Below are positions 1 to 64,000 of a stretch of DNA of 64,000 nucleotides, in pieces (position 1 is the stretch's first letter; each line of letters begins with the position of its first letter). Under the pieces are notes generated by a model that worked only from the letters and a program-made list of their open reading frames with translations, was not told where the DNA came from and did no database searches. The translations under genes were made by a program, and so were the position numbers. The DNA is from Mesorhizobium sp. BR1-1-16 (GTDB taxonomy: Bacteria > Pseudomonadota > Alphaproteobacteria > Rhizobiales > Kaistiaceae): contig NZ_JAIUIE010000010.1 of NCBI RefSeq assembly GCF_020165495.1, positions 62,001-126,000 of the forward strand. Reading direction: 5' to 3'.

Positions 1-103
1 GCATTTGCCCGACGAGCGGGAAAATACTCACAAGAGGGCAGGGGCGGTCAACGAAATTCGATCTTGCGTTGCACAATGCGAGAGAGTTGAAGCGGTGCGG
101 CCG

Positions 104-1045
104 TCAGTCCGCGAGCAGCATCGCCGCCATGACTTCGTCCGTGACGAGGCCATTGACGAGGCGTCCGGTCAAGGCCGCGCCGATCGCCTGGCGCTTGCGT
201 GCGCCGGCGGCGATGCCGATCACCAGCCCGAGATCCCGGTCTGGCACCGGCGCCGAAGCGATCCGGTCATTGGTCCCGATATCGAGGATGCGGCCTTCGG
301 CATCAAATGCCCAACCGATGATTTCGCCGACGGCGCCGGACCGCTCCAGCAGTACCTGCTCGCCGCCGCTGAGGAAGCCATCGAGAACCATGGCTGAGTC
401 GCTCGCCATGTCGCCGATGCCGATGAAGGTGACCTCGGCGCGTTCGGCCAGGGCCAGGGTCGGCTTGATCATCGCCTGGGCATGCAGCGTTTCCCGCTCA
501 TGGCTCGACGAGGCGACGACGGGGAAGGGGAGCGGGAAGGTGGCGCCGCTGATCCGTCCGGCCAGCGAATAGATCACGCTGTGATGCGAGGTGCTGCCAT
601 CCGGCAGGATGCTGCCGGTCAGCGAGACGACGCGATGCTGCGGGCAGTCGATATGCAGCATCTGGTCAACCGAAGCCTGCAGCGAGCGCCCCGTTCCGAT
701 GGCCATCACGAGCGGGTCGGTTCGCGACAGCCAGCGCTCCATTTCCGCCGCCGCCGCGCGTGCGATGCCGCCGAGCGCTCCGGGCGCCGCCGGGTCGGCC
801 GGCACGATCTCGCAATGGCGAAGCTGGAAACGGTCGGTGAGGCGGCGCGCGAGTTCGAGGCAGGCGGCGATCGGGTGGTCGATGCGCACCTTGACGAGGC
901 CTTCGGCAACGGCAAGCGAGACGAGACGCTGCGCGGCCTGGCGGGAGACACCGAGCTTCTGGGCGATCTGATCCTGTGTGTTCTCGGCGACGTAGTAGAG
1001 CCACGCGGCCCGTGACGCGTCCTCGAGCCTCTCGGACGAAACCAT
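104..1045 (-). CDS. SorC/DeoR-type sugar-binding transcriptional regulator
   Basis: Predicted transcription regulator of about 313 residues. The N-terminal helix-turn-helix lies near residues 20-45 (TQDQIAQKLGVSRQAAQRLV), followed by the long SorC-type effector-binding domain, recognisable by its phosphosugar-isomerase-like segments such as VMAIGTGRSL, VVSLTGSI and TFIGIGDM. Family members sense a phosphorylated sugar or related metabolite and control a neighbouring catabolic operon. The start at 1045 is preferred because an AGGGG element precedes it and it places the HTH at the usual distance; a start at 1087 is also open. It lies downstream of, and on the same strand as, the amidase and amidotransferase genes, so it may act on region A. 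The effector cannot be read from sequence. Confidence 0.85.
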   Translation of the reverse strand: MVSSERLEDASRAAWLYYVAENTQDQIAQKLGVSRQAAQRLVSLAVAEGLVKVRIDHPIAACLELARRLTDRFQLRHCEIVPADPAAPGALGGIARAAAAEMERWLSRTDPLVMAIGTGRSLQASVDQMLHIDCPQHRVVSLTGSILPDGSTSHHSVIYSLAGRISGATFPLPFPVVASSSHERETLHAQAMIKPTLALAERAEVTFIGIGDMASDSAMVLDGFLSGGEQVLLERSGAVGEIIGWAFDAEGRILDIGTNDRIASAPVPDRDLGLVIGIAAGARKRQAIGAALTGRLVNGLVTDEVMAAMLLAD

Positions 1046-1169
1046 GGTCGATCGACCCCTGCTCAATTGGCTCGGCGCCAATGCCATGCCTTCCGCTGCC
1101 GGCCCCTGCGGAAAGCCGCGGCAGGCTAGCGGTGCGGACCGGCGAAATCCATGGTCGATTGAAAGTCGT

Positions 1170-2051
1170 TCAATACCAGCCGGGCTTCAGCCCGCTGCCG
1201 AGCATCTCGTCATAGACGTCGCGTCGGCGGTCGCGCATGACCTGGTTGAAATCGTTCCAGTTCCGCTTCCGCCGCGCATCGGCGAGATTGACGGTTGCGA
1301 CCAGGATTTCCTCGCCGTCAGGGCTTGCAGGTCCGGCGACCGGCCATCCCGTCTGGCCGACGATGAGGCTCTGCCCGATGAAGGGCTGGCCGCGCTCCGT
1401 TCCGACCCGGTCGGCGCAGACAACAAAGACCGAGTTCGAATGCGCCGCGCCCATGACGATGATGTTGGCCATCGCCTCGCGTTTCGGGTCCTGACCGGGG
1501 ATCGGCACCCAGTTGGTCGGCACGCAGACGATTTCAGCGCCCTGGAGTGCCGCGAGGCGGAAGCTCTCCGGGAACCAGCAATCATAGCAGATGTGGCAGC
1601 CGATCCGGCCGAAAGGCGTATCGAAGACCGGAAAGCCGAGATTGCCCGGCGCGAAATACAGCGCCTCGTCGCCCCACAGATGCACCTTGCGATAGCGCCC
1701 GATCAGCCCGTCCGGTCCGACGATGACGGCTGAATTGTAGAGGAGAGCGCCGTCGCGTTCCGTGATGCCGGCGACGATGACGAGGCCGAGCCGGCGGGCG
1801 ACATCCAGCCAGGCGCGGGTCGAGGGTCCGTCCGGAATGGTCTCGGCCAGCCCCTGCGCCTCGGTCCGGTTCTCGAACACATAGCCGGTGTTGCACAGTT
1901 CCGGCAGAACGACGAGACGCGCCCCTTTGGCAGCCGCTTCCTCGATCAACGCCACCGAGCGCGCAACATTGCGCTCGACCGCTCCGATCAGCGGCTCCAT
2001 CTGGATCGATGCGACCGTCAGCGGCGCTTCCTTGACGCGAGTGGCGGGCAT
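1170..2051 (-). CDS. Carbon-nitrogen hydrolase (nitrilase superfamily amidase)
   Basis: Cytoplasmic amidohydrolase of 293 residues with the complete nitrilase-superfamily catalytic triad: Glu51 in VVLPELCNTG, Lys122 in RYRKVHLWG and Cys155 in ICYDCWFPE. Length and motif spacing fit the N-carbamoylputrescine amidase / N-carbamoyl amino acid amidohydrolase / omega-amidase branches, which cleave a C-N amide or carbamoyl bond through a thioester. The gene follows the DUF1355 gene by 27 bp on the same strand, so the two are probably co-transcribed. With the M20 carbamoylase-type enzyme on the opposite strand it suggests stepwise hydrolysis of a ureido or amide compound. The substrate is inferred only at the level of bond type. 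Confidence 0.85.
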   Translation of the reverse strand: MPATRVKEAPLTVASIQMEPLIGAVERNVARSVALIEEAAAKGARLVVLPELCNTGYVFENRTEAQGLAETIPDGPSTRAWLDVARRLGLVIVAGITERDGALLYNSAVIVGPDGLIGRYRKVHLWGDEALYFAPGNLGFPVFDTPFGRIGCHICYDCWFPESFRLAALQGAEIVCVPTNWVPIPGQDPKREAMANIIVMGAAHSNSVFVVCADRVGTERGQPFIGQSLIVGQTGWPVAGPASPDGEEILVATVNLADARRKRNWNDFNQVMRDRRRDVYDEMLGSGLKPGWY

Positions 2052-2078
2052 CGTCCGGGCTCCCTTGGTGCTGCGATC

Positions 2079-2849
2079 TCAGGTCCGGGCGACCGCCCAG
2101 GTGATCATCTGCTCGAACAGGCGGCCATAGCCTTCCCAGGCGACGAATTCCGGCGGCAGCCAATGCGGGCCGACATCGGAGGTCCACACGACCGTGCGGC
2201 CCTCGCCATGGCGCCGCGTCGCCAGCAGCGGCAGTGCGCCATATTCCGTGGAAACGGTGGCGAGGATCTCGGCGTCCGGCTTGACCATCACCTCGTTGAA
2301 GCCAAGCAGCGGCGGCCATTCGCCACCGAGGCCCGCAAGGATCGGATGCGCGGCATCGCCGGTGACGACAGGTGTGAAGCCCTCGGGAACCTCGACGCGG
2401 TCGTCATAGGGATGGCAGGTGACAGGCAGCGTCGCCTCGACCGCGGTGCCGCGATAGCGCGCGGCACCGTTGATGCCCTGGAAGCTGTAATAGCCGCCGA
2501 GCATGAGCAGCGCGCCGCCCTTGGCAACCCAGTCGCGGAGCGCGATGAGACGGTTCGGCGTCCGCTTCGAATTGAGCCAGGTGTCGGGATGCAGCAACAG
2601 CGTGTTGGCGCCAATATCGGAGAGGATCACCGCGTCATAGGCGTCCAGCGCCTCGACCGTCTGCGGGAAGTCGCGCTGCGCCTCATGCGAGGGCATGAAC
2701 GTAACCTCGAACCCGCGTTCGCGCAGAAGGGCGAGCAGCGGGTCGGCGCCGGTATGATACGTCACCGAGTTGAACTGGTCGAAGCCCTTGAAATGTGTTG
2801 CGGACGAGACCCAGGATTCGCCCGCCAGAAGAACCTTCAACCCCGTCAT
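2079..2849 (-). CDS. Glutamine amidotransferase-like protein (DUF1355 family)
   Basis: Protein of about 256 residues with the class I glutamine-amidotransferase-like (flavodoxin-like) fold: KVLLAGESW at the N terminus, DAYDAVILSDIG in the middle, GGALLMLGGYYSFQG and a C-terminal VWTSDVGPHW segment. Proteins of this family are usually annotated only as cytoplasmic or amidotransferase-like; no enzymatic role is established. I do not see the nucleophilic Cys elbow of true amidotransferases at the glycine-rich LGGYYSF turn. The start at 2849 has a GAGGAAAC ribosome site 5-8 bases upstream. A perfect 13-bp dyad, the likely operator of the XRE-cupin regulator, lies about 55 bp upstream, so this gene and the amidase behind it are probably under that regulator. 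Confidence 0.75.
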   Translation of the reverse strand: MTGLKVLLAGESWVSSATHFKGFDQFNSVTYHTGADPLLALLRERGFEVTFMPSHEAQRDFPQTVEALDAYDAVILSDIGANTLLLHPDTWLNSKRTPNRLIALRDWVAKGGALLMLGGYYSFQGINGAARYRGTAVEATLPVTCHPYDDRVEVPEGFTPVVTGDAAHPILAGLGGEWPPLLGFNEVMVKPDAEILATVSTEYGALPLLATRRHGEGRTVVWTSDVGPHWLPPEFVAWEGYGRLFEQMITWAVART

Positions 2850-2903
2850 GACCCGTTTCCTCATCTGTTGCAGCGCAAGACGTCCGGAATTGCGCAATGA
2901 ATG

Positions 2904-2916
2904 TCAAGAGACTTGA
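2904..2916. promoter_or_regulatory. Candidate XRE-cupin operator, copy 1
   Basis: Perfect palindrome TCAAG-AGA-CTTGA, 55-67 bp before the amidotransferase-like start and just after the XRE-cupin stop. On the minus strand it reads TTCAAGTCTCTTGA, identical over 14 bases to the dyad at 3618. A duplicated long dyad bracketing a regulator gene is the usual arrangement of its own operators; binding itself is inferred. Confidence 0.6.
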
Positions 2917-2923
2917 ATAATCG

Positions 2924-3541
2924 CTAGAAAGTTGGCGGCGTGTTGACCCAGAAGATGCTCGCGCGCTCGGTTCCGACATTGCGATAGTGATGCGGCAGCT
3001 CCGATTCGAAAACGAAGCTGTCGCCGGGCTTCAGGTGAAAGCTGCGATCACCGACGCTGAGCTCCACCTCGCCGCAAATGACATAGCCGACCTCCTCCCC
3101 CACATGGCGGATCGGCCCGGCGCTGGCGCCGCCTTCGTCGACATGGTGGATATTGCACTGGAGCAGATGCCCCGACGAATAGGGAATGACGCGCTCCAGC
3201 GTGATCCCGTCGCCCTGGCGCAGCGGATCCAGGGCGATCAGCGGCCGCGCGCCGGCTCGGAAGATGATGCCTTCCTCGCCGTCCACCTCCTCGAACATCC
3301 AGCCGATATTGGTTTCCAGCACCTGGACAAGCCGATGCAGCATCGGCAGCGACGGTGATGCCTTGCCGTTCTCGATCTTCGAGAGAAGGCTCTCGGAACA
3401 GCCGGCCGCGTCGGCAACGTCCTTGAGCGTCATGCCACGGATCTGCCGCGCCAGCTTCACGCGCATGCCGAGCCGCATCTCCGCCGTGAGAGCTAGTTCG
3501 TCCGCGACCTTCGCCCGCTTCGCCATCGTCATTCCAATCAA
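2924..3541 (-). CDS. XRE-family regulator with C-terminal cupin domain
   Basis: Regulator of about 205 residues. Residues 27-82 form an XRE/lambda-repressor HTH (TLKDVADAAGCSESLLSKIE), and residues about 120-200 form a small cupin barrel (HVGEEVGYVICGEVELSVG; LKPGDSFVFESELPHHYRN) that in this family binds a small effector. Such regulators typically control amino acid, polyamine or amide catabolism. Starts at Met1, Met4 or Met6 are all possible; Met6 (MAKRAK) is a plausible alternative. The gene sits between the minus-strand amidotransferase/amidase pair and the divergent plus-strand carbamoylase/transport operon, with the same dyad on both sides, so it is the best candidate regulator of both units and of itself. 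Confidence 0.88.
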   Translation of the reverse strand: MIGMTMAKRAKVADELALTAEMRLGMRVKLARQIRGMTLKDVADAAGCSESLLSKIENGKASPSLPMLHRLVQVLETNIGWMFEEVDGEEGIIFRAGARPLIALDPLRQGDGITLERVIPYSSGHLLQCNIHHVDEGGASAGPIRHVGEEVGYVICGEVELSVGDRSFHLKPGDSFVFESELPHHYRNVGTERASIFWVNTPPTF

Positions 3542-3617
3542 TTCCGCCGGTCCGCGCCCGGGATCGGAAGCACATCATCCACCGCTGGCCGCGCTTGCGC
3601 AACCGCATTGACATCAG

Positions 3618-3632
3618 TTCAAGTCTCTTGAA
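3618..3632. promoter_or_regulatory. Candidate XRE-cupin operator, copy 2
   Basis: Perfect 15-bp palindrome TTCAAG-TCT-CTTGAA in the divergent region between the XRE-cupin gene (start 3541) and the M20 hydrolase gene (start 3750). It shares 14 identical bases with the dyad at 2904-2916. The position, 77 bp and 118 bp from the two starts, fits control of both directions. Confidence 0.62.
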
Positions 3633-3749
3633 TGATGTTGTGAACTTCGAGCCTCGCCGAAACGGACGAGCGCGACGGTAGCAGGGGGCCTGGGCAATGT
3701 CGCCCGTTTCAAACCGCTTTCAGATCATCGTCGGCGCAGGTTTCGCGCC

Positions 3750-5036
3750 TTGAGCCCCGCTCGGGTCGATGGCGCACGGCTTCTGTCGCGGCTCGATGCC
3801 TTCGCAGCGATCGGGGGTCTTGCCAATGGCGGTGTCGATCGCCCCGCCTTCTCGCTGGCGGATCGGCAGGCGCGCCGTCTGATCGCGGATCTCGCGCTGG
3901 CACGCGGCTTTTCGGTCGCGCAGGACAGCGTCGCCAATCTGTTCATCCGACGCGGTGCCGATATGGGGCCGCCGCTGCTGATCGGCAGCCATCTCGATAG
4001 CCAGCCGACGGGCGGACGCTTCGATGGTGCGCTCGGGACGCTCACTGCGTTTGAAGTGCTGGAAGCACTGGAGGACGCCGGCGTCGAGACGGAAACGCCC
4101 GTCGAACTGGTGGTCTGGTCCAATGAGGAGGGAAGCCGCTTCGCACCGGGCGCCATGGGATCGCAGGCCTTTGCTGCTGGTGTGATGCCTTCAGGCGAGA
4201 AGCGCGGCGTCGATGGAGCGGAGCTTCTCGTTGCCATCGCCGAGACGCGCGCAGCCCTTGCTGGAACGGCGGATCGGCCCCTTGGCTTTCCGATCGCCGG
4301 TTACCTCGAACTGCATATCGAACAGGGGCCGATCCTCGAACGCGCGGGCATTCCCATCGGCGCCGTCGAGGGTATCCAGGGCACCACCTGGCTCGCCGTT
4401 ACGATGACCGGCGAGAGCAGCCATGCCGGCACCACGCCGCTCGATGCGCGCCGCGACGCCGCGGCAGCCCTCATCGCCGCGCTCGCCCGGCTTCAGGACA
4501 CCATCATGCCAAGCGATGCGGCCGCGCGTTTCACGGCCGGCCGCCTCGTTTCGCGGCCGGATTCGATCAACGTAGTCGCACAGCGGGCGTCCTGCACGCT
4601 GGACATGCGTCATCCGAAGGCCGACCGGCTCGCCGCGATGCAAGCGGAGGTCCGTGCGGTGCTCTCGGAAGCCGCCGCCACTCATGGCTGCAGCCTCGAC
4701 ATCGAAGTGCTCCTTGACGTGCCACCGGCTGCTTTCGACGCCGGGATGGTCGCCGCGGTCGAGGTCGCGGCTGAGCAGCTGAGGCTGCCGTCGCGCCGCA
4801 TGGTCTCAGGCGCTTTTCATGATGCGCTGTCGATGGCCGCGATCGCGCCGAGCGCGATGATCTTCGTGCCGTGCCGCGGCGGCATCAGTCACAATGAGCG
4901 GGAATTCGTCGAACCGGACCATGTCGTGGCCGGCGCGGGGGTCCTGCTGGGTGCAACAATCGAAGCGGCGCGCCGACTGGCCCAAAGAGGTCCGGCGGGC
5001 GCCGAGCTGAACCAGAGGAAGAGGATCGGAACATGA
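3750..5036 (+). CDS. M20-family carbamoylase/hydantoinase-type Zn amidohydrolase
   Basis: Metallohydrolase of about 428 residues in the allantoate amidohydrolase / N-carbamoyl-L-amino acid hydrolase branch of peptidase family M20. Zinc ligands are visible in GSHLDSQPTGGRFDGALG (His, Asp), in WSNEEGSRF (Glu) and in ELHIEQGP (His). SHAGTTPLDARRDA is the typical dimerisation-domain region. These enzymes release ammonia and CO2 or a carboxylate from ureido and amide substrates. The start is a TTG at 3750, where homologues begin; no better ATG lies in frame. It overlaps the next gene by 4 bp (ATGA), so hydrolase and ABC importer are one operon. The exact substrate is unknown. Confidence 0.85.
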   Translation: MSPARVDGARLLSRLDAFAAIGGLANGGVDRPAFSLADRQARRLIADLALARGFSVAQDSVANLFIRRGADMGPPLLIGSHLDSQPTGGRFDGALGTLTAFEVLEALEDAGVETETPVELVVWSNEEGSRFAPGAMGSQAFAAGVMPSGEKRGVDGAELLVAIAETRAALAGTADRPLGFPIAGYLELHIEQGPILERAGIPIGAVEGIQGTTWLAVTMTGESSHAGTTPLDARRDAAAALIAALARLQDTIMPSDAAARFTAGRLVSRPDSINVVAQRASCTLDMRHPKADRLAAMQAEVRAVLSEAAATHGCSLDIEVLLDVPPAAFDAGMVAAVEVAAEQLRLPSRRMVSGAFHDALSMAAIAPSAMIFVPCRGGISHNEREFVEPDHVVAGAGVLLGATIEAARRLAQRGPAGAELNQRKRIGT

Positions 5037-6028
5037 GCATGAAGCTGACGAGACGTGCGGTGCTGGGTAGCCTTGCCGTTGCCACTGCGCTGATGGGCGC
5101 TCCGCTGCCCGGTAATGCCGCCGAACTGACGAAGCTGACCTTCGTTCAGGAATGGCCGACGCCGGACGGCTTCTGGATTCCGTGGATCCTCGGTTCCAAG
5201 AAGGGTTTCTATGCCGAAGAGGGTCTCGAACTCGAGATCGTCGTGCCGCCGACCGTTGCCGACACGATGAAATTCCTCGGCACGGGCCGTGCGCAGGTGG
5301 CCTTCACCACCGTCATGGACGTGATCTTCGCGCGCGGCGAGCAGGCGCCGGTGACCGCCATTGCCCGTTACGGGCGGGGCAACAACTGGGGTATCATCAG
5401 CCCCGAAGGCAAGCCGCTGACGGTCGCCGACCTCAAGGGCAAGCGCATCGGCATCTACAATGATGCCTGGACCAAGGCGCAGCTCGGCATGATGCTGGCC
5501 GACGCCAAGCTGACGCTCGACGATGTCGAGATGGTCGCAGCTGCCGACGATACCGTGCCCCTGCTGCTCCAGAACCGCGTCGACGCGATCACCGGCATCA
5601 CCAATGCCGAGGGCACCGAGATGATGACGGCTGGCAACCAGAAGGCTGCCTTCCTGCCGGCAACAGAGCATGGCGTGCCGAACACGCCCATCTTCATGCT
5701 CGCCGGCAACGACGACTGGCTGAAGGCGCACCCGGATCAGGCCAAGGCCTTCCTGCGCGCCACCGAGAAGAGCATCCGCTATGCGGCTGAGCATCCGGCC
5801 GAGGGCGTTGCTGCCTTCCACGAACTCTATGCCAAGGCCTTCGACGAGAAGTTCATCACGCAGCAATGGACCGACACGATCCCGCTGTTCGGTGCGCTGG
5901 GCGAGGACCTGATGGTCAATAACGAGGCCGACTGGACCGCGCTTCTGGCCGCGCTGACCAAGTTCGGTGTCGTCAAGGAGGTCGCGGCGCCCTCGACCTA
6001 TTTTACGAACGCCTATCTCGCCAAGTAG
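5033..6028 (+). CDS. NMT1/THI5-type ABC substrate-binding protein
   Basis: Periplasmic binding protein of 331 residues from the NMT1/SsuA-like superfamily, which serves importers for pyrimidines (thiamine precursors), alkanesulfonates, taurine, nitrate and ureido compounds. The N terminus carries a twin-arginine-like export signal (LTRRAVLGSLAVATALMG) ending near NAAEL. The mature start (KLTFVQEWPTPDGFWIPW) and GSKKGFYAEEGLELEIV are typical. The gene overlaps the M20 hydrolase gene and is followed by an M24 gene and the matching ATPase and permease, giving a complete importer. The ligand is probably the N-containing substrate of the hydrolases; this is inferred. Confidence 0.88.
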   Translation: MSMKLTRRAVLGSLAVATALMGAPLPGNAAELTKLTFVQEWPTPDGFWIPWILGSKKGFYAEEGLELEIVVPPTVADTMKFLGTGRAQVAFTTVMDVIFARGEQAPVTAIARYGRGNNWGIISPEGKPLTVADLKGKRIGIYNDAWTKAQLGMMLADAKLTLDDVEMVAAADDTVPLLLQNRVDAITGITNAEGTEMMTAGNQKAAFLPATEHGVPNTPIFMLAGNDDWLKAHPDQAKAFLRATEKSIRYAAEHPAEGVAAFHELYAKAFDEKFITQQWTDTIPLFGALGEDLMVNNEADWTALLAALTKFGVVKEVAAPSTYFTNAYLAK

Positions 6029-6066
6029 TCGGCGCACACAAGAACAAGAATCAAGGGAGTCAGTCG

Positions 6067-6783
6067 ATGTCCGGACCCGTCGCCGTCAAACGCATCACAC
6101 CTGCCTGGAGCTACAAGCCGGGTCCGGATGTCTCCGACACGCCTCCGCCCGGACTTGTTCGGGCGCAGGCCCTCGCAAGGCAGGCTTGCGCCGTTGGGCT
6201 CGCCGCGCTGGAGCCGGGAATGACCGAACAGGACATCGACCTGGTCGTCAGCGACTTTCTCGCCCGCAACGGGATCGAGCATGTCTGGACGATCACCGTG
6301 GTGGGGCTCGGCGAGAACGCTAAGGTCTGCTTCCCCACCAACGGCCCCGGCGCCATGAAGGCGGCGGAGCGCGACGTGCTGATGCTCGACGTTCATCCGA
6401 TCACGCCGGATGGCTCCTGGGGCGATTGCACGCGTTGCCGCGTTCTCGGTGATTATCCCGAGGCGAGGACGGCGCTTGCCGATCTTGAGCGCATCCATGC
6501 CAAGACGCTCGATTCTTGCCGGCCCGGCATGCCGGCCAAGGAACTATTCGGCTTCTGTCACGAGTTGCTGGTCGCCGACGGTTTCGTGCTGCTCGATCTC
6601 CTCGGCAATATCGGCCATTCGCTGACGGCGGGCGCCGCCTATCTTCACAACTTCATCGATGCCGGTAATGACGCACCGATGTGGGGCGCCTGGGCGATCG
6701 AGCCGTTTGCGTCGCGGGACGATATCGCCGTCAAGGTCGAGGATCTCGTCTGGTTCGGCCGCGACACGTGCACGGTCATTTGA
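6067..6783 (+). CDS. M24-family (Xaa-Pro aminopeptidase-like) metallohydrolase
   Basis: Single-domain pita-bread-fold protein of 238 residues. The five metal ligands of family M24 can be traced: two Asp in MLDVHPITPDGSWGDCTR, His in LLGNIGHSL, Glu in WAIEPF and Glu in VKVEDLVWF. It is therefore probably an active dinuclear-metal hydrolase. The N-terminal creatinase-like domain of longer members is absent. Members in solute-transport operons are usually of unknown substrate; some act on C-N bonds of small molecules rather than peptides. It lies 38 bp after the binding-protein gene and 17 bp before the ATPase gene, inside the operon. Confidence 0.8.
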   Translation: MSGPVAVKRITPAWSYKPGPDVSDTPPPGLVRAQALARQACAVGLAALEPGMTEQDIDLVVSDFLARNGIEHVWTITVVGLGENAKVCFPTNGPGAMKAAERDVLMLDVHPITPDGSWGDCTRCRVLGDYPEARTALADLERIHAKTLDSCRPGMPAKELFGFCHELLVADGFVLLDLLGNIGHSLTAGAAYLHNFIDAGNDAPMWGAWAIEPFASRDDIAVKVEDLVWFGRDTCTVI

Positions 6784-6800
6784 AGGTCCAGCCCGATACG

Positions 6801-7586
6801 ATGACCGACGCCGCCCCGCCCAAGCTCGCCCTCCATGCCGTCACGCAGCGCTTCGGCGAGACGTTGGCGCTTTCTCCGACTGACCTTTCCGTCCGCGCCG
6901 GCGAATTCGTCTCGGTCGTCGGCCCGTCGGGCTGCGGCAAGAGCACGATGTTCAACATTATCGCCGGCGTGCTGCAGCCGACAGGCGGGCGCGTGCTCAT
7001 CGATGGCCGCGACGTGACGGGGAGGGCCGGCGAGGTCGGCTACATGCTGCAGAAGGACCTGCTGCTGCCTTGGCGCACCGTGCTGGACAACATCGTGCTC
7101 GGCGCGCTGCTGAAGGGCAAGGCCGGGCCGAAGGAGCGGGCCGAGGGCGTGGCGCTTGCCCGCCGCTACGGGCTCGGCGACTTCATCAATCACTACCCCT
7201 CGGCGCTCTCGGGTGGCATGCGCCAGCGCGCGGCGCTGATGCGCACGCTCGCCATGCACCGCGACGTGCTGCTGCTCGACGAGCCCTTCGGCGCGCTCGA
7301 CTCGCAGACCCGCTTCGCGATGCAGCAATGGCTGCTCAGCGTCTGGGAACGCGAACGGCGCACCATCGTCTTCGTCACGCATGACATCGACGAGGCGGTG
7401 TTCCTCTCTGACCGCGTCGTCGTCATGTCGCCGCGGCCCGGCCGCATCCGCGAGGTGATCGAGGTTCCGATCCCGCGCCCGCGCCCGGTCTCGGCGCTGA
7501 CCAGCCCGGTCTTCAGCACGATCAAGCAGCGGATCATCGACCTGATCTACGAAAACAGCCCCGCTCTGGAGCTTGCGCATGTCTGA
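6801..7586 (+). CDS. ABC importer ATPase (nitrate/taurine/thiamine-precursor type)
   Basis: Cytoplasmic ATP-binding subunit of about 261 residues. Walker A is GPSGCGKST, the Q-loop region is YMLQKDLLLPW, the ABC signature is LSGGMRQRA, Walker B with D-loop is LLLLDEPFGALD, and the switch His is in FVTHDIDEA. These are the features of the SsuB/TauB/NrtD/ThiZ group. The ATG at 6801 is chosen because it follows the M24 stop by 17 bp and fits family length. It overlaps the permease gene by 8 bp. Together with the binding protein at 5033 and the permease it forms one complete importer. Confidence 0.92.
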   Translation: MTDAAPPKLALHAVTQRFGETLALSPTDLSVRAGEFVSVVGPSGCGKSTMFNIIAGVLQPTGGRVLIDGRDVTGRAGEVGYMLQKDLLLPWRTVLDNIVLGALLKGKAGPKERAEGVALARRYGLGDFINHYPSALSGGMRQRAALMRTLAMHRDVLLLDEPFGALDSQTRFAMQQWLLSVWERERRTIVFVTHDIDEAVFLSDRVVVMSPRPGRIREVIEVPIPRPRPVSALTSPVFSTIKQRIIDLIYENSPALELAHV

Positions 7587-8382
7587 ACGCTACGCGCTGC
7601 TGCTGAAGTTACTATATCCCGTGGTCGCCCTGGTTCTGGTGATCGCCGGCTGGGCGCTCGCGGTCGATGCCTTCGAGATCCCGCGCTATGTCATGCCCTC
7701 GCCGATGGATGTCGCAAACCACATCGCCGACGACTGGCCGGCGCTGGTGAAGGGGTTCGGCCAGACCTTCATGGAGTTCCTGCTCGGGTTTCTCGCCGGA
7801 GCGATCGCCGGTTTCGTATTCGCCGTCCTGATGGACGCCTCGCGGCCAGTTCGCGGCATTCTCTATCCGGTCCTGATCACTAGCCAGGCGATCCCGATCG
7901 TCGCCATCTCCGCGGCGCTGACGATCTGGCTCGGCTTCGGCCTCGCGCCGAAGCTCGTGATCGTGGCGCTGGTCGTGTTCTTCCCGGTCGTCGTCAATGT
8001 TCTCGATGGCCTCGCCTCGGTCGACAAGGACATCCTCAATCTTGTCCGCTCGATGGGCGCCTCGCGCTTCAGCATCTTCCGCCATGTGAAGCTGCCCGCG
8101 ACCTATACGCCGCTGTTCTCGGCGCTGAAGCTGTCCGCGACCTTCTCGGTCACCGGCGCCGTCATTGCCGAATGGACCGCCTCGACCAGCGGCGGCATCG
8201 GCGCCTATCTGCTGCAGGCCAATTCCCGCCTGAATACCGCCGGAACCTTTGCGGCGATCGTCTTCCTCGCATTGCTCGGCCTTGTCAGCTTCCTGCTCGT
8301 CATCGCCGCCGAATATTGGCTGACGCCCTGGCGCTCCGGCTCGAAGGCGCGCCGCTGGTCGTCCAGCTACTGGAAGGACTGA
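7579..8382 (+). CDS. ABC importer permease (NMT1-type system)
   Basis: Integral membrane permease of about 267 residues with roughly six membrane segments, beginning LLKLLYPVVALVLVIAGWAL. The cytoplasmic coupling (EAA) loop is readable near residues 155-180 (NLVRSMGASRFSIFRHVKLP). This is the SsuC/TauC/ThiX type. The ATG at 7579 lies within the end of the ATPase gene. The gene ends 50 bp before the convergent sulfatase gene, with a strong hairpin in between. It is the last gene of the plus-strand region A operon. Confidence 0.92.
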   Translation: MSERYALLLKLLYPVVALVLVIAGWALAVDAFEIPRYVMPSPMDVANHIADDWPALVKGFGQTFMEFLLGFLAGAIAGFVFAVLMDASRPVRGILYPVLITSQAIPIVAISAALTIWLGFGLAPKLVIVALVVFFPVVVNVLDGLASVDKDILNLVRSMGASRFSIFRHVKLPATYTPLFSALKLSATFSVTGAVIAEWTASTSGGIGAYLLQANSRLNTAGTFAAIVFLALLGLVSFLLVIAAEYWLTPWRSGSKARRWSSSYWKD

Positions 8383-8408
8383 AGCCGGGCGCAGTGAAGC
8401 GCCCGGCT
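8383..8408. terminator. Bidirectional hairpin terminator
   Basis: Perfect 10-bp stem AGCCGGGCGC / GCGCCCGGCT with the six-base loop AGTGAA, placed between the convergent permease and sulfatase genes. Only a short, weak T-rich tail follows (TATTCT), so termination on either strand is likely but not of the strongest kind. Confidence 0.7.
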
Positions 8409-8432
8409 ATTCTAGAGCCGACTGGGTTCCGC

Positions 8433-9854
8433 TCAGTCGGCCACCTGGTCGAAGAACCCCGGCTCGTTCGGGAAGGCCGGGTCGGCATGGTCTCGGCCGA
8501 GATAGGCCTTCATCGTCGCCTGCATGAACTGCGACTTGGCCATCTCGCCGGCGAGCGCCTGGATGCGCGCCTGAAGACTCGCGACGTCGGCGGGCCGCTC
8601 GGTCGCAAGATTGGTCTTCTCGGTCGGGTCCTTGGCGAGATCGTAGAGCTCGAGGCGCTGCGGCAGAGGCGTCTGCCAGATGAGCTTCATATCGCCCTCC
8701 CGGACCGCGCCGCGGAACATCTCGACATTGTAGACGATCTCGCTCCGCGGCGACGGCGCATTGGTCGCGATCGTGTTCCAGACATCCATGCCATCAAGCG
8801 GCTTGGTGCCGGTGGTCGCGCCACCCGCCCGGCCGAGGATCGTCGGCAGCATGTCGACGACATGCATCATGCCGTCCACCTTCTCCGGCTGGATGTGACC
8901 CGGCCAGTTGGCGAGTGCCACGACATGCGTGCCGCCTTCGTAAAGCGAACCCTTGCCGTCCCGCCAGGGCGCATTGGAGGCGGGAAGGTCGCCATTTGTC
9001 GCGATCTCGCCGGCGAACATCGCGTCGCGCACGCCGCCATTGTCGCTCTGGAAAAAGACGAGCGTGTTGTCGCGGAGCCCCTTCTTGTCGAGCGCTGCGA
9101 GAACGTCGCCGATCTGATCGTCCATGGCCGAGACCATGGCGGCATAGGCGCGGCGGTTCGGGTCGGCGATATCCTTGTAGCGGTCGAGATAGGCGGATGG
9201 AGCCTGAAAGGGCGTGTGCGGTGCGTTGAAGGCCAGATAGAGAAAGAACGGCTTGTCCGTGCTGCGGCTATCGATGTAGCGGACCGCGTCCTGGCCGATC
9301 AGCGTCGTCGAATAGCCCTCCTCATGCAGCGGCTTGCCATCGCGGTACCAGTCGAGCGCGCCATGCACTTTGTGGGTATTGTAATCGATCTCGCCGATCA
9401 ACGGGCCGTATTGGTAGTCAAAGCCACGCGCATCGGGAAAAAGCGCCTTGTCGGCATGGCCGAGATGCCATTTGCCGATGATCGCCGTGTCATATCCCGT
9501 CCGCTTGAGTAATTGCGGCATCAGCGTCTCGTCCGCCGGGATACCGTAGGTCTGCTCGGGCAGGATGACGAAGCTCTGCAGCCCGTAACGCAGCGGATAA
9601 CGCCCGGTCATCAACGCCGCGCGCGTCGGCGTACACATCGGCTGGGCATAGAACTGCTCGAGCCGCGCGCCGCCGGCGGCGAGTTCGTCGATGCTCGGCG
9701 TCCTGATGTCCGAACCATGAAAGCCGACATCGGCGTAACCGAGATCGTCGGCGACGATATAGACGATATTGGGCTTGGTTTCGGCGGCAAGCCCGGCCGT
9801 TGCGCTCGCCGCGAGGGCGAGAGCCGCCAGCGCTGATCTCAACAGATGTGACAC
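8433..9854 (-). CDS. Exported arylsulfatase (type I, formylglycine-dependent)
   Basis: Sulfatase of about 473 residues with an N-terminal signal peptide (LLRSALAALALAASATAGLA). The metal-binding start is NIVYIVADDLGYADVG and the formylglycine signature is CTPTRAALMTGRY, with Cys74 the residue to be oxidised. GKWHLGHADKALFP and FFQSDNGG are also typical. It should hydrolyse a sulfate ester in the periplasm after maturation by a formylglycine-generating enzyme, which is not in this window. The GTG at 9854 is chosen because GGGGAA lies seven bases upstream and the signal peptide begins there. Its neighbours on both sides point the other way or belong to other units, so the substrate is not evident. 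Confidence 0.88.
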   Translation of the reverse strand: MSHLLRSALAALALAASATAGLAAETKPNIVYIVADDLGYADVGFHGSDIRTPSIDELAAGGARLEQFYAQPMCTPTRAALMTGRYPLRYGLQSFVILPEQTYGIPADETLMPQLLKRTGYDTAIIGKWHLGHADKALFPDARGFDYQYGPLIGEIDYNTHKVHGALDWYRDGKPLHEEGYSTTLIGQDAVRYIDSRSTDKPFFLYLAFNAPHTPFQAPSAYLDRYKDIADPNRRAYAAMVSAMDDQIGDVLAALDKKGLRDNTLVFFQSDNGGVRDAMFAGEIATNGDLPASNAPWRDGKGSLYEGGTHVVALANWPGHIQPEKVDGMMHVVDMLPTILGRAGGATTGTKPLDGMDVWNTIATNAPSPRSEIVYNVEMFRGAVREGDMKLIWQTPLPQRLELYDLAKDPTEKTNLATERPADVASLQARIQALAGEMAKSQFMQATMKAYLGRDHADPAFPNEPGFFDQVAD

Positions 9855-9920
9855 GATAATTCCCCGATTGACGGCCGCCCGACGGCCAGGTTCCCACACC
9901 TTCAGTTGCCCGCGCCATAA

Positions 9921-9966
9921 GGGCTTTCTGAAGGCAACAACGCGGGCTTTCTGAAGGCATCAACGC
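9921..9966. repeat. 23-bp tandem duplication
   Basis: Two adjacent 23-bp units (9921-9943 and 9944-9966), each starting GGGCTTTCTGAAGGCA, identical except for one base (A or T) in the last third. It lies 67 bp upstream of the sulfatase start. It could be a replication-slippage product or a duplicated binding site. Confidence 0.85.
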
Positions 9967-10143
9967 TTTCGCGTAGCGCCGGCTTCTGGCCGAATCATGG
10001 CTTTGACGCGGCCCGTTGGCGCTCCGTCGTCGACGGGACGATGAATGGGGATGGGCTGATCCGAATTGCGGTCGCCGGTCACGGTCCCGGCGAAAAGGCT
10101 ACGCACAGTCTCGCTTTGGCAATGACCGTGAACCCGTCTTCGG

Positions 10144-10171
10144 CTTGCCACTGGCGCGTTGATGGTATAAT
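10144..10171 (+). promoter_or_regulatory. Promoter of the apioside import/hydrolysis operon
   Basis: CTTGCC at 10144-10149 as -35, a 16-base spacer, and the perfect extended -10 TGGTATAAT with TATAAT at 10166-10171. TGGTATAATGA (10163-10173) recurs at the same promoter position before apnL at 22587-22597, with CTTG at the same offset, which suggests co-expression. Whether the shared bases are only sigma contacts or also an operator cannot be told. Confidence 0.65.
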
Positions 10172-10303
10172 GAGTATCTCAATATATGGTCGAATGACAG
10201 CCGGTCGTGCGGGGAGGAGCCGCACGGCGTGACCGTGAGGTCCGGCGCATCGAGAGCCGCGTTCAACGGCCACCTGCGACGCTATTTTGGAGGAGGAGAA
10301 TTC

Positions 10304-11563
10304 ATGCGAGGACTGAAGATCTTTGCGGCGACGGCCCTGGCCGGGTTTGTCGCCTTCTCGGGCGGAGCCGAGGCGAAAGATACGCTCCGCCTGATGACCG
10401 TTTTCGACGCCCCGACGGTCAAGCTCTGGGAGCCGGTTCTGGCGGCCTATAACGCTGCCAATCCCGATGTCGAGGTGAAGATGGAGACGGTCGCCGGTTC
10501 GGGCGCCGCCGTCTATCCCGACGTGCTGCGCACGTCGATGGCGAGCGGTGATCCGCCAGACGTCTTCTTCATGTGGGGCGGCGAGATCGCCGGGCCTTTC
10601 ATCAAGGCCGGCCAGGTCGAGCCGCTCGACGCTTATTATGAGAAATACGGCTGGGAAAAGGTCGTCGCGCCCTGGACGATCGATCGCATCACGCGCGACG
10701 GTCACAAATATGGCGTGCCGTTCCATGCTCGCGGCATGGGCTTGTGGTACCGGGTCGACCTGTTCGAGAAATACGGCCTCTCGGAGCCGAAGACATACGA
10801 TGATCTCGCCAATATCTGCTCGACCTTCAAGAAGGACGGCATCTATTGCGCTTCGTTCGGCGGCAAGTTCGGCTGGCAGACCATGCGCCTTCTGGACTAT
10901 TTCACCGAGACGACATGCGGGCCTGAAGAGCACGACAAGCTGAATATGTTGCAATCGAGCTGGAACCAGCCTTGCGTCGTGGCGGCCTATGACCGCATGG
11001 CTCAGTGGGTGAAGGATGGCTGGCTGGTGCCCGACTTCCTCAACGTCGCGCCGAACGATGCGCGCATGCCCGTCTATTCGGGTGACGCGGCGATGGTGTT
11101 CGAAGGCGGCTGGTTCGAGGGCGTGCTGAAAAGCGACGAGCAGCCGCTGGAGAACTACAAGTTCTTCCTGCCGCCGACCGGTCATACGCCGGTGCGCTAT
11201 TCCGCGTTCCCGGAACAGTGGATGATCCCGACGTCCTCCAAGCACAAGGACCAGGCGGCGGCGCTCATCAACTGGATGACGATCGCCGACACGCAGAAGC
11301 AATATCCCGAGGCCTTCACCGCTTCGGCGACGATCGGGGTCGAGTCCGACTGCGCGGTGGCCCCGCGCGACTGCGAGTGGAAGAAGTTGCTGACCTCGGA
11401 TTCGGCGACCTATCCGCCGACCGACCAGGCCTTCACCAAGGAACTGATCGACGGCTTCTTCGAGGTCCAGGACGGTGTCGTCGCCGGCAAGATCACGCCG
11501 GCCGATGCGGCGGCGCAGATGCAGGCCAAGGCAGAGGCCTGGAAGGCGAAGCAGAAGTCCTGA
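10304..11563 (+). CDS. CUT1-type ABC sugar-binding protein
   Basis: Extracellular solute-binding protein family 1, about 419 residues, with a Sec signal peptide (MRGLKIFAATALAGFVAFSG, cut near AEA-KD). The mature protein begins DTLRLMTVFDAPTVKLWEPV and shows the usual binding-protein segments PPDVFFMWGGEIAGPF and GDAAMVFEGGW. The ATG at 10304 follows GGAGGAGGAGAATTC. Such proteins bind oligosaccharides or glycosides. Here it heads an operon with two permeases, an apiosidase-like hydrolase and a nucleoside-hydrolase-fold enzyme and faces the D-apiose catabolic operon, so apiose-containing glycosides are the likely ligand. That assignment is by context. Confidence 0.88.
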   Translation: MRGLKIFAATALAGFVAFSGGAEAKDTLRLMTVFDAPTVKLWEPVLAAYNAANPDVEVKMETVAGSGAAVYPDVLRTSMASGDPPDVFFMWGGEIAGPFIKAGQVEPLDAYYEKYGWEKVVAPWTIDRITRDGHKYGVPFHARGMGLWYRVDLFEKYGLSEPKTYDDLANICSTFKKDGIYCASFGGKFGWQTMRLLDYFTETTCGPEEHDKLNMLQSSWNQPCVVAAYDRMAQWVKDGWLVPDFLNVAPNDARMPVYSGDAAMVFEGGWFEGVLKSDEQPLENYKFFLPPTGHTPVRYSAFPEQWMIPTSSKHKDQAAALINWMTIADTQKQYPEAFTASATIGVESDCAVAPRDCEWKKLLTSDSATYPPTDQAFTKELIDGFFEVQDGVVAGKITPADAAAQMQAKAEAWKAKQKS

Positions 11564-11640
11564 CCTCCCGGGACTGATGAGGTGTGGCGGGCGGCGCTTC
11601 CTGCGCCGTCCGTCCACCGTCCCGCAAGACGAGAGAACCG

Positions 11641-12564
11641 ATGTCCGAGATCACTCTTGGCGCGCGCCGGCCCGTCATCGTCCGCCGCAGGCGCTGGCGG
11701 ATTCCGGTCACCGCCATCCCCTATCTGTTTCTCGCTCCCGCCACGCTCTGGTATGCGGCCTTTCTCGTCTACCCGATGCTGCAATCGCTCTATGTCTCGT
11801 TTTTCGATTGGGACGGGCTCTCGCCGACGATGACGTTTGTCGGCCTCGAGAACTACATCAACATTTTCGCGGTCGATGAAGTCGCCCGCCTCGCTCTGTG
11901 GAACAACATCCTCTGGACGATCGGCGCGCTCGCCTTGCCGACATTCTTCGGGCTCATGCTGGCGCTGGCGCTGAACCGCCGCGCTCCCGCTTCGACGCTT
12001 TTCCGCACCATCTTCTACAGCCCGGCCGTGTTGCCGCTCGTCGCCGTCGGCCTGATCTGGGCCTGGATGTACAATCCGCATTTCGGCGTCGTGAATGTCA
12101 CGCTGAAGGCGGTCGGCCTGCGCAGCTGGGCCAATGGCTGGCTCTCGAACTATGAGATGGCGCTGCCGGCGACCTTTGTGACCTTCATCTGGTCGCATGT
12201 CGGCTTTCCCATGATCTTCTATCTTGCCGGGCTGCAGGCGATCTCGAAGGATTATTACGAGGCGGCGACGATCGACGGCGCCAACGCTTTCCAGCGCTTT
12301 CGCCACGTCACCATGCCCGGCCTCGCCGAGACGCATGTGATCGTGCTGTCGCTCGCCGTCATCAACGGTTTCAAGGTGTTCGACCTCGTCTACACCATGA
12401 CCTATGGCGGCCCGGGCCGCTCGACGCAGGTGCTCGGTACCTGGATGTATTTCCAGACCTTCCAGTATTACCACGCCGGCTATGGATCGGCGCTGGCATG
12501 GGTCATCGCCGCGATCGTGCTCGTGATCGCGATTCCCTATATCCGCCGCATGTCGCGCGGCTGA
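11641..12564 (+). CDS. CUT1 ABC permease, MalF-like
   Basis: Membrane protein of about 307 residues with six predicted membrane segments, starting after a basic N terminus at [20 protein letters not shown]. The EAA coupling loop is [25 protein letters not shown], near residues 205-230. The ATG at 11641 follows GAGAGAACCG. This subunit pairs with the following MalG-like permease to form the channel of a carbohydrate uptake type 1 system. No ATPase gene accompanies them in this operon. Confidence 0.92.
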
Positions 12565-12574
12565 GGGCAAGCCC

Positions 12575-13420
12575 ATGATGTCAGACGTTCGCCGCCAGCG
12601 CCGCCTCGAGCAGACCGTGATCTTTCTCGGCCTCCTGGCGCTCTCCCTGATCTGGCTGACGCCGTTCGCCACGGTGGTGCTCTCGGCAATCCGCGGGCAG
12701 GGCGATCTGCTCGCCCGCGGCGTGTTCTCGCTGCCGAAGAAGATCGCATGGAGCAATTTCGCCGAGGCCTGGAGCACGGGTGATTTCTCGATCTACTTCC
12801 GCAACTCGCTGCTGCTGATCGCGATGAAGGTTCCGCTCGGCATCTTCATCGCCGCGCTCGCCGCCTATCCGCTCGCCAAGCTCCGGTTCCGCTTCTCCGG
12901 CGCCATCTTCATCTTCTTCCTGGCGGGTCTCGCCGTGCCGGTGCAGGTGACGCTGCAGCCGCTCCTCGTCATGATGAAGCAGCTCGGCATCGCCAACAGC
13001 CTGTTCGCGCTGGTCCCGCCCTATGTCGCCTTTGGTCTGCCGTTCCAGATCTTCGTGCTCCGCGGCTTCTTCCGCCTGATCCCGTCGGAGCTTCTCGAGG
13101 CGGCGCGGCTCGATGGCGCCTCCGAATGGACGGCGTTCCTGCGCGTGATGCTGCCACTCTCCGTTCCGGCGCTGGCAACGCTCTGCATCATCGACGTGCT
13201 GGCGACGTGGAATGAATTCCTGATCGCACTCGTGCTGATCAGCGCCAAGGAATCCCGCACGGTGCCGGTCGGCCTGCTGCAGTTCCAGGGCGAATATTCA
13301 TCGCAATACACATTGCTGATGGCCGGCATCCTGATCTCGATTGTTCCGGTCATCGCGATCTTCATCTTCCTGCAGCGCTACTTCGTCGCCGGGCTGACCG
13401 CCGGCGCGGTCAAGGGCTGA
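12575..13420 (+). CDS. CUT1 ABC permease, MalG-like
   Basis: Second permease, 281 residues, six membrane segments. The EAA loop is [23 protein letters not shown], and the C-terminal [15 protein letters not shown] is the standard end of MalG-like proteins. It lies 10 bp after the MalF-like gene and 35 bp before the hydrolase gene. ATG at 12575 or 12578 can serve as start. In other CUT1 systems a MsmK/UgpC-type ATPase would be encoded alongside; here it must be supplied from elsewhere. Confidence 0.92.
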
Positions 13421-13455
13421 CCAGCGTTCGACATCCATCCTCCGGAGCCGATCCC

Positions 13456-15039
13456 ATGACGAACCCAAGCGTTCTCCCGCGCCGCAGCGTCGGCGAATGG
13501 CAGCTCAAGAGCACGCGCGCCTACAAGGCACCGTTCGCCGATGTGCGTGTCGATGGCATCTTCACCAGTCCTTCCGGCAAGGAATTCATCATGCCGGGCT
13601 TCCATGACGGCGACGGCGTCTGGAAGCTTCGCTTCAATCCCGGCGAGGCTGGCCGTTGGACGTTCCGTATCGCCTCGGTTCCGCATGATCCGGAACTCGC
13701 CGGTGAGGGCAGCTTCGATGTCGAGGAGCGCGAGACGCGCGGCTTCCTGAAGGCGACACCCGGGAAAGCCTGGGGCTTCCACTATGAGAACGGCGAACCG
13801 GTCTTCTTTCTCGGTGACACCGTCTATGACCTGTTCGGCATGGCCTATTGCGGCGGCGACGTCGAAGGCTTTCTGAAGCGGCGCCAGAAGCACGGCTTCA
13901 ACCTCTTCCGCTGCCGCCTGCCGATCAGCCGCTTTCACCCGCCGGAAGGCTATAGCGATTGGCACTCCAAGCGGCTCTGGCCATGGGGCGGCAGCGAGAC
14001 GTCGCCCCGGTTCGACATCTTCAATCTCGATTATTTCCGTTCCGTCGACGAGACCGTCGCGCTCATCGACGGGATGGGCATGGGCATCGAGATGATCATG
14101 GAGGGCTGGGGCTTCGAGTTTCCGTTCAACCATCGCGCCTGGTTCACGCCCGAATGGGAAGAGCTGTGGATGCGCTACCTGATCGCGCGCTACGACGCCT
14201 ACGCCGCCGTGCATTTCTGGACGCCGCTCAACGAATACGAATATTACCCCAATGGCGATTGGCATCATAAGCCGGCGGCCGACCGCTGGGCGTTGTGGAT
14301 CGCGCGCTGGATCAAGCGGACTGCGCCGCACGGCCATGTGCTCTCGATGCACAATGGCCCCGTGATGCCGCCCTTCGCCGAGCGCTTTCATGCCGATCCC
14401 GAGGCGGTCGACGCCATCATGTTCCAGGAATGGGGCGCGCGCGACCGCGACAAGGGCTGGCTCGCGACGGGGATCGAGGAACAGATCGAGAAGAGCCTCA
14501 AGGGCTGGGGCGGCAGCGCGATCTTCGCGGAATGGGGCTATGAGCGGAACCCGGACTTCTATCTGAAGCTGCCGAGCCACGAGTTCTGCGATCGCAACCA
14601 CACGCGCCGCAGCGCCTGGCGCGGTGTCATGTCGGGCCTCGGCATCATCGCCGGTTTCGAGAATTCCTGGGCCCCATGGATGGAACTTGGCTCCGATCAG
14701 CCTGGTGTCGCCGATCTCGATGTGGTCCAGAAATTCTTCCGCGCCGAGGTGCCCTTTGCCGATATTGCGCCGGCAAATGATATCGTCAGCGGGGACTATG
14801 AACGCGGCACCCGTCCGCTGGCGCTGGCAAATGCCGACCGCTCGCTGATCGTCGTTTACTTCCCAGCAGCCGGTGACGCCTGGCTCGATCTGCACGGGGC
14901 CACCAACCTGTCCTGGTTCGATCCACGCACGGGCGCGAAGACGCCCTTCAGCTGGTCCCCTGGCGATCGGATCTCGGCGCCGCCGGGCGAGGATGATGAC
15001 GGTCATCCGCTCGACGCCGTCCTCGTCGCGCGCCGCTGA
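13456..15039 (+). CDS. Apiosidase-like glycoside hydrolase (DUF5060 + DUF4038 domains), cytoplasmic
   Basis: Protein of 527 residues with a beta-sandwich DUF5060-type domain (about 1-100; VDGIFTSPSGKEFIMPGFHD, GRWTFRIASVPHDPELAGEG) followed by a DUF4038 (apiosidase-like) TIM barrel (about 110-430; FFLGDTVYDLFGMAY, GFNLFRCRLPISRF) and a C-terminal domain. Candidate acid/base and nucleophile are the Glu residues in HFWTPLNEYEYY and IFAEWGYE. DUF4038 includes the apiosidase family GH140. There is no signal peptide, so it should act on imported glycosides. Its place between the importer and the D-apiose catabolic operon makes release of D-apiose from an apioside the best hypothesis. Confidence 0.8.
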   Translation: MTNPSVLPRRSVGEWQLKSTRAYKAPFADVRVDGIFTSPSGKEFIMPGFHDGDGVWKLRFNPGEAGRWTFRIASVPHDPELAGEGSFDVEERETRGFLKATPGKAWGFHYENGEPVFFLGDTVYDLFGMAYCGGDVEGFLKRRQKHGFNLFRCRLPISRFHPPEGYSDWHSKRLWPWGGSETSPRFDIFNLDYFRSVDETVALIDGMGMGIEMIMEGWGFEFPFNHRAWFTPEWEELWMRYLIARYDAYAAVHFWTPLNEYEYYPNGDWHHKPAADRWALWIARWIKRTAPHGHVLSMHNGPVMPPFAERFHADPEAVDAIMFQEWGARDRDKGWLATGIEEQIEKSLKGWGGSAIFAEWGYERNPDFYLKLPSHEFCDRNHTRRSAWRGVMSGLGIIAGFENSWAPWMELGSDQPGVADLDVVQKFFRAEVPFADIAPANDIVSGDYERGTRPLALANADRSLIVVYFPAAGDAWLDLHGATNLSWFDPRTGAKTPFSWSPGDRISAPPGEDDDGHPLDAVLVARR

Positions 15040-15113
15040 CCAGGTGTCCTGCGCCCACGATTTCGGAGACAGGATCGCCCCTGTCTCAAATTGCCAACCT
15101 CGAAGGAACGCCC

Positions 15114-16016
15114 ATGCCATTGCCGCCTGAAAAGCTCACCCGGATCATCGTCAACACGGACGCCAAGAACGAGGCCGACGACCAGTATTGCGTCGTCCAG
15201 GCGCTGCTCTCGCCCTCCTTTGAGCTGCACGGCATCATCCCGGCGCATTTCGGGACGCGGCGGACGACGCGCTCGATGGAGGAAAGCCGCGAAGAGGTCG
15301 ATCTTCTTCTTGATCTCATGGGCTTGTCGGGCAAGGTGACCGTCGCCAATGGCGCCGCCGAGGCGCTGCCCGACGAGACGACCGCACGTCCGTCGCCAGG
15401 CGCCGAATTGATCATTCGCGAGGCGATGAAGGACGATCCACGACCGCTCCACATCGCGTTCCTCGGGCCGCTGACCGATATGGCGGCGGCGCTCCTGATG
15501 GAGCCGCGCATCGCCGAGCGCAATGTTCGCGTCGTCTGGATCGGCGGCGGGCGGTGGCCGGTCGGCGGCTCGGAGTTCAATCTTTCAAACGACATCCACG
15601 CGGCCAATGTCGTCTTCAAGTCGAAGGTCGATCTCTGGCAGATCCCGATGACGATCTACCAGATGATTTCGGTTTCTTATGCCGAGCTGTTCGAGAAGGT
15701 TTCTCCGCAGGGCAAGCTCGGCGCCTATCTCGTCGACCAGCTGATCGACTTCAATACGCGCTTTCATCAAGGCCCAATCGAATATCGCTCGCTCGGCGAT
15801 ACACCGTCGCTCTCGGTCATCATGAATCCGAACGGCGGGACCTGGCGTTATGAAGCGGCGCCTGAGTTCAGCCCGCTGATGAACTACGTCCATACCGGCC
15901 GCAACCGGCCGGTGAAGGTGTATGACACGATCGACGTGCGCTTCATTCTCGAGGACATGTTCGCAAAGATCGCCCGTTTCCATCGCGGCGAACAGGAAAC
16001 GGCGGTGTTCTCGTAG
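15114..16016 (+). CDS. Nucleoside hydrolase (IUNH-fold) family protein
   Basis: Protein of 300 residues with the inosine-uridine nucleoside hydrolase fold. The calcium-binding aspartate cluster is NTDAKNEADDQ near residues 14-24; other family marks are LGPLTDMA, IGGGRWPVGGSEFNLSNDIHA and a late YDTIDV Asp. The family cleaves N-glycosidic bonds of furanosides. The canonical DTDxGxDD motif is relaxed here, so the substrate may not be a ribonucleoside. It is the last gene of the importer/apiosidase operon, 74 bp after the hydrolase gene and followed by terminator hairpins. Hydrolysis of an apiofuranoside is an attractive but untested possibility. Confidence 0.78.
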   Translation: MPLPPEKLTRIIVNTDAKNEADDQYCVVQALLSPSFELHGIIPAHFGTRRTTRSMEESREEVDLLLDLMGLSGKVTVANGAAEALPDETTARPSPGAELIIREAMKDDPRPLHIAFLGPLTDMAAALLMEPRIAERNVRVVWIGGGRWPVGGSEFNLSNDIHAANVVFKSKVDLWQIPMTIYQMISVSYAELFEKVSPQGKLGAYLVDQLIDFNTRFHQGPIEYRSLGDTPSLSVIMNPNGGTWRYEAAPEFSPLMNYVHTGRNRPVKVYDTIDVRFILEDMFAKIARFHRGEQETAVFS

Positions 16017-16025
16017 GTCTCGGAC

Positions 16026-16043
16026 CGGCGGGTCAGCCCGCCG
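16026..16043. terminator. Accessory hairpin after the nucleoside-hydrolase gene
   Basis: Seven-bp GC stem CGGCGGG / CCCGCCG with loop TCAG, directly after the stop codon and 22 bp before the stronger terminator. It probably assists termination or stabilises the transcript end. Confidence 0.45.
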
Positions 16044-16064
16044 ACCGGATTGATTAAGGCAATG

Positions 16065-16098
16065 CGCCGGGGCTGCGAGGCCCCGGCGTTCTTGTTTT
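16065..16098 (+). terminator. Rho-independent terminator of the plus-strand operon
   Basis: Perfect 9-bp stem CGCCGGGGC / GCCCCGGCG with loop TGCGAG (16065-16088), followed by the T-rich run TTCTTGTTTT. It stands between the convergent nucleoside-hydrolase and apnO genes. Confidence 0.82.
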
Positions 16099-16100
16099 CG

Positions 16101-16949
16101 CTAAGCCGCCTCGCGCGGATTGCAGATATCCTTGACCGATGCCATCACGGCTTCCGGGCTGAACACTGCCTGTAGCCAGTTCTCCTTGAAGATCAGCGGC
16201 CGTGCCTCGCGGATGGCGTGCAGCGCTCCGTCGGAGAACTTGCCTTCCTTGAAGATGTTGAAGGCGATGGCGAGTTCGATCTGGATATGACCGAGCATGA
16301 AATCCATCGCGGCAGCTTCCGGCACGCCGCGCCGCACCGCCTCGTCCGTCGCCTCGCGGAGCGCGAGGCAGAGCGTGGCGCCGACCGTTTCCGACATCGC
16401 CGGCTCCATGACGGCGATGTTTTCCAGCGTGCAGCGATGGGCGCGATTGACCGGCGTATAGATCGTGCGCGCTACCTCCTCGCAGAGCGCGTAATCCGCC
16501 TCCGGTCCCTGGATCAGCGCGCAGACGATCGCCTGCGGATCGCTGACGCCACCGAAGTGATCGCGCTCGCCATCCTTGACGTTCTGGGGGAACACCGAGG
16601 GATGGCAGGGATGCGTCACGAAATAGGTGACATCGGCGCGGACAGGCATCTCGCCGGCATAGGGGGCGGCGGCGTCGAGAACGATCAGCGCCGCGCCGGG
16701 CCTGACGCGCGCGATGATCGAATGGGCGATCTTGCCGATCAGCCGGTCGGGCACGGCCAGAACGATGACCTCGGCCTCGGCGAGCGCCTCATCCTCGCTG
16801 ACGCAATCGGCGCCGATCGCATCCTTGAGGCGCGTGCGGCCCTCGGCGGAAACCTCGACATGGTCGACGGTGAAGCGCGAACCCTTGAGATTGGTGGCGA
16901 GGCGGACGCCCATTTTGCCGCCGGCGCCCAGAAGTGCGATCTTGGTCAT
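16101..16949 (-). CDS. apnO: D-apionate oxidoisomerase
   Basis: NAD-dependent enzyme of 282 residues with an N-terminal Rossmann domain (KIALLGAGGKMGVRLATNL) and an all-alpha 6-phosphogluconate-dehydrogenase-like C-terminal domain. THPCHPSVFP and HRCTLENIAVMEPAMSE are conserved-looking active-site segments. In the characterised D-apiose pathway ApnO converts D-apionate to 3-oxo-isoapionate. The assignment rests on this fold together with the neighbours oiaK, oiaX, apsD and apnL in one tightly overlapping operon (4-bp overlap with oiaK), a combination known for D-apiose catabolism. It is the last gene of the operon. Confidence 0.82.
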   Translation of the reverse strand: MTKIALLGAGGKMGVRLATNLKGSRFTVDHVEVSAEGRTRLKDAIGADCVSEDEALAEAEVIVLAVPDRLIGKIAHSIIARVRPGAALIVLDAAAPYAGEMPVRADVTYFVTHPCHPSVFPQNVKDGERDHFGGVSDPQAIVCALIQGPEADYALCEEVARTIYTPVNRAHRCTLENIAVMEPAMSETVGATLCLALREATDEAVRRGVPEAAAMDFMLGHIQIELAIAFNIFKEGKFSDGALHAIREARPLIFKENWLQAVFSPEAVMASVKDICNPREAA

Positions 16950-18337
16950 GCTGCCTTGCTCCTCATCCGGGCGGGTCCGCCGCCCTCCTTGATCCAGGTG
17001 AAATAATCGGGCGAGCCCATCTGGCCGCCCTTCAGCGCGATCTCGAGCGGAGGCCGCGCGGGATCATCGAAATGAGCGCGGCAGAGCGCTGCGCCCGGAA
17101 CGGTCGGGGCGAGCGCCGTCAGCGCGCGGATACCGAGTGCAAGCGCGCCATGGCCCGAAGTGTCGCCGCCGGCGATCACCGCGCGGCTGACGCCAGCCTC
17201 GGTGATGATGCGGTCCAGCGCCGAGCCAAGGCCGTGCCCGATCCGCTCGTTGACGGTCGCCGCCGGAATGCCGCTGGCAACGATCGCGGCATCGACGGCG
17301 CCGATCGCGGGGTCGTCAGGTCCGGAGGCGGTAGCAATCAACGGATCGCGGCCGCGTCCGAGCGCGGCGAGCGCGGCGTCGACTGCGCGCCCGATCTCGC
17401 TTCGCCATTTGGCTTCGTCGACCGCCAGCGCTGCATCCACGGCGATGTGTTCGAACCCGCTCGCGGTGGCGTGGGCGATCTGCGCCGCGGTCTGGGGCGC
17501 GCACGAGCCCGAGACGACTGCGATCGGTCCGGCGCCTCCGGCACTCGCAAGGGGCAGTGATGCGCCGAGCGCCCCGCTCTGGCGCCAATGCTCGATGAGC
17601 GCATATTCGACGCCTTGCGAACCGATGGCGAACTGCCGGGCGCCGCGCTGCTCCCAGATCAGTTTGCCCGCCAATGCGAGGTCACTGGCGTCCATGATGT
17701 CGATGGCGATGATTTCGCCGCCGTCGGCCCGTGCTCTTGCGAGCGCCGCGCCAGCATCGGCATGGAGACCAAGACGGTCGACGAGGCCAAGGCGCCGCGC
17801 GGTCTGCGCGGAGAGGTGACGTCGGACATCCGCCTCGCGCATCGGCGTCACCGGATGGCGGCTCATGGTCGGATGGCGATCGAGCCGGTAAACCGCGCCG
17901 TCGTAGAGCGCATAGAGATCGCCAAAGGCCTGATAACGCCCGATCGGCGGTGCCGCCACGACGAGCGGATGCCAGCTGCCGCCCAGCATCGGCGCGGCAA
18001 TGTCGATCGCCCGGCCAATCGAGCCGACATGCGGCGCGGAATCGAGCGTCGAGCAGATCTTGTAATGGCTGATCGGCGCGCCGATCTCGGCGAGCGCTGC
18101 GAAGACCGGCGGCAGATGCTCGTCCATCCATTCCGGCGGCTTGGAACGGGCGATGCCGGCAATGCCGATGCCGCGCATGCCGGAGAAGCGTGCGCGATCC
18201 TCAGGCGTCGGAATCCCCAGGAACAGCACCGAGGGCAGTCCTGCAAAGGCCAGCGCTTCCATCGTGGCGGCCGATCCCGTGAAATCATCGCCATACCAGG
18301 CGACGAGCACGCCTTCTGGAAGCGCGGCAGCGGTCAT
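16946..18337 (-). CDS. oiaK: 3-oxo-isoapionate kinase (DUF1537 family)
   Basis: Four-carbon acid sugar kinase family (DUF1537) protein of 463 residues. The N-terminal substrate domain starts VAWYGDDFTGSAATMEALAF; the C-terminal nucleotide domain carries VIAGGDTSGHGALALGI and the ending KGGQMGSPDYF. In D-apiose catabolism the DUF1537 member phosphorylates 3-oxo-isoapionate to its 4-phosphate. The paralogous families OtnK and DtnK act on threonate or erythronate, but the RuBisCO-like neighbour argues for the apionate pathway. It overlaps oiaX upstream and apnO downstream by 4 bp each, indicating translational coupling. Confidence 0.85.
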   Translation of the reverse strand: MTAAALPEGVLVAWYGDDFTGSAATMEALAFAGLPSVLFLGIPTPEDRARFSGMRGIGIAGIARSKPPEWMDEHLPPVFAALAEIGAPISHYKICSTLDSAPHVGSIGRAIDIAAPMLGGSWHPLVVAAPPIGRYQAFGDLYALYDGAVYRLDRHPTMSRHPVTPMREADVRRHLSAQTARRLGLVDRLGLHADAGAALARARADGGEIIAIDIMDASDLALAGKLIWEQRGARQFAIGSQGVEYALIEHWRQSGALGASLPLASAGGAGPIAVVSGSCAPQTAAQIAHATASGFEHIAVDAALAVDEAKWRSEIGRAVDAALAALGRGRDPLIATASGPDDPAIGAVDAAIVASGIPAATVNERIGHGLGSALDRIITEAGVSRAVIAGGDTSGHGALALGIRALTALAPTVPGAALCRAHFDDPARPPLEIALKGGQMGSPDYFTWIKEGGGPARMRSKAA

Positions 18338-19602
18338 GCACCTGCTCCCAGCGCCCTGGCGAGTTCGGGATGCGTCCTCGCCTGCGCGTCGAGCGGGATG
18401 CCCACAATGGCCGCATCCCAGGACTGGCGGAGGCTGGCAACGCCCGCCGCCGGGCCATCCGGATGGGCCATGATGCCGCCGCCCGCTGCATAAATGAGGT
18501 CGACGGAGCCGAGTGCGGCGAAGGTTGCCGGCGGCTGCTTCACCGTCTGGCCCGACGAGAACACCGGCATGACGATGCAGGGCTTTTCGGCGAACATCGG
18601 CGTCAGGCAGGCGCGCGCCGAGGCGATGACGCTGTCATCGGGCTCGGAGAACTTGTTGGCCAGGCCGTTCACATGCATGTGGTCCGCCCCGGCCAGACGC
18701 CAGAACTTCTGCCAGGCGACATAGGACCAGCCCAGCATCGGCGCGCGCGAGAGATAGCCCCAGCCGTTGCGGTGCGCATGGATCGGCAGCGCGCTGTGGC
18801 GGCCGAGCGCGATCATGCCGGCGAGCCCGACCGAATTGAGGCTCGCCATGACGCAGGTGCCGCCCTCGGCCAGCACGAGATCATGCCGCCGCCGCATCTC
18901 GTCGATCTCGCCGGTCAGGTTGAAGGCGAACATCACCTTCTTGCCCGTGCGCTGGGCCGTGTCGTTGATCACCCGCATCACCGCGCGGACGCGCTGGTCG
19001 AACGGACAATGCGGCCCATCGGCCTGCAATTCGTCGTCCTTGATGAAATCGATGCCGGCCTCCGCGAGCAGGCGAACGAGATCGGCGGTCTCCCCGGGGC
19101 CGAAGCCGACGCTCGGCTTGACGATGGTGCCGATCAGCGGCCGGCCTTCGACGCCCGCCAGCCACCGCGTGCCCTCGACGCCGAATCTCGGGCCGGGATA
19201 AGCGTCAGCAAACGCCGTCGGCAGGCGGATATCGAGGATGCGCAGACCCGAGAACTGCTTCAGCTCGAAGAGATTGCCGCCAACTGTCGCCATCAGGTTG
19301 GGCAGCGAGGGTCCCATATTGGCCAGCGGCCACGAGAGCGTTGCCCGGACGCGCTGGATCCGGCTGCCGGCGGGGCGTCCGGCGCCGGGCAGGCTTGGCG
19401 CCTCGACCTCGCCGAGCATTTCGAGCGCCTCGATCCGCGCGGCTGAGCGTTCCTTCAATTCCGGCGTCTCGCCCGGCACGGGCACGAATGTGCCGGACGA
19501 TTGCTCGCCCGCCATGGATTCGATGGCCGCGCGCGGATCATAAGCCGTCTCGACGAGATAGTCGGCTTCGATGCGCTCGGGCGAGATGAGAGCCTCAGTC
19601 AC
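18334..19602 (-). CDS. oiaX: RuBisCO-like protein, 3-oxo-isoapionate-4-phosphate transcarboxylase/hydrolase
   Basis: RuBisCO-superfamily protein of 422 residues. The metal-site segment GIDFIKDDELQADGP keeps the Lys-Asp-Asp-Glu of RuBisCO and IHAHRNGWGYLSR keeps its His region, but the catalytic KPK motif is altered to GTIVKPSVGFG, so this is not a CO2-fixing enzyme. In the D-apiose pathway OiaX cleaves 3-oxo-isoapionate 4-phosphate to 3-phosphoglycerate and glycolate. The gene overlaps apsD by 8 bp and oiaK by 4 bp. No small subunit, phosphoribulokinase or activase is near, which supports the RuBisCO-like reading. The methionine-salvage enolase alternative is unlikely because no methylthioribose genes are present. 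Confidence 0.87.
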   Translation of the reverse strand: MTEALISPERIEADYLVETAYDPRAAIESMAGEQSSGTFVPVPGETPELKERSAARIEALEMLGEVEAPSLPGAGRPAGSRIQRVRATLSWPLANMGPSLPNLMATVGGNLFELKQFSGLRILDIRLPTAFADAYPGPRFGVEGTRWLAGVEGRPLIGTIVKPSVGFGPGETADLVRLLAEAGIDFIKDDELQADGPHCPFDQRVRAVMRVINDTAQRTGKKVMFAFNLTGEIDEMRRRHDLVLAEGGTCVMASLNSVGLAGMIALGRHSALPIHAHRNGWGYLSRAPMLGWSYVAWQKFWRLAGADHMHVNGLANKFSEPDDSVIASARACLTPMFAEKPCIVMPVFSSGQTVKQPPATFAALGSVDLIYAAGGGIMAHPDGPAAGVASLRQSWDAAIVGIPLDAQARTHPELARALGAGA

Positions 19603-20641
19603 GGCCGCCCTCCCGCCAGTCCTTCATGCGGATGATGCTGCCGGTCGCGGCCGACTCGTAGGACGCCAGCGCCAGCGCCATCGTGCCGAGATTATGCGCG
19701 CCGGAAGGCTGCGCTTCGGACTTGCCGTTCAGCACGTCTATGAAATGGCGCTCGAAGGCGACAACGCTCTGCTGGACCACCTGCCATGGCTTCTCGCCCC
19801 AGGCGGGCAAGGCAACGTCGACATCGGTCTCGGTGACCGAACCGGGGTGATGCTCGAACAGCCGGTAGCCGCGGGTCAGCTCCAGAGTGCCCTCGGTGCC
19901 CTCGACGACTGCCGTGGTCTGCGGGAAGGGATCCGGCTCATATTTGGCAAAGGCCGAGCATTCGACGACGCACACGGCGCCGCCGGCATGGCCGAGGAGG
20001 GAGGTGAAGGCGTCCTCGCCGCGCACGATCGGGTTCACGCGCTGCGTCAGGCAGGAGAGCGTCTCAACCTCGCCGAGGAGATGGCGGGCGAGGTCGTAGA
20101 GATGCAGCCCGATATCCATCAGGCTGAGCCGCTCCACCTCGGCGAGATAAGGCTGGTTCTTGTAATAGTCGAAGCTGTGCCGAAACGAGATGCGCGCATA
20201 GGTCGGCCGGCCGATCCGGCCCTTGGCGATGCGGTCGGCGATCTCGATGAAAGGCCGCTGCCAGCGGAAGTTCTCGTGCACGGCGAGCGGCACGCCTGCC
20301 TTCTCGCAGGCGCTGACCATCGCTTCGGCATCGGCCTGGCTGTCGGCGAAAGGCTTCTGGCAGATCGCCGCGACGCCGTGGCGGGCGGCGAGTTCGACGA
20401 GCGGGCGATGAAACGGCGAGGTCGTCACGACATCGACGAAGTCGAGCTTTTCCGCCCGCAGCATTGCCTCTGCGTCGGCATAAGCATGCGAAACCTTGAA
20501 ATCGGCCTGCATGCGCTCGGCCTTGGCGAAGTCTCGGTCGCAGACGGCGACGATCTCGGCGCCCTCGACTTCCGCCCAGCCGTTCATGTGATTACGCGCG
20601 AAGAAGCCACATCCGATCAGGGCGCCGCGACGGACAGTCAT
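19595..20641 (-). CDS. apsD: D-apiose dehydrogenase (Gfo/Idh/MocA family)
   Basis: NAD(P)-dependent sugar dehydrogenase of 348 residues. The Rossmann motif is GALIGCGFFARNHMNGW, and the Gfo/Idh/MocA EKP motif is present as QKPF, followed by VHENFRWQRPFIEIAD. The second domain carries the substrate loop RHSFDYYKNQPYL and the conserved DIGLHLYDLARHL. It should oxidise D-apiofuranose to D-apionolactone, the first step of the pathway. It overlaps apnL by 4 bp, and the lactone product is the substrate of that gene product. Without the context a generic sugar or inositol dehydrogenase would be the safe call; the context makes ApsD likely. Confidence 0.84.
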   Translation of the reverse strand: MTVRRGALIGCGFFARNHMNGWAEVEGAEIVAVCDRDFAKAERMQADFKVSHAYADAEAMLRAEKLDFVDVVTTSPFHRPLVELAARHGVAAICQKPFADSQADAEAMVSACEKAGVPLAVHENFRWQRPFIEIADRIAKGRIGRPTYARISFRHSFDYYKNQPYLAEVERLSLMDIGLHLYDLARHLLGEVETLSCLTQRVNPIVRGEDAFTSLLGHAGGAVCVVECSAFAKYEPDPFPQTTAVVEGTEGTLELTRGYRLFEHHPGSVTETDVDVALPAWGEKPWQVVQQSVVAFERHFIDVLNGKSEAQPSGAHNLGTMALALASYESAATGSIIRMKDWREGGRD

Positions 20642-22554
20642 GGGAGATCTCCAGTGAAAGTGAGAAAGGCGACAGAATAGGCGCCCATCGTGATTTGATC
20701 AGCCGTGTCGCCCGGCCGGTCAAGCCACAGCGGATCGCCCGCTGCCGCCGTGAAGCTGTCCGTATCGAGAAGGCGGATTACCGCCTGTCGTGGCAGCGCG
20801 AGATCCCGCGTCTCCGCCGACAGATTGGCGAGGATGAGCATCGGACCGGCCGCGACAGCGGCTATGCCGGCCGGCAGACCGCTGACCGCGCGCCGCCGCA
20901 GTCCGGCAAGTCCAGCGAGCGCGCGCACGACATGGAACAGCGGATAGACTACCGCCTCGGCCTGATCGTCGAAAAAAGGCTGCGGCCAGCGCGCGGCGCT
21001 GTGGATCATGCCGAACGGTCCGGTGAGCGTCGCGAGTGCCATGGCCTCGACATCGCTTCCCTCGGTCGCCGCGACGGCGCCGACCGCGAAGCTTGCTGCG
21101 AACAGACCGCGCTGGCGTGGGTCGACCTTGGCCATTGCCAGACGGCGCCCCTCGGGATCGGCCGGCCGCTCGGGACCATAGGCGTTGGACCGCATGCCGA
21201 TCGAGACAAGGCCAAGCTGATAGAGCTTGCCCGGTGCAAGCGCGGCGACGCTGTCGAAGATCGCCGGCAGGGCTTCGAGCGTCTCCATGACCGATCGGTC
21301 ATCGGCGGCGTGGACGATCGCCGTCATGCCATGGCTGACGAAATCCGCGAGCGCGAGGTCTGGCGGGCAGCGGTTGAATTCGGTGAAGCTCGTCAGCATG
21401 CCGCCGCCGATCTCCGCATCCGGAAACGCCGCCCGCGCAGCGACTGTGGCATCGGTCGGCGTCGCCCCTTCCGGCCACGGTCCGGATGGCTGGTGCGAGG
21501 CGAGATAGGCTGCCGGCAAGGCGAGCACACGGCGCGGCACGATGTCGGCGGCGTAGAGCCGCGCTCGGAGTTCCGCCAATGCTGCAGAAGGATCGGGACC
21601 ATCGGTGATCACGACTTCGATCGTCACCGCGCGGTCACCGATCACGGGTCGAAGCGCCGCGAGCCGTTCAGCATCAATATCGGCCGGAAGGCGAAGCGCG
21701 ACGGATCGGATATGGGCCGTATCGAAAAGGTTGGCTGCCTCCCCCACGATCGGCTCGGCCGCGTCGAGCGCCAGGACGATCTCGGGCAGCTTGCGCCCCT
21801 CAGGACCGAGCGCGAGCGTGCCCGCGAGGTCCACGACTTCGCCGCGCGGGCCGATCGCGCCAGCGCAACGGATGACGATCTGCTGCCGCAGCGTCGATCC
21901 CGCTTCGAGGCGATAGGGCGTTGGCAGTGCGAGCGGCCGGCAATAGGTCTTGTATGAGGCATCCGACCAGTTGCGCTGGTCCTCCATCTCGAAGACCTCG
22001 CCGGCGAAATCAATCGCAACGGCGATTCCCTCGACGACATGCTCGAGGCCGATAATGTCGAGCGCCGGCTGCGAAGCCATCACCAGCGCCGGGAAGCTTC
22101 GGTCCTCGCTGGTGCCATCGCTGTGGTGGACGGTGAGCGGCATGCCCGCGACGCCGGCAATCGGATGCAGAAGCGTCAGCCCGGCCCGGTTCGTCTGCAG
22201 GTCACGAAGCGCCGCAATCTCGGCAGTCACGATCAGCCTGGCACCGCCGTGCGTAGATGCCGTCAGCCGGCATTGCGCGGCACCATCGGCAACCGTGAAG
22301 CGGCGCTCATAGCTGAAGCCTTCGCCATCCCGCGCGACCGTTTCGAGCGGCATTTCGGCCGGAAGCGTGCCCCAATGCGCATCGCGCACCAGAAGATTGA
22401 TGCCGCGCACGACCTCGACGCCGTGCCAGCGGATCCCGCGCAGGGCGCCGTCGGCAACATCGAGCGTATAGCCGCCGGCTGCCAGCGGACGTGTCGCGCC
22501 CGTTGGTTCCGCTGTGCCGAAGGCGAAGATCTGGGATCGAACGTCGCCCATCAT
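20638..22554 (-). CDS. apnL: D-apionate lactonase
   Basis: Large protein of 638 residues without a signal peptide, heading the minus-strand operon. It does not resemble SMP-30 or other common lactonases. Its length, beta-rich N terminus and barrel-like centre (AAFPDAEIGGGMLTSFTEFNR, IVHAADDRSVMETLEAL) fit ApnL, which opens D-apionolactone to D-apionate. Identification depends strongly on position directly before apsD and on size. ATG at 22554 or 22551 may be the start; GGGGAGG lies immediately upstream, favouring the second ATG. A strong promoter with TGGTATAATGA lies 35-62 bp upstream. Confidence 0.8.
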   Translation of the reverse strand: MMGDVRSQIFAFGTAEPTGATRPLAAGGYTLDVADGALRGIRWHGVEVVRGINLLVRDAHWGTLPAEMPLETVARDGEGFSYERRFTVADGAAQCRLTASTHGGARLIVTAEIAALRDLQTNRAGLTLLHPIAGVAGMPLTVHHSDGTSEDRSFPALVMASQPALDIIGLEHVVEGIAVAIDFAGEVFEMEDQRNWSDASYKTYCRPLALPTPYRLEAGSTLRQQIVIRCAGAIGPRGEVVDLAGTLALGPEGRKLPEIVLALDAAEPIVGEAANLFDTAHIRSVALRLPADIDAERLAALRPVIGDRAVTIEVVITDGPDPSAALAELRARLYAADIVPRRVLALPAAYLASHQPSGPWPEGATPTDATVAARAAFPDAEIGGGMLTSFTEFNRCPPDLALADFVSHGMTAIVHAADDRSVMETLEALPAIFDSVAALAPGKLYQLGLVSIGMRSNAYGPERPADPEGRRLAMAKVDPRQRGLFAASFAVGAVAATEGSDVEAMALATLTGPFGMIHSAARWPQPFFDDQAEAVVYPLFHVVRALAGLAGLRRRAVSGLPAGIAAVAAGPMLILANLSAETRDLALPRQAVIRLLDTDSFTAAAGDPLWLDRPGDTADQITMGAYSVAFLTFTGDLP

Positions 22555-22588
22555 CCTCCCCGCGGTTCGATCTTATGATGGAACAGTC

Positions 22589-22616
22589 ATTATACCAGAA
22601 GATGATGTGCCACAAG
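22589..22616 (-). promoter_or_regulatory. Promoter of the D-apiose catabolic operon
   Basis: On the minus strand: CTTGTG as -35 (22616-22611), a 16-base spacer, then TGGTATAAT with TATAAT at 22594-22589, about 35 bp from the apnL start. The sequence TGGTATAATGA and the CTTG spacing match the promoter at 10144-10171, which drives the importer/hydrolase operon. Confidence 0.65.
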
Positions 22617-22749
22617 CGCCTTGCGGCACTGCTGGCGGGCGCAGGAGGTTAGGAAGTGGTGATGAGCGGGTTAGGACGGGGCGCGCTCAACTGAGCGAAA
22701 GGTCGGTGATCGCCCTGTCGATCCATCATTCTGCGTTCTGTCATTGCAG

Positions 22750-22845
22750 GGCCTGACCCGGCAATCCAGTCTTCCTTGGTCCACCTGATGATAGACGCGT
22801 CGGTTACTCGGTAGAAGCCGAAAGGCTGGATTGGCGGATCAAGCC
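22750..22845. repeat. Inverted repeat pair, palindromic intergenic element
   Basis: Arms at 22750-22769 and 22826-22845 match in opposite orientation at 17 of 20 positions (reading CTGGATTG, then variable base, CGG, variable, TCA, variable, GCC). The core resembles the GC-rich dispersed palindromic elements common in rhizobial intergenic DNA. Genome-wide copy number is unknown from this window. Confidence 0.6.
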
Positions 22846-22930
22846 CGGGAATGACCGGAGACGGATGGCGGTAAGAGAGGGCGAAGAGGGGGGCTCCAGT
22901 CTCGAATGCTGAAGAGAGGGAGCTGAGGGC

Positions 22931-23662
22931 TCAGCCGGCGTCGTTACGCGAGAGATTGTCCTGATGATAGAGGTCGTTGGCGCGATAGAGATGGTCGCGC
23001 ATCGCCTTGGCGGCGCCCTCGACATTGCCGGCCTCGATCTCGTCGACGATCTGCCGGTGTTCCGCGAGCGTGAGCTTTTCGAGGCCCTGCACCCGCATCA
23101 GCCCTACATGGAAGCTCTGCAGCCAGCGCAGCAGCGCCTCGCTGAGCGAGGTGAAGATCGGATTGCCGCTGATCGCCGCGATCTCGCGATGGAAGCGGGC
23201 ATCGAATTGCAGGAAGTTGGCCGGATTGTTCCGCTGCGCCTCCTGGCTGTCGATGGTGCGCCGAAGACGCGCCACATCGACCGGGCCGGCGCGCTGCGCG
23301 GCAATCCGCGCCATCTCCATCTCGAAGGTGGCGCGCGCTTCTTTCAGATGGGCGAGGCTCGCAGGCGAATGCGACAGGATGTGCCGCATCGAATCCGACA
23401 TCTGCTCGACCATGCGGCCGAAGGAAGGTTCGGCGATGCGCGCGCGCTCGCCATGGCGGATTTCAACCAATCCCATGCGCTGCAGGCTCTGCATCGCCTC
23501 GCGAATCGCTGGCCGGCCGACGCCGAACGCCGTCATCAGATCACGCTCGGAGGGGAGGGGGTCGCCAGGACCGAGGCGGTCGCTCTCGATGATTGCGAGC
23601 AGCCGTTCCTGCACCTCATCGGAGAGCTTGCGTCGCTTGATCGGATCATGTTCAGTCGTCAT
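22931..23662 (-). CDS. FadR-type GntR-family transcriptional regulator
   Basis: Regulator of 243 residues. The winged HTH is at about residues 10-75 (ESDRLGPGDPLPSERDLMTAFGVGRPAIREAMQSLQRMGLVEI), followed by an FCD effector domain (about 95-230) with the expected metal-binding His/Asp positions in FDARFHREIAAISGNP and LAEHRQIVDEI. FCD regulators of this group usually repress sugar-acid or lactone catabolism and release DNA on binding the intermediate. It stands 377 bp behind the apnL start on the same strand and is the only regulator within the D-apiose locus, so it is the prime candidate controller. Confidence 0.88.
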   Translation of the reverse strand: MTTEHDPIKRRKLSDEVQERLLAIIESDRLGPGDPLPSERDLMTAFGVGRPAIREAMQSLQRMGLVEIRHGERARIAEPSFGRMVEQMSDSMRHILSHSPASLAHLKEARATFEMEMARIAAQRAGPVDVARLRRTIDSQEAQRNNPANFLQFDARFHREIAAISGNPIFTSLSEALLRWLQSFHVGLMRVQGLEKLTLAEHRQIVDEIEAGNVEGAAKAMRDHLYRANDLYHQDNLSRNDAG

Positions 23663-23881
23663 ACCAGTATCATCTGCCGACCGACGCGGCTTGGCAAGCG
23701 TGGTGGCAGCGGCGACAGGCTCCCAGTCGAAACCTGGGCCGACAAACGGCCATCGGACTGGCGATGTCCGGGCGGGATGGTGTATTGCGCAGCATCAATC
23801 GTGGCGTGATCGACAGATGCTTGTCCGTTGCGCGCCACCCTGTCGCCCGCCCGATCGTGGCTGTTGGCCGAGGAGCATGTC

Positions 23882-25537
23882 ATGACGGCGGACGAACTGC
23901 CCGCGCGCGAGATGATGGAATTCGACGTGGTGATCGTCGGGGCCGGCCCTGCCGGCCTCGCCGCGGCTATCCGCCTAAAGCAGATCGATCCTGAGATCTC
24001 CGTCGTCGTCGTCGAGAAGGGCTCGGAGGTTGGCGCTCACATCCTCTCGGGCGCCGTCATCGATCCGATCGCGCTGGATCGCCTGCTGCCGGAATGGCGC
24101 GGCGAGGACACGCCGATCAAGACGGCCGTGACCGAGGACCGGTTCCTGTTTCTCGGGCCCGCCGGTTCCCTGCGCCTGCCGAATTTCATCATGCCGCCGC
24201 TGATGTCGAATCACGGCAATTTCGTCGTCTCGCTCGGCAATGTCTGCCGCTGGCTCGCTGGCAAGGCCGAGGCGCTCGGCGTCGAGATCTATCCGGGCTT
24301 CGCAGCAGCCGAGCTGCTTTTCGACGACGCCGGTGCTGTGACCGGCATTGCCACCGGCGATATGGGCGTTGGCCGCGACGGCGAGCCGGGTCCGAACTAC
24401 CAGCGCGGCATGGAACTGCGCGGCCGCTACACGCTGATCGGCGAGGGCGCGCGCGGCTCGCTCGCGAAGCAGCTTATCGAGCGCTTCGGCCTCTCGGATG
24501 ATCGTGAGCCGCAGAAATTCGGCCTCGGCATCAAGGAACTCTGGCAGGTCGACCCGAGTCTGCACCGGCCCGGCCTCATCCAGCACACATTCGGCTGGCC
24601 GCTCGGCAACGGGACGGGCGGCGGCTCGTTCCTCTATCACCTCGAGGACAATCAGGTGGTGGTCGGCATCGTCGTCCATCTCAATTACGACAATCCGTAT
24701 CTCTCGCCGTTCCGCGAGTTCCAGCGCTTCAAGACGCATCCGGCGATCGCGCCGCTGTTCGCCGGCGGCAAGCGCATTTCCTATGGCGCCCGCGCGATCA
24801 CCGAAGGCGGCTTTCAGTCGGTGCCGAAGCTTATCTTCTCAGGCGGCGCGCTGATCGGTTGCTCCGCCGGCTTCGTGAACCTGCCGCGCATCAAAGGCAG
24901 CCATAACGCCATGCTCTCGGGCATGCTGGCCGCCGATCATCTCGGCGCGGCGCTATCCGCCGGCCGCTCGCATGATGAACTCGTGGGCTATGAGGCGGCG
25001 TGGCGGGGTTCGGAGATCGGCGCCGACCTTCGCAAAGTACGCAACGTCAAGCCGCTCTGGTCGAAGCTCGGCACGATCGGCGGCATTCTCGCCGGCGGCA
25101 TCGACATGTGGGCCAACACGTTCGGCTTCTCGGTGTTCGGCACGCTGAAGCACGGCAAGGCCGATTTCGCGACAACAAAGCCAGCCGCATCCGTCCGCCA
25201 GATCGACTATCCAAAGCCGGACGGGATCGTCAGCTTCGATCTTCCCTCGTCGGTGTTCCTCTCGAACACCAATCACGAGGAGGACCAGCCTGTGCATCTG
25301 AAGGTCGCCGATCTTACCCTGCAGAAGACGTCTGAGCACGATGTCTATGCCGGGCTTTCGCAGCGATACTGTCCAGCCGGCGTCTATGAATGGCTCGAGG
25401 AGCCGACCGGTCCGCGCTACCAGATCAACGCGCAGAACTGCGTCCACTGCAAGACGTGCGATATCAAGGACCCGAACCGCAACATCACCTGGACCGTTCC
25501 GGAAGGCGGGGGCGGGCCGAACTATCCGAACATGTAG
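23882..25537 (+). CDS. Electron transfer flavoprotein-ubiquinone oxidoreductase
   Basis: Protein of about 551 residues. The N-terminal FAD-binding motif is DVVIVGAGPAGLAAAIRL, followed by ISVVVVEKGSEVGAHILSGAVIDP, and the protein ends with a single 4Fe-4S cluster domain (NAQNCVHCKTCDIKDPNRNI, closing GGGGPNYPNM) exactly as in ETF-QO. It passes electrons from reduced ETF to quinone at the inner membrane. The ATG at 23882 has GAGGAGC just upstream. ETF-QO is normally a housekeeping gene, so its position between a sugar regulator and an esterase is unusual; no etfAB or acyl-CoA dehydrogenase lies nearby. Confidence 0.93.
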   Translation: MTADELPAREMMEFDVVIVGAGPAGLAAAIRLKQIDPEISVVVVEKGSEVGAHILSGAVIDPIALDRLLPEWRGEDTPIKTAVTEDRFLFLGPAGSLRLPNFIMPPLMSNHGNFVVSLGNVCRWLAGKAEALGVEIYPGFAAAELLFDDAGAVTGIATGDMGVGRDGEPGPNYQRGMELRGRYTLIGEGARGSLAKQLIERFGLSDDREPQKFGLGIKELWQVDPSLHRPGLIQHTFGWPLGNGTGGGSFLYHLEDNQVVVGIVVHLNYDNPYLSPFREFQRFKTHPAIAPLFAGGKRISYGARAITEGGFQSVPKLIFSGGALIGCSAGFVNLPRIKGSHNAMLSGMLAADHLGAALSAGRSHDELVGYEAAWRGSEIGADLRKVRNVKPLWSKLGTIGGILAGGIDMWANTFGFSVFGTLKHGKADFATTKPAASVRQIDYPKPDGIVSFDLPSSVFLSNTNHEEDQPVHLKVADLTLQKTSEHDVYAGLSQRYCPAGVYEWLEEPTGPRYQINAQNCVHCKTCDIKDPNRNITWTVPEGGGGPNYPNM

Positions 25538-25644
25538 CGGCGCGTGTCTGCGGCTGCCGAGAAAGCAGACGCGGCGCGAATTCGCCTTGTCACGGCCCGG
25601 GACCGCCGTGATGCTGGACCGCCGAAGACCACAGCGAGTCGACC

Positions 25645-26610
25645 ATGCCGATCTATGATTTCAGCCTCAAGGACCTGCGCGCCTATCACAGCGATGTCGT
25701 GCCGACGCAGGATTTCGACGCCTTCTGGCAGCGGACGCTGGACGAGACGCGAGCGTTTCCGCTCGCCGCGACCTTCGAGCCGTTCGAGTGCGGGCTGAAG
25801 CTGGTCGAAGTTTTCGATGTGACATTCGCAGGATTTGGCGGCCATCCGGTCAAGGCCTGGCTGATCCTGCCGCGCCAACGCTCCGCTCCGCTTCCGGCCG
25901 TCGTCAAGTACATCGGCTATGGTGGCGGCCGCGGCTTCCCGCAGGATCACCTGCTCTGGCCGACCGCCGGCTATGCGACGTTCGTGATGGATACGCGCGG
26001 GCAGGGCAGCACCTGGTCGAAGGGCGACACGCCGGACCCCGTCGGCTCGGATTCGGCCCATCCAGGTTCGATGACGCGCGGCATTTTGAGCCCGGAAACC
26101 TACTACTACCGCCGCGTCTTCACCGACGCCGTGCGAGCGATCGAAGCCGCGGGCAGTCATGACGCGGTCGATGGCAGCCGCATCGCTGTCACCGGCGGCA
26201 GCCAAGGTGGCGGCATCGCCATCGCTGCGGCCGCGCTCGATCCTTCCGTCAAGGCGCTGATGCCGGACGTTCCATTCCTCTGCGATTTCCCCCGCGCGGT
26301 CAGCATCACGCCGCGCGATCCGTTCCCGGAGATTTCGCGCTTCCTCGCCGTCCATCGCGACCGTGTCGAGGATGTGTTCAAGACGCTCAATTACTTCGAC
26401 GGCGTCTGTTTTGCGGGCAAGATCAAGGCTCCGGCGCTCATGTCGGTCGCGATCATGGACACCGTATGTCCGCCGTCGACGATCTTTGCCGCCTTCAACG
26501 CGCTGGCGTCCTCCGACAAGACGCTCCGCGAATACGGCTTCAACGACCATGAGGGCGGCGGCGCCTTCCAGGAGCGGGCGCAGCTCGCGTGGCTCGCCGA
26601 GCGTCTCTGA
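25645..26610 (+). CDS. Acetyl xylan esterase / cephalosporin-C deacetylase family protein
   Basis: Alpha/beta hydrolase of the AXE1 family, 321 residues, without signal peptide. The nucleophile elbow is GGSQGGG (Ser near residue 187), the oxyanion-side sequence is YIGYGGGRGFPQDHLLW with MDTRGQGSTWSKGDTPD, and the terminal His is in FNDHEGGG. The family removes acetyl groups from sugars and glycosides in the cytoplasm. Here it may deacetylate imported plant-glycan fragments. It follows the ETF-QO gene by 107 bp and ends at a hairpin. Confidence 0.88.
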   Translation: MPIYDFSLKDLRAYHSDVVPTQDFDAFWQRTLDETRAFPLAATFEPFECGLKLVEVFDVTFAGFGGHPVKAWLILPRQRSAPLPAVVKYIGYGGGRGFPQDHLLWPTAGYATFVMDTRGQGSTWSKGDTPDPVGSDSAHPGSMTRGILSPETYYYRRVFTDAVRAIEAAGSHDAVDGSRIAVTGGSQGGGIAIAAAALDPSVKALMPDVPFLCDFPRAVSITPRDPFPEISRFLAVHRDRVEDVFKTLNYFDGVCFAGKIKAPALMSVAIMDTVCPPSTIFAAFNALASSDKTLREYGFNDHEGGGAFQERAQLAWLAERL

Positions 26611-26639
26611 CGCGGCTGAAAGCTCAGGCATCAAATGCC

Positions 26640-26671
26640 AGCGGCCTCGCCACATCCGTGACGAGGCCGCT
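26640..26671. terminator. Bidirectional hairpin terminator
   Basis: Perfect 10-bp stem AGCGGCCTCG / CGAGGCCGCT with a 12-base loop, between the convergent esterase and DJ-1/PfpI genes. A modest T-rich stretch (TGTTCGTTCG) follows on the plus strand. Confidence 0.72.
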
Positions 26672-26692
26672 GTTCGTTCGTAGGGCCGTGTC

Positions 26693-27286
26693 TCAGCTGT
26701 GGCGGATTTCGGTGCCGAGCACCTTCAGGCATTCGCGGATGAAGGCCGCAAGCGCCGTCCAGCCCTTGGCGGAAACCATGGTGCCGTCGACATAGGCGTC
26801 GGTCGGCGAGAGATCGATATAGGTGCCACCGGCCAGGATGACTTCCGGCTCGCAGGCGCCGAGTGCCGCGACCTTCTTGCCGCGCACGACGCCATCGACC
26901 GCGATCAGGATTTGCACGCCGTGGCAGATCGTGAAGATCGGCTTCTGAGCCTCGTGGAAGTGACGCACGATCGCCTGCACGCGCTTGTCGGTACGGATAT
27001 ATTCCGGGCCGCGCCCGCCGGCGCAATAGACGGCGTGATACTGGTCGAGCTGGCGTTCGGCTTCCGAGAAGGTCTTGTTGATGTCGGCATAGTGGCCGAG
27101 CTTTTCGGTATAGGTCTGGTCACCCTCGAAGTCGTGCAGCGACGTCTTGATCCGGTCGCCGGCGTTCTTGTCGGGACACACGACATGCACGGTGTGTCCC
27201 ACGGCTTCCATCGCCTGCTGGTAGACGAAGATCTCGTATTCTTCGGTGAATTCACCGGTGAGCATCAGAATTTTCTTGCCGGGCAT
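26693..27286 (-). CDS. DJ-1/PfpI family protein
   Basis: Protein of 197 residues with the DJ-1/PfpI fold. The nucleophile elbow is FTICHGVQ (Cys then His), with YHAVYCAGGRGPEY and VHVVCPDKNAGD typical. Family members act as glyoxalases/deglycases, chaperones or amidases. The ATG at 27286 follows GGAGGAGA. The gene lies 62 bp downstream (in sequence) of the minus-strand binding-protein gene's divergent side and may share the direction of the ABC operon that ends at 27348, as its last gene. Confidence 0.88.
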   Translation of the reverse strand: MPGKKILMLTGEFTEEYEIFVYQQAMEAVGHTVHVVCPDKNAGDRIKTSLHDFEGDQTYTEKLGHYADINKTFSEAERQLDQYHAVYCAGGRGPEYIRTDKRVQAIVRHFHEAQKPIFTICHGVQILIAVDGVVRGKKVAALGACEPEVILAGGTYIDLSPTDAYVDGTMVSAKGWTALAAFIRECLKVLGTEIRHS

Positions 27287-27347
27287 GGCGGTCTCCTCCG
27301 CGTATGGGGATGAGCGGGCGGATCAGATCCGCCCGCGCTGCTGGTTG

Positions 27348-28298
27348 TTAGAACGGCGAGTCGGGGAAGTAGAACTCGGCCGCGTTATCCTTCGTGATCA
27401 GCGGCGCGTCGAGCTTGACGTTGCCGCGCACCGGCGCGTGGCCGACGAGATTGGCGACCGTCATGTAGATCGCGGTCTTGATCATCGACGGCGGATAGGG
27501 GGTCTCGACCGGCGTCATCGCATCGCCGTCGATCACCTTCTTGACGATGTCCTTCATCCCATTGCCGCCGAGCGCGAACTTGATGTCGGTCCGGCCGGAT
27601 TCCTTGACCGCCTCGAGCACGCCGAGCAGCATGTCGTCATCATTGGCCCAGACGGCGTCGATATGCGGATATTTCGCCAGATAATCCTGCATCAGCTTGA
27701 AGGCATCGTCACTGTTCCAGTTGGCGTACTGGATGTCGAGGATCTTGAGGTCCGTGCCGGCAATGCCGTCCTGGAAGCCCTTGATGCGCTCGTCGTCGAT
27801 GACGGTCGGGATGCCCCTGAGCACGACGAGGTTGCCCTTGCCGCCAAGCTTGTCGACGAGGAACTTGGCCGTGTTCTTGCCGACGGCGATGTTGTCGCCA
27901 GCGACATAGAGATCCTGGATCGCCGGGTCGTTGAGGCCGCGATCGACCACGGTGATGAAGGCGCCGCTGTCCTTGACCGCCTTGACCGGCATCGTCAGCT
28001 CTTCCGAGGTCTGCGGCAGGATCACGAGTGCGTCCAGCTTGCGGCCGGCCGAGAGATCCTCGAGCGCGCTGACCTGCGCCGTTGCCGAGGGCGAGGTCTT
28101 GACGATCACCTCGACATCAGGGAAGGCGGCGTTGATTTCCTTGGCGGCCGCCTGGGCATGATAGACGACGCCTGCCGTCCAGCCATGGTCGGCTGCCGGG
28201 ATCGACACCGCGACGACCTTCTTGTCGGCAGCCGAAGCCTGTCCGGCCACGAGAAGCGCGCCGAGGGCCGCTGCTGCGATCCACTTGTTTCTGGTCAA
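27348..28298 (-). CDS. Ribose-type (CUT2) ABC sugar-binding protein
   Basis: Periplasmic binding protein of the RbsB type, about 316 residues. The signal peptide is NKWIAAAALGALLVAGQASA; the mature start KKVVAVSIPAADHGWTAGVV and the later AVWANDDDMLLGVLEAVKESG are hallmark segments. The start is a TTG at 28298, six bases after GGGAGGAT; no ATG is better placed. It is the third gene of the ATPase-permease-binding protein operon that begins at 30948. The ligand is probably a pentose, polyol or related sugar, not defined by sequence. Confidence 0.9.
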   Translation of the reverse strand: MTRNKWIAAAALGALLVAGQASAADKKVVAVSIPAADHGWTAGVVYHAQAAAKEINAAFPDVEVIVKTSPSATAQVSALEDLSAGRKLDALVILPQTSEELTMPVKAVKDSGAFITVVDRGLNDPAIQDLYVAGDNIAVGKNTAKFLVDKLGGKGNLVVLRGIPTVIDDERIKGFQDGIAGTDLKILDIQYANWNSDDAFKLMQDYLAKYPHIDAVWANDDDMLLGVLEAVKESGRTDIKFALGGNGMKDIVKKVIDGDAMTPVETPYPPSMIKTAIYMTVANLVGHAPVRGNVKLDAPLITKDNAAEFYFPDSPF

Positions 28299-28360
28299 TT
28301 GAATATCCTCCCAATAGATGGACCGGTCGAGATCGGCACCCGCGTGGTCCGGACGCGGGG

Positions 28361-29353
28361 CTATTTCGAGAAGCGTTGGATGAGCATCGCGATGATGATG
28401 ATGACGCCCTGCACGGCAGCGACGAGGTATTCGGAGACGAAGTCCGAAAGCACCATCAGGTTGGCGATCAGCTCGAGAATGACGGCGCCGGCGACGGTGC
28501 CCCAGATGTGACCCTTGCCGCCGCGCAGCGCCGTGCCGCCGATCACCACCGCAGTGATGACCTGCAGTTCCCACAAGACGCCGGTCGTCGGTGTCGCCGC
28601 ACCGAGCCGCGGCACATAACAGATCGCGGCGATGGCGACGCAGGCGCCCTGGATCAGATAGGCGATGGTTCGTGTCTTGATGATCGAAATGCCGGAATAG
28701 CGCGCGACATCGGCATTGGCGCCGACCGCAGCGCATTTGCGGCCATATTTGGTCTTGTAGAGAATGAACGATCCGATCGCCGCCACAGCCAGCGATATCA
28801 GGATCGGGATCGGGATGCCCGTGACAGTGCCGAAATAGACCGGCCGATAGACCTCACGCAGCGAGCGGTCGATCGGGATCGTGCCGCCATCCGACAGATA
28901 GGTGATGAGCGCGCGGAAGATGCCCATCGTGCCGAGCGTCGCGATGAACGGCTCGATCTTGCCGACGGTGACGATGAGCCCGTTGAGGAGGCCGCAGGCG
29001 ATGCCGGCGAAAAGCGCGATCGCCATGCCGGCCGGCACCGACCATGTTCCGAGGTGAGGCACCATCCCGTTCATGAACATGATGGTCACGCCGGTGATGA
29101 ACGCCGCCATCGAGCCGACGGAGAGATCCAGTCCTCCGGACGAGATGACGAATGTCGCGCCGACCGCGATGATCGCGATGAAGGCGCTGCGCGTGATGAC
29201 GTTCGAGAGATTGGTGGCCGAGAGGAAATCCGGGTTGATGAGGAATCCGATGACCAGCAGGGCGGCGAGCGCGATGAACGGCCCGGCATCCGCCCAGCCT
29301 ATGGCGAAACTTCTCTCCCGTCGGGGCGGAGCGGATTGGATGACGGCACTCAT
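28361..29353 (-). CDS. Ribose-type ABC permease
   Basis: Membrane subunit of about 330 residues, RbsC/AraH-like, with roughly eight to ten membrane segments. Family marks are FVISSGGLDLSVGSMAAF and ALRGGKGHIWGTVAGAVI. The ATG at 29353 overlaps the end of the ATPase gene by 4 bp (ATGA). The next gene, the binding protein, starts 62 bp on. Confidence 0.92.
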   Translation of the reverse strand: MSAVIQSAPPRRERSFAIGWADAGPFIALAALLVIGFLINPDFLSATNLSNVITRSAFIAIIAVGATFVISSGGLDLSVGSMAAFITGVTIMFMNGMVPHLGTWSVPAGMAIALFAGIACGLLNGLIVTVGKIEPFIATLGTMGIFRALITYLSDGGTIPIDRSLREVYRPVYFGTVTGIPIPILISLAVAAIGSFILYKTKYGRKCAAVGANADVARYSGISIIKTRTIAYLIQGACVAIAAICYVPRLGAATPTTGVLWELQVITAVVIGGTALRGGKGHIWGTVAGAVILELIANLMVLSDFVSEYLVAAVQGVIIIIAMLIQRFSK

Positions 29354-30948
29354 GATAGTCCTCCCAGGGCCGCGCGGCCGACATCCGCTTCCGCGGTGGC
29401 AAGCAGCGCGATATTGCTTTCGGTCATGGCCTCGCCGGAGACCTCGCCATTGATGCGGCCCTGGCGCATCACCAGGATGCGGTCGCAGATGCCGATCAGT
29501 TCCTGCATCTCCGATGAAATGACGATGCATGCCTTTCCTTCGCCCACGAGCTGGCGGATGAAGGTGTAGATCTGCGCCTTGTTGGCGATGTCGATGCCGC
29601 GCGTCGGTTCGTCGATGATCACGACCGAAGGGTTGGTGAGCAGGACCTTCGCGAGCAGGAGCTTCTGCTGGTTGCCACCGGAGAGCTGGCCAGCATTCAC
29701 CTTGAGGTTCTTGACGCGGATGTCGTAGCTCTGGATCGCGCCCTCGAGGGCATCCGTCTCGCGGCGCTTGTTCATGGCGAGGCCAGGGTGAAAACGCCCT
29801 AAGGCGGAGAGCGTCAGATTGGGCGCCAGGCGTTCCTGCAGCAGAAGGCCCTTGGCCTTGCGGTCCTCGGTCAGGTAGCCGATGCCGGCATCGATCGCCT
29901 CGCGCTGGGAGCGGATATGAACGGGCGCACCGTCGAGCTCGACGCTCGCATGCGCCGGCCTCAGCCCGACAATGCCCTCGAACAACTCGGTCCGGCCGGC
30001 GCCGATCATCCCGGCAAAGCCGAGCACTTCGCCCTTGTGCACCGTGAACGAGATGTCCTCGGCATAGCCCGGGACCGTGGCGTTGCGGACGCGCAGCATC
30101 GGCGCGCCCCTCGCTTCATTCCCGCGCGGGGGATAGAGCGCGGTGAGTTCGCGCCCGACCATCAGCTCGGCCATGTCCATCTGGCTGAGGCTTCGGCCTG
30201 GATAGGTGCCGACCATCTTGCCGTCGCGCAGAACCGTCAGCCTGTCCGCGAGCCGCTGCACCTCGTCGAGGCGGTGGCTGATATAGAGAACGCCGATCCC
30301 CTGCGCCTTGAGGCGGAGGATGATCTCGAGCAGCCGCTCCACCTCGTCGCCCGTGAGCACGGCAGTCGGTTCGTCGAAGATCACCAGCTTGTGCGCGTCG
30401 AGCAGAGCGCGGCCGATCTGGATCAACTGGCGATCGGCGAGCGCGACGTCGCGGACCAGCGCATTCGGCGAGACACGGCAACCGAGCTCGCCAAGCTTCT
30501 CGGCCGCGATCCGCCGCATCGTGCGATCGTCGACGACGCCGTTGCGCGTCAGTTCCCGGCCAAGGAAGAGGTTTTCGGCGACGGTCAGCCCCTCGGCGAG
30601 CAGGATTTCCTGATGCACGAGCACGATGCCGGCATCCTGCGCCTGATGGGGCGTCGAGAAGTGCATCGGCTCGCCATCCACGAACAGGTGACCGCTGCTT
30701 GGATGCACATAGCCCGATATCAGCCGCATCAGCGTCGACTTGCCGGCGCCGTTCTCGCCGATGATGGCGTGGATTTCGCCCGCGTGAACGTCGAGCGTGA
30801 CGTCGTCGAGCACCGTGACCGGCCCATATTGCTTTGACAGCGCTTCGGCCCTGAGCACGGGCGGCCTGGCCGGCATTTCGGCGTGAAGCTGCGACGGGCG
30901 TTCCATGGAGCGGTCGTGTCCGAATGCGATCGAGGGTGGCCGTGTCAC
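29350..30948 (-). CDS. Ribose-type ABC ATPase, two nucleotide-binding domains
   Basis: Double ATPase of about 532 residues, RbsA type. The N-terminal domain has Walker A GENGAGKST, a first-half signature region DVALADRQLIQIGRAL and Walker B LVIFDEPTAVL. The C-terminal domain has LSGGNQQKLLLAKVL and VVIIDEPTRGIDI. Start: GTG at 30948 overlaps the stop of the GntR gene (GTGA); an ATG at 30906 is an alternative without a clear ribosome site, so the coupled GTG is preferred. Regulator, ATPase, permease and binding protein are thus one transcription unit. Confidence 0.9.
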   Translation of the reverse strand: MTRPPSIAFGHDRSMERPSQLHAEMPARPPVLRAEALSKQYGPVTVLDDVTLDVHAGEIHAIIGENGAGKSTLMRLISGYVHPSSGHLFVDGEPMHFSTPHQAQDAGIVLVHQEILLAEGLTVAENLFLGRELTRNGVVDDRTMRRIAAEKLGELGCRVSPNALVRDVALADRQLIQIGRALLDAHKLVIFDEPTAVLTGDEVERLLEIILRLKAQGIGVLYISHRLDEVQRLADRLTVLRDGKMVGTYPGRSLSQMDMAELMVGRELTALYPPRGNEARGAPMLRVRNATVPGYAEDISFTVHKGEVLGFAGMIGAGRTELFEGIVGLRPAHASVELDGAPVHIRSQREAIDAGIGYLTEDRKAKGLLLQERLAPNLTLSALGRFHPGLAMNKRRETDALEGAIQSYDIRVKNLKVNAGQLSGGNQQKLLLAKVLLTNPSVVIIDEPTRGIDIANKAQIYTFIRQLVGEGKACIVISSEMQELIGICDRILVMRQGRINGEVSGEAMTESNIALLATAEADVGRAALGGLS

Positions 30949-31637
30949 TCGAATGCCGGCAACAGCCGGTCACGCGAGTGTTCGATATGGACGCGCATCG
31001 CGTCGGCGGCGGCTTCTGAGTCGCCGCGCGCGAACGCGTCGAGCAGCGCCTGATGCTCGTGCAGCGCCTCTTCCGTGACGCGCCAATGGAACATCAGGCG
31101 GAAGATGTGGAAGTGCGTGTGCTGGAAGCTCAGCATTTCGCGGATGAGCTGGTTTCCGGCGAATTCCATGATGCGGTCATGGAAGATGCCGTCCTGCCGG
31201 GCAAAGGTCGAATAGTGGACGCGCTCGTCCTTGCCTTCGCGGCCGGCCATCACGCCCGCTGCTTCGCGCAGGATCTCGATCTTCTCGGAATCGATCGCCG
31301 CAGCTGCCTTGGCGGCCGCAGCCGGCTCCAGCAGAAGGCGGAGTTCGTAAAGCTCGTCAAAGCGGCGCCGGGTGATCTGCGGGGCGGCGCGATAGCCGAC
31401 GAGATGCGTCTTGAGCACCAGCCCTTCGCCCTCCAGCCGGCCGAGTGCTTCGCGGATCGGCGTCTGCGAAACGTTGAATTCCTTCACCAGGCTGTCGACG
31501 GTGATGCGCGCGCCGGGCGCGATCTTGAGCGACATCAACTGGTTGAAGATCGCCTCATAGACGTCTCCCGCCAGGCTGTTGGCCCGCGGGATCTGGGTGC
31601 CGCCTGTGGTTGTGTCCGTCAGCCGAGATGAGTTCAT
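30945..31637 (-). CDS. GntR-family (FCD) transcriptional regulator
   Basis: Regulator of about 230 residues. Winged HTH at about 15-80 (ITVDSLVKEFNVSQTPIREALGRLEGEGLV), then FCD domain with DGIFHDRIMEFAGNQ and EHQALLDAFARGD. It is the first gene of the ABC importer operon and overlaps the ATPase gene by 4 bp. It faces a divergent dehydrogenase operon at 31735, with a perfect ATCCTATAGGAT dyad between them, so it probably represses both. The ATG at 31637 fits family length. Confidence 0.9.
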   Translation of the reverse strand: MNSSRLTDTTTGGTQIPRANSLAGDVYEAIFNQLMSLKIAPGARITVDSLVKEFNVSQTPIREALGRLEGEGLVLKTHLVGYRAAPQITRRRFDELYELRLLLEPAAAAKAAAAIDSEKIEILREAAGVMAGREGKDERVHYSTFARQDGIFHDRIMEFAGNQLIREMLSFQHTHFHIFRLMFHWRVTEEALHEHQALLDAFARGDSEAAADAMRVHIEHSRDRLLPAFE

Positions 31638-31703
31638 TTTGTGCCGTCTTTGCCCTTGACAGGGGAGAGACCTAGCAGGATGTTGCGGCCTCTGCAATAC
31701 TAT

Positions 31704-31715
31704 ATCCTATAGGAT
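31704..31715. promoter_or_regulatory. Candidate GntR operator
   Basis: Perfect 12-bp palindrome ATCCTA-TAGGAT in the 97-bp divergent region, 20 bp before the Ldh-family gene and 67 bp before the GntR start. AT-rich flanks (CTATATCC... GATATAG) may include the -10 elements. The dyad has the size and form of FCD/GntR operators. Confidence 0.65.
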
Positions 31716-31734
31716 TTGATATAGAGGCGGCCTT

Positions 31735-32769
31735 GTGAAAATCAGCGAACGCTCAGCGATGGCTCTGGCCACCCGCCTGCTCATTCAGCGCAACGCATTG
31801 ACGGAACACGCTGAATGCCAGGCGCGGGTGCTGGTCGAGGCGGAGTTGAAGGGGCACCCGTCACACGGGCTTCAGCGGCTGCCGCGTATTATTGCGCGTA
31901 TCGAGCGCGGCCACATCGACCCGCGAACCAAAGGCGAAGGCTTCTGGCGGGCGGAAGCCGTCTGGGACGTCGACGGACGAAGCGGGCTCGGCCCGGTTGT
32001 GGCGATGGCGGCGGTGGAGCGTCTCGCCGAACGCGTCGTGACATCCGGCATCGCCATCGCCGCCATCCGCAACAACAATCATCTCGGCATGCTGGCGCAC
32101 TATGTCGAGCACATCGCGGAACGGGGTCATGTCGGCGTCGCGATGTCGTCGAGCGAGGCGCTCGTGCATCCCTTTGGCGGGACGCGCGCCATGCTGGGCA
32201 CCAATCCGATCGCCATCGCTGTGCCCACCGCCGGTCGCCCGCTGGTGCTCGATCTCGCGACCAGCACCGTCTCGATGGGCAAGATCCACCACTACGCCGC
32301 GACCGGGCGACCGATGCCGGAGGGCTGGGCGCGCGACGCCGAGGGAAAGCCGACCACCGATGCCGCGCGCGCCAAATCCGGATCGATCGCGCCATTCGGC
32401 GATGCCAAGGGCTACGGCCTCGGCATCGCCATCGAAGTGTTGATCGCCGCGCTCGCCGGCTCTGCCCTCGCGCCCGACATTTGCGGCACGCTCGACGCGG
32501 AGGCGCTCTGCAACAAGGGCGACATCCTGATCGTCGTGAATCCCAAAGCCGCGCCTGAATTGGCGCAGCGTCTTTCGGATTATCTCGACAGCGTCCGCAC
32601 GTCCCCGCCGTCCGAAGCCGGCCGGCCCGTCGCCATCCCCGGCGATGGCGCGAGCCTGCGGCGCGCGGCCGCGCTCCGGGATGGTTTCGACATCGAGCCG
32701 TCACTCTGGGACGCGCTCAACGCCTTGTCTTTATCCCCATCATCCGTTCTTGAAGGACAATCATTTTGA
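31735..32769 (+). CDS. Ldh-family NAD(P)-dependent dehydrogenase (malate/lactate/2,3-diketogulonate reductase family)
   Basis: Protein of 344 residues with the type-2 malate/L-lactate dehydrogenase (LDH2/YiaK) fold, unrelated to Rossmann dehydrogenases. Visible family segments are LKGHPSHGLQRLPR, AIRNNNHLGMLAHYVEHIAE, LGTNPIAIAVPT and GDAKGYGLGIAIEVL. Members reduce 2-oxo acids such as 2,3-diketo-L-gulonate or oxidise 2-hydroxy acids. Start is GTG at 31735. The stop overlaps the next gene's TTG start (TTGA), so expression is coupled. It opens an operon of four to five enzymes opposite the GntR/ABC genes. Confidence 0.88.
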   Translation: MKISERSAMALATRLLIQRNALTEHAECQARVLVEAELKGHPSHGLQRLPRIIARIERGHIDPRTKGEGFWRAEAVWDVDGRSGLGPVVAMAAVERLAERVVTSGIAIAAIRNNNHLGMLAHYVEHIAERGHVGVAMSSSEALVHPFGGTRAMLGTNPIAIAVPTAGRPLVLDLATSTVSMGKIHHYAATGRPMPEGWARDAEGKPTTDAARAKSGSIAPFGDAKGYGLGIAIEVLIAALAGSALAPDICGTLDAEALCNKGDILIVVNPKAAPELAQRLSDYLDSVRTSPPSEAGRPVAIPGDGASLRRAAALRDGFDIEPSLWDALNALSLSPSSVLEGQSF

Positions 32770-33992
32770 GCCTTTTCGCTGCCTTGAGGCTACCGCGCGA
32801 GATCCTGTTTGGCACGGGCCAGCGCCATGCGCTGCCCACCGTCGCGGCGAGGCTCGGCAAGCGCGCCCTGATCTGCACCGACAGCCGGCTTGCGGCCACT
32901 GACATGTTCGGCGAGATCCTGTCGCAGCTTGAGGCCGCAGGCATCGCCGTGATGGTCCATGACCGCGTGCAGCCCGACGTGCCGCGCGACACCGTGGCCG
33001 TCTGCGCCGAGGAGGCGAGGGCGTTTCATCCCGACATGGTGATCGGCATCGGCGGCGGCAGCTGTCTCGACATGGCGAAATGCGCGGCTCTGCTGCTGTC
33101 ACATGGCGGCGTGTTGCAGGACTACTACGGCGAGTTCAAGGTTCCGGCGCCTGTCCTGCCGATCATCGCCGTGCCGACGACCGCGGGCACCGGCTCGGAG
33201 GTGACGCCGGTCGCGGTCATTTCCGATCCCGACCGCACCCTGAAGGTCGGCATTTCCAGTCCGTATCTGATTGCGACCGTTGCGATCTGCGACCCCGACC
33301 TGACCATGACCTGTCCGCGCGGCCTGACGGCGATCGCAGGTGCCGACGCGCTGACCCATGCGATCGAGGCCTTCACCGCGGCGCGGCGCCCTGCCGATCA
33401 CGAGCTGGCGCAGCAGCATGTCTTTGTCGGCAAGAGCGCACTCACCGATCATTTCGCGCTGATGGCCATCGAGCTGCTCGGCCGCAGTCTCGAACGCGCC
33501 GTCGCAGACGGCAGCGACGCGGCGGCCCGCGCCGATGTCATGATGGGCGCGCTTGCCGCCGGCTGCGCATTCGGCACCGCCGGTACGGCCGCCGCCCATG
33601 CGGTCCAGTATCCGGCCGGCGCGCTGACCCACACCCCGCATGGGCTCGGCGTCGCGACCATGCTGCCCTATGTGATGACGTATAACCGCACCGTCGCGAT
33701 GCCTGAGATGGCCGCGATTGCGCGCGCCCTTGGTCTCGGCGAGCCGGGCCAGGACGACGACGAACTCGCCGATGCGGCGATTGCCGAAGTGAGCCGCTTG
33801 TTTGCGGCGATCGGCATCACGCCGACCCTGGCCGGCCTTGGGCTTGCGGCAGACAAGCTCGACTGGACGGCTGAACAGGCGCTCGGCATCGGCCGCCTGA
33901 TCAAGAACAATCCCCGCAGCCTCGATCTTCCCGCCATGCGACGCCTCGTCCAGGCCGCCTATGACGGCGACCTTGCCGCCGCAGCGCAATAG
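32766..33992 (+). CDS. Iron-containing alcohol dehydrogenase
   Basis: Group III metal-dependent alcohol dehydrogenase of 408 residues. The NAD-binding glycine motif is GIGGGSCLDMAKCAALL; metal ligands lie in AGADALTHAIEAF and in the signature HGLGVATMLPYVMTYNR. It interconverts an alcohol and aldehyde or a hydroxy acid and oxo acid. The gene starts at TTG, sharing bases with the Ldh stop, and is followed after 19 bp by an aldehyde dehydrogenase gene, suggesting alcohol to aldehyde to acid oxidation. Confidence 0.92.
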   Translation: MSLFAALRLPREILFGTGQRHALPTVAARLGKRALICTDSRLAATDMFGEILSQLEAAGIAVMVHDRVQPDVPRDTVAVCAEEARAFHPDMVIGIGGGSCLDMAKCAALLLSHGGVLQDYYGEFKVPAPVLPIIAVPTTAGTGSEVTPVAVISDPDRTLKVGISSPYLIATVAICDPDLTMTCPRGLTAIAGADALTHAIEAFTAARRPADHELAQQHVFVGKSALTDHFALMAIELLGRSLERAVADGSDAAARADVMMGALAAGCAFGTAGTAAAHAVQYPAGALTHTPHGLGVATMLPYVMTYNRTVAMPEMAAIARALGLGEPGQDDDELADAAIAEVSRLFAAIGITPTLAGLGLAADKLDWTAEQALGIGRLIKNNPRSLDLPAMRRLVQAAYDGDLAAAAQ

Positions 33993-34011
33993 CCCTTTCA
34001 GGAATGACACG

Positions 34012-35502
34012 ATGACCGCCATCCACCAGAACAGCCCATCGCACGACGAAAACGCACCCGATCTCCGCGCCGCTGCACGCGGGCTCCATATCGACGGCGC
34101 CTGGCGTCCTTCGGCGAGCGGGCGCAGCATCAACGTGACCGACCCATCCACGGAAACAGTTTTGGCGTCGGTTCCCGACGCGACGATCGAGGATGCCACC
34201 GCCGCCGTCGAGGCCGCCGCCAAGGCTGCAGAAGGCTGGCGCAACACGGCACCGCGCAAGCGCTCGGAGATTCTCCGGCGCTGTTTCGAACTGATGGTCG
34301 AGCGCTCCGAGACGCTGGCGCGGCTGATCTCGCTCGAGAATGGCAAGGCGCTGCGTGATGCGCGCGGCGAAGTGGCCTATGCGGCCGAATTCTTCCGTTG
34401 GAACGCCGAGGAAGCGGTCCGCATCACCGGCGAGTTTGGTATCGCACCCGCCGGAACCAACCGCATCATCGTCGACTATCAGCCGATCGGCATCTGCTTC
34501 CTGATCACGCCCTGGAACTTCCCGGCGGCCATGGCGACGCGGAAGATCGCGCCGGCGCTCGCCGCAGGCTGCACCGTGATCCTGAAGCCGGCGAGCGAGA
34601 CGCCGCTGACCGCCTATGCGCTGGCCGCGCTCTATGCCGAGGCCGGCGTGCCGCCTGGCGTCGTCAACGTCCTGACCACAACAAGCCCGGGTCCGCTGAC
34701 TGCCGCTATCCTGGCCGATCCTCGGGTGCGGAAGCTCTCGTTCACGGGCTCGACCGGAGTTGGCCGCGCGCTGCTCGCCGAGGCCTCGAAGCATGTCATC
34801 TCATGCTCGATGGAGCTTGGCGGCAACGCGCCCTTCCTCGTCTTCGACGACGCCGATCTCGAGGTCGCGCTTGATGGCGCGATGGTCGCCAAGATGCGGA
34901 ATGCTGGCGAGGCGTGCACGGCGGCCAACCGGATCTATGTCCAATCCGGCATCTATGACGCCTTTGCCGAGGGCTTGAGCCGCCGGATGGCGGCGATGAC
35001 TGTGGGGTCCGGCGTCGAGGAGACGACTGAATGCGGCCCCATGATCACGCGGAAGGCCGTCGACAAGATCGACCGTCTCGTCAAGGACGCGACGGCGCGC
35101 GGAGCGCGGCTGCTTTGCGGCGGCGCGGCCACAACCGGGCAGGGCTTCTTCTATCCGCCGACGGTGCTGGCCGATGTTCCCGCCGACGCGGAGATGGCGC
35201 ATGAGGAAATCTTCGGGCCGGTCGCCCCGCTGTCGCGCTTTGACAGCGAGAGCGAAGTCATCGCGCGGGCGAACGATACCGAATACGGGCTCGCCGCCTA
35301 TATCTTCACGCGAGATCTCGCGCGCGGCATGCGCGTCGCGTCGCGCATCGAAGCCGGCATGATCGCCCTCAACCGCGGCCTCGTATCCGATCCGGCCGCC
35401 CCGTTCGGCGGCGTCAAGCAGAGCGGGCTCGGACGCGAGGGCGGCCAGCATCACGGCATCGCCGAGTTCATGGAGGCGAAATACATTGCTGCAAACTTCT
35501 GA
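34012..35502 (+). CDS. NAD(P)-dependent succinate-semialdehyde dehydrogenase family protein
   Basis: Aldehyde dehydrogenase of about 496 residues. The general base Glu is in [17 protein letters not shown], the catalytic Cys in [14 protein letters not shown], and the NAD pocket in [17 protein letters not shown] with [17 protein letters not shown]. The closest general pattern is the GabD/succinate-semialdehyde branch, which also includes glycolaldehyde and other short semialdehyde dehydrogenases. The ATG at 34012 is preceded by CAGGAAT. It lies 19 bp after the iron alcohol dehydrogenase gene and 13 bp before the next gene, so all are one operon. Confidence 0.92.
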
Positions 35503-35515
35503 CGGAGGCGGAACG

Positions 35516-36334
35516 ATGGCGCCTGATCCCTTCCGCATCCGTGATCATGTCGGCGATTTCGACGCCATCGTCGCGGATATCAGGGCGCGCAGCCAGGCGG
35601 CCTGCGCGAGCCTGCCGATGGAAGCGGACATTGCCTATGGCACGGATCCCAGCGAGACGCTCGACCTCTTCTTCCCGTCGGGAGCGCGTACCAATCTGCC
35701 CGTGCATGTCTTCATCCATGGCGGCTATTGGCGCATGTTCTCGAAGCGCGACTATTCCTATGTCGCGGAGACGGTCACCCGGGCCGGCGCCATTGCGGTG
35801 ATCGTCGATTATGCGCTGATGCCGGCCGTCCGCATGGCGACGATCATCGACCAGGTCCGGCGCGCCAAACGCTGGGTAATCAATCATATTGCAGAGCATG
35901 GCGGCCATATCGGCCGCCTGACGGTCAGCGGCCATTCAGCCGGCGCGCATCTCGCGACTTTTCTGTTCAACGAGACCGAAACGCCGTCCGGCATCCGTGG
36001 CGCGCTGCTGCTTGGCGGGCTCTACGAGTTGAAGCCGCTCCAGTCGTCGTTCCTGCACGAGGAAATCGGCATCACCGACGCGGAGGTCGCCGCCTTCTCG
36101 CCGGCGACCCATACGCATGATCGCTCGACCGCGGTCAATGTCCTGGTCGGTGCGGAAGAGACGGCGCCTTTCCACCATCAGGCGGATGTCTTCGCCAGCC
36201 AGTTGCGCGGGCAGCGGGTGGCCGTTTCGCGCTGCGATCTCGTCGGGCGCAATCATATGAGCAGCGTTCGGGACCTTGGAATTGCCGGGTCGGCGGCAGC
36301 GCGGCACCTAGCCGCGCTGATCGAGGCCCGCTGA
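35516..36334 (+). CDS. Alpha/beta hydrolase, arylformamidase-like
   Basis: Cytoplasmic alpha/beta hydrolase of about 272 residues. The oxyanion motif HGGYW is at residues 68-72, the nucleophile elbow GHSAGAH has Ser141, and a late NHM supplies the His. This HGGYW group includes kynurenine formamidases and assorted small esterases or lactonases. The ATG at 35516 follows GGAGGCGGAACG. With no tryptophan pathway genes nearby, an ester or lactone in the sugar pathway is the more likely substrate. Confidence 0.83.
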   Translation: MAPDPFRIRDHVGDFDAIVADIRARSQAACASLPMEADIAYGTDPSETLDLFFPSGARTNLPVHVFIHGGYWRMFSKRDYSYVAETVTRAGAIAVIVDYALMPAVRMATIIDQVRRAKRWVINHIAEHGGHIGRLTVSGHSAGAHLATFLFNETETPSGIRGALLLGGLYELKPLQSSFLHEEIGITDAEVAAFSPATHTHDRSTAVNVLVGAEETAPFHHQADVFASQLRGQRVAVSRCDLVGRNHMSSVRDLGIAGSAAARHLAALIEAR

Positions 36335-36473
36335 CGGGACGCCCTCGCAGCGGCGTCGCGATCCGCCCCGTCTACCAGCGCGGATGAAGGCGCAGACGGC
36401 GGATTCGGTCTTGCGTCCGTCGTGAAGTGCGGCCATCAAGGGTCGATCAAATCGATTCAAAAGGGCCATCGCC

Positions 36474-37403
36474 ATGAACACTGTACCGCTTGGACGCACC
36501 GGCAAATCGGCCTCGCGCGTCATCCTGGGCCTGATGCGTATTGCCGCGCTCGATGACGCCGCCATTCGCGCGCTCTACACCGCCGCCCGCGACGCCGGCA
36601 TCGATATCTTCGATCATGCCGATGTCTACGGACCGGAACTGCATGGCTGCGAAAGCCGGTTCGGCAAGGCCGTGACGCTGTCGAGCGAGGAGCGCGCGAG
36701 CATCGTCGTGCAGAGCAAGGTCGGCATCCGCAAGGGCTTCTTCGATTTCTCGAAGGAGCACATCCTGCGCACGGTCGATGGCTCGCTCGCCGCGCTCAAG
36801 ACCGACTATCTCGATATCCTGTTGCTGCATCGCCCCGACGCGCTTGTCGAGCCGGAAGAAGTCGCGGCGGCCTTCGATGCCTTGCACGCAGCCGGCAAGG
36901 TGCGCCATTTTGGCGTTTCGAACCACACGCCTGGCCAGGTCGATCTCCTGAAGACAGCGGTGTCCCAGCCGCTGATCGTCAACCAGATCCAGCTCAGCAT
37001 CACCCATGCGCCGACGATCGCCTCCGGCGTTGCGAGCAACATGGCCGGCCTCGACCAGTCGATCGATCGCGACAACGAGATGATCAACTACGCCCGCATC
37101 AACGGCATCACGCTGCAAGCCTGGTCACCATTCCAGAAGCAGTTCTTCAATGGCGTGTTCCTCGGTGATCGCGAGACCTATGCCGAGCTCAATGACATCC
37201 TCGACGAACTCGCGGCGCGATATGGCGTGACGCCGGCCGCGATCGCTGTCGCATGGATCGCGCGCCACCCCGCCGGCATTCAGATCGTACTCGGCACATC
37301 GAATGCACAGCGCGTCACCGAAGCCGCCAGCGGCGCCGATATCGAGCTCAGCCGCGAGGACTGGTATCGCCTGTTCCGCGCCGCCGGATACATCCTTCCG
37401 TAA
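36474..37403 (+). CDS. Aldo/keto reductase
   Basis: NADPH-dependent (beta/alpha)8 reductase of 309 residues. The catalytic tetrad is traceable: Asp and Tyr in IFDHADVYG, Lys in VQSKVGIRKG and His in ILLLHRPDAL. The cofactor loop near QIVLGTSNAQRVTEA is that of the YdhF-like group. It should reduce or oxidise a sugar or aldehyde. It follows the hydrolase gene by 139 bp, so it may have its own promoter, and is closed by a strong hairpin at 37418. Confidence 0.92.
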   Translation: MNTVPLGRTGKSASRVILGLMRIAALDDAAIRALYTAARDAGIDIFDHADVYGPELHGCESRFGKAVTLSSEERASIVVQSKVGIRKGFFDFSKEHILRTVDGSLAALKTDYLDILLLHRPDALVEPEEVAAAFDALHAAGKVRHFGVSNHTPGQVDLLKTAVSQPLIVNQIQLSITHAPTIASGVASNMAGLDQSIDRDNEMINYARINGITLQAWSPFQKQFFNGVFLGDRETYAELNDILDELAARYGVTPAAIAVAWIARHPAGIQIVLGTSNAQRVTEAASGADIELSREDWYRLFRAAGYILP

Positions 37404-37417
37404 GTGCATCCGAGGAT

Positions 37418-37443
37418 GCCGGGCCGATTGATACCGGCCCGGC
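37418..37443. terminator. Bidirectional hairpin terminator
   Basis: Perfect 9-bp stem GCCGGGCCG / CGGCCCGGC with loop ATTGATAC, between the convergent aldo/keto reductase and SDR genes. No T-run follows, so termination strength is uncertain. Confidence 0.65.
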
Positions 37444-37452
37444 ACGCGCCCG

Positions 37453-38292
37453 CTAGAGGCTCTGCAGGTCGAGACTGCTGATGCGGAGCGCGCGGCCGTC
37501 CTTTGCCGCGATCGCTTCCATGTCCTGCTCAAGTGCATCGCGATCATCGACGCCGCGCAGCATGCGGCCAGCCAGTGCATCGAACCGCCCCGCCGCGATG
37601 TCAGCGATGAGGGCTGCGGCGCGGCTCGGCGGGACATTGATGCCATCGTCGAACAATTTCTGGATGTTCGGCATATGAGCCTTGCCAGCGTCAGAGTTCA
37701 GCTGCAATTCGGTCATCGCGGTGCGCACGAGACCCGGATCGACGGCAAAGGCCCGCACGCCGCCGGCCTTGGTCGTGTCGTCGAGGCACTCCGTGAATCG
37801 CATGATGCCGGCCTTGCTCGAGGCATAGCCCGAGCCGTTCGGGAAGCTCGTACCCGTGCCGCCGCCAACCAGATTGACGATCCGGCCGCTGCCGCGCGTC
37901 AGCATGGCCGGCGCCGCGACACGGCAGGTGTTGAACGTGCCGCGCAGATTGATCTCGACATCGCTCCACCAGATCTCCGGATCGCACTCCCAGATCGGGC
38001 CGAAGGCGCGGAACGAGCCATGATTGTTGACGAGCGTGTCGATCGGCCCGAGCGCGTCGACCACGCCGGCCAGCGCCTTTTCGACGGCTCCGGTATCCAC
38101 GAGATCAACGGGGACGGCAATCGCGGTCCCGCCTTCCTGCCCGATCAGGGCCGCGGTCTCCTCGATTTCGCGTGCGGTTCGCGCGAGAACCGCCACCTTC
38201 GCCCCGCCGCGCGCCTGATGGAGCGCGATCTCGCGCCCGATGCCGCGGCCGCCGCCGGTCACGACGGCAACGGTTCCTTGCAGATTGGTCAT
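37453..38292 (-). CDS. Short-chain dehydrogenase/reductase
   Basis: Classical SDR of about 279 residues. TGGGRGIGR cofactor motif near residue 12, NNHG in place of NNAG in DTLVNNHGSF, and active-site YASSK (SGYASSKAGIMRF). The start at 38292 is preceded by GAGGAGAAAACC. It should oxidise a hydroxy group of a sugar, sugar acid or lactone with NAD(P). It follows the phosphotriesterase-like gene by about 100 bp on the same strand and is likely co-transcribed with it. Confidence 0.9.
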   Translation of the reverse strand: MTNLQGTVAVVTGGGRGIGREIALHQARGGAKVAVLARTAREIEETAALIGQEGGTAIAVPVDLVDTGAVEKALAGVVDALGPIDTLVNNHGSFRAFGPIWECDPEIWWSDVEINLRGTFNTCRVAAPAMLTRGSGRIVNLVGGGTGTSFPNGSGYASSKAGIMRFTECLDDTTKAGGVRAFAVDPGLVRTAMTELQLNSDAGKAHMPNIQKLFDDGINVPPSRAAALIADIAAGRFDALAGRMLRGVDDRDALEQDMEAIAAKDGRALRISSLDLQSL

Positions 38293-38392
38293 GGTTTTCT
38301 CCTCAACATATGGAAATCGGTATGGCCGCAGGGGCAGGCGCAGAGCAGCGTCGCCGGGCTCTGCGGGCTTGTTGTCGCCTTCAGCGCCGCCG

Positions 38393-39307
38393 TCAGCGCG
38401 CAAAGGCCTCGAATGGGTTGGTGTGGGTCAGAAGCGTGATCGTCGCCTCGTCAACGCCGCGGCGCGTCAGTTCCGGTAGCAGCGCCTCCGACAGAGGCGT
38501 GTAGGGCTGCGGAACGCCGCCGCCCGGCTGCGCCGGATCGAACCAGCCGCGGTCATGGCTGAGCAGCAACTGACCGCCAAGCCCGGCCTCGAGCGCCCGC
38601 ATCACAAGGTCGGCGACCTCGCTGTCCGGGGCGCGTCCGACATGATCATATTCGATCCAGGCGCCACGCGCCGCGACCGCGCGGTTAAGGCCGAAATCCG
38701 GCTCCTCCTGGGTGTGGATCGAAATGAAGCGATCAGCGCGATAACCCTCGGCTTCGATGATATCGAGTTGGTCCATCACGACGCGGCCCTTGATCGTATG
38801 GCTGCCGATGACCGCTCCGGTCCTGATGCCGGCCCGCGCCGCCGCGCGCAGGATCTTCGCCTCCAGGGCCGTGATGCCGTCATCGCCCGCGCTGAGCTTG
38901 ATCCAGCCGGCGCGAAATCCGGTCTCCTCGATCTGCTCGTCCAGTTCCCGCAGCATCCAGGCCTCGAGCGCATCTTCGCTGGCGGTCTTGACCCAGTCCG
39001 GAATCCAGGGTTCGCGGTAATTGCCGGTTGGCACGACGATCGGGAAATCGGTCGCGCGGGAGACGGCGAGATCGAGATCGGCGCGCCGTCCGACGCCGCC
39101 CGTCGAGCATTCGACCAGCGCCGTCACGCCGAGCGCCTTGATGCGCTCGATCTGCGGCGCCATCAGCCGCACAACATCCCCCGCCTCCGCCTCGGCATAA
39201 CCTGGCTGGTCCGGCGTCCTAAGGTCGACGAAGACGTGCTCATGCGGAAGGATCATGCCGAGATCCGACTTCAGCCGCGGCCCGAGCGTCGTGAAGAGCT
39301 GTTTCAA
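38393..39307 (-). CDS. Phosphotriesterase-family metallohydrolase (probable lactonase)
   Basis: Amidohydrolase-superfamily protein of about 304 residues. The metal site is complete: His22 and His24 in LPHEHVFVD, a carbamylatable Lys in AGWIKLSAG, His in IGSHT and ISIHTQ, and Asp in LLSHDRGWF. Physiological substrates of the family are mostly lactones of sugars or acids. The start chosen is TTG at 39307, four bases behind GGAGGA; the TTG at 39319 would lie upstream of that site. A near-perfect 20-bp dyad lies 47-66 bp upstream. Confidence 0.85.
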   Translation of the reverse strand: MKQLFTTLGPRLKSDLGMILPHEHVFVDLRTPDQPGYAEAEAGDVVRLMAPQIERIKALGVTALVECSTGGVGRRADLDLAVSRATDFPIVVPTGNYREPWIPDWVKTASEDALEAWMLRELDEQIEETGFRAGWIKLSAGDDGITALEAKILRAAARAGIRTGAVIGSHTIKGRVVMDQLDIIEAEGYRADRFISIHTQEEPDFGLNRAVAARGAWIEYDHVGRAPDSEVADLVMRALEAGLGGQLLLSHDRGWFDPAQPGGGVPQPYTPLSEALLPELTRRGVDEATITLLTHTNPFEAFAR

Positions 39308-39353
39308 TGGTCCTCCCAAAGATCATGAGCGTGCCGGCGGGCGTCCTCGTCAC

Positions 39354-39373
39354 CCGCCAGACATGTCAGGCGG
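39354..39373. promoter_or_regulatory. Dyad upstream of the phosphotriesterase-like gene
   Basis: CCGCCAGACATGTCAGGCGG, palindromic over 20 bp except one mismatched pair, centred on GACATGTC. It lies between the HAD gene stop (39519) and the phosphotriesterase-like start. It may be an operator or, read as RNA, a hairpin that ends the sulfatase operon. Confidence 0.45.
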
Positions 39374-39518
39374 TGAAAGGCCATGACATCATTCGATCAA
39401 AGACGATACCATCTGAGCGCGATTGATCAACGCTGGACACCCAGTCCGAAGGCTCGTTGCCAACAAGCGGAACTCCGGTTTGTCGGTAAGGGAGCGCTAC
39501 GTGTCAGTGGACTTCCTG

Positions 39519-40514
39519 CTATGGCGCGTAGATCTGCTTCCAGTCGTCTTTCATGCTGACGATCGTCCATCCGCGTTGCGGGCCTTCGGCGAGGCCGCGA
39601 TCGAGGCGGCCGAAATGCGATTGCCGGTCATAGGCATATTCGCGCGCGGCATCGTCGTGATGGACGAGGAGGCCAAGGCTACGGCCGGGGCCCGATGTCG
39701 TCCATTCCAGCATCTGGAAGTCGCCGTCTGAATTGCCGAATGCGGCGATCGGCCGACGGCCGATATGCTGGTAGATACCTATGGGCTTGCCGGCGCCGTC
39801 GTCGATGAAATTGATGTCCGGCAGACGGATAATCCGTGGCGCACCTTCCGTGTCTTCGAATTTCGATTTGATGGAGGAGCCGACGACGTTCTCTGGCGGG
39901 ATGCCGTAGATGCGTTCCGTCCAGGGCCGCATGAACTCGATGCCGCCGCCGGAAACGATGTAGACCTGAAAACCATTGTTCTTCAAATAGTTGATGAGCT
40001 CCAGCATGGGCTGGTAGACCATCGAGGTATAGGGCTTGCCGGTCTTCGGGTGCCTGGCGGTGGCGAGCCAGTTGGAGACGATTTGGGTGAATGCGTCGCT
40101 GGTCATGCCGGCATGCGTCGCGGCGACAAGCTCAAGCAGCCCCTTGTCGCCGCTCGCTGCAATTCCTGCGAAATCGCCTGCGAGCGCCGATTTGAACGGC
40201 TCCGTCGTGCTCCATTCGGGATGTTGCGGCGCCATCTCCCTCACTCGGTCGAGCGCGAAAGCAAGCTGCACATACATAGGTTGCTCGCCCCAGAGCGTTC
40301 CGTCATTGTCGAACACCGCCACCCGTTCCGCCGGAGCGACGAAGTCAGGTCCGCCCGCCGTTGTCACGGCCTCGACGAAGTCGACGATCGATCGGCGTGC
40401 GGCATCGTCATTCCATGATGGCAGCGTCGCCGTGGCGGCACCCGCGGCCAGCGGCGCGAGCAGAAACATGGCGATCGAAATGGCAACAATCCGCAGATGG
40501 CCTTGTCTGAGCAT
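39519..40514 (-). CDS. Exported HAD-family phosphatase
   Basis: Haloacid-dehalogenase-superfamily phosphatase of about 331 residues with an N-terminal signal peptide (LRIVAISIAMFLLAPLAAGA). Motif I is VFDNDGTLWGEQP with nucleophile and acid Asp residues, motif II is YIVSGGG, and motif IV is GNSDGDFQML. It resembles the periplasmic phosphoserine-phosphatase-like HAD group often found beside sulfatases. The ATG at 40514 is preferred because GGGGGAA lies just upstream of it. It is 65 bp behind the arylsulfatase gene on the same strand; the two probably act together outside the cytoplasm. Confidence 0.85.
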   Translation of the reverse strand: MLRQGHLRIVAISIAMFLLAPLAAGAATATLPSWNDDAARRSIVDFVEAVTTAGGPDFVAPAERVAVFDNDGTLWGEQPMYVQLAFALDRVREMAPQHPEWSTTEPFKSALAGDFAGIAASGDKGLLELVAATHAGMTSDAFTQIVSNWLATARHPKTGKPYTSMVYQPMLELINYLKNNGFQVYIVSGGGIEFMRPWTERIYGIPPENVVGSSIKSKFEDTEGAPRIIRLPDINFIDDGAGKPIGIYQHIGRRPIAAFGNSDGDFQMLEWTTSGPGRSLGLLVHHDDAAREYAYDRQSHFGRLDRGLAEGPQRGWTIVSMKDDWKQIYAP

Positions 40515-40579
40515 TGCTTCCCCCATGAATGAGAAGGGCCGCCGGAGCGAAACCTCGGCGGCCCGTTGTCGAAACCCGC

Positions 40580-42232
40580 TCAGTTGCCCGATGGCATCGG
40601 CAGTTCGAACCCGTTCTCCTGGAGATTGTCGCGCAAGTACTTGAAGCGCTGGTACTGCGACAGCGTGATCGGGCCGTTGTAGCCCTCACCCTGCATCTTG
40701 CGCGGCGGATACTTGATATAGCTCTGCATGAGGTCCTGAACGACCTTGTTCATCGTGATCATGACCCAAGTGTGTTCAGTGAAGTTGTTCATGAAGATGT
40801 CGTAGCGCTCCTGCGGATCCTGCCAGAGATCGAACACCTGGGGGACCATGGCCACGTATTTCTCTTGGCCCTTCCAACCGAGATTGGTGTCAACCGCGAG
40901 GCCGCCGGTCGGCTGACCATCGTCGCCGCGCAGATTGAAGACGGCCTTGAACTGGTGATCGCGGACTGCGCCGGGCGTCAGTTCGTTCTCGGTGAAGTAG
41001 AACCAACTGGTGCGCGGATCGGGGCCGGTTCCGAACAGGACCGGCGACATGTCATAGCTGTCGAAGATGATCGGCTTGCCCTCGCGATCCTCGGTCGGCA
41101 GCTTCACGCCGGCAAGCGACGCGAAAGTCGCCATATAGTCCAGACCGCCGATAATTTCGGAATTCTTGGATCCCGGCTTGATGCCCGGCCCCCAGGCAAG
41201 CGCGGGGACGCGCGAACCGCCTTCCCGGTCGGTGCCCTTCGTGCCACGGAAAGGCGTGTAGCCGGCGTCGGGATAAACGTCCTGCCAGGCGCCGTTATCG
41301 GTCGTCCAGAACACATAGGTGTTCTTGTCCAGGCCCAGTTCGCGGATCTTGTCCATGATCCGCCCGATGCGGGTGTCGTTCTCGACGATCGAGTCGGCGA
41401 ATTTCGATTTAGCGGCGGATTTGCCCTGGAACTCGGGCGCCGGCATGTTCGGCTGATGCACCTTCATGAAGTTGATGCTCATGAAGAAAGGCTTGTCCGA
41501 ATGGGCATGTTGGTCGAGATAATCGAGGGAGGCTTTCTCGACATAGCCGTCGAAATACGGGATGCCGACGACGCCTTCCTTGCCGTCGATGACGGGCGTG
41601 TCGACATATTGCCCGTTGATCTTGAAGTCTTCGGTCGCCGGCTGGCCCGCAATCCCCGACAACGAGCCCTTGGTCACCCTGGCGAACATATCCCGAAGCT
41701 CTGGGCTCATATCCGGGAACCAGGTCGGGTCGGCATAAGTGTAGGCATTCAGGTGGTAGAGCCCGACATATTTCATCTCGTCATAACCTTGCGCCGTCGG
41801 CAGCGCATAGTCCGCTTCTCCAAGATGCCATTTGCCAGTGAAGAAGGTGTTGTAGCCGCCGGTCTTGAGCACCGAGGCGAGCGTCCATTCCGCGGCCGGC
41901 AGTCCGCCACCCTGACCCTGGAAGGCAACCGTGGTCATGCCGCTGCGGTTGGGGATGCGGCCGGTCTGCACCGCGGCGCGTCCCGGTGTGCAGGAAGGCT
42001 GGCCGTAGTAGGACATGAACTGCATGCCTTCGGCGGCAATGCGGTCAAGGCTAGGTGTCGCGGCGCCACGGTTGTCACCGCCGCCATAAGCGCCCATGTC
42101 GCCCCAGCCGAAGTCATCAGAAAGGATCAGGACGATATTTGGCTTTGTCTTCTCCTGCGCTGCTGCCGGCATGGCACTCCAAAGTCCCGCCGCCGCCATC
42201 ATCAGCAGACTTACCCTTCGACTCAGCGTCAT
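40580..42232 (-). CDS. Exported arylsulfatase
   Basis: Sulfatase of 550 residues with signal peptide (SLLMMAAAGLWSAMPAAAQ). The metal site begins NIVLILSDDFGWGDMGAYGG and the formylglycine motif is SCTPGRAAVQTGR with Cys81; GKWHLGEADYALP and FWTTDNGAW are also present. It needs maturation by a formylglycine-generating enzyme, not encoded here. It diverges from a Crp/Fnr regulator across a 250-bp region. Its substrate is unknown; the exported phosphatase behind it suggests work on external sulfated and phosphorylated compounds. Confidence 0.92.
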   Translation of the reverse strand: MTLSRRVSLLMMAAAGLWSAMPAAAQEKTKPNIVLILSDDFGWGDMGAYGGGDNRGAATPSLDRIAAEGMQFMSYYGQPSCTPGRAAVQTGRIPNRSGMTTVAFQGQGGGLPAAEWTLASVLKTGGYNTFFTGKWHLGEADYALPTAQGYDEMKYVGLYHLNAYTYADPTWFPDMSPELRDMFARVTKGSLSGIAGQPATEDFKINGQYVDTPVIDGKEGVVGIPYFDGYVEKASLDYLDQHAHSDKPFFMSINFMKVHQPNMPAPEFQGKSAAKSKFADSIVENDTRIGRIMDKIRELGLDKNTYVFWTTDNGAWQDVYPDAGYTPFRGTKGTDREGGSRVPALAWGPGIKPGSKNSEIIGGLDYMATFASLAGVKLPTEDREGKPIIFDSYDMSPVLFGTGPDPRTSWFYFTENELTPGAVRDHQFKAVFNLRGDDGQPTGGLAVDTNLGWKGQEKYVAMVPQVFDLWQDPQERYDIFMNNFTEHTWVMITMNKVVQDLMQSYIKYPPRKMQGEGYNGPITLSQYQRFKYLRDNLQENGFELPMPSGN

Positions 42233-42448
42233 GGTTGATCTCCTCGTGTCGATAGGCCAATTTCGCGCTGCACCGCAAACGGTGTTCGTCTAGCCAATCA
42301 ATCCCTTTAATGGGCGGAGGCGGCGGTCTGCTGATACAGACCGCCCGAGAATTTGGAGAATTACGACGTTGCTGCCCCGTCGGCGGACGATGCTCTTGTT
42401 TTCTGCAATGTTGCGCAGTCCTTCCTTACAACATCATAGAGCGATAGT

Positions 42449-42466
42449 TTGCACTTCCAAGTGCAA
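42449..42466. promoter_or_regulatory. Candidate Crp/Fnr-type operator
   Basis: Perfect dyad TTGCACTT-CC-AAGTGCAA, 19-36 bp before the Crp/Fnr gene and about 215 bp before the divergent arylsulfatase. The TTG...CAA ends resemble Fnr/FixK sites, but the spacing differs from TTGAT-N4-ATCAA. Autoregulation is the simplest reading. Confidence 0.62.
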
Positions 42467-42484
42467 TTTGGGTCAGATTTGCCG

Positions 42485-43165
42485 ATGATGCGCACGCAAG
42501 CACTGCAAGTGATGGCGGAACATGGCTGGCTCTCCCGGCAAGGGCGGGAGTTTCAGGCAAGCCTTTTCGACGTTGCCGACTTCCGAAGTGTCCCAAAGGG
42601 CGCCGCCGTCTACAGTCTCGGCGATCCACCCGGTGGCCTCTACGGCATCGTCGATGGATTTGTCGACGTCTTCATCGCCCCGGGGCCGTTGCCGACAATC
42701 CTTGTTTATGTCGCCGGCCGTGGGTGGTGGGTCGGAGACGCGGCCTTGCTGACGCGCACACCGAGGCGGGTGGGCCTGGCCGCCCGAACAGATGTCAGGG
42801 TCATGTATGTTTCCGAGGCATCGCTTTCGAAGCTGGCCGAGAGCGACCCCAAGATCTGGCGCCGGATCTCGGAGATAACAGTCGCTCACGTCGATAATGC
42901 GCTGGCGCTATCCGCAACCCTTGCGATGGCAGATCCGCGCCGGCGGTTGCTGGCGACACTCTGGCGTCTGGGCTGTGGCGTCGGCGGGGCGGCGGAAACC
43001 TCCGAGCTCCCGCTGACCCAGGCTGAACTCGGCGACATCGCGGGCCTTTCACGCAATGTCGTCGGTCGTCTGCTCGCCGAAGCCGAGAGCGCCGGCATCG
43101 CCCGGTCGAGCTATGCGCGCATCCAGATTGATCTGGCCCGGCTGAAGGCAGCTCTGGCGGTATGA
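42485..43165 (+). CDS. Crp/Fnr-family transcriptional regulator
   Basis: Regulator of about 226 residues: cyclic-nucleotide-binding-like beta-roll (about 20-125, AAVYSLGDPPGGLYGIVDGFVDV), dimer helix, and C-terminal winged HTH (TQAELGDIAGLSRNVVGRLL). No cysteine cluster is seen at the N terminus, so it is not an iron-sulfur Fnr. The phosphate-binding RxS motif of Crp is not evident either, so the effector is unknown. An ATG at 42485 or 42488 is preferred over a TTG at 42449, which lies inside a palindrome. It diverges from the arylsulfatase/HAD operon. Confidence 0.87.
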   Translation: MMRTQALQVMAEHGWLSRQGREFQASLFDVADFRSVPKGAAVYSLGDPPGGLYGIVDGFVDVFIAPGPLPTILVYVAGRGWWVGDAALLTRTPRRVGLAARTDVRVMYVSEASLSKLAESDPKIWRRISEITVAHVDNALALSATLAMADPRRRLLATLWRLGCGVGGAAETSELPLTQAELGDIAGLSRNVVGRLLAEAESAGIARSSYARIQIDLARLKAALAV

Positions 43166-43260
43166 TGCCGCTGATGAGCCGCCATGCGCTAAATCAGCGC
43201 CCGCCCGGACCTTGTTTCGTTGCGTAAGCTGCCCGGCGCGATTGCCTTCGCGATCCTCGG

Positions 43261-44274
43261 TCAGCTCCGTTTCAAGGGCGCGCAGCTTTCGCCGAGAACG
43301 AGGGCAGGTTGGAAGACGACGTTTCGCGGCGGCTTGTCCTTGCCGCGCTGGATGCGATCGACGAGGAGACGCAGCGCCTCGTTCGTCATCTCGATGATCG
43401 GGTGTTCGGTGCGTGTCAGCCGCGGCCTGAGGCCGCCAATGCCGGAGATCGTGTCGGTCGAGGCGATCGAGATATCGAGAGGGCAATGGATCGACAGATC
43501 GGCCAATGCCCGCATCACGCCGAGCGCCATCACCCCGTTGGCGACATACAAGGCCGTCGGCCGGTCCGGACGATCGAGCATTTCCCGCGCCACGGAATAG
43601 GCAACATCCTCGCGAAACTCGCCCGAGCGGACATGGCCCGGCTCGGGCGCGACGCCGCGCTGCGCCATCGCCTGCAGCATGCCGTCCAGGCGACCTCGAC
43701 CCGTTGTCAGATGGAGCGGACCAGTGATCGAGCCGATCCGCGTGTGGCCGAGATCAAGCAGATAGTTCGTCACCTGGCTCCCTGCGGCAATGTTGTCGAT
43801 GGTGACGGTATCGGAATGCCGATCATCGACGACGCGTCCGAACAGCACCGTCGGAAAGCCGCGCCCCTCGGCGTCGCGCTGGGCGTAATGGGCCGGTAGG
43901 CCTACGGGAACGACCAGCGCGCCATCGCAAGACAGAGCCCGAATGCGGGCGAGCGCCTTCCTCTCGTTTTCTGGCTTCTCGTCGCTGTTGAACACGACCA
44001 GCGAATAGCCCCAGGCCGCCACGGCCGCCTCCGCCGCCCACACCATGCGCGCGAAGAACGGATTGGCGAGATCGGCCACGATCAGCGCAATCAGCTCGCT
44101 GCGGCCCTTCTTGAGGTTCCGCGCCATCTGGGACGGCTCGTATTTCAGATCATGGATTGCCGCCTGCACGCGGGCCCTGAGCAGAGGGCTGACATAGGCG
44201 GAATCGTTGATCACCGCTGACACCGTCGCGGTGGAAACTGCCGCGGCCTTCGCCACATCCTTGATGGTTGTCAT
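43261..44274 (-). CDS. LacI-family transcriptional regulator
   Basis: Repressor of 337 residues. HTH and hinge at residues 1-60 (TTIKDVAKAAAVSTATVSAVIND; ALKYEPSQMARNLKKGRS), followed by a periplasmic-binding-protein-like effector domain (LIALIVADLANPFFARMV, TVTIDNIAAGSQVTNYLLDLGH). It diverges from the CUT2 importer operon starting at 44450, the usual place for a LacI-type repressor of a sugar importer. Candidate half-sites with CG centres lie in the shared promoter region. Confidence 0.93.
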   Translation of the reverse strand: MTTIKDVAKAAAVSTATVSAVINDSAYVSPLLRARVQAAIHDLKYEPSQMARNLKKGRSELIALIVADLANPFFARMVWAAEAAVAAWGYSLVVFNSDEKPENERKALARIRALSCDGALVVPVGLPAHYAQRDAEGRGFPTVLFGRVVDDRHSDTVTIDNIAAGSQVTNYLLDLGHTRIGSITGPLHLTTGRGRLDGMLQAMAQRGVAPEPGHVRSGEFREDVAYSVAREMLDRPDRPTALYVANGVMALGVMRALADLSIHCPLDISIASTDTISGIGGLRPRLTRTEHPIIEMTNEALRLLVDRIQRGKDKPPRNVVFQPALVLGESCAPLKRS

Positions 44275-44284
44275 TCGACACCGA

Positions 44285-44395
44285 GCTAATCGTTTCGCTG
44301 CATTTTAGCCCACGGAACTGGCTTGTCTAGGCCATTAGTTACGTCTCCCCCTTGCCAGAGCCGATGGTTTGGGTGCACATAGCAAAACGGTTAGT
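44285..44395. promoter_or_regulatory. Candidate LacI-type operator pair
   Basis: In the 175-bp divergent region, AAACGATTAGC (minus strand, 44295-44285) and AAACGGTTAGT (plus strand, 44385-44395) match at 9 of 11 positions in opposite orientation with centres 100 bp apart. CG-centred AAACG sites suit the LacI family. Evidence is limited to this similarity. Confidence 0.4.
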
Positions 44396-44449
44396 CCGCG
44401 TTCGCTACATGTAGGCGCGTGTTGAAGCGGTTTTTTGGGGAGGAATCCA

Positions 44450-45397
44450 ATGACCAGAATGACATTCGGAATCTCGCTGCTGGCGAGCCTTGTCCTGACA
44501 ACGGGCGTTGCGGCGGCGCAGGAAAAGCCGCTGCTCGGCATCGTTTCGATCGCCGCGACCGAGGCGAACAATGTTCGCTACATCACCGGTGCGAAGGCTG
44601 CCGGCGAGGAACTCGGCTGGGAAGTGTCTGTCATCGACGCGGCCGGAAACGCGGATCAGGCCAATTCGGCGATCCAGAATTTTGCCCAGCGCGGCGCTGT
44701 CGCCGTCATCGACATGGTGTTTCCGTATTCTTCAATCGGCGCCGGCCTCGAGGCCGCGAAGACCGCAGGCATCCCGGTCGTCACCTGGGGCGGCGGAATC
44801 GGCAGTTCGGTTGCTGCGACCAACGGTTCCGGCGCGCCGATCGCGTTGCCGGTCATTGAAAAGATGGTCGCCGATCTCGGTGAGAACGCAAGCCTGCTGG
44901 CCCTGACCTACCGCACGGGCGAAGTCTGCCGCAATCGCGAGGCCCTGCTGGACGAAGTCCTTGCCAAGCACCCCGGCATCAAGGTGACGAAGAACGAAGT
45001 CCGCATTCCCGGCTATTTCGAGGACGGCGCACAATATGCCAACGCCTGGCTCGCATCGAATCCAGCCGGCGACGGCAATCTCGCCATCTGGGGCTGCTGG
45101 GACGATCCGGCCATCGGCGCGATCGGCTCGCTGCGCCAGCAGGACCGGACCGAGGTCAAGGTTTACGGCGTCAACGGCAACGCGCAGGCGATCGAGAACA
45201 TCAAGAACGGTCATATGACCGCGACGGCCTGGGAAGATAGCCGCAAGGAAGGCTACGACATGGTCAAGCTGCTTCCCGAGATCATCAAGGCCAAGGCCGA
45301 CTGGCAGCCCAAGGCGGTCGAAGTCCCGGCTGTTCTGATCTCGGCCGACAACGTCGCGGCGTTCATCGCCGAGCATCCCGAAGCCGTCGGCAACTGA
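44450..45397 (+). CDS. CUT2-type ABC sugar-binding protein
   Basis: Binding protein of about 315 residues, RbsB-like superfamily. Signal peptide TFGISLLASLVLTTGVAAA; mature start KPLLGIVSIAATEANNVRYI; AIWGCWDDPAIGAIGSLRQQ in the second lobe. The ATG at 44450 follows GGGGAGGAATCCA. The operon order is binding protein, ATPase, permease, MBL-fold hydrolase, under the divergent LacI regulator. The ligand is not determined by sequence. Confidence 0.9.
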   Translation: MTRMTFGISLLASLVLTTGVAAAQEKPLLGIVSIAATEANNVRYITGAKAAGEELGWEVSVIDAAGNADQANSAIQNFAQRGAVAVIDMVFPYSSIGAGLEAAKTAGIPVVTWGGGIGSSVAATNGSGAPIALPVIEKMVADLGENASLLALTYRTGEVCRNREALLDEVLAKHPGIKVTKNEVRIPGYFEDGAQYANAWLASNPAGDGNLAIWGCWDDPAIGAIGSLRQQDRTEVKVYGVNGNAQAIENIKNGHMTATAWEDSRKEGYDMVKLLPEIIKAKADWQPKAVEVPAVLISADNVAAFIAEHPEAVGN

Positions 45398-45415
45398 TCG
45401 TCGAGCCGCCTGTCT

Positions 45416-46978
45416 ATGCTTTCATCCGACACATTCGCTTCGGCCACGATGAAGCCTTTCATCGTGGCCGAAAATATCGCCAAGGCTTACGGCGGTGTGC
45501 AAGCGCTGACGGGTGTGTCGCTGTCGATTGCGCCCGGCGAGGTGCACGGTCTTGTCGGCGCCAATGGCGCGGGTAAGTCGACGTTGATCAAGGTTCTGGC
45601 TGGCCTCGTCCAGCCGGACGCGGGCCGGATCGTGGTCGATGACGTGCCGGTATCGCTGCCGACGCCGCACCACGCCACGAATTTGGGCATGAGCTTCATC
45701 CATCAGGAGCTCGCCTTTATTCCCGGCATGAACGTGCTGCAGAACATTCTGCTCGGCGTTCCGAAAAAGACGCGGTTCGGAATGGTCGACTGGCAGGCGG
45801 CAGCGCGCGACGTCGCGCCGATTGCCGAGCGCGTTGGCATCAAGGCGCCGCTCTTTGCCAGCGTGAAGGGCCTCTCGACGGCCGAAAACTGGCTGATCAA
45901 TATCTGCCGGGCTCTGGTCCGAAAGGCCCGGCTGATTGTGATGGACGAGCCGACAGCTTCGCTGTCAGCAGCCGAAGCCGAAAAATTGTTCGCGATCGTC
46001 GAGGACCTGTCGGCATCCGGCGTCGCGGTGCTCTATGTGTCGCATCGGCTCGACGAAATCATGCGGCTTTGCAGTCGCGTCAGCATCTTCCGCGACGGCC
46101 GATCCGTCGGATGCCTGGAGGGCGCCGCGATCACCCGCCCGGCGCTGATCGAAGCGATCGTCGGCGGCAAGGTCGAACCCTTGGCGGCGGCGGAGCGCCA
46201 TCCGGTCGTCGGGAAGGACGTCGCCCTGACCGTTAAGGCGCTCACCCGCGCGCCAAAGGTCAACGGCGTGAGCTTTGAACTCCGCCGGGGCGAAGTGCTC
46301 GGCATTGGCGGGCTCGTCGGCGCCGGACGGACGGAACTGGCGCGGCTGATCTATGGCGCGGACCGGCCCGATTCCGGCGTCATGACGCTGGATGGCGCCG
46401 CCTTCTCGCCACGCAACCCGACCCAGGCCGTCAAGGCGGGGCTCGGCCTTGTACCGGAGGAACGTCGCGCCGAAGGCCTGCTGATCACGAAGAGCGTCGC
46501 GTTCAATCTGCAGATCTCGAACCTCGCCAATATCGTCCGCAGCCCGGCCTGGCCGCTGATCCACCGCCGCAAGCGCGAGGCGCTTTCGCTGCAGATCGTC
46601 CGCGATCTGGCGGTCAAGACTCCGAGCATCGACACGCCGGTTGGACGCCTCTCGGGCGGCAACCAGCAGAAGGTGGTGATCGGCCGCTGGCTGCTGAGGG
46701 CGCCGAAGGTTTTGATCCTCGACGAACCGACGCGCGGCGTCGACATCGGCGCCAGAGGCGAGATCCATCGCCTGGTGCGCGAGCTAGCCGCCAGAGGCAT
46801 GGCGGTCATCGTCATTTCTTCCGAGCCCGATGAACTTCCTGATCTTTGCGACCGCGTCCTGATCATGGTCGAGGGCCGCGTCATCAGAACGCTCGAAGGC
46901 GAAGCCATCACCCGCAACGCGGTTGTCGAGGCGAGCTATTTTGTCGGTGGCCAGCCGACCCAGGAGACCACGATATGA
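45416..46978 (+). CDS. CUT2-type ABC ATPase, two nucleotide-binding domains
   Basis: Double ATPase of up to 520 residues. N-terminal Walker A GANGAGKST and Walker B LIVMDEPTASL, with the first signature degenerate (LSTAENWLI); C-terminal signature LSGGNQQKVVIGRWLL and Walker B VLILDEPTRGVDI. One degenerate half is normal in this family. Two starts are possible, ATG at 45416 or at 45449 (MKPFIVAENI); the second fits homologue length better but neither has a clear ribosome site. The gene overlaps the permease gene by 4 bp. Confidence 0.9.
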   Translation: MLSSDTFASATMKPFIVAENIAKAYGGVQALTGVSLSIAPGEVHGLVGANGAGKSTLIKVLAGLVQPDAGRIVVDDVPVSLPTPHHATNLGMSFIHQELAFIPGMNVLQNILLGVPKKTRFGMVDWQAAARDVAPIAERVGIKAPLFASVKGLSTAENWLINICRALVRKARLIVMDEPTASLSAAEAEKLFAIVEDLSASGVAVLYVSHRLDEIMRLCSRVSIFRDGRSVGCLEGAAITRPALIEAIVGGKVEPLAAAERHPVVGKDVALTVKALTRAPKVNGVSFELRRGEVLGIGGLVGAGRTELARLIYGADRPDSGVMTLDGAAFSPRNPTQAVKAGLGLVPEERRAEGLLITKSVAFNLQISNLANIVRSPAWPLIHRRKREALSLQIVRDLAVKTPSIDTPVGRLSGGNQQKVVIGRWLLRAPKVLILDEPTRGVDIGARGEIHRLVRELAARGMAVIVISSEPDELPDLCDRVLIMVEGRVIRTLEGEAITRNAVVEASYFVGGQPTQETTI

Positions 46979-47970
46979 GCATGGTGATGAGCGGCGGCCG
47001 GCGACTTTCGCCAGCATCGAGGGCCGCACTCGGCTTCTTCGCCCGCTACGCGACCATTATCGGCCTGCTGCTGATGATCGCCGTCTTTGCCTTCCTGTCG
47101 CCGCGGGCGTTTCCAACGCTGAGCAATTTCACCAATGTGCTGAACCAGGCGTCGCTGGCCATGATCATCGCCGGCGGACTGACGCTCGCGGTCATCGTCG
47201 GCGAGCTTGATCTGTCGATCGGTTTCGCGGCGAGCCTGCACGGCGTGCTCGTTACCGGCCTCATCGTCGCCAACAAGCTGCCGATCCCATTGGCCATCGT
47301 GATCGTGATCGCGCTCGGCGCGCTGATCGGCCTCGTCAACGGCCTCATCGTGACCAAGGCGAAGGTCAATTCGGTGATCGCGACGCTGGGCGTCGGCACG
47401 ATCCTCACCGGCCTCGCCTTTGCCTATTCGGCCGGCGTGCCGATCGTCGCCGGCGTGCCGGAGGCTTTCCTGCAGCTTTCGCTCGGCCGCTGGCTGTTCG
47501 GCATCCCGAACAACATCATCATCATGGCCGTCGTGCTGGGCGCTCTCTGGATCCTGGTCGAGCGCACCGCTCTCGGCCAGGAGATCCAGGCCGTCGGCGG
47601 CAATCCGGCGGCAGCCCGTCTCGCCGGCATCAATGTCGACCGGATCAAGATCCTCGGCTTCGTTGTCTCCGGCATGTGTGCGGCGTTGACCGGCATCCTG
47701 CTCGCCTCGCGCCTCGGCAGCGGCACGACCAGCGCGGCCGACAGCTATCTGCTGACAGCGTTCGCCGCCGTCTTCCTCGGCTCGGCGACGATGCGCGACG
47801 GCGAGTTCCATGTGCTCGGCACGTTTGTCGGCGTGCTGATCATCGCGTTCGGCTTCAACGGCCTGAATATCTTCGGCGCCCCGACCTTTTCACAGTACAT
47901 ATTCCAGGGCGCGATCCTGATCGTCGCCGTCGGCCTGGCCAGCCTTGGCCGCATGATTTCCGAGAGCTGA
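46975..47970 (+). CDS. CUT2-type ABC permease
   Basis: Permease of about 331 residues with multiple membrane segments (IIGLLLMIAVFAFLSPRAFP; IAGGLTLAVIVGELDLSIG). The motif GELDLSIG corresponds to GGLDLSVG of RbsC. The ATG at 46975 overlaps the ATPase stop (ATGA). It is followed after 10 bp by the MBL-fold hydrolase gene. Confidence 0.92.
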   Translation: MSMVMSGGRRLSPASRAALGFFARYATIIGLLLMIAVFAFLSPRAFPTLSNFTNVLNQASLAMIIAGGLTLAVIVGELDLSIGFAASLHGVLVTGLIVANKLPIPLAIVIVIALGALIGLVNGLIVTKAKVNSVIATLGVGTILTGLAFAYSAGVPIVAGVPEAFLQLSLGRWLFGIPNNIIIMAVVLGALWILVERTALGQEIQAVGGNPAAARLAGINVDRIKILGFVVSGMCAALTGILLASRLGSGTTSAADSYLLTAFAAVFLGSATMRDGEFHVLGTFVGVLIIAFGFNGLNIFGAPTFSQYIFQGAILIVAVGLASLGRMISES

Positions 47971-47980
47971 GGAGAAGACG

Positions 47981-48820
47981 ATGACCGACGTTCAAGCGCT
48001 CTGGGAAGTGCATATCCTCGAATTCGCTCGCTCGAAGGACCAGTTGGTCGCCGGCCTGATCCTCGGCGCGCATGATGCTGGCGTCGTCGATCTGCCCTTC
48101 TCCTTCGTGCTCGCGCGACGGGACGACCGGGTTGTCCTGATCGATACGGGCTTCATGCGCGAAGGCAGCGGCGCCGCCTTCAGCGAGAAGTTCGGCATCC
48201 CCGACTGGATCTCGCCGCTCAGCATGCTCAAGGCGCTGGGGGTGGAGGCGGGCGACGTCACCGACATCGTCCTCAGCCACGCGCATTTCGACCATATGGG
48301 CTCGATCGGCAAATTCCCGAATGCCATGATCCATGTGCAGAAGCAGGAGATCCTGAGCTGGGTCGAATTGCTGGCGCTGCCGCCACGGTTCGGAGGCCTG
48401 ACCGCGATCATCAATCCGGACGACATGCGCCGCGCCTTCGACGCTTCGATCGAGCACCGGCTCGACCTCTTGGATGGCGACCGCGACAATCTTCTCCCCG
48501 GCCTGCATGTGCGGACCGGTCCGGGCCACACGATCGGCCAGCAGTTCATCATCCTGGAGACGGCGCGCGGCCGGTTGGTCGTGGCCGGCGACTGCATCTA
48601 TACGACCGCCAATATCTGCGGTCACAATCACGACGGCGTCTATGTCCCGCTCGCCAACGCCGTCGGCAGCACCTGGGACCAGCTCAAGACGATCGACAGG
48701 ATCAACACCGAAATCGGCGGCGATCTGAGCCGCCTCATCATCCTGCACGATACGGCACGCTGGGCCGGGCTACCTGTCGTCGAGGAGATCGATGGCTTCA
48801 GGATCGTGAAGGCTGCTTGA
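47981..48820 (+). CDS. MBL-fold metallohydrolase (AHL-lactonase-like family)
   Basis: Metallo-beta-lactamase-fold protein of 279 residues. The dinuclear zinc motif is SHAHFDHMG (HxHxDH), with His in GPGHTIGQQ, Asp in VVAGDCIYT and His in LHDTARW. The family is named for N-acyl homoserine lactonases, but many members open other lactones. It is the last gene of the LacI-controlled importer operon, which argues for a sugar lactone or ester as substrate rather than quorum quenching. Confidence 0.87.
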   Translation: MTDVQALWEVHILEFARSKDQLVAGLILGAHDAGVVDLPFSFVLARRDDRVVLIDTGFMREGSGAAFSEKFGIPDWISPLSMLKALGVEAGDVTDIVLSHAHFDHMGSIGKFPNAMIHVQKQEILSWVELLALPPRFGGLTAIINPDDMRRAFDASIEHRLDLLDGDRDNLLPGLHVRTGPGHTIGQQFIILETARGRLVVAGDCIYTTANICGHNHDGVYVPLANAVGSTWDQLKTIDRINTEIGGDLSRLIILHDTARWAGLPVVEEIDGFRIVKAA

Positions 48821-48857
48821 CCAACCCTCCTGACGGCGTGGCAGGACGCGGAAGACG

Positions 48858-49493
48858 TCACCCCGAGGCCGCCTTTGCCGCGCGGCCGGAAGCGATCTGG
48901 GCGCGAAGCTCCGATCCATCCGCAAGGCTCGCCGGCGACAGCATCCAGGACCCGCCGGCCGCCACGACATTGGCCAGCGCGAGATAGGAAGGCAGCGAGG
49001 CCGCATCGATCTTGCCGGTCGGCACGAAGCCGATATCGGGAAAGATGTTGGCGTAGTCGGCAAGCACCATGGCCCCGTTGGAGGCCTGTGCCGGATAGAA
49101 CTTCATCAGGCTATAGCCGTAATGCACGGCGGTCATCACTTCCGATGCCGTCTGGATGCCGGGGATATGCGGCAGGCCTGTCGGCCGCACGAGATCGACC
49201 AGCCAGGGCGTGAGTCCCGGGCTCACCAGGAAATCGGCCCGTGCCGCAACGGCCTCAGTGACGGCCTCGGCGGTCATGATCGTGCCGGCGCCGAAGAGGG
49301 TCGCGGGATGACGCGCCTTCGCGGCCGCAAGCGCGCCGGCCGCTTCAGACGTGCGAAACACCACCTCGATGGCGGCGATACCGCAGGCAACCAGCCGATC
49401 GATCTGCTGCATCGTTGTTTCGACGGCGCGCACCGTCAGGATCGGCAGGATCGGCGCATCAGCGAGCCGGCCGCGCAATTCGGATGGGGTCAT
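48858..49493 (-). CDS. 2-dehydro-3-deoxy-6-phosphogluconate (KDPG)-type aldolase
   Basis: Class I aldolase of about 211 residues. The Schiff-base Lys is in SLMKFYPAQ, the general acid/base Glu in IAAIEVVFRTSEA, and the phosphate-binding part in FVPTGKIDAA. KDPG and KDPGal aldolases split the 2-keto-3-deoxy-6-phospho sugar acid to pyruvate and glyceraldehyde 3-phosphate. The ATG at 49493 overlaps the kinase stop by 4 bp. It is the last gene of a seven-gene operon running from the binding protein at 55984. Confidence 0.9.
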   Translation of the reverse strand: MTPSELRGRLADAPILPILTVRAVETTMQQIDRLVACGIAAIEVVFRTSEAAGALAAAKARHPATLFGAGTIMTAEAVTEAVAARADFLVSPGLTPWLVDLVRPTGLPHIPGIQTASEVMTAVHYGYSLMKFYPAQASNGAMVLADYANIFPDIGFVPTGKIDAASLPSYLALANVVAAGGSWMLSPASLADGSELRAQIASGRAAKAASG

Positions 49494-50425
49494 GATCGGG
49501 TCTCCATCGTGGCGAGGACGGCCTCGACTTCCGCGCGCTCCGGCGTCCCCATGCGGCCACCGAATGTCCGGCATTTCAGCGCCGCGGCGACATTGGCAAA
49601 GGCGATCGCATCCGGGATCGTCGCCTTCTCGGCGATGGCAAGCGCAAAGGCGCCATGGAAGACATCGCCTGCCGCGAGCGTGTCGACGGCGATCACCTCA
49701 GGCGGAGCCAAGTGTCGGATGGCGCCGGTCGCGCGCTCCAGCCAGAAGCAGCCGTCAGGACCGGCGGTCACGGCGAGGAAGCCGGAAAGGCGCGGCGCCA
49801 GGGCCTCCAACGCAGCGCGGGGATCGGTCTCGCCGGAAAGGAGCGTCGCCGCAGGTTCCGAGAAGACGACATGGGTCGCGCGCGCGGCGAGGTCTTCGAT
49901 AATCTCGGCCGGGCCGACATCGGCATCGAGAATCGCCGGAATTCCTGCCGCGCGCGCGGCATCCAGCACAGCCGCTGCGCCTTCGGGCCAGCGCACATCG
50001 GCCAGTGCAGCATCGGCCTCAGTGACTAGGTCAAGCGGCAGCCAGGCGGGGTCCTTGCCGAGGCGCGGATCATAGAACGGAATGACGAGCCGCTCGCCGT
50101 CGGCATCGATCAACACGGTGCAGATCGGGGAGCGCACGCCATCGACGCGGCGGATATGGCTGCAGTCGACGCCAGCCTCCCTCAGGTCGGCGATGATCCG
50201 GGCGCCCACGCCGTCGTTTCCGACCCGGGAAAAGAGCGTGCTGGCCCCGCCGAGCTTCGCGATCGCCGCCGCGGCGCTCGCGGCCATGCCATGCGCAACC
50301 TCGATCGCATCGAGCGGCAGGACCTTGCCGTGTCCGGTCGGCAGGCGGGCCATGCGGAATATGGAATCAAACGTTGCCGCGCCGATGCAGACGACGCGCG
50401 GCCGCGCCTCGGTTGGCCCTGTCAT
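49490..50425 (-). CDS. PfkB-family carbohydrate kinase (probable 2-keto-3-deoxy sugar acid kinase)
   Basis: Ribokinase/PfkB-family kinase of 311 residues. The catalytic anion-hole motif is DTLAAGDVFHG (catalytic Asp near residue 257), with Ala in place of the usual first Gly. The substrate lid begins GAATFDSIFRMARLPTGHGK. Next to a KDPG-type aldolase and an SMP-30 lactonase, 2-keto-3-deoxygluconate or its epimer is the probable substrate, but ketohexoses are also phosphorylated by this group. Confidence 0.85.
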   Translation of the reverse strand: MTGPTEARPRVVCIGAATFDSIFRMARLPTGHGKVLPLDAIEVAHGMAASAAAAIAKLGGASTLFSRVGNDGVGARIIADLREAGVDCSHIRRVDGVRSPICTVLIDADGERLVIPFYDPRLGKDPAWLPLDLVTEADAALADVRWPEGAAAVLDAARAAGIPAILDADVGPAEIIEDLAARATHVVFSEPAATLLSGETDPRAALEALAPRLSGFLAVTAGPDGCFWLERATGAIRHLAPPEVIAVDTLAAGDVFHGAFALAIAEKATIPDAIAFANVAAALKCRTFGGRMGTPERAEVEAVLATMETRS

Positions 50426-50455
50426 GATCTCTCCTTGAAACGATCCGCCCGAACC

Positions 50456-51334
50456 TCAGCCCTCGAAGGGGACTTCGGGCAGGCCCTTCACGCCGACATC
50501 GATCGCGAAGAGACCGCCGGCGAGCGCCGCACCGTTGATTTTCTCCGGCGGTCGCTTGAGCACGGCGGAGGTGCAGTAGAGGACATCGAGGTCGTCGCCG
50601 CCGAAACCGACACAGGTCGGCAGGTCGGTCGGCAGCATGATCGTGCGCATCAGTCTGCCGTCTGGATCGTAGCGGCAGATCTTGCTGGTCACGGGGATCG
50701 TCGCCCAGTAGCAGCCCTCGACATCAACAGTCGCCCCATCGACGATGCCGCCAGTATCCGCAACATCGGTGAACACACGCCGGTTCTCGACATTGCCCGT
50801 CGCGGGATCGAAATCGAACGCCCAGACGATCGTCGTGTGGCTGTCGGAATAATACATCGTGCGGCTGTCGGGGCTCCAGGCGAGGCCATTGGAGCAGCCG
50901 ACGCCTTCGACCATCTTGTGCACCGAGAGGTCTGCGTCCATCCGGTAGAGCGAGCCGATCATGCGCGCCGGTCCCGCGGCCTCGAACATCGAACCGGACC
51001 AGAAACGGCCCTGGCGGTCGGTCTTGCCGTCGTTGAAGCGCGTGTCCGGAATATGCGCTTCCGGATCGACGATCGGATCATAGCGGCCGGTTTCAGGATC
51101 GAAGAAGTAGAAGCCGCTCGCCATCGTGACGATGAGGCCGCCGCTGCGGCGCGTCGCCAGGCAGCCGAGATATTCCGGCGCCTCGTAGATGCGATCCTCG
51201 CCCGTTTTCGGATCGAAGCGATGGATGTTGGGCGCCCAGATATCGATCCACCAGAGCACCTTCTCCCCCGTGTCCCAGAACGTGCCCTCGCCGAGAATGG
51301 CCTTGGCGTCGACCACGCATTCGATGTCGGTCAT
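50456..51334 (-). CDS. SMP-30/gluconolactonase family lactonase
   Basis: Six-bladed beta-propeller hydrolase of 292 residues. Metal ligands of the family are visible as Glu in LGEGTFWD, Asn in DTRFNDGKTDRQGRFW, Asn in GCSNGLAWSPD and Asp in TGGIVDGATVD. It should open a sugar 1,5- or 1,4-lactone to the aldonic acid. The gene lies 10 bp after the second permease gene and 30 bp before the kinase gene, within the operon, and fits an oxidative route: sugar, lactone, acid, 2-keto-3-deoxy acid. Confidence 0.9.
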   Translation of the reverse strand: MTDIECVVDAKAILGEGTFWDTGEKVLWWIDIWAPNIHRFDPKTGEDRIYEAPEYLGCLATRRSGGLIVTMASGFYFFDPETGRYDPIVDPEAHIPDTRFNDGKTDRQGRFWSGSMFEAAGPARMIGSLYRMDADLSVHKMVEGVGCSNGLAWSPDSRTMYYSDSHTTIVWAFDFDPATGNVENRRVFTDVADTGGIVDGATVDVEGCYWATIPVTSKICRYDPDGRLMRTIMLPTDLPTCVGFGGDDLDVLYCTSAVLKRPPEKINGAALAGGLFAIDVGVKGLPEVPFEG

Positions 51335-51344
51335 GGCGTCCCTT

Positions 51345-52334
51345 TTATGATTGAGCGTTGTCCCGGCGACCGAAGGATCGCGTCATCACGGCGAAGAAAT
51401 CCGATACGGCGTCGCTTGCGAGCGACACCGTCACCAGGATGACAACGCCATAGACGACGAGCAGCGCGCCATTGGAGAGGTTGAGCGCCGGCAGGAGGCC
51501 GGTGAGGATCGTGAGCACCAGAGCGCCGGCAATCGTGCCGATATAGCTGCCGCTGCCGCCGAGGATCGAGGCGCCGCCGATCGCGACCGCCGCGATGGAG
51601 GTGAAGAGATAGGGATCGCCCATCCCGAGATAGGCCTGCGCGGTATAGCCCGTGAGAAGGATGCCGGCCGCCGCGGCGGTGAAGCCGGACAGCGTGTAGG
51701 CGAGAACCGTGATGCGCAGCGTCGGGACGCCGGAGAATTCGGCAACGGTTGCGCTGGTGCCCTGCGCATAGAGATAGCGGCCGAAGGCGGTTCGAGAGAG
51801 CAGCAGCGTCGCGGCGACGGCGAGCGCCGCCCAGATCAGCACCACGACGGGGAGGGGCCCAATCCGCCCGACCGCGAGGAACTGGATCAACGGCGGTGCC
51901 GAGGCGGTGGGCGCGCCGCCCGTATAGATCAGGATGCCGCCCTGCAGGATGACGTTGACGGCGAGCGTCATGATGATCGGCGGCACGCCGAACAGCGCGA
52001 TGCCGAACCCGTTCAGCGCGCCGACCAGCGCGCCGCCGGCAAGCGCGATCGGAATCGCATAGATGAGCGGCCCATCGGCGCCATTTGCCATCAGCGTCAC
52101 CAGCACCGCGGCGCAGTTCAGCACCCAGGGCACCGAAAGGTCGATGCCGCCGCCGATGATGACGAAGGTCTGGCCGAGCGCGACGATGCCGATGAAGGCG
52201 GAGAGCACCGCCATCGTCCTGAGATGGCTGCCGGAGAGGAAGCCCTGCGACACGAAGGAGGTGAGCAGAAGCAGGACGATCATGCCGAGATAGGCGAGCA
52301 AGACGGCCCGGTGGCGGGCGAGGAGGGCGTTCAT
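51345..52334 (-). CDS. CUT2-type ABC permease, second of pair
   Basis: Permease of about 329 residues (VLLAYLGMIVLLLLTSFVSQ; FVIIGGGIDLSVPWVLN). The GGIDLSV motif marks the family. The ATG at 52334 overlaps the stop of the other permease gene by 4 bp. Two different permeases make a heteromeric membrane channel, as in AraH-like YtfT/YjfF systems, rather than the homodimer of RbsC. Confidence 0.92.
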   Translation of the reverse strand: MNALLARHRAVLLAYLGMIVLLLLTSFVSQGFLSGSHLRTMAVLSAFIGIVALGQTFVIIGGGIDLSVPWVLNCAAVLVTLMANGADGPLIYAIPIALAGGALVGALNGFGIALFGVPPIIMTLAVNVILQGGILIYTGGAPTASAPPLIQFLAVGRIGPLPVVVLIWAALAVAATLLLSRTAFGRYLYAQGTSATVAEFSGVPTLRITVLAYTLSGFTAAAAGILLTGYTAQAYLGMGDPYLFTSIAAVAIGGASILGGSGSYIGTIAGALVLTILTGLLPALNLSNGALLVVYGVVILVTVSLASDAVSDFFAVMTRSFGRRDNAQS

Positions 52335-53347
52335 GACAGGCTCCTCCGCGCGGATTTCTCGGCAAGCGAACTGGCCAGCACTGCGATGAGCAGGATCACG
52401 CCTGAGACGACAGGCTGCCAGTAGCTCGAGACCGAGAGAACGAAGACGAGATTGCCGATGATCGTCAGGATGAAGGCGCCGACGATGGTTCCGATCATGC
52501 CGCCACGACCGCCGAACAGGCTGATGCCGCCGATCACCGCCGCCGCTACCGAGGGCAGGATGTAGTCCTTGCCGATGGTGGGCGAGCCAGTTCCGGTCTG
52601 GGTCGTCAGATAAAGCGCCGCCAGCGCCGCGAAGAGGCCCGAAAGCCCGTAGGTCAGGAGGTTGATGCGAAGGATCGAGACGCCCGACAATTCGGCCGAG
52701 CGTTGATTGGAGCCGGTGGCGCGGATCTCGATGCCGAGGCGCGTGCCGCGGAACCACACCCAGAAGAGGATCAGGAGCACGAGCAGCCCCACCGAGGACG
52801 AGACGCCCAGCAACGAGGCGTTACCGAACGCCATCCAGAAGTCCGGCAACTGGCCGCCATCGGTCGGCAGGATCATCAGCGCGGTGCCGGACAGGATCGA
52901 CCAGGTGGCGAGCGTGACGAGAAAAGGCTGCAGCCGCAGCACGGAGATCAGAAGACCGTTGCAGACGCCGATCGCGAACCCGAGCAGCGCGATCATCAAT
53001 GCGGCGAACGCGACCTGCAGCGGGCTGCCGCCGAACTGGGTGGCAGCGAGGACGGTTCCAAGGCTGATCATGCCGCCGATCGACAGGTCGATGCCGCCGC
53101 GCAGCAGCACGATCGTCTGTCCTGTTGCGGCGAGCAGCAGCGTCATTGCGGCCGCCGTGTCGAGGTTGAGTTCCTCGAAGGTGAAGACGCCTTCGCGCAG
53201 CGTGCCATAGATGGCGACGAGCACCGCCAGCATTCCGCAGGCAATGAGGAACGGCGCGCGGTCGATCAGCCAGGTCGAACGGTCGCGCGCGGCGTCGCCG
53301 TCGCGCTTGGCCACGGACTTGGCCGGGGAGGGAAGCGTCATCGTCAT
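52331..53347 (-). CDS. CUT2-type ABC permease, first of pair
   Basis: Permease of 338 residues (FLIACGMLAVLVAIYGTL; TIVLLRGGIDLSIGGMISLG). It overlaps the ATPase gene upstream and the second permease gene downstream by 4 bp each. The pair, the ATPase and the binding protein at 54923 form a full YtfQRT-YjfF-like importer, a type associated with furanose sugars such as galactofuranose. Confidence 0.92.
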   Translation of the reverse strand: MTMTLPSPAKSVAKRDGDAARDRSTWLIDRAPFLIACGMLAVLVAIYGTLREGVFTFEELNLDTAAAMTLLLAATGQTIVLLRGGIDLSIGGMISLGTVLAATQFGGSPLQVAFAALMIALLGFAIGVCNGLLISVLRLQPFLVTLATWSILSGTALMILPTDGGQLPDFWMAFGNASLLGVSSSVGLLVLLILFWVWFRGTRLGIEIRATGSNQRSAELSGVSILRINLLTYGLSGLFAALAALYLTTQTGTGSPTIGKDYILPSVAAAVIGGISLFGGRGGMIGTIVGAFILTIIGNLVFVLSVSSYWQPVVSGVILLIAVLASSLAEKSARRSLS

Positions 53348-54846
53348 GCCGCGCGCGCCTCGACCATCGCTTCGCGGAGAATGCGGTGCTCGGAAATGTC
53401 ATCGCCCGAAAGGATCGCGGCGAGCTTGCCGTTACGCAGCACGGCGACCCGGTCCGCGACATTCACGATTTCCGGCAGGTCACTGGAATAGAACAGGATC
53501 GCATACCCCTTCGCCGCCAGGTCCCGCATCAGGCGGAAGATCTCGCCTTTGGTTCCGACGTCGATGCCGCGCGTCGGATCGTAAAGCAGAAGGATTCGCG
53601 ATTGGGTGAGAAGCATCTTGCCGAAGATGACCTTCTGCTGGTTGCCGCCGGAAAGCGTTCCGGCCAGTTGGTCTGGCGTTCCCGCCTTGATCTGCAGCGT
53701 GCGCAGCTGTTCATCGACCAGCGCGCGCTCGCGGCTGCGGCTGAGGAAGCCGAACCGGGTGAATCGCGGCACGACCGACAAGGTTAGGTTCTCGCGAACG
53801 CTCTTCGAAAGGAGCAGCCCATGGCTGCGCCGGTCCTCCGGGACCAGCGCGATGCCGTCGCGACCGACAAGAGCATCGCGCGGGCTGCGGATCGCGACGG
53901 GCTTGCCCCAGACCTCGATCGCGCCGCGCGACCGGCTGACCCCGAAAAGCGCCTGGAAGAGTTCGCGCTGCCCGTGTCCCTGCAGGCCTGCGACGCCCAT
54001 GACCTCGCCTTCCTTGAGGTCCAGGTCGATATCGGCGAGGCGGTCTCCGACCGACAGCCCGCGCAGCTTGAGGGCGGTGCGGTCGGTCGCGGTCGCGATG
54101 CGCGGCGGATAGAGGCGGTCCATGCGCCGGCCCAGCATGTCGGCGATGATCGTTTCGTCGTCAACGGCTGCGGTGTCGTGGGTCGCGACCGTGGCGCCGT
54201 TGCGGAAGATGGTGACGCGCTGCGCGATCTGCCGGATCTCGGCAAGGCGATGCGAGATATAGATGACGAGCTTGCCTTCGGCTGCGAGGTCTTGCGAAAG
54301 CTGCAGCAGCCATTCGGTCTCCCGGGGCGGCAGCGCGGAGGTCGCCTCATCGAGGATGATCACCGATGGATCGCGCGAGAGGGCCTTGGCGATCTCGACG
54401 ATCTGTCGCTCGGCCAGCGTCAGCCGCCGCACCTCGCGCGTCGGAGCCGGGGCGGGAATCCGGTAGCGGTCAAACAGAGCAAGGGTGGCCTCGCGTTCCC
54501 GGCGCTTGCGGACCGTGCCGATCGGCGAGAGCGGCTCGCGGCGGAACCAGATGTTCTCGGCGACGGTGAGGTCCGGGACGAGCGACAGTTCCTGGAAGAC
54601 GGCCGCTATGCCGGCGGCCTCGGCGGCGCGGGCATTGGCTGGTTGATAGGCCCGGCCTGCAAGATGGAGCGTGCCGCCATTTGGCCTGATGATGCCGGCG
54701 AGAATCTGGATGAACGTGCTTTTGCCGGCGCCGTTCTCGCCGAGAAGCGCATGCACCTCGCCGGCATCGGCGCGAAAGTCGGCTCGCGACAGCGCGACGA
54801 TGCCGCCATAGCGCTTGCTGATCCCGACAGCCTCGATCAGTTCCAT
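53344..54846 (-). CDS. CUT2-type ABC ATPase, two nucleotide-binding domains
   Basis: Double ATPase of 500 residues. N-terminal Walker A GENGAGKST, signature region LTLAERQIVEIAKAL, Walker B VIILDEATSAL; C-terminal LSGGNQQKVIFGKML and ILLLYDPTRGIDV, where the usual Asp-Glu is Tyr-Asp. That loss of the C-terminal catalytic Glu leaves only the first site with a full Walker B and is common in this family. It overlaps the first permease gene by 4 bp. Confidence 0.92.
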   Translation of the reverse strand: MELIEAVGISKRYGGIVALSRADFRADAGEVHALLGENGAGKSTFIQILAGIIRPNGGTLHLAGRAYQPANARAAEAAGIAAVFQELSLVPDLTVAENIWFRREPLSPIGTVRKRREREATLALFDRYRIPAPAPTREVRRLTLAERQIVEIAKALSRDPSVIILDEATSALPPRETEWLLQLSQDLAAEGKLVIYISHRLAEIRQIAQRVTIFRNGATVATHDTAAVDDETIIADMLGRRMDRLYPPRIATATDRTALKLRGLSVGDRLADIDLDLKEGEVMGVAGLQGHGQRELFQALFGVSRSRGAIEVWGKPVAIRSPRDALVGRDGIALVPEDRRSHGLLLSKSVRENLTLSVVPRFTRFGFLSRSRERALVDEQLRTLQIKAGTPDQLAGTLSGGNQQKVIFGKMLLTQSRILLLYDPTRGIDVGTKGEIFRLMRDLAAKGYAILFYSSDLPEIVNVADRVAVLRNGKLAAILSGDDISEHRILREAMVEARAA

Positions 54847-54922
54847 CGATCCAACGCCCGTCTACCGCAGGAATGACAGGCCCGCGGCGTCGCCGCCGCG
54901 GGCAGGGTCCGACGCGGTCGGA

Positions 54923-55984
54923 TCAGGAGCCGGAGGCTTCGGCAGCCGTGATCGTCACCCAGTCGGGCGTGATCGGCAGCGTCAATCCGGGCGGGGCATC
55001 GGGGAAGGCGTTCTTGCCGATCTCGATGACCTGCGTCACCGCGTCGGGATAGAGCTCCGACTTGAACGGGGCGGTCGCCAGGAAGTCGCCATTCACCAGC
55101 ACGTGGCGTTCGGCCGGCTTCTTGCCGGTGTCGAGGATGTCCACGGCGAGCTTGATCGCCTCCGACGACAGATAGGCCGGGTTGGAGCCGAGGATGCACT
55201 TGGCGCCTTCAGTCTTGGCGCAGGCCAGCGCAGAGGAGTTGTAGGTGAAGCCGACGACCGGGACGATCGTCCGACCCGCATCCTGCAACGCCTTGATGGC
55301 GCCCGAGCCGTAGCCCTGCGTCAGGATCCCGTCGACTTGCGGATGGGCGGCGAGCAGGCTCGCGACGCCGGCCTGTTCCGGCCCGAGCGCGTATTCGCCG
55401 TTGTAGCTGCCGACGACTTCGATGCCGGGATATTTCTTCAGGACGTCGAGATAGCCCTTCTCGAGCGCGGCCGAGATCGGCGCGCCGGCCAGGCCGCGGT
55501 CGACGAAGACCTTGCCCTTGCCGCCAAGCTGCTGTGCCATCCATTCAGCCATCACGGCAGGGATGCGCTTCCAGTCGGATTCGAGCGCATAGGCGCAGGG
55601 TTCGGTCACGACCTGGTCGAAGCTGATCACGACGATGCCCGCATCGCAGGCCTTCTTGATCGTCGGGTTCAACGCGGTATCCGAGCCGGCGTCGATAAGG
55701 ATCGCGTCCGGCTTGGAGCGGATGATGTTGTTCAGCGAGTTGATCTGCGCCTGGACCGTGTTCTCGACATTTTCAATCTTGAGGTCCACGCGGCCTTCGA
55801 GCGGCCCTTTGCTGACGGAGACGTTGGCGACGCGCTCCATCTGCTGGCGCCAGTCATTGCCGACGAAGTTGTTCGACAGATAGATCTTGTACTTCTTGGC
55901 CTCGGCCTCGGCATGGCCGGCGATACCGGCCATCAGGCCGATCGCGGTCGCAGCGAGCGCGACTGTATGCGCAATTTGTCTCAA
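54923..55984 (-). CDS. CUT2-type ABC sugar-binding protein
   Basis: Binding protein of about 353 residues. The signal peptide is QIAHTVALAATAIGLMAGIA and the mature protein begins AEAKKYKIYLSNNFVGNDWR. The start is a TTG at 55984, six bases behind GGGAGG; the ATG at 56110 would add about 40 non-conserved residues and span a promoter motif. The gene heads a seven-gene minus-strand operon (binding protein, ATPase, two permeases, lactonase, kinase, aldolase). Two copies of a TTATNATAG motif lie 73-140 bp upstream. Confidence 0.87.
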   Translation of the reverse strand: MRQIAHTVALAATAIGLMAGIAGHAEAEAKKYKIYLSNNFVGNDWRQQMERVANVSVSKGPLEGRVDLKIENVENTVQAQINSLNNIIRSKPDAILIDAGSDTALNPTIKKACDAGIVVISFDQVVTEPCAYALESDWKRIPAVMAEWMAQQLGGKGKVFVDRGLAGAPISAALEKGYLDVLKKYPGIEVVGSYNGEYALGPEQAGVASLLAAHPQVDGILTQGYGSGAIKALQDAGRTIVPVVGFTYNSSALACAKTEGAKCILGSNPAYLSSEAIKLAVDILDTGKKPAERHVLVNGDFLATAPFKSELYPDAVTQVIEIGKNAFPDAPPGLTLPITPDWVTITAAEASGS

Positions 55985-56056
55985 GGTCGTCCCTCCCAGA
56001 ATTGGACACGTTTCCTCGGATGCATGGTCCGGCGGTATGTTCCACCGTTGTGGTAA

Positions 56057-56124
56057 CGTTATCATAGTGACTGTCTGGCTGCGCACTGGCAAGCCGTCGG
56101 TCATATTCATATGCTATTATAATC
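56057..56124. promoter_or_regulatory. Motif pair upstream of the binding-protein gene
   Basis: CGTTATCATAGTGA (56057-56070, plus strand) and GATTATAATAGCAT (minus strand, 56124-56111) share TTATNATAG. The second is identical over 14 bases to a site at 61266-61279. They are good candidates for the UTRA-type GntR regulator encoded next door and may include a -10 (TATAAT). Confidence 0.5.
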
Positions 56125-56174
56125 GTATATGCCTGTCCAGCGAGGCCGGCGGCTCCCGCGGTGGTCTGAAGCCT

Positions 56175-57029
56175 TCAGACGATGTCGTTCGGAGCATCGA
56201 AAATCAGGCTGAAATAGTCGGCCCGGTTCTTGTTGATCGTCAGTTCGACCGGCTCGCCATCCGCCGAGCGATAGACCATTTCCGTGACGAGGATCGGATC
56301 GCCGGCCTTGCAGTCGAGGCTGCGGGCGAGGGGGGCATCGGCGAGTTCGGCACGAACGCTGACGCGGGCGCCGGAGAGCTTGATGCCGAGATGACGCTGC
56401 ACCGAGCGAAACACCACCACATCGTCGAAATCGGAGCGGCGAAGGCGACTGCCGATGGCTACCGGAAAGTAGAATGTGCACTGGCAGGCAGGCTGGTCGC
56501 CGACGAAGAGTACGGCGCGGAGGCAATAGAGGCTTTCGTCCTCCGGAAGGCCGAAGACGGCACTCGCCTGCACCGACTTCTCCTTCCTGTAGCTACGGAT
56601 CTCGATCCGGCGGTCCTTGGTCGATTCGGCGATGGCCGCGAGGCTGGAAAAGCCGAAGCTCGCCTTCGAGCGCGGCGTCTGCGCAATCACGACCGCGGGC
56701 TTTGCCGCGCGCTTCTTGATATAGCCCTCATTCTCAAGCTCGCGCAGCGCCTGGCGCACGGTGATGAGGCTGATGCCGAAGCGCTCGGCGATGTCTGCCT
56801 CGCGGGGCAGGGCACTTCCGGCAACGAGCTGGCCGCCGCGAATGGGTTCGCGCAGCAGGTCGGTCACCTGCCGGTAGAGTGGGCCGTCGTCGCGCGAGAG
56901 GATACGGGCCGGCAGCAGGGTCAACGCCGTACCGTCCATATCCGCCAGGTCGCTGCTCGCCGCCGTTTCGCGTTCCATTCCTTCAGCCTCTTTCCGGGCG
57001 ATGTCTTCACCTCGATCGCAGCGCTCCAC
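56175..57029 (-). CDS. HutC/UTRA-type GntR-family transcriptional regulator
   Basis: Regulator of up to 284 residues. Winged HTH at about 45-115 (ALPREADIAERFGISLITVRQALRELENEGYI), then the UTRA effector domain (about 130-280; ESLYCLRAVLFVGDQPACQC, DPILVTEMVYRSADGEPVEL). ATG at 57029 or 56978 may be the start. UTRA regulators sense small sugars, amino sugars or acids. It lies between the minus-strand importer operon and a divergent SDR gene. Four copies of a TTATNATAG-like motif in the surrounding promoter regions make it the likely controller of the whole segment from 49 to 63 kb. Confidence 0.9.
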   Translation of the reverse strand: MERCDRGEDIARKEAEGMERETAASSDLADMDGTALTLLPARILSRDDGPLYRQVTDLLREPIRGGQLVAGSALPREADIAERFGISLITVRQALRELENEGYIKKRAAKPAVVIAQTPRSKASFGFSSLAAIAESTKDRRIEIRSYRKEKSVQASAVFGLPEDESLYCLRAVLFVGDQPACQCTFYFPVAIGSRLRRSDFDDVVVFRSVQRHLGIKLSGARVSVRAELADAPLARSLDCKAGDPILVTEMVYRSADGEPVELTINKNRADYFSLIFDAPNDIV

Positions 57030-57126
57030 AGCGCAGATACTGCGAATTATTCCAACCGAATCCGATTGGCGACAATAGCCTGCATCGCGCCGGTGCGCTC
57101 ACGCAGATTGCCATGGTTCGCAGAGA

Positions 57127-57139
57127 GATTATACTATCA
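57127..57139. promoter_or_regulatory. Third copy of the TTAT-type motif
   Basis: GATTATACTATCA in the divergent region between the GntR regulator (start 57029 or 56978) and the SDR gene (start 57180). It matches GATTATAATAGCAT at 10 of the first 13 positions. Its position fits autoregulation and control of the SDR gene. Confidence 0.45.
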
Positions 57140-57179
57140 CAATAATAAGAGACCGCCTGGCGGCGGTCCGGGAGGATTC

Positions 57180-57959
57180 ATGCAGACCGATCTTTCGGAC
57201 AAAGTCGCGTTCGTCACCGGCGCGGCCAACGGCATCGGCAGCGCTATCGCTCGTCGGCTGGCCGATAACGGTGCCGCGCTGGTGATCGCCGATATCGACA
57301 TCGCCAATGCCGAGCGCATCGCGGCCACCTTGCCCCGCGCCATCGCCTGCCATGTCGATATCCGCGACGAGGCCGCCATTGACAGGGCGGTCGACCGCGC
57401 GGTGGAGCGGTTCGGGCAGATCGACATCCTCGTCAACAATGCCGGCGTGAACACATTCGCGCACCGTGTTGATATCGACGCCTTTCCGACTGAGGAATGG
57501 CACCGGATCATCTCGGTTGACCTCGACGGCCTCTTTCTCGTTTCGCGCAGCGCGCTCAGGCCGATGCTGGCGCGCGGCGAGGGCGGAGCGATCGTCAACA
57601 TCGCATCGGTCGTCGGTCTCGCCGCGATGCGGCTGCAGAGTCCATTCGTCGCCGCCAAGGCCGGGATTATTCACCTGACCCGCTCGATGGCGCTGGAACT
57701 CGGCGCCAAGGGCATCAGGACGAATGCGGTCGCGCCCGGGTCGATCATGACCGACGGGACGAAGAAGCTCTTCTACGGCGAAAACGGCCAATTCCACGCC
57801 CGCACTCAGGCGTTCATGGATCATATTCCGCTCGGGCGGCCGGGAACGCTTGATGAAATCGCCGAGGCGGTGCTGTTCCTGGCGGCGCCGGAAAGCCGCT
57901 ACGTCAACGGCCACATCATGACCGTCGATGGCGGCTGGACGGCTGGCTACATGATGTGA
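57180..57959 (+). CDS. Short-chain dehydrogenase/reductase (probable sugar or sugar-acid dehydrogenase)
   Basis: Classical SDR of 259 residues. Cofactor motif TGAANGIGS, acid residue in VIADIDIAN indicating NAD preference, NNAG in DILVNNAGVN; the active-site region reads QSPFVAAKAG, so the usual Tyr of YxxxK is replaced by Phe although the Lys remains. Ends NGHIMTVDGGWTAGYMM. The ATG follows GGGAGGATTC. It is a candidate sugar 1-dehydrogenase feeding the SMP-30 lactonase, but the Tyr-to-Phe change makes its activity open. Confidence 0.88.
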   Translation: MQTDLSDKVAFVTGAANGIGSAIARRLADNGAALVIADIDIANAERIAATLPRAIACHVDIRDEAAIDRAVDRAVERFGQIDILVNNAGVNTFAHRVDIDAFPTEEWHRIISVDLDGLFLVSRSALRPMLARGEGGAIVNIASVVGLAAMRLQSPFVAAKAGIIHLTRSMALELGAKGIRTNAVAPGSIMTDGTKKLFYGENGQFHARTQAFMDHIPLGRPGTLDEIAEAVLFLAAPESRYVNGHIMTVDGGWTAGYMM

Positions 57960-57964
57960 GCGGA

Positions 57965-57990
57965 GACGGGCGATGTGAAGATCGCCCGTC
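57965..57990. terminator. Bidirectional hairpin terminator
   Basis: Perfect 10-bp stem GACGGGCGAT / ATCGCCCGTC with loop GTGAAG, between the convergent SDR and E2-like genes. No long T-run follows. Confidence 0.7.
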
Positions 57991-58001
57991 CAGCACAGTT
58001 T

Positions 58002-58751
58002 CTAGACGAGGAGCCGGAGCGGCACCGCGAGACAATCGCGAAGCGCGGCGAGGAACTGTGCCGCCGCGGCATCCGTGATCTCTGCCTCGTCGAACACGAT
58101 CAGCGCCTCGGCTATATCCGCTTCCGCAACGGCGAGCGTCAGGCGGATCGGCACGTTTGGATCGAGCGCTGCGGTCACGGGCCGGAGCCCATCCTGGCGA
58201 ATGCGCGACACGATGATGGAGGCGCCCCGCGCCGCATCCGTCTCGGTGCCGGATCGGAGCGCGGCGATGCGTGAGGGCGCCAGCCCGTCGGCGCGTGGGA
58301 TGATCGCTTGGACGGCTGCCGCCTTGTCCCGCCAGTCGATCGTTTCGACCGGCAGGTCGGCAACCCGCAGCGCGCGGCCGATCGCTTTCAGCACGAGATC
58401 GTCGATCGTCACATCCGGCGCCACATCGACGATCGTCGGCAGGAGCGCGCGCAGCAGCGAGAGGTCAAGGCCGGTCGCAAAGCCGGAGATCGACCGCTGG
58501 GGCGCGGCTTCCTTCATCGGCGCAGGTGACACCTGAGCCAGTTCGGCCTGTGAAACGACGGGAGGTGCCGCGGCTGGCGGCTCGGCCGGCGCGGCAACGG
58601 CAGCCGGAAGCACCATCGCCGCGAGGTCGGCGGCGACGATCCGGCCGTTCGGGCCGGAGCCGCGGCGGCCGGCAAGGGAGATGCCGCGCTCACGTGCGAG
58701 CCGGCGTGCATAGGGGGAGGCGGCGATCCGCTCAAAGGCTTGTGCTGACAT
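58002..58751 (-). CDS. E2-like protein (2-oxoacid dehydrogenase), without lipoyl domain and without catalytic His motif
   Basis: Protein of 249 residues. Residues about 8-45 are a clear peripheral-subunit-binding domain (SPYARRLARERGISL, GSGPNGRIVAADL). A Pro/Ala linker follows, then about 160 residues with the order of an acyltransferase core, ending IVFDEAEITDAAAAQFLAALRD. In active E2 proteins this place reads FDHRVxDGxxxAxFL, so the catalytic His and the DG are missing, and the core is short. No lipoyl domain is present; one is fused to the E1 protein encoded 9 bp upstream. It may be a scaffold binding E1 and E3 rather than a transferase. Confidence 0.8.
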   Translation of the reverse strand: MSAQAFERIAASPYARRLARERGISLAGRRGSGPNGRIVAADLAAMVLPAAVAAPAEPPAAAPPVVSQAELAQVSPAPMKEAAPQRSISGFATGLDLSLLRALLPTIVDVAPDVTIDDLVLKAIGRALRVADLPVETIDWRDKAAAVQAIIPRADGLAPSRIAALRSGTETDAARGASIIVSRIRQDGLRPVTAALDPNVPIRLTLAVAEADIAEALIVFDEAEITDAAAAQFLAALRDCLAVPLRLLV

Positions 58752-58760
58752 CGGCGCCGC

Positions 58761-61202
58761 TCACTTTCCGCCGATCACGGAGCCGATGCGGCCGCCCATC
58801 GGCACAACCGCGCCGACATCCTGCTCGATCGGACCAAGCGTGCCGGCGACCGGCGCCTCGATCTCGACGACGGCCTTGTCCGTCTCGATCTCCGCGACCA
58901 GATCGCCGGCCTGGACCGGATCACCCGCCGCCTTGAGCCAGCGGACGATCGTGCCCTCGCTGATCGTGAGATCGCCGAACGGCATGGTGATCGCCTCACC
59001 TTCGCCGATCACAGCCTGCACCACCGCTTTCGGCGCCTCCGGCGCAGCCTTGACGGGATCGGCCACGGCCGGAGCACTGGCGTTCGCTGCTGCGGGCTGT
59101 CCGCCGATCGAATACCAGCGGCGCGGCAGGAGCGGACGACCCGCGATGACGCCCTCGGCCGCTGCGACGATGCGCTCGGCATCGACGATCATCGCCCGTT
59201 CGAGCGTGGGTGCGAGCGGATGCGACATCGCCTCGGTGTGGACGCGGCCGACCGGAGCATCGAGATCGTCGAAGGCGAGTTCGTTGATCGCCTGCGCGAT
59301 CTCGCCGCCGACGCCGAACGGGCCGTAGCCCTCGTCCGCGACCAGAAGGCGATGCGTGCGTGCCACCGAAGCGGCGATGGTGTCGACGTCGAGCGGCATG
59401 ATCGTCCTGAGGTCGATGACCTCGGCCTCGATGCCGCGCGCGGCGAGCTTCTCGGCCGCCTCGAGCGCGCGATGCACGATCTGCCCGGCCGCGGCGATCG
59501 TGATGTCGCGGCCGGGGCGGGCGATCCTCGCAACGCCGAACGGCACCAGATGCTCGCCGGTCGGCACTTCGCCCTTCGAGGCGAACAGCGCCTTCGGCTC
59601 GAGCATGATGACCGGATCGCCGGCCCTGAGCGCCGTCTTCATCAGGCCCTTGGCGTCGGCGGGCGTTGCCGGCATGCAGACGATGAGCCCCGGAATATGG
59701 GCCCAAACAGGATGATAGGTGCCGCTGTGATGCGGGCCGGCGCTGCGCACCGTGCCGGCACCCACGCGGACCACGAAGGGCGCGTTCATCTGGCCGTTTG
59801 ACATGTAGCGCAGCTTCGAGCCCTGCAGCACGATCTGGCCGGCCGCCTCGAACATGAAATCGGCGAACATCAGGTCGGCAATGGCGCGCGCGCCGGTCGC
59901 CGCGGCCCCGATCGCTGCGCCGGTGAAGCCTTGTTCCGAGATCGGGGTATCGATCATCCGCTCCGGCCCGAACTCGGTCCAGAGGCCCTTGGTATGCGCG
60001 AAGGTTCCGCCGCGCTCGCCCGTACCCTCGCCGAAATAGATGAGGTTCGGATCACGCCGCATCTCTTCGGCGATCCCGTCGCGAACCGCATCGAGCCAGC
60101 TCTGCGTCCGGGTCGCGGCGGGCGCCGCCTGCACCAGCGCATCGGCGGGATTGATCGGGTCGGCATAGATGTGGAGGCCGACCGTCGCCGGATCGGGCTC
60201 GGGCGAATTGCGCGCGAATTCGAGCGCGTGCTGCACGATGGCATCGATCCGCGCATCGATCGCGTCGAGCTCGTCGTCGGCCACAAGGGCAAAGTCCTCG
60301 AGGAGGCGCCGGCGGTAGAGCTTGATCGGATCGCGCGCCAGCCATTCATCGACTTCGGCCTGCGTGCGATAGGTGCCGGTGACGTGGTCGCCTTCGTGAT
60401 GTCCGACGGTGCGATAGGTCTTGGCCTCGAAGAGGGTCGGACCCTTGCCCGAGCGGGCCCGCGCGACGGCTGCGCCCGCCGCTTCATAGACCGCGATGAC
60501 ATCGTTGCCATCGACCGCGACGCCCGGAATGCCGTAGGCGGCAGCTTTCGAGGCGATCTCGGGGTTCAGTGTCGCCGTGGCGAGCGGCGTCGCCGTCGCA
60601 TAGAGATTGTTCTCGCAGACAAGCAACGCCGGAGCGCGCATGATCCCGGCAAAATTCAGCGACTCGTGGAAACCGCCATGGTTCGTCGCGCCGTCCCCGA
60701 AAAACGCGACGCCGATATCATCAGTGCCGCGCGTGCGCGCGCTAATGCCGGCGCCGACTGCATGGCTGATGCCGGCGGCGACGATGCCGTTGGTGCCGAA
60801 CAGGCCGATCGAGCGGTCATAGAGATGCATCGTACCGCCGCGCCCCCCACAGCAGCCATCGACGCGGCCATAGAGTTCCGCCATCAAAATGTCGGGGGAC
60901 ATGCCCTTGGCCAGCGCATGACCGTGGCCGCGATGCGTCGAGGTCACCCAGTCGGACCGGCGCAGATGCGCGCAGATGCCGACCGCGGTGGCCTCCTGCC
61001 CGATATAGAGGTGGAAGAAACCGGGCGTTTCGCCCTTTCGGCAGGCCATTTGCGCGACGGTTTCGAACTTCCGCAGCAGGACCATGCTCTCATAGAGCTC
61101 GATCATCGCGTCGGCAGTCAGCCCGGCGGGAAGGTTGTGCGTTTTCTGCTCGGAGCCCGCTCTGCGGGACCCTGCGGAAGGACGGGAAACCTGGACGCTC
61201 AT
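58761..61202 (-). CDS. Fused 2-oxoacid dehydrogenase E1alpha-E1beta-lipoyl protein
   Basis: Single polypeptide of about 813 residues. Residues about 30-345 are a thiamine-diphosphate E1alpha domain (GGRGGTMHLYDRS, FFGDGATNHGGFHESLN, CENNLYATATP); about 355-690 are E1beta (LIYFGEGTGERGGTF, GAAATGARAIADLMFADF, LLVADEGYGPFGVGGEI); the C terminus is a lipoyl domain with Lys776 in IETDKAVVEIE. It resembles acetoin/branched-chain-type complexes. The ATG at 61202 follows GAGGGAGAAGGC. With the E2-like gene 9 bp downstream it should decarboxylate a 2-oxo acid or split a diketone. No E3 gene is in the window. Confidence 0.9.
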   Translation of the reverse strand: MSVQVSRPSAGSRRAGSEQKTHNLPAGLTADAMIELYESMVLLRKFETVAQMACRKGETPGFFHLYIGQEATAVGICAHLRRSDWVTSTHRGHGHALAKGMSPDILMAELYGRVDGCCGGRGGTMHLYDRSIGLFGTNGIVAAGISHAVGAGISARTRGTDDIGVAFFGDGATNHGGFHESLNFAGIMRAPALLVCENNLYATATPLATATLNPEIASKAAAYGIPGVAVDGNDVIAVYEAAGAAVARARSGKGPTLFEAKTYRTVGHHEGDHVTGTYRTQAEVDEWLARDPIKLYRRRLLEDFALVADDELDAIDARIDAIVQHALEFARNSPEPDPATVGLHIYADPINPADALVQAAPAATRTQSWLDAVRDGIAEEMRRDPNLIYFGEGTGERGGTFAHTKGLWTEFGPERMIDTPISEQGFTGAAIGAAATGARAIADLMFADFMFEAAGQIVLQGSKLRYMSNGQMNAPFVVRVGAGTVRSAGPHHSGTYHPVWAHIPGLIVCMPATPADAKGLMKTALRAGDPVIMLEPKALFASKGEVPTGEHLVPFGVARIARPGRDITIAAAGQIVHRALEAAEKLAARGIEAEVIDLRTIMPLDVDTIAASVARTHRLLVADEGYGPFGVGGEIAQAINELAFDDLDAPVGRVHTEAMSHPLAPTLERAMIVDAERIVAAAEGVIAGRPLLPRRWYSIGGQPAAANASAPAVADPVKAAPEAPKAVVQAVIGEGEAITMPFGDLTISEGTIVRWLKAAGDPVQAGDLVAEIETDKAVVEIEAPVAGTLGPIEQDVGAVVPMGGRIGSVIGGK

Positions 61203-61265
61203 GCCTTCTCCCTCTGTGCCGTCCGTGCCAACCTGCTGAAGCAAGACGACCAAACGAGCATCTAT

Positions 61266-61279
61266 GATTATAATAGCAT
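61266..61279. promoter_or_regulatory. Fourth copy of the TTAT-type motif
   Basis: GATTATAATAGCAT in the 133-bp divergent region between the E1 fusion gene and the SDR-like gene, identical over 14 bases to the minus-strand site at 56124-56111. The exact match 5 kb apart in front of different operons argues for a shared regulator. Confidence 0.55.
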
Positions 61280-61335
61280 GATGTTATGTTGGTCTCCGGG
61301 AAGATGCAAAAGAAAATCACGTCCGGGAGGAATGC

Positions 61336-61947
61336 ATGAGAGTGGAGCTCGACGGGCGCTTGGCGCTGGTCGTGGGCCGGGACGGGCCTGTCGTCGACCA
61401 GGTTGTGGCGGCTCTGGCTGAGAATGGCGCCGCAGTCTCGCGCCGTCAGCCGGTCGAAGCCTCGACCCAAAACGCAACGACACCTCCGGATCTCGCGGTG
61501 ATCGCACATGACCTGTCGCCTGATGGCACGGCTGAGGACATCGAGTGGCTGATTGACGCTGCCGAGACCATCGGCGAGGCCATGGCAGAGCGGGGCGGAC
61601 GGCTCATCGTGCTGACGACCTCGTTCGGGCTTCTGCCGTCACGCCGGCATGCCGCGCAGTCGGTCGCTACGGCCCGGACGGTCGCGGCGATGCGGACGCT
61701 GGCGATGCGGCTCGGCCCGACGGTTCTCGTCAATGCAGTCGGCGCCGGTGCGATCTCGGATGGAAGTGGCAGCTTTGTCGCCGGCGGGCAGGCGCTGCTC
61801 AGCCATGTGCCGACCGGCAGCGCGGGCACGATCGCCGATCTTGTAAATGCCGTGCTTTTCCTCGCAGATCCGATGAACACTTATCTGACCGGTCAGGTGC
61901 TGGCGGTCGATGGCGGTTGGGGAGCGGGCTATGGCCGCAACTTCTGA
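61336..61947 (+). CDS. Degenerate SDR-fold protein
   Basis: Short protein of 203 residues that aligns in outline with SDRs but lacks their key motifs. The cofactor turn is VGRDGPVV instead of TGxxxGIG; no NNAG is present; the YxxxK region reads SRRHAAQSVA. The C-terminal part is typical (VLFLADPMNTYLTGQVLAVDGGWGAGYG) and matches the ending of the SDR at 57180. It is therefore probably catalytically inactive or has a new role, for example as a partner subunit. ATG at 61336 follows GGGAGGAATGC. It overlaps the epimerase-like gene by 17 bp. Confidence 0.8.
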   Translation: MRVELDGRLALVVGRDGPVVDQVVAALAENGAAVSRRQPVEASTQNATTPPDLAVIAHDLSPDGTAEDIEWLIDAAETIGEAMAERGGRLIVLTTSFGLLPSRRHAAQSVATARTVAAMRTLAMRLGPTVLVNAVGAGAISDGSGSFVAGGQALLSHVPTGSAGTIADLVNAVLFLADPMNTYLTGQVLAVDGGWGAGYGRNF

Positions 61948-62833
61948 GAGCTTGAGGCGCGTGCAACTCAGCGCAGGCGATCTCGTGCTGACGCTCGTGC
62001 CGGAACTCGGCGGCAGCATCGCGGCCTTCACAAAGGGAGGCGTCGATATCATGCGGCCCCTCTCCGCGAAGGCCGAGGAGGAGCGGAATGTCCTCGGCGT
62101 CGCCAGCTTCCCGATGATCCCCTATGCGAACCGCATCGACGGCAACGGCTTCACCTTTGAGGGCGTCACCTACGCGCTTTTACCGAACAACCCGCCCGAA
62201 CGCTTCAACGTGCATGGCAATGCCTGGCTTAGCGCCTGGGTCGTCGCGGCGGCAGACACGAGATCCGCCACCCTGACGCTCGACCGGCGGATCGCCGGCG
62301 AGCCTTATCTCTACCGGGCGACGCAGCGTTTCGATCTGACGCCGGAGGGGCTGACGCTCGATACCGTCGTGGAGAATGTCGGTCCACGGCCGATGCCGTT
62401 TGGCTTCGGCCATCATCCCTGGTTCGAGCGCGACGCTGACGCCACGCTGCGCTTTACAGCCTCGCATGTGTGGGAATCCGGACCCGATGGCACCTCCGGC
62501 GCGCGGATTGCGGTGCCGCCGGAACTCGACTTCAGCGCTGGGCCCGTGCTGCCGCCAGCGCTTCGGAACAACTGCTATTCAGGCTGGAATGGGGTCGCCG
62601 AGATCGCCTTTCCGGCCCGCGGGCTGACGCTTCGGATGGAAGCGGACCCCATCCTCGGCAAGATCATGACCTATGCCGATCCGCAGAAGCCGTTCTTCTG
62701 CGCCGAGCCGCAGAGCAATGTCCCCTGTGCCGCCAACAAGCTGGAGCATGGCGAGGAGGATCTCGGCATCGTCGTGCTGGCGCCGGGCGAGTCCATGAGC
62801 GGCTCTGTTCGCTTCATCGTCACGGATGGCTGA
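61931..62833 (+). CDS. Aldose 1-epimerase (galactose mutarotase-like) family protein
   Basis: Beta-sandwich mutarotase-like protein of 300 residues. Family segments are PMIPYANRIDGNGFTFEG, FNVHGNAWLSAW with the conserved His, and FGFGHHPWFERDADATL with the second His; a late Glu in CAEPQSNVP fits the catalytic base. It should interconvert sugar anomers, supplying the form used by a sugar 1-dehydrogenase. The ATG at 61931 follows GGAGCGGGCT and lies within the end of the SDR-like gene, so both are coupled. Confidence 0.9.
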   Translation: MAATSESLRRVQLSAGDLVLTLVPELGGSIAAFTKGGVDIMRPLSAKAEEERNVLGVASFPMIPYANRIDGNGFTFEGVTYALLPNNPPERFNVHGNAWLSAWVVAAADTRSATLTLDRRIAGEPYLYRATQRFDLTPEGLTLDTVVENVGPRPMPFGFGHHPWFERDADATLRFTASHVWESGPDGTSGARIAVPPELDFSAGPVLPPALRNNCYSGWNGVAEIAFPARGLTLRMEADPILGKIMTYADPQKPFFCAEPQSNVPCAANKLEHGEEDLGIVVLAPGESMSGSVRFIVTDG

Positions 62834-62901
62834 CCCATGGCGAAGTCTGGCGCCTCCCGAAAAGCCGAGATCTGACGGTCGGGGCGTTGCGAGCGATGAC
62901 G

Positions 62902-63693
62902 CTACAAGAGCCTTGCCGTCATGCCGCCGTCGATCACGAAGCCGCTGCCCGTGACGAAGGACGCCGCGTCCGACAAGAGGAACGCGATGCCGGTCGCAAT
63001 CTCGCGCGGGTCGGCGATACGGGCGATCCGGTCGGTGGCGAATGAGAGCCCGGCGGCCTCGGCACCGCCCGCCTCGTCGAGGCCGTCCAGCGTCATGCGC
63101 GTCGCCACCGAGCCGACGATCAGCGCGTTCACGCGGATGTGGTCGACCGCGTAGTCGAGCGCCATCTGGCGGGAGAGTCCGAGCACCGCCGCCTTTGAGG
63201 CTGCATAGGCCGGCACTCCGGGCACGGTCGCGAGCGCGTGGACGGATGCGATATTGACGATACTGCCGCCGCCAGCGGCACGCAGATGCGGCAGCGTCGC
63301 CCGGCAAACACGAAATATGGCGGTCAGGTTGACGGCGATCGTCCGGTCCCATTCCGCGTCGGAGACGTCCTCGAGCCGCTTGCCGGTCATGTAGATGCCG
63401 GCGGCATTCACCACGCCGTCGAGCCGTCCATAGGCTGACAGGGCTGCTGCCACGGCCGCACGAACCTCGGCATCATCGGTGACATCGGTCTCGCGGAAGA
63501 TGAGGGCTGTGCCCGCCTCGGCATGCTTTCGCCCGAGTTCCGAGCCTTCCTGGCCGTCGAGGCCGATGCCGAACACGCGCGCGCCCTGGGCGACAAGGTG
63601 TTCGGCGGTTGCACGCCCGATGCCCGTGCCGGCGCCGGTCACGAGAATGCTCCGCCCCTCGACCGAAGGCGACCCCGGTACGGTCCAGTTCAC
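62902..63693 (-). CDS. Short-chain dehydrogenase/reductase
   Basis: Classical SDR of 263 residues with all motifs intact: TGAGTGIGR, NAAG in GVVNAAGIY, Ser in VNIASVHAL and YAASK. The C terminus is TGSGFVIDGGMTARLL. The start is GTG at 63693, overlapping the stop of the ABC ATPase gene by 4 bp (GTGA), so it belongs to an importer operon entering from the right edge. A sugar or polyol dehydrogenase is the natural reading. Confidence 0.92.
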   Translation of the reverse strand: MNWTVPGSPSVEGRSILVTGAGTGIGRATAEHLVAQGARVFGIGLDGQEGSELGRKHAEAGTALIFRETDVTDDAEVRAAVAAALSAYGRLDGVVNAAGIYMTGKRLEDVSDAEWDRTIAVNLTAIFRVCRATLPHLRAAGGGSIVNIASVHALATVPGVPAYAASKAAVLGLSRQMALDYAVDHIRVNALIVGSVATRMTLDGLDEAGGAEAAGLSFATDRIARIADPREIATGIAFLLSDAASFVTGSGFVIDGGMTARLL

Positions 63694-64000
63694 GTCGCCA
63701 CTCCCGTTCTCAGGGCTGTCTGACCCGTCAGTTCAGCCTGTGCGGCCGCGATGATGCGCAGCACCTGCTCTTCGTCGCGCTCGCCGCGCTGGAACTCGTC
63801 GACTTGCCGGCCGTCAGCCACGACCACGCAGCGGTCGCTGAGCCCGATCACCTCCTCGAGTTCCGAGGCGACGATAACGAGAGCGACGCCCTTGTCGGCA
63901 AGCTCTGTGATGAGGCGGTAGATCTCGTGGCGGGTGGCGGCATCGACGCCCTTGGTCGGCTCGTCGAGGAGAAGCACGCGCGGCCCGTTCATCAGCACGC
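63690..64000 (-). CDS. CUT2-type ABC ATPase, C-terminal part (runs off window)
   Basis: Last roughly 103 residues of a sugar ABC ATPase; the start lies beyond the right edge. Visible are the second Walker B and D-loop (VLLLDEPTKGVDAATRHEIY), and the switch region VALVIVASELEEVIGLSDR that is standard for RbsA-type C-terminal domains. It is the fourth CUT2 ATPase of the window and is translationally coupled to the SDR gene that follows. Confidence 0.9.
   Translation of the reverse strand, partial: VLMNGPRVLLLDEPTKGVDAATRHEIYRLITELADKGVALVIVASELEEVIGLSDRCVVVADGRQVDEFQRGERDEEQVLRIIAAAQAELTGQTALRTGVAT

Follow-up and report, generated by a model that had tools for sequence, protein, structure and literature searches.

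How does a 2-oxoacid dehydrogenase pass on its product if the swinging lipoyl arm is borne by its E1 component and the E2-like protein encoded next to it lacks the catalytic histidine? This question is raised by two adjoining genes in the 64,000-nucleotide stretch of DNA that we analyzed as a whole (the window).

An E1 fusion carrying its own lipoyl domain

The larger of the two genes (58761..61202, minus strand) encodes a protein of 813 residues in which Pfam recognizes E1_dh, Transket_pyr, Transketolase_C and Biotin_lipoyl domains, with the TPP motif GDG-x26-NN starting at residue 169. An Ala/Pro-rich linker (58998-59135) leads to the C-terminal lipoyl domain (58776..58997, minus strand; PF00364, 54 bits), the ETDKA motif of which contains Lys776 (codon 58875-58877). 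All 14 of the fusions aligned have this lysine, which, as the DKA lysine of a Biotin_lipoyl domain, qualifies the fusion as a lipoyl protein, its lipoylation being predicted. The preliminary description of an E1alpha-E1beta-lipoyl fusion beside a reduced E2, with the arm at Lys776, thus proved exact in coordinates, domains and residue.

The fusion shares 71–88% identity with 13 homologues across genera and stays below the NCBIfam cut-offs for E1 proteins (330/394 bits for TIGR03182, 373/454 for NF008854 and 309/321 for NF006667). In an E1 tree built without L094, L107 and the divergent x_L162, the fusions form a clade of their own outside the PDH clade and apart from the acetoin E1s (AcoA/AcoB), with weak support for the deep branching order; L097 and L107 cover no more than the last part of the E1 gene. 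Judged from these comparisons, the E1 fusion falls outside the PDH type, and its STHRGHGH and GxNGI motifs are common to acetoin-type E1s. The contrast of GxNGIV with GGHGIVG was dropped as a sign of the substrate, human PDH E1alpha also having Asn at that position.

Two known systems come close to this arrangement. The acetoin dehydrogenase complex (AcoA, AcoB, AcoC) resembles it in the E1 motifs, and AcoC, which is likewise without the usual E2 core, supplies the best NCBIfam model for the lipoyl domain of the fusion (60.8 bits). It differs in that E1alpha, E1beta and lipoyl domain are here united on one chain, which falls into its own clade, and in that the window genome contains no AcoC (no NF011457 match at 1e-40). 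Alphaproteobacterial PDH shares the E1 fold and a lipoyl domain on an E1 chain, as in the PDH E1beta of the window genome itself, whereas the fusion lies outside the PDH clade, has its lipoyl domain at the C-terminus and is accompanied by an E2-like protein that is probably not catalytic.

The E2-like protein retains a binding domain and a reduced core

The second gene (58002..58751, minus strand) encodes 249 residues, hereafter the pseudo-E2, with E3_binding (PF02817, 49.5 bits) as the sole Pfam domain. This peripheral subunit-binding domain (58623..58724, minus strand) also accounts for most of the best NCBIfam match, the PDH E2 model TIGR01349 (49 bits). Pfam detects no lipoyl domain and, at E 0.1, no 2-oxoacid_dh core (PF00198). 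The remaining part (58005..58496, minus strand) emerged as a reduced E2-type core from hhalign, an AlphaFold model and Foldseek. Alignment of 47 E2-like proteins with 14 canonical E2s by hhalign (probability 99.5, E 4e-22) placed DHRVVDG over DEAEITD, which stands at 58071-58091 where E2s have DHRxxDG, and the conserved C-terminal end PLRLLV lies inside 58005-58031. The predicted core (pLDDT 88.3) still has an E2-like fold: Foldseek matched it to 6zzn with an E-value of 3.9e-11, and the target TM was 0.48–0.63 in 47 of the 50 matches listed, compared with 0.76–0.92 in 47 of the 50 listed for the intact E2 of locus L104 as a control. Alignment and predicted fold together trace the core to an E2-type core. 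Matched by eye against the control model, it is missing the first core strand and helix, the strands near 171–177, the SNLGM turn, the Gly380 equivalent and most of the long hairpin.

Among the 47 aligned proteins, which represent the 52 loci with an E2-like match minus L044, L052, L063, L072 and L097 and in which the L043 protein was taken from L014, the position of the catalytic histidine is held by Ala (30), Thr (8), Glu (4), Pro (4) or Ser (1) and never by His. The Gly380 equivalent is likewise found in 0/47, and in no column do as many as half of the proteins have His, the richest being position 213 with 19/47. The Asp directly before the missing His, equivalent to Asp374 of E. coli E2o, is kept in 46/47. 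An ordinary E2 with a diverged yet recognizable site is ruled out by Pfam, hhalign and these residue counts. The absence of lipoyl domain and catalytic His, the shortened core and the replacement of FDHRVxDG by FDEAEITD, as read earlier from the window protein, therefore all hold; the structure prediction and homologue survey proposed at that time gave an E2-like fold and no His at the catalytic position in any of the 47 proteins, and a catalytic His elsewhere in the site, named then as one objection, was not found among them.

The preliminary description had further judged that normal E2 acyl transfer appears impossible. From the loss of His alone this is too strong, because Asp is so widely kept and because in E. 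coli E2o, according to the portion of the source cited here, replacements of His375 cost between 2- and 178-fold overall, Trp and Gly only 2- and 5-fold, while the Ala variant keeps 2.1% and the Cys and Asn variants 1.0 and 0.5% of the activity (PMC5986005). The stronger case for lost catalysis is the combined loss of the motif and several core elements, and from sequence and model the core is probably catalytically inactive.

The pairing is conserved across genera

The fusion occurs in 64 distinct loci from Kaistia, Mesorhizobium, Devosia, Bosea, Bauldia, Prosthecomicrobium, Reyranella and MAGs, in 54 of which a degenerate E2 adjoins it. A degenerate E2-like match was obtained in 52 of the 58 loci examined, with the E2-like sequence of L063 and L072 broken across two frames. 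The binding domain is the best-conserved part of the pseudo-E2 (mean commonest-residue fraction 0.80), the core being less conserved. Nevertheless, NG86 dN/dS of the core amounts to 0.10–0.41 in 12 of 12 close pairs, indicative of purifying selection; single values in binding domain and linker, on 17–43 codons, reach 1.00 and 1.49. Since the match recurs in 52/58 loci and the core dN/dS is this low, the sequences confirm the pairing of E1 fusion and pseudo-E2 as conserved across the family and not a product of chance or sequencing error; plain decay is unlikely on the same grounds.

No E2-like gene adjoins the E1 gene in L083, L090, L095, L105 and L137. The whole assemblies of these five yielded weak E2-like matches of 22–55 bits, mostly to the binding domain and some at contig ends, and by this reading of five assemblies retention of an E2-like gene beside the E1 fusion appears not to be universal.

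A conserved operator-like site in a sugar-type gene cluster

An operator-like site, CTATTATAATCATAGAT (61260..61276, minus strand), lies between the E1 fusion and a divergent SDR-like gene, and a second copy with 2 mismatches (56114..56130, plus strand) precedes an ABC substrate-binding gene, where 0.02 matches would be expected in the window. In 52 of the 56 loci that could be assessed, its 13-mer occurs with at most one mismatch no farther than 300 nt from the called E1 start; as a conserved sequence, the site marks the fusion cluster. A GntR/UTRA regulator (56175..57029, minus strand; PF00392, PF07702) possibly reads it (ATGCTATTATAAT).

The surrounding genes are of sugar type, as the preliminary description had held, and support the placement of the fusion in a sugar-type regulon of soil alphaproteobacteria. 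On the minus strand these are a KDPG/KHG-type aldolase (48858..49574; PF01081), a PfkB family sugar kinase (49490..50425; PF00294), an SMP-30/gluconolactonase family protein (50456..51334; PF08450, 286 bits), an ABC permease (52331..53347; named by eye, same family across loci) followed by a second permease frame (51345-52757), a sugar ABC transporter ATPase (53344..54846; AraG/XylG/RbsA-type NCBIfam models best, below their cut-offs) and the substrate-binding protein (54923..56110; PF13407, 178 bits; start probably internal). Convergent with the pseudo-E2 gene runs that of a 259-residue SDR with Phe at the catalytic Tyr position (57180..57959, plus strand). On the other side, the divergent gene (61336..61947, plus strand) encodes a 203-residue SDR-like pseudo-subunit that covers only the C-terminal part of PF13561 and, by pattern match, has neither the Gly-rich motif nor YxxxK; it is followed by an aldose 1-epimerase family protein (61910..62833, plus strand; PF01263, 104 bits) and an SDR dehydrogenase (62902..63693, minus strand; PF13561/PF00106). 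The SDR residue checks are simple patterns on 24 of 25 SDRs, and the sorting is rough.

An SMP-30 family gene is present in the fetched stretch of 34 of the 49 loci of at least 15 kb, a family count with Pfam applied to the window member. The non-Kaistia loci looked at have a 2-hydroxyacid dehydrogenase near the E1 gene, Ldh_2 in L095, a D-2-hydroxyacid dehydrogenase in L104 and others assigned by eye. Among the cluster families scanned no CoA-using enzyme was recognized, which fits either an acetyl product or a reaction without CoA, and the transporter and regulator families do not fix the substrate.

A PDH-type E2 fills the slot of the pseudo-E2 in one genus

Of the two PF00198 E2s encoded in the window genome, one is with PDH and the other is taken as OGDH type; the genome also has two E3 genes above the cut-off, one beside each E2, and none of these lies in the fusion cluster. 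In a single genus (L104 and L135, both nested inside the fusion clade) a PDH-type E2 without lipoyl domain occupies the slot of the pseudo-E2. That of L104 (genome G668) is intact and has DHRVVDG. In G573 the slot E2 is 86–87% identical over 196 residues to the genome's own lipoyl-bearing PDH E2, so the fusion system appears to have accepted a PDH E2 core; contig ends truncate the sequences of both L135 and the G573 PDH E2. The L104 slot E2 is 82–83% identical to the G573 operon copy versus 77–79% to the G573 PDH E2, and in G668 (89% complete) the operon copy is the only PDH-type E2 seen. From these comparisons the slot E2 probably arose by recruitment, on one or more occasions. A succession from an ancestral intact E2 to degeneration and loss was dropped, given the nested position of L104/L135 and the closeness of the G573 copy to its own PDH E2. 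The objection that homologues might be ordinary E2s thus applies, by sequence, to this one genus.

A proposed borrowed acyltransferase and its alternatives

Because the partner of the E1 fusion has probably lost its acyl-transfer active site, the product would have to take another route, and its most likely exit is the ordinary pyruvate dehydrogenase core of the cell. The earlier interpretation, which had left the choice between an acceptor other than CoA, hydrolysis and a borrowed E2, is partly supported, the last of these now being the best reading: we see an about even chance that an E3BP-like pseudo-E2 docks components while acyl transfer to CoA is borrowed from the housekeeping PDH E2. 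The complex would be a dehydrogenase that depends on thiamine diphosphate and lipoate and serves a single pathway for a sugar or sugar acid. The E1 fusion, of which the domains and the invariant lysine are observed, would cleave the substrate and load the acyl group onto its own tethered arm; the subunit-binding domain of the pseudo-E2 would hold E3 and/or E1 in the manner of an E3-binding protein, and its reduced core, the C-terminal end of which is kept, would join an E2-type assembly. Transfer to CoA would then occur in trans on the housekeeping core, and reoxidation of the arm would fall to one of the two housekeeping E3s.

This proposal draws on the motif loss without His in 47 members, the predicted E2-like fold, the purifying selection on the core, the two E2s and two E3s that the window genome encodes outside the cluster, the PDH-type E2 in the slot of one genus and the five E1s without adjoining E2-like gene. 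By analogy it also has precedents. In the portion of the source cited here, E3BP is an E2 paralogue without catalytic activity that serves to recruit E3; it has a reduced core in fungi and, it is argued, is found broadly among eukaryotes (PMC10156792). Like E3BP (protein X) of eukaryotic PDH complexes, the pseudo-E2 appears to be an E2 paralogue with an inactive core and a kept subunit-binding domain; held against the E3BP criteria of that portion, it has the binding domain and an E2-type core and lacks the lipoyl domain. Unlike E3BP, it is bacterial and encoded beside a lipoyl-bearing E1 instead of a catalytic E2. In Corynebacterium glutamicum a single E2-E3 has two E1s associated with it, the second E1 of this PDH-ODH hybrid using the E2-E3 of PDH, as far as the cited part of the source describes it (PMC7568260). 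No pseudo-E2 is involved there. The hybrid has its lipoyl domain on the shared E2.

Several points count against a borrowed E2. The operon copy is the only PDH-type E2 seen in G668, no CoA-using enzyme was recognized in the scanned cluster families, the L104/L135 E2 could be a local innovation that is silent on other loci, a PDH E2 serving everywhere would leave the pseudo-E2 in need of another reason for its retention, and the Asp kept in nearly all members could reflect residual chemistry. The last point underlies an unlikely alternative, namely that the E2-like protein has remained an acyltransferase whose rebuilt site uses this Asp, with CoA or another compound as acceptor. Purifying selection and the part of the activity retained by E2o after replacement of His375 (PMC5986005, in the portion cited) are consistent with it, but several core elements are gone by eye against the control model, the core is less conserved than the binding domain and five E1 genes have no E2-like gene adjoining. 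These five loci, the split frames in L063 and L072 and the isolated pairs in which the short binding domain or the linker has a dN/dS near 1 might also suggest a decaying gene in a dehydrogenase out of use; with core dN/dS well below 1 in all 12 pairs, E1 identity of 71–88% across genera and a kept operator, we consider this very improbable.

The main rival is release without CoA, a possibility that we rate as less likely. The acyl group of a 2-oxo sugar acid or ketose would leave the lipoyl arm as a lactone, through its own 4- or 5-hydroxyl, or by water, and the clustered SMP-30 lactonase would open the lactone; E2 chemistry would have become needless and decayed, the pseudo-E2 holding only E3. 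The frequency of SMP-30 genes, the 2-hydroxyacid dehydrogenases of the non-Kaistia loci, the lack of a recognized CoA enzyme among the scanned families and the five loci without adjoining E2 agree with such a route, and self-lactonization of hydroxyacyl thioesters is general chemistry. However, SMP-30 proteins are common in ordinary oxidative sugar pathways, and the PDH-type E2 in the slot of one genus points to CoA. Rather unlikely is the wider claim that CoA is dispensed with, a hydroxy-acid on the E1-borne arm releasing itself as a lactone or being hydrolyzed, E3 yielding NADH and the former E2 serving as scaffold only.

We know of no earlier 2-oxoacid or acyloin dehydrogenase complex without an acyltransferase step, and a CoA-free system, if true, would be the first. 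A conserved bacterial pseudo-E2 beside a lipoyl-armed E1 would show that in bacteria, too, an E2 can be divided into a scaffold and a catalyst, and a sugar pathway yet to be found may underlie the cluster. The three natural operon states (pseudo-E2, no adjoining E2, PDH-type E2) make the need for an E2 core, with the lipoyl domain on E1, directly testable. Among the matches listed from one open-access collection, titles and abstract openings held no description of the fusion or of a bacterial pseudo-E2.

Further matches

The pseudo-E2 found no match in a plasmid search, in the set of which near records may be absent, and none in a viral fold library at E <= 0.001. A protein search returned at least 13 clear relatives (E <= 1.1e-18) along with many ordinary E2s matched via the binding domain. 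Three weak matches with stops inside were seen in G691, G714 and G768; the protein search also gave, in genome G162, a full-length match with 32% identity (E 2.7e-9).

An E1 fusion of a single clade

The E1 fusion, a chain of 813 aa encoded at 58761–61202 on the reverse strand, consists of E1alpha, E1beta, an Ala/Pro-rich linker and a lipoyl domain with Lys776; the coordinates and residue number given in a preliminary description agree with the window sequence. In a tree of 75 E1 sequences, the E1 fusions form a single clade outside the PDH clade and are placed among E1s that mostly carry a STHRGHGH motif, acetoin E1s included, although the deep order is weakly supported. The NCBIfam PDH models remained below cut-off. 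The motifs [IV]V[AG]AGI[SG]H and SEQGF, whose His and Gln lie near cofactor motifs, are present in 15 of the 21 E1 fusions listed, whereas those of loci L104, L135, L138, L136, L137 and L105 lack this His and possess SELGF instead. This split may reflect a changed substrate or chemistry, and it does not run exactly parallel to the state of the E2, since L083, L090 and L095 belong to the 15. Genome G087 harbors several more E1alpha/E1beta pairs with 33–48% identity to the E1 fusion.

A degenerate E2 accompanies most E1 fusions

Among the matches listed from 397 genomes of the order, at least 13, its own entry excluded, are clear relatives of the E2-like protein (249 aa, 58002–58751, reverse strand) over the full length. 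The E1beta-lipoyl end, used as query in one scan of an 84,980-species collection, yielded 54 loci in Kaistia, Mesorhizobium, Devosia, Bosea, Bauldia, Prosthecomicrobium, Reyranella and MAGs, and a class sample of 385 genomes contributed further ones. With contigs paired up by their lengths, the distinct E1 fusion loci number 64 and comprise the window, these 54, five in genomes G087, G383, G371, G334 and G225, and four from the class sample (G573, G625, G523 and G744); L097 and L107, counted here, hold the end of the E1 gene only. A degenerate E2-like gene is present in 54 of the 64 (52 of the 58 loci of one survey plus G371 and G334). L104 encodes an intact E2, L135 a normal-type E2 whose contig ends before the His motif, five loci (L083, L090, L095, L105, L137) have no E2 adjoining E1, and L094 and L138 reach a contig end that leaves the E2 state without a verdict. 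The remaining locus, L136 (G625), shows a degenerate E2 start with two tandem subunit-binding domains, incomplete at the contig end. In L063 and L072, the E2-like gene is spread over two reading frames, reflecting a frameshift or sequencing error.

Profile comparison aligned the E2-like protein with normal E2 over its whole length (probability 99.5, E 4e-22), with DEAEITD opposite DHRVVDG. Among 47 members, the catalytic His position is occupied by A, T, E, P or S and the Gly of DG is never Gly, while the Asp preceding the His position is retained in 46. Their aligned stretches measure 218–249 aa (median 233), compared to 279–327 aa for 14 normal E2s from the binding domain onward. The AlphaFold model (pLDDT 88.3) predicts an E2-type core (Foldseek E 3.9e-11). 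Comparison by eye with a control model, that of the intact L104 E2, shows that it has no counterpart to the first core strand and helix, strands 171–177, the short helix 215–218 or the SNLGM turn, and only a small part of the long hairpin. The main helices are retained, as are the C-terminal helix and the PLRLLV end. The C-terminal end of the E2 core plays a role in assembly. Target TM-scores, which a smaller core alone reduces, were 0.48–0.63 in 47 of the 50 rows listed (others 0.31, 0.33 and 0.42), versus 0.76–0.92 in 47 of 50 for the L104 control (others 0.46, 0.48 and 0.62). Judging from alignment and models, the motif and several core elements are lost while the fold and C-terminal end remain. 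The binding domain is the best-conserved part (0.80 versus 0.57–0.65 elsewhere), and purifying selection acts on the core. By its sequence, the protein appears to be a pseudoenzyme retained for a purpose.

The preliminary description of a lipoyl-bearing E1 beside a degenerate E2 was borne out as an observation, its interpretation only in part. Its remark that normal acyl transfer appears impossible is not settled by the missing His: in E. coli E2o, replacement of this His by Asn, Cys or Ala retains 0.5–2.1% activity, and Trp and Gly cause only 2- and 5-fold losses (PMC5986005). An active acyltransferase is nevertheless unlikely because of the combined loss of motif and modeled core elements, rather than of the His alone.

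Possible fates of the acyl group

A PDH-type E2 without lipoyl domain takes the slot behind E1 in the genus to which L104 and L135 belong; the E2 of L104 scores 290 bits against PF00198 and contains DHRVVDG. The operon E2 of G573 shares 86–87% identity over 196 residues with the lipoyl-bearing PDH E2 of the same genome, both stretches ending at contig ends, and 49% with the Kaistia PDH E2. Since the L104 E2 is 82–83% identical to the G573 operon copy versus 77–79% to the G573 PDH E2, and no second PDH-type E2 was found in the 89% complete L104 genome (G668), the PDH E2 may have been recruited once or several times. The L104/L135 genus is nested in the E1 tree among loci whose E2 is degenerate or missing (values 92–100 as printed after rerooting), and the simplest reading of these sequences is that it recruited its own PDH E2. 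Such a recruitment would point to an E1 fusion that is compatible with PDH-type acyl transfer to CoA. The main rival is release of the acyl group without CoA, with which the SMP-30 family gene in 34 of 49 long loci and the lack of a recognized CoA enzyme among the cluster families scanned are consistent.

Lineages other than that of L104 and L135 could employ a housekeeping E2 in trans with the pseudo-E2 as adaptor. Two PF00198 E2s (one with PDH, the other taken to be of the OGDH type) are encoded in the genome of the window, as are two E3s that score above cut-off; all of them lie outside the cluster. The proposed adaptor role resembles that of eukaryotic E3-binding protein (E3BP; PMC10156792), and the proposed borrowing resembles Corynebacterium, where one E2-E3 is common to two E1s (PMC7568260). 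We rate the system as a lipoyl-bearing E1 fusion paired with a bacterial pseudo-E2 of the E3BP-like kind.

An operator-like site and the surrounding cluster

Of 56 assessable loci, 52 carry the 13-base site ATGCTATTATAAT, with at most one mismatch, no more than 300 nt from the called E1 start, the exceptions being L100, L102, L104 and L105; 45 of 1021 random stretches of the same loci match, true sites elsewhere included. Further copies stand ahead of the transporter binding-protein gene and of the LacI/second transporter genes, and five loci have an HpaI aldolase that shares the site with E1. In the window's own genome, four matches to a 17-base form (at most two mismatches) lie within 19 kb on contig C2, two of them inside the window (56114–56130 and 61260–61276); the backward control pattern matches once. 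The site is AT-rich and very conserved in several Hyphomicrobiales genera. The regulon seems to continue right of the window at L194:7701–13479, with an aldonate (gluconate/galactonate)-dehydratase-like enzyme, a split transketolase, an SDR, an HpaI-type aldolase and a D-2-hydroxyacid dehydrogenase; a LacI gene also lies to the right. Its gene content suggests a pathway for a sugar or sugar acid.

The SDR adjoining the E2-like gene (57180–57959, forward strand) carries Phe at the catalytic Tyr position of YxxxK, as do 24 of 25 recognizable homologs, the other one not being parsed. An SDR-like protein (61336–61947, forward strand) has neither the Gly-rich NAD motif nor YxxxK; by these motifs it appears to be a second pseudo-subunit of the cluster, perhaps the partner of an active SDR. 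Short proteins similar to it occur in several genera.
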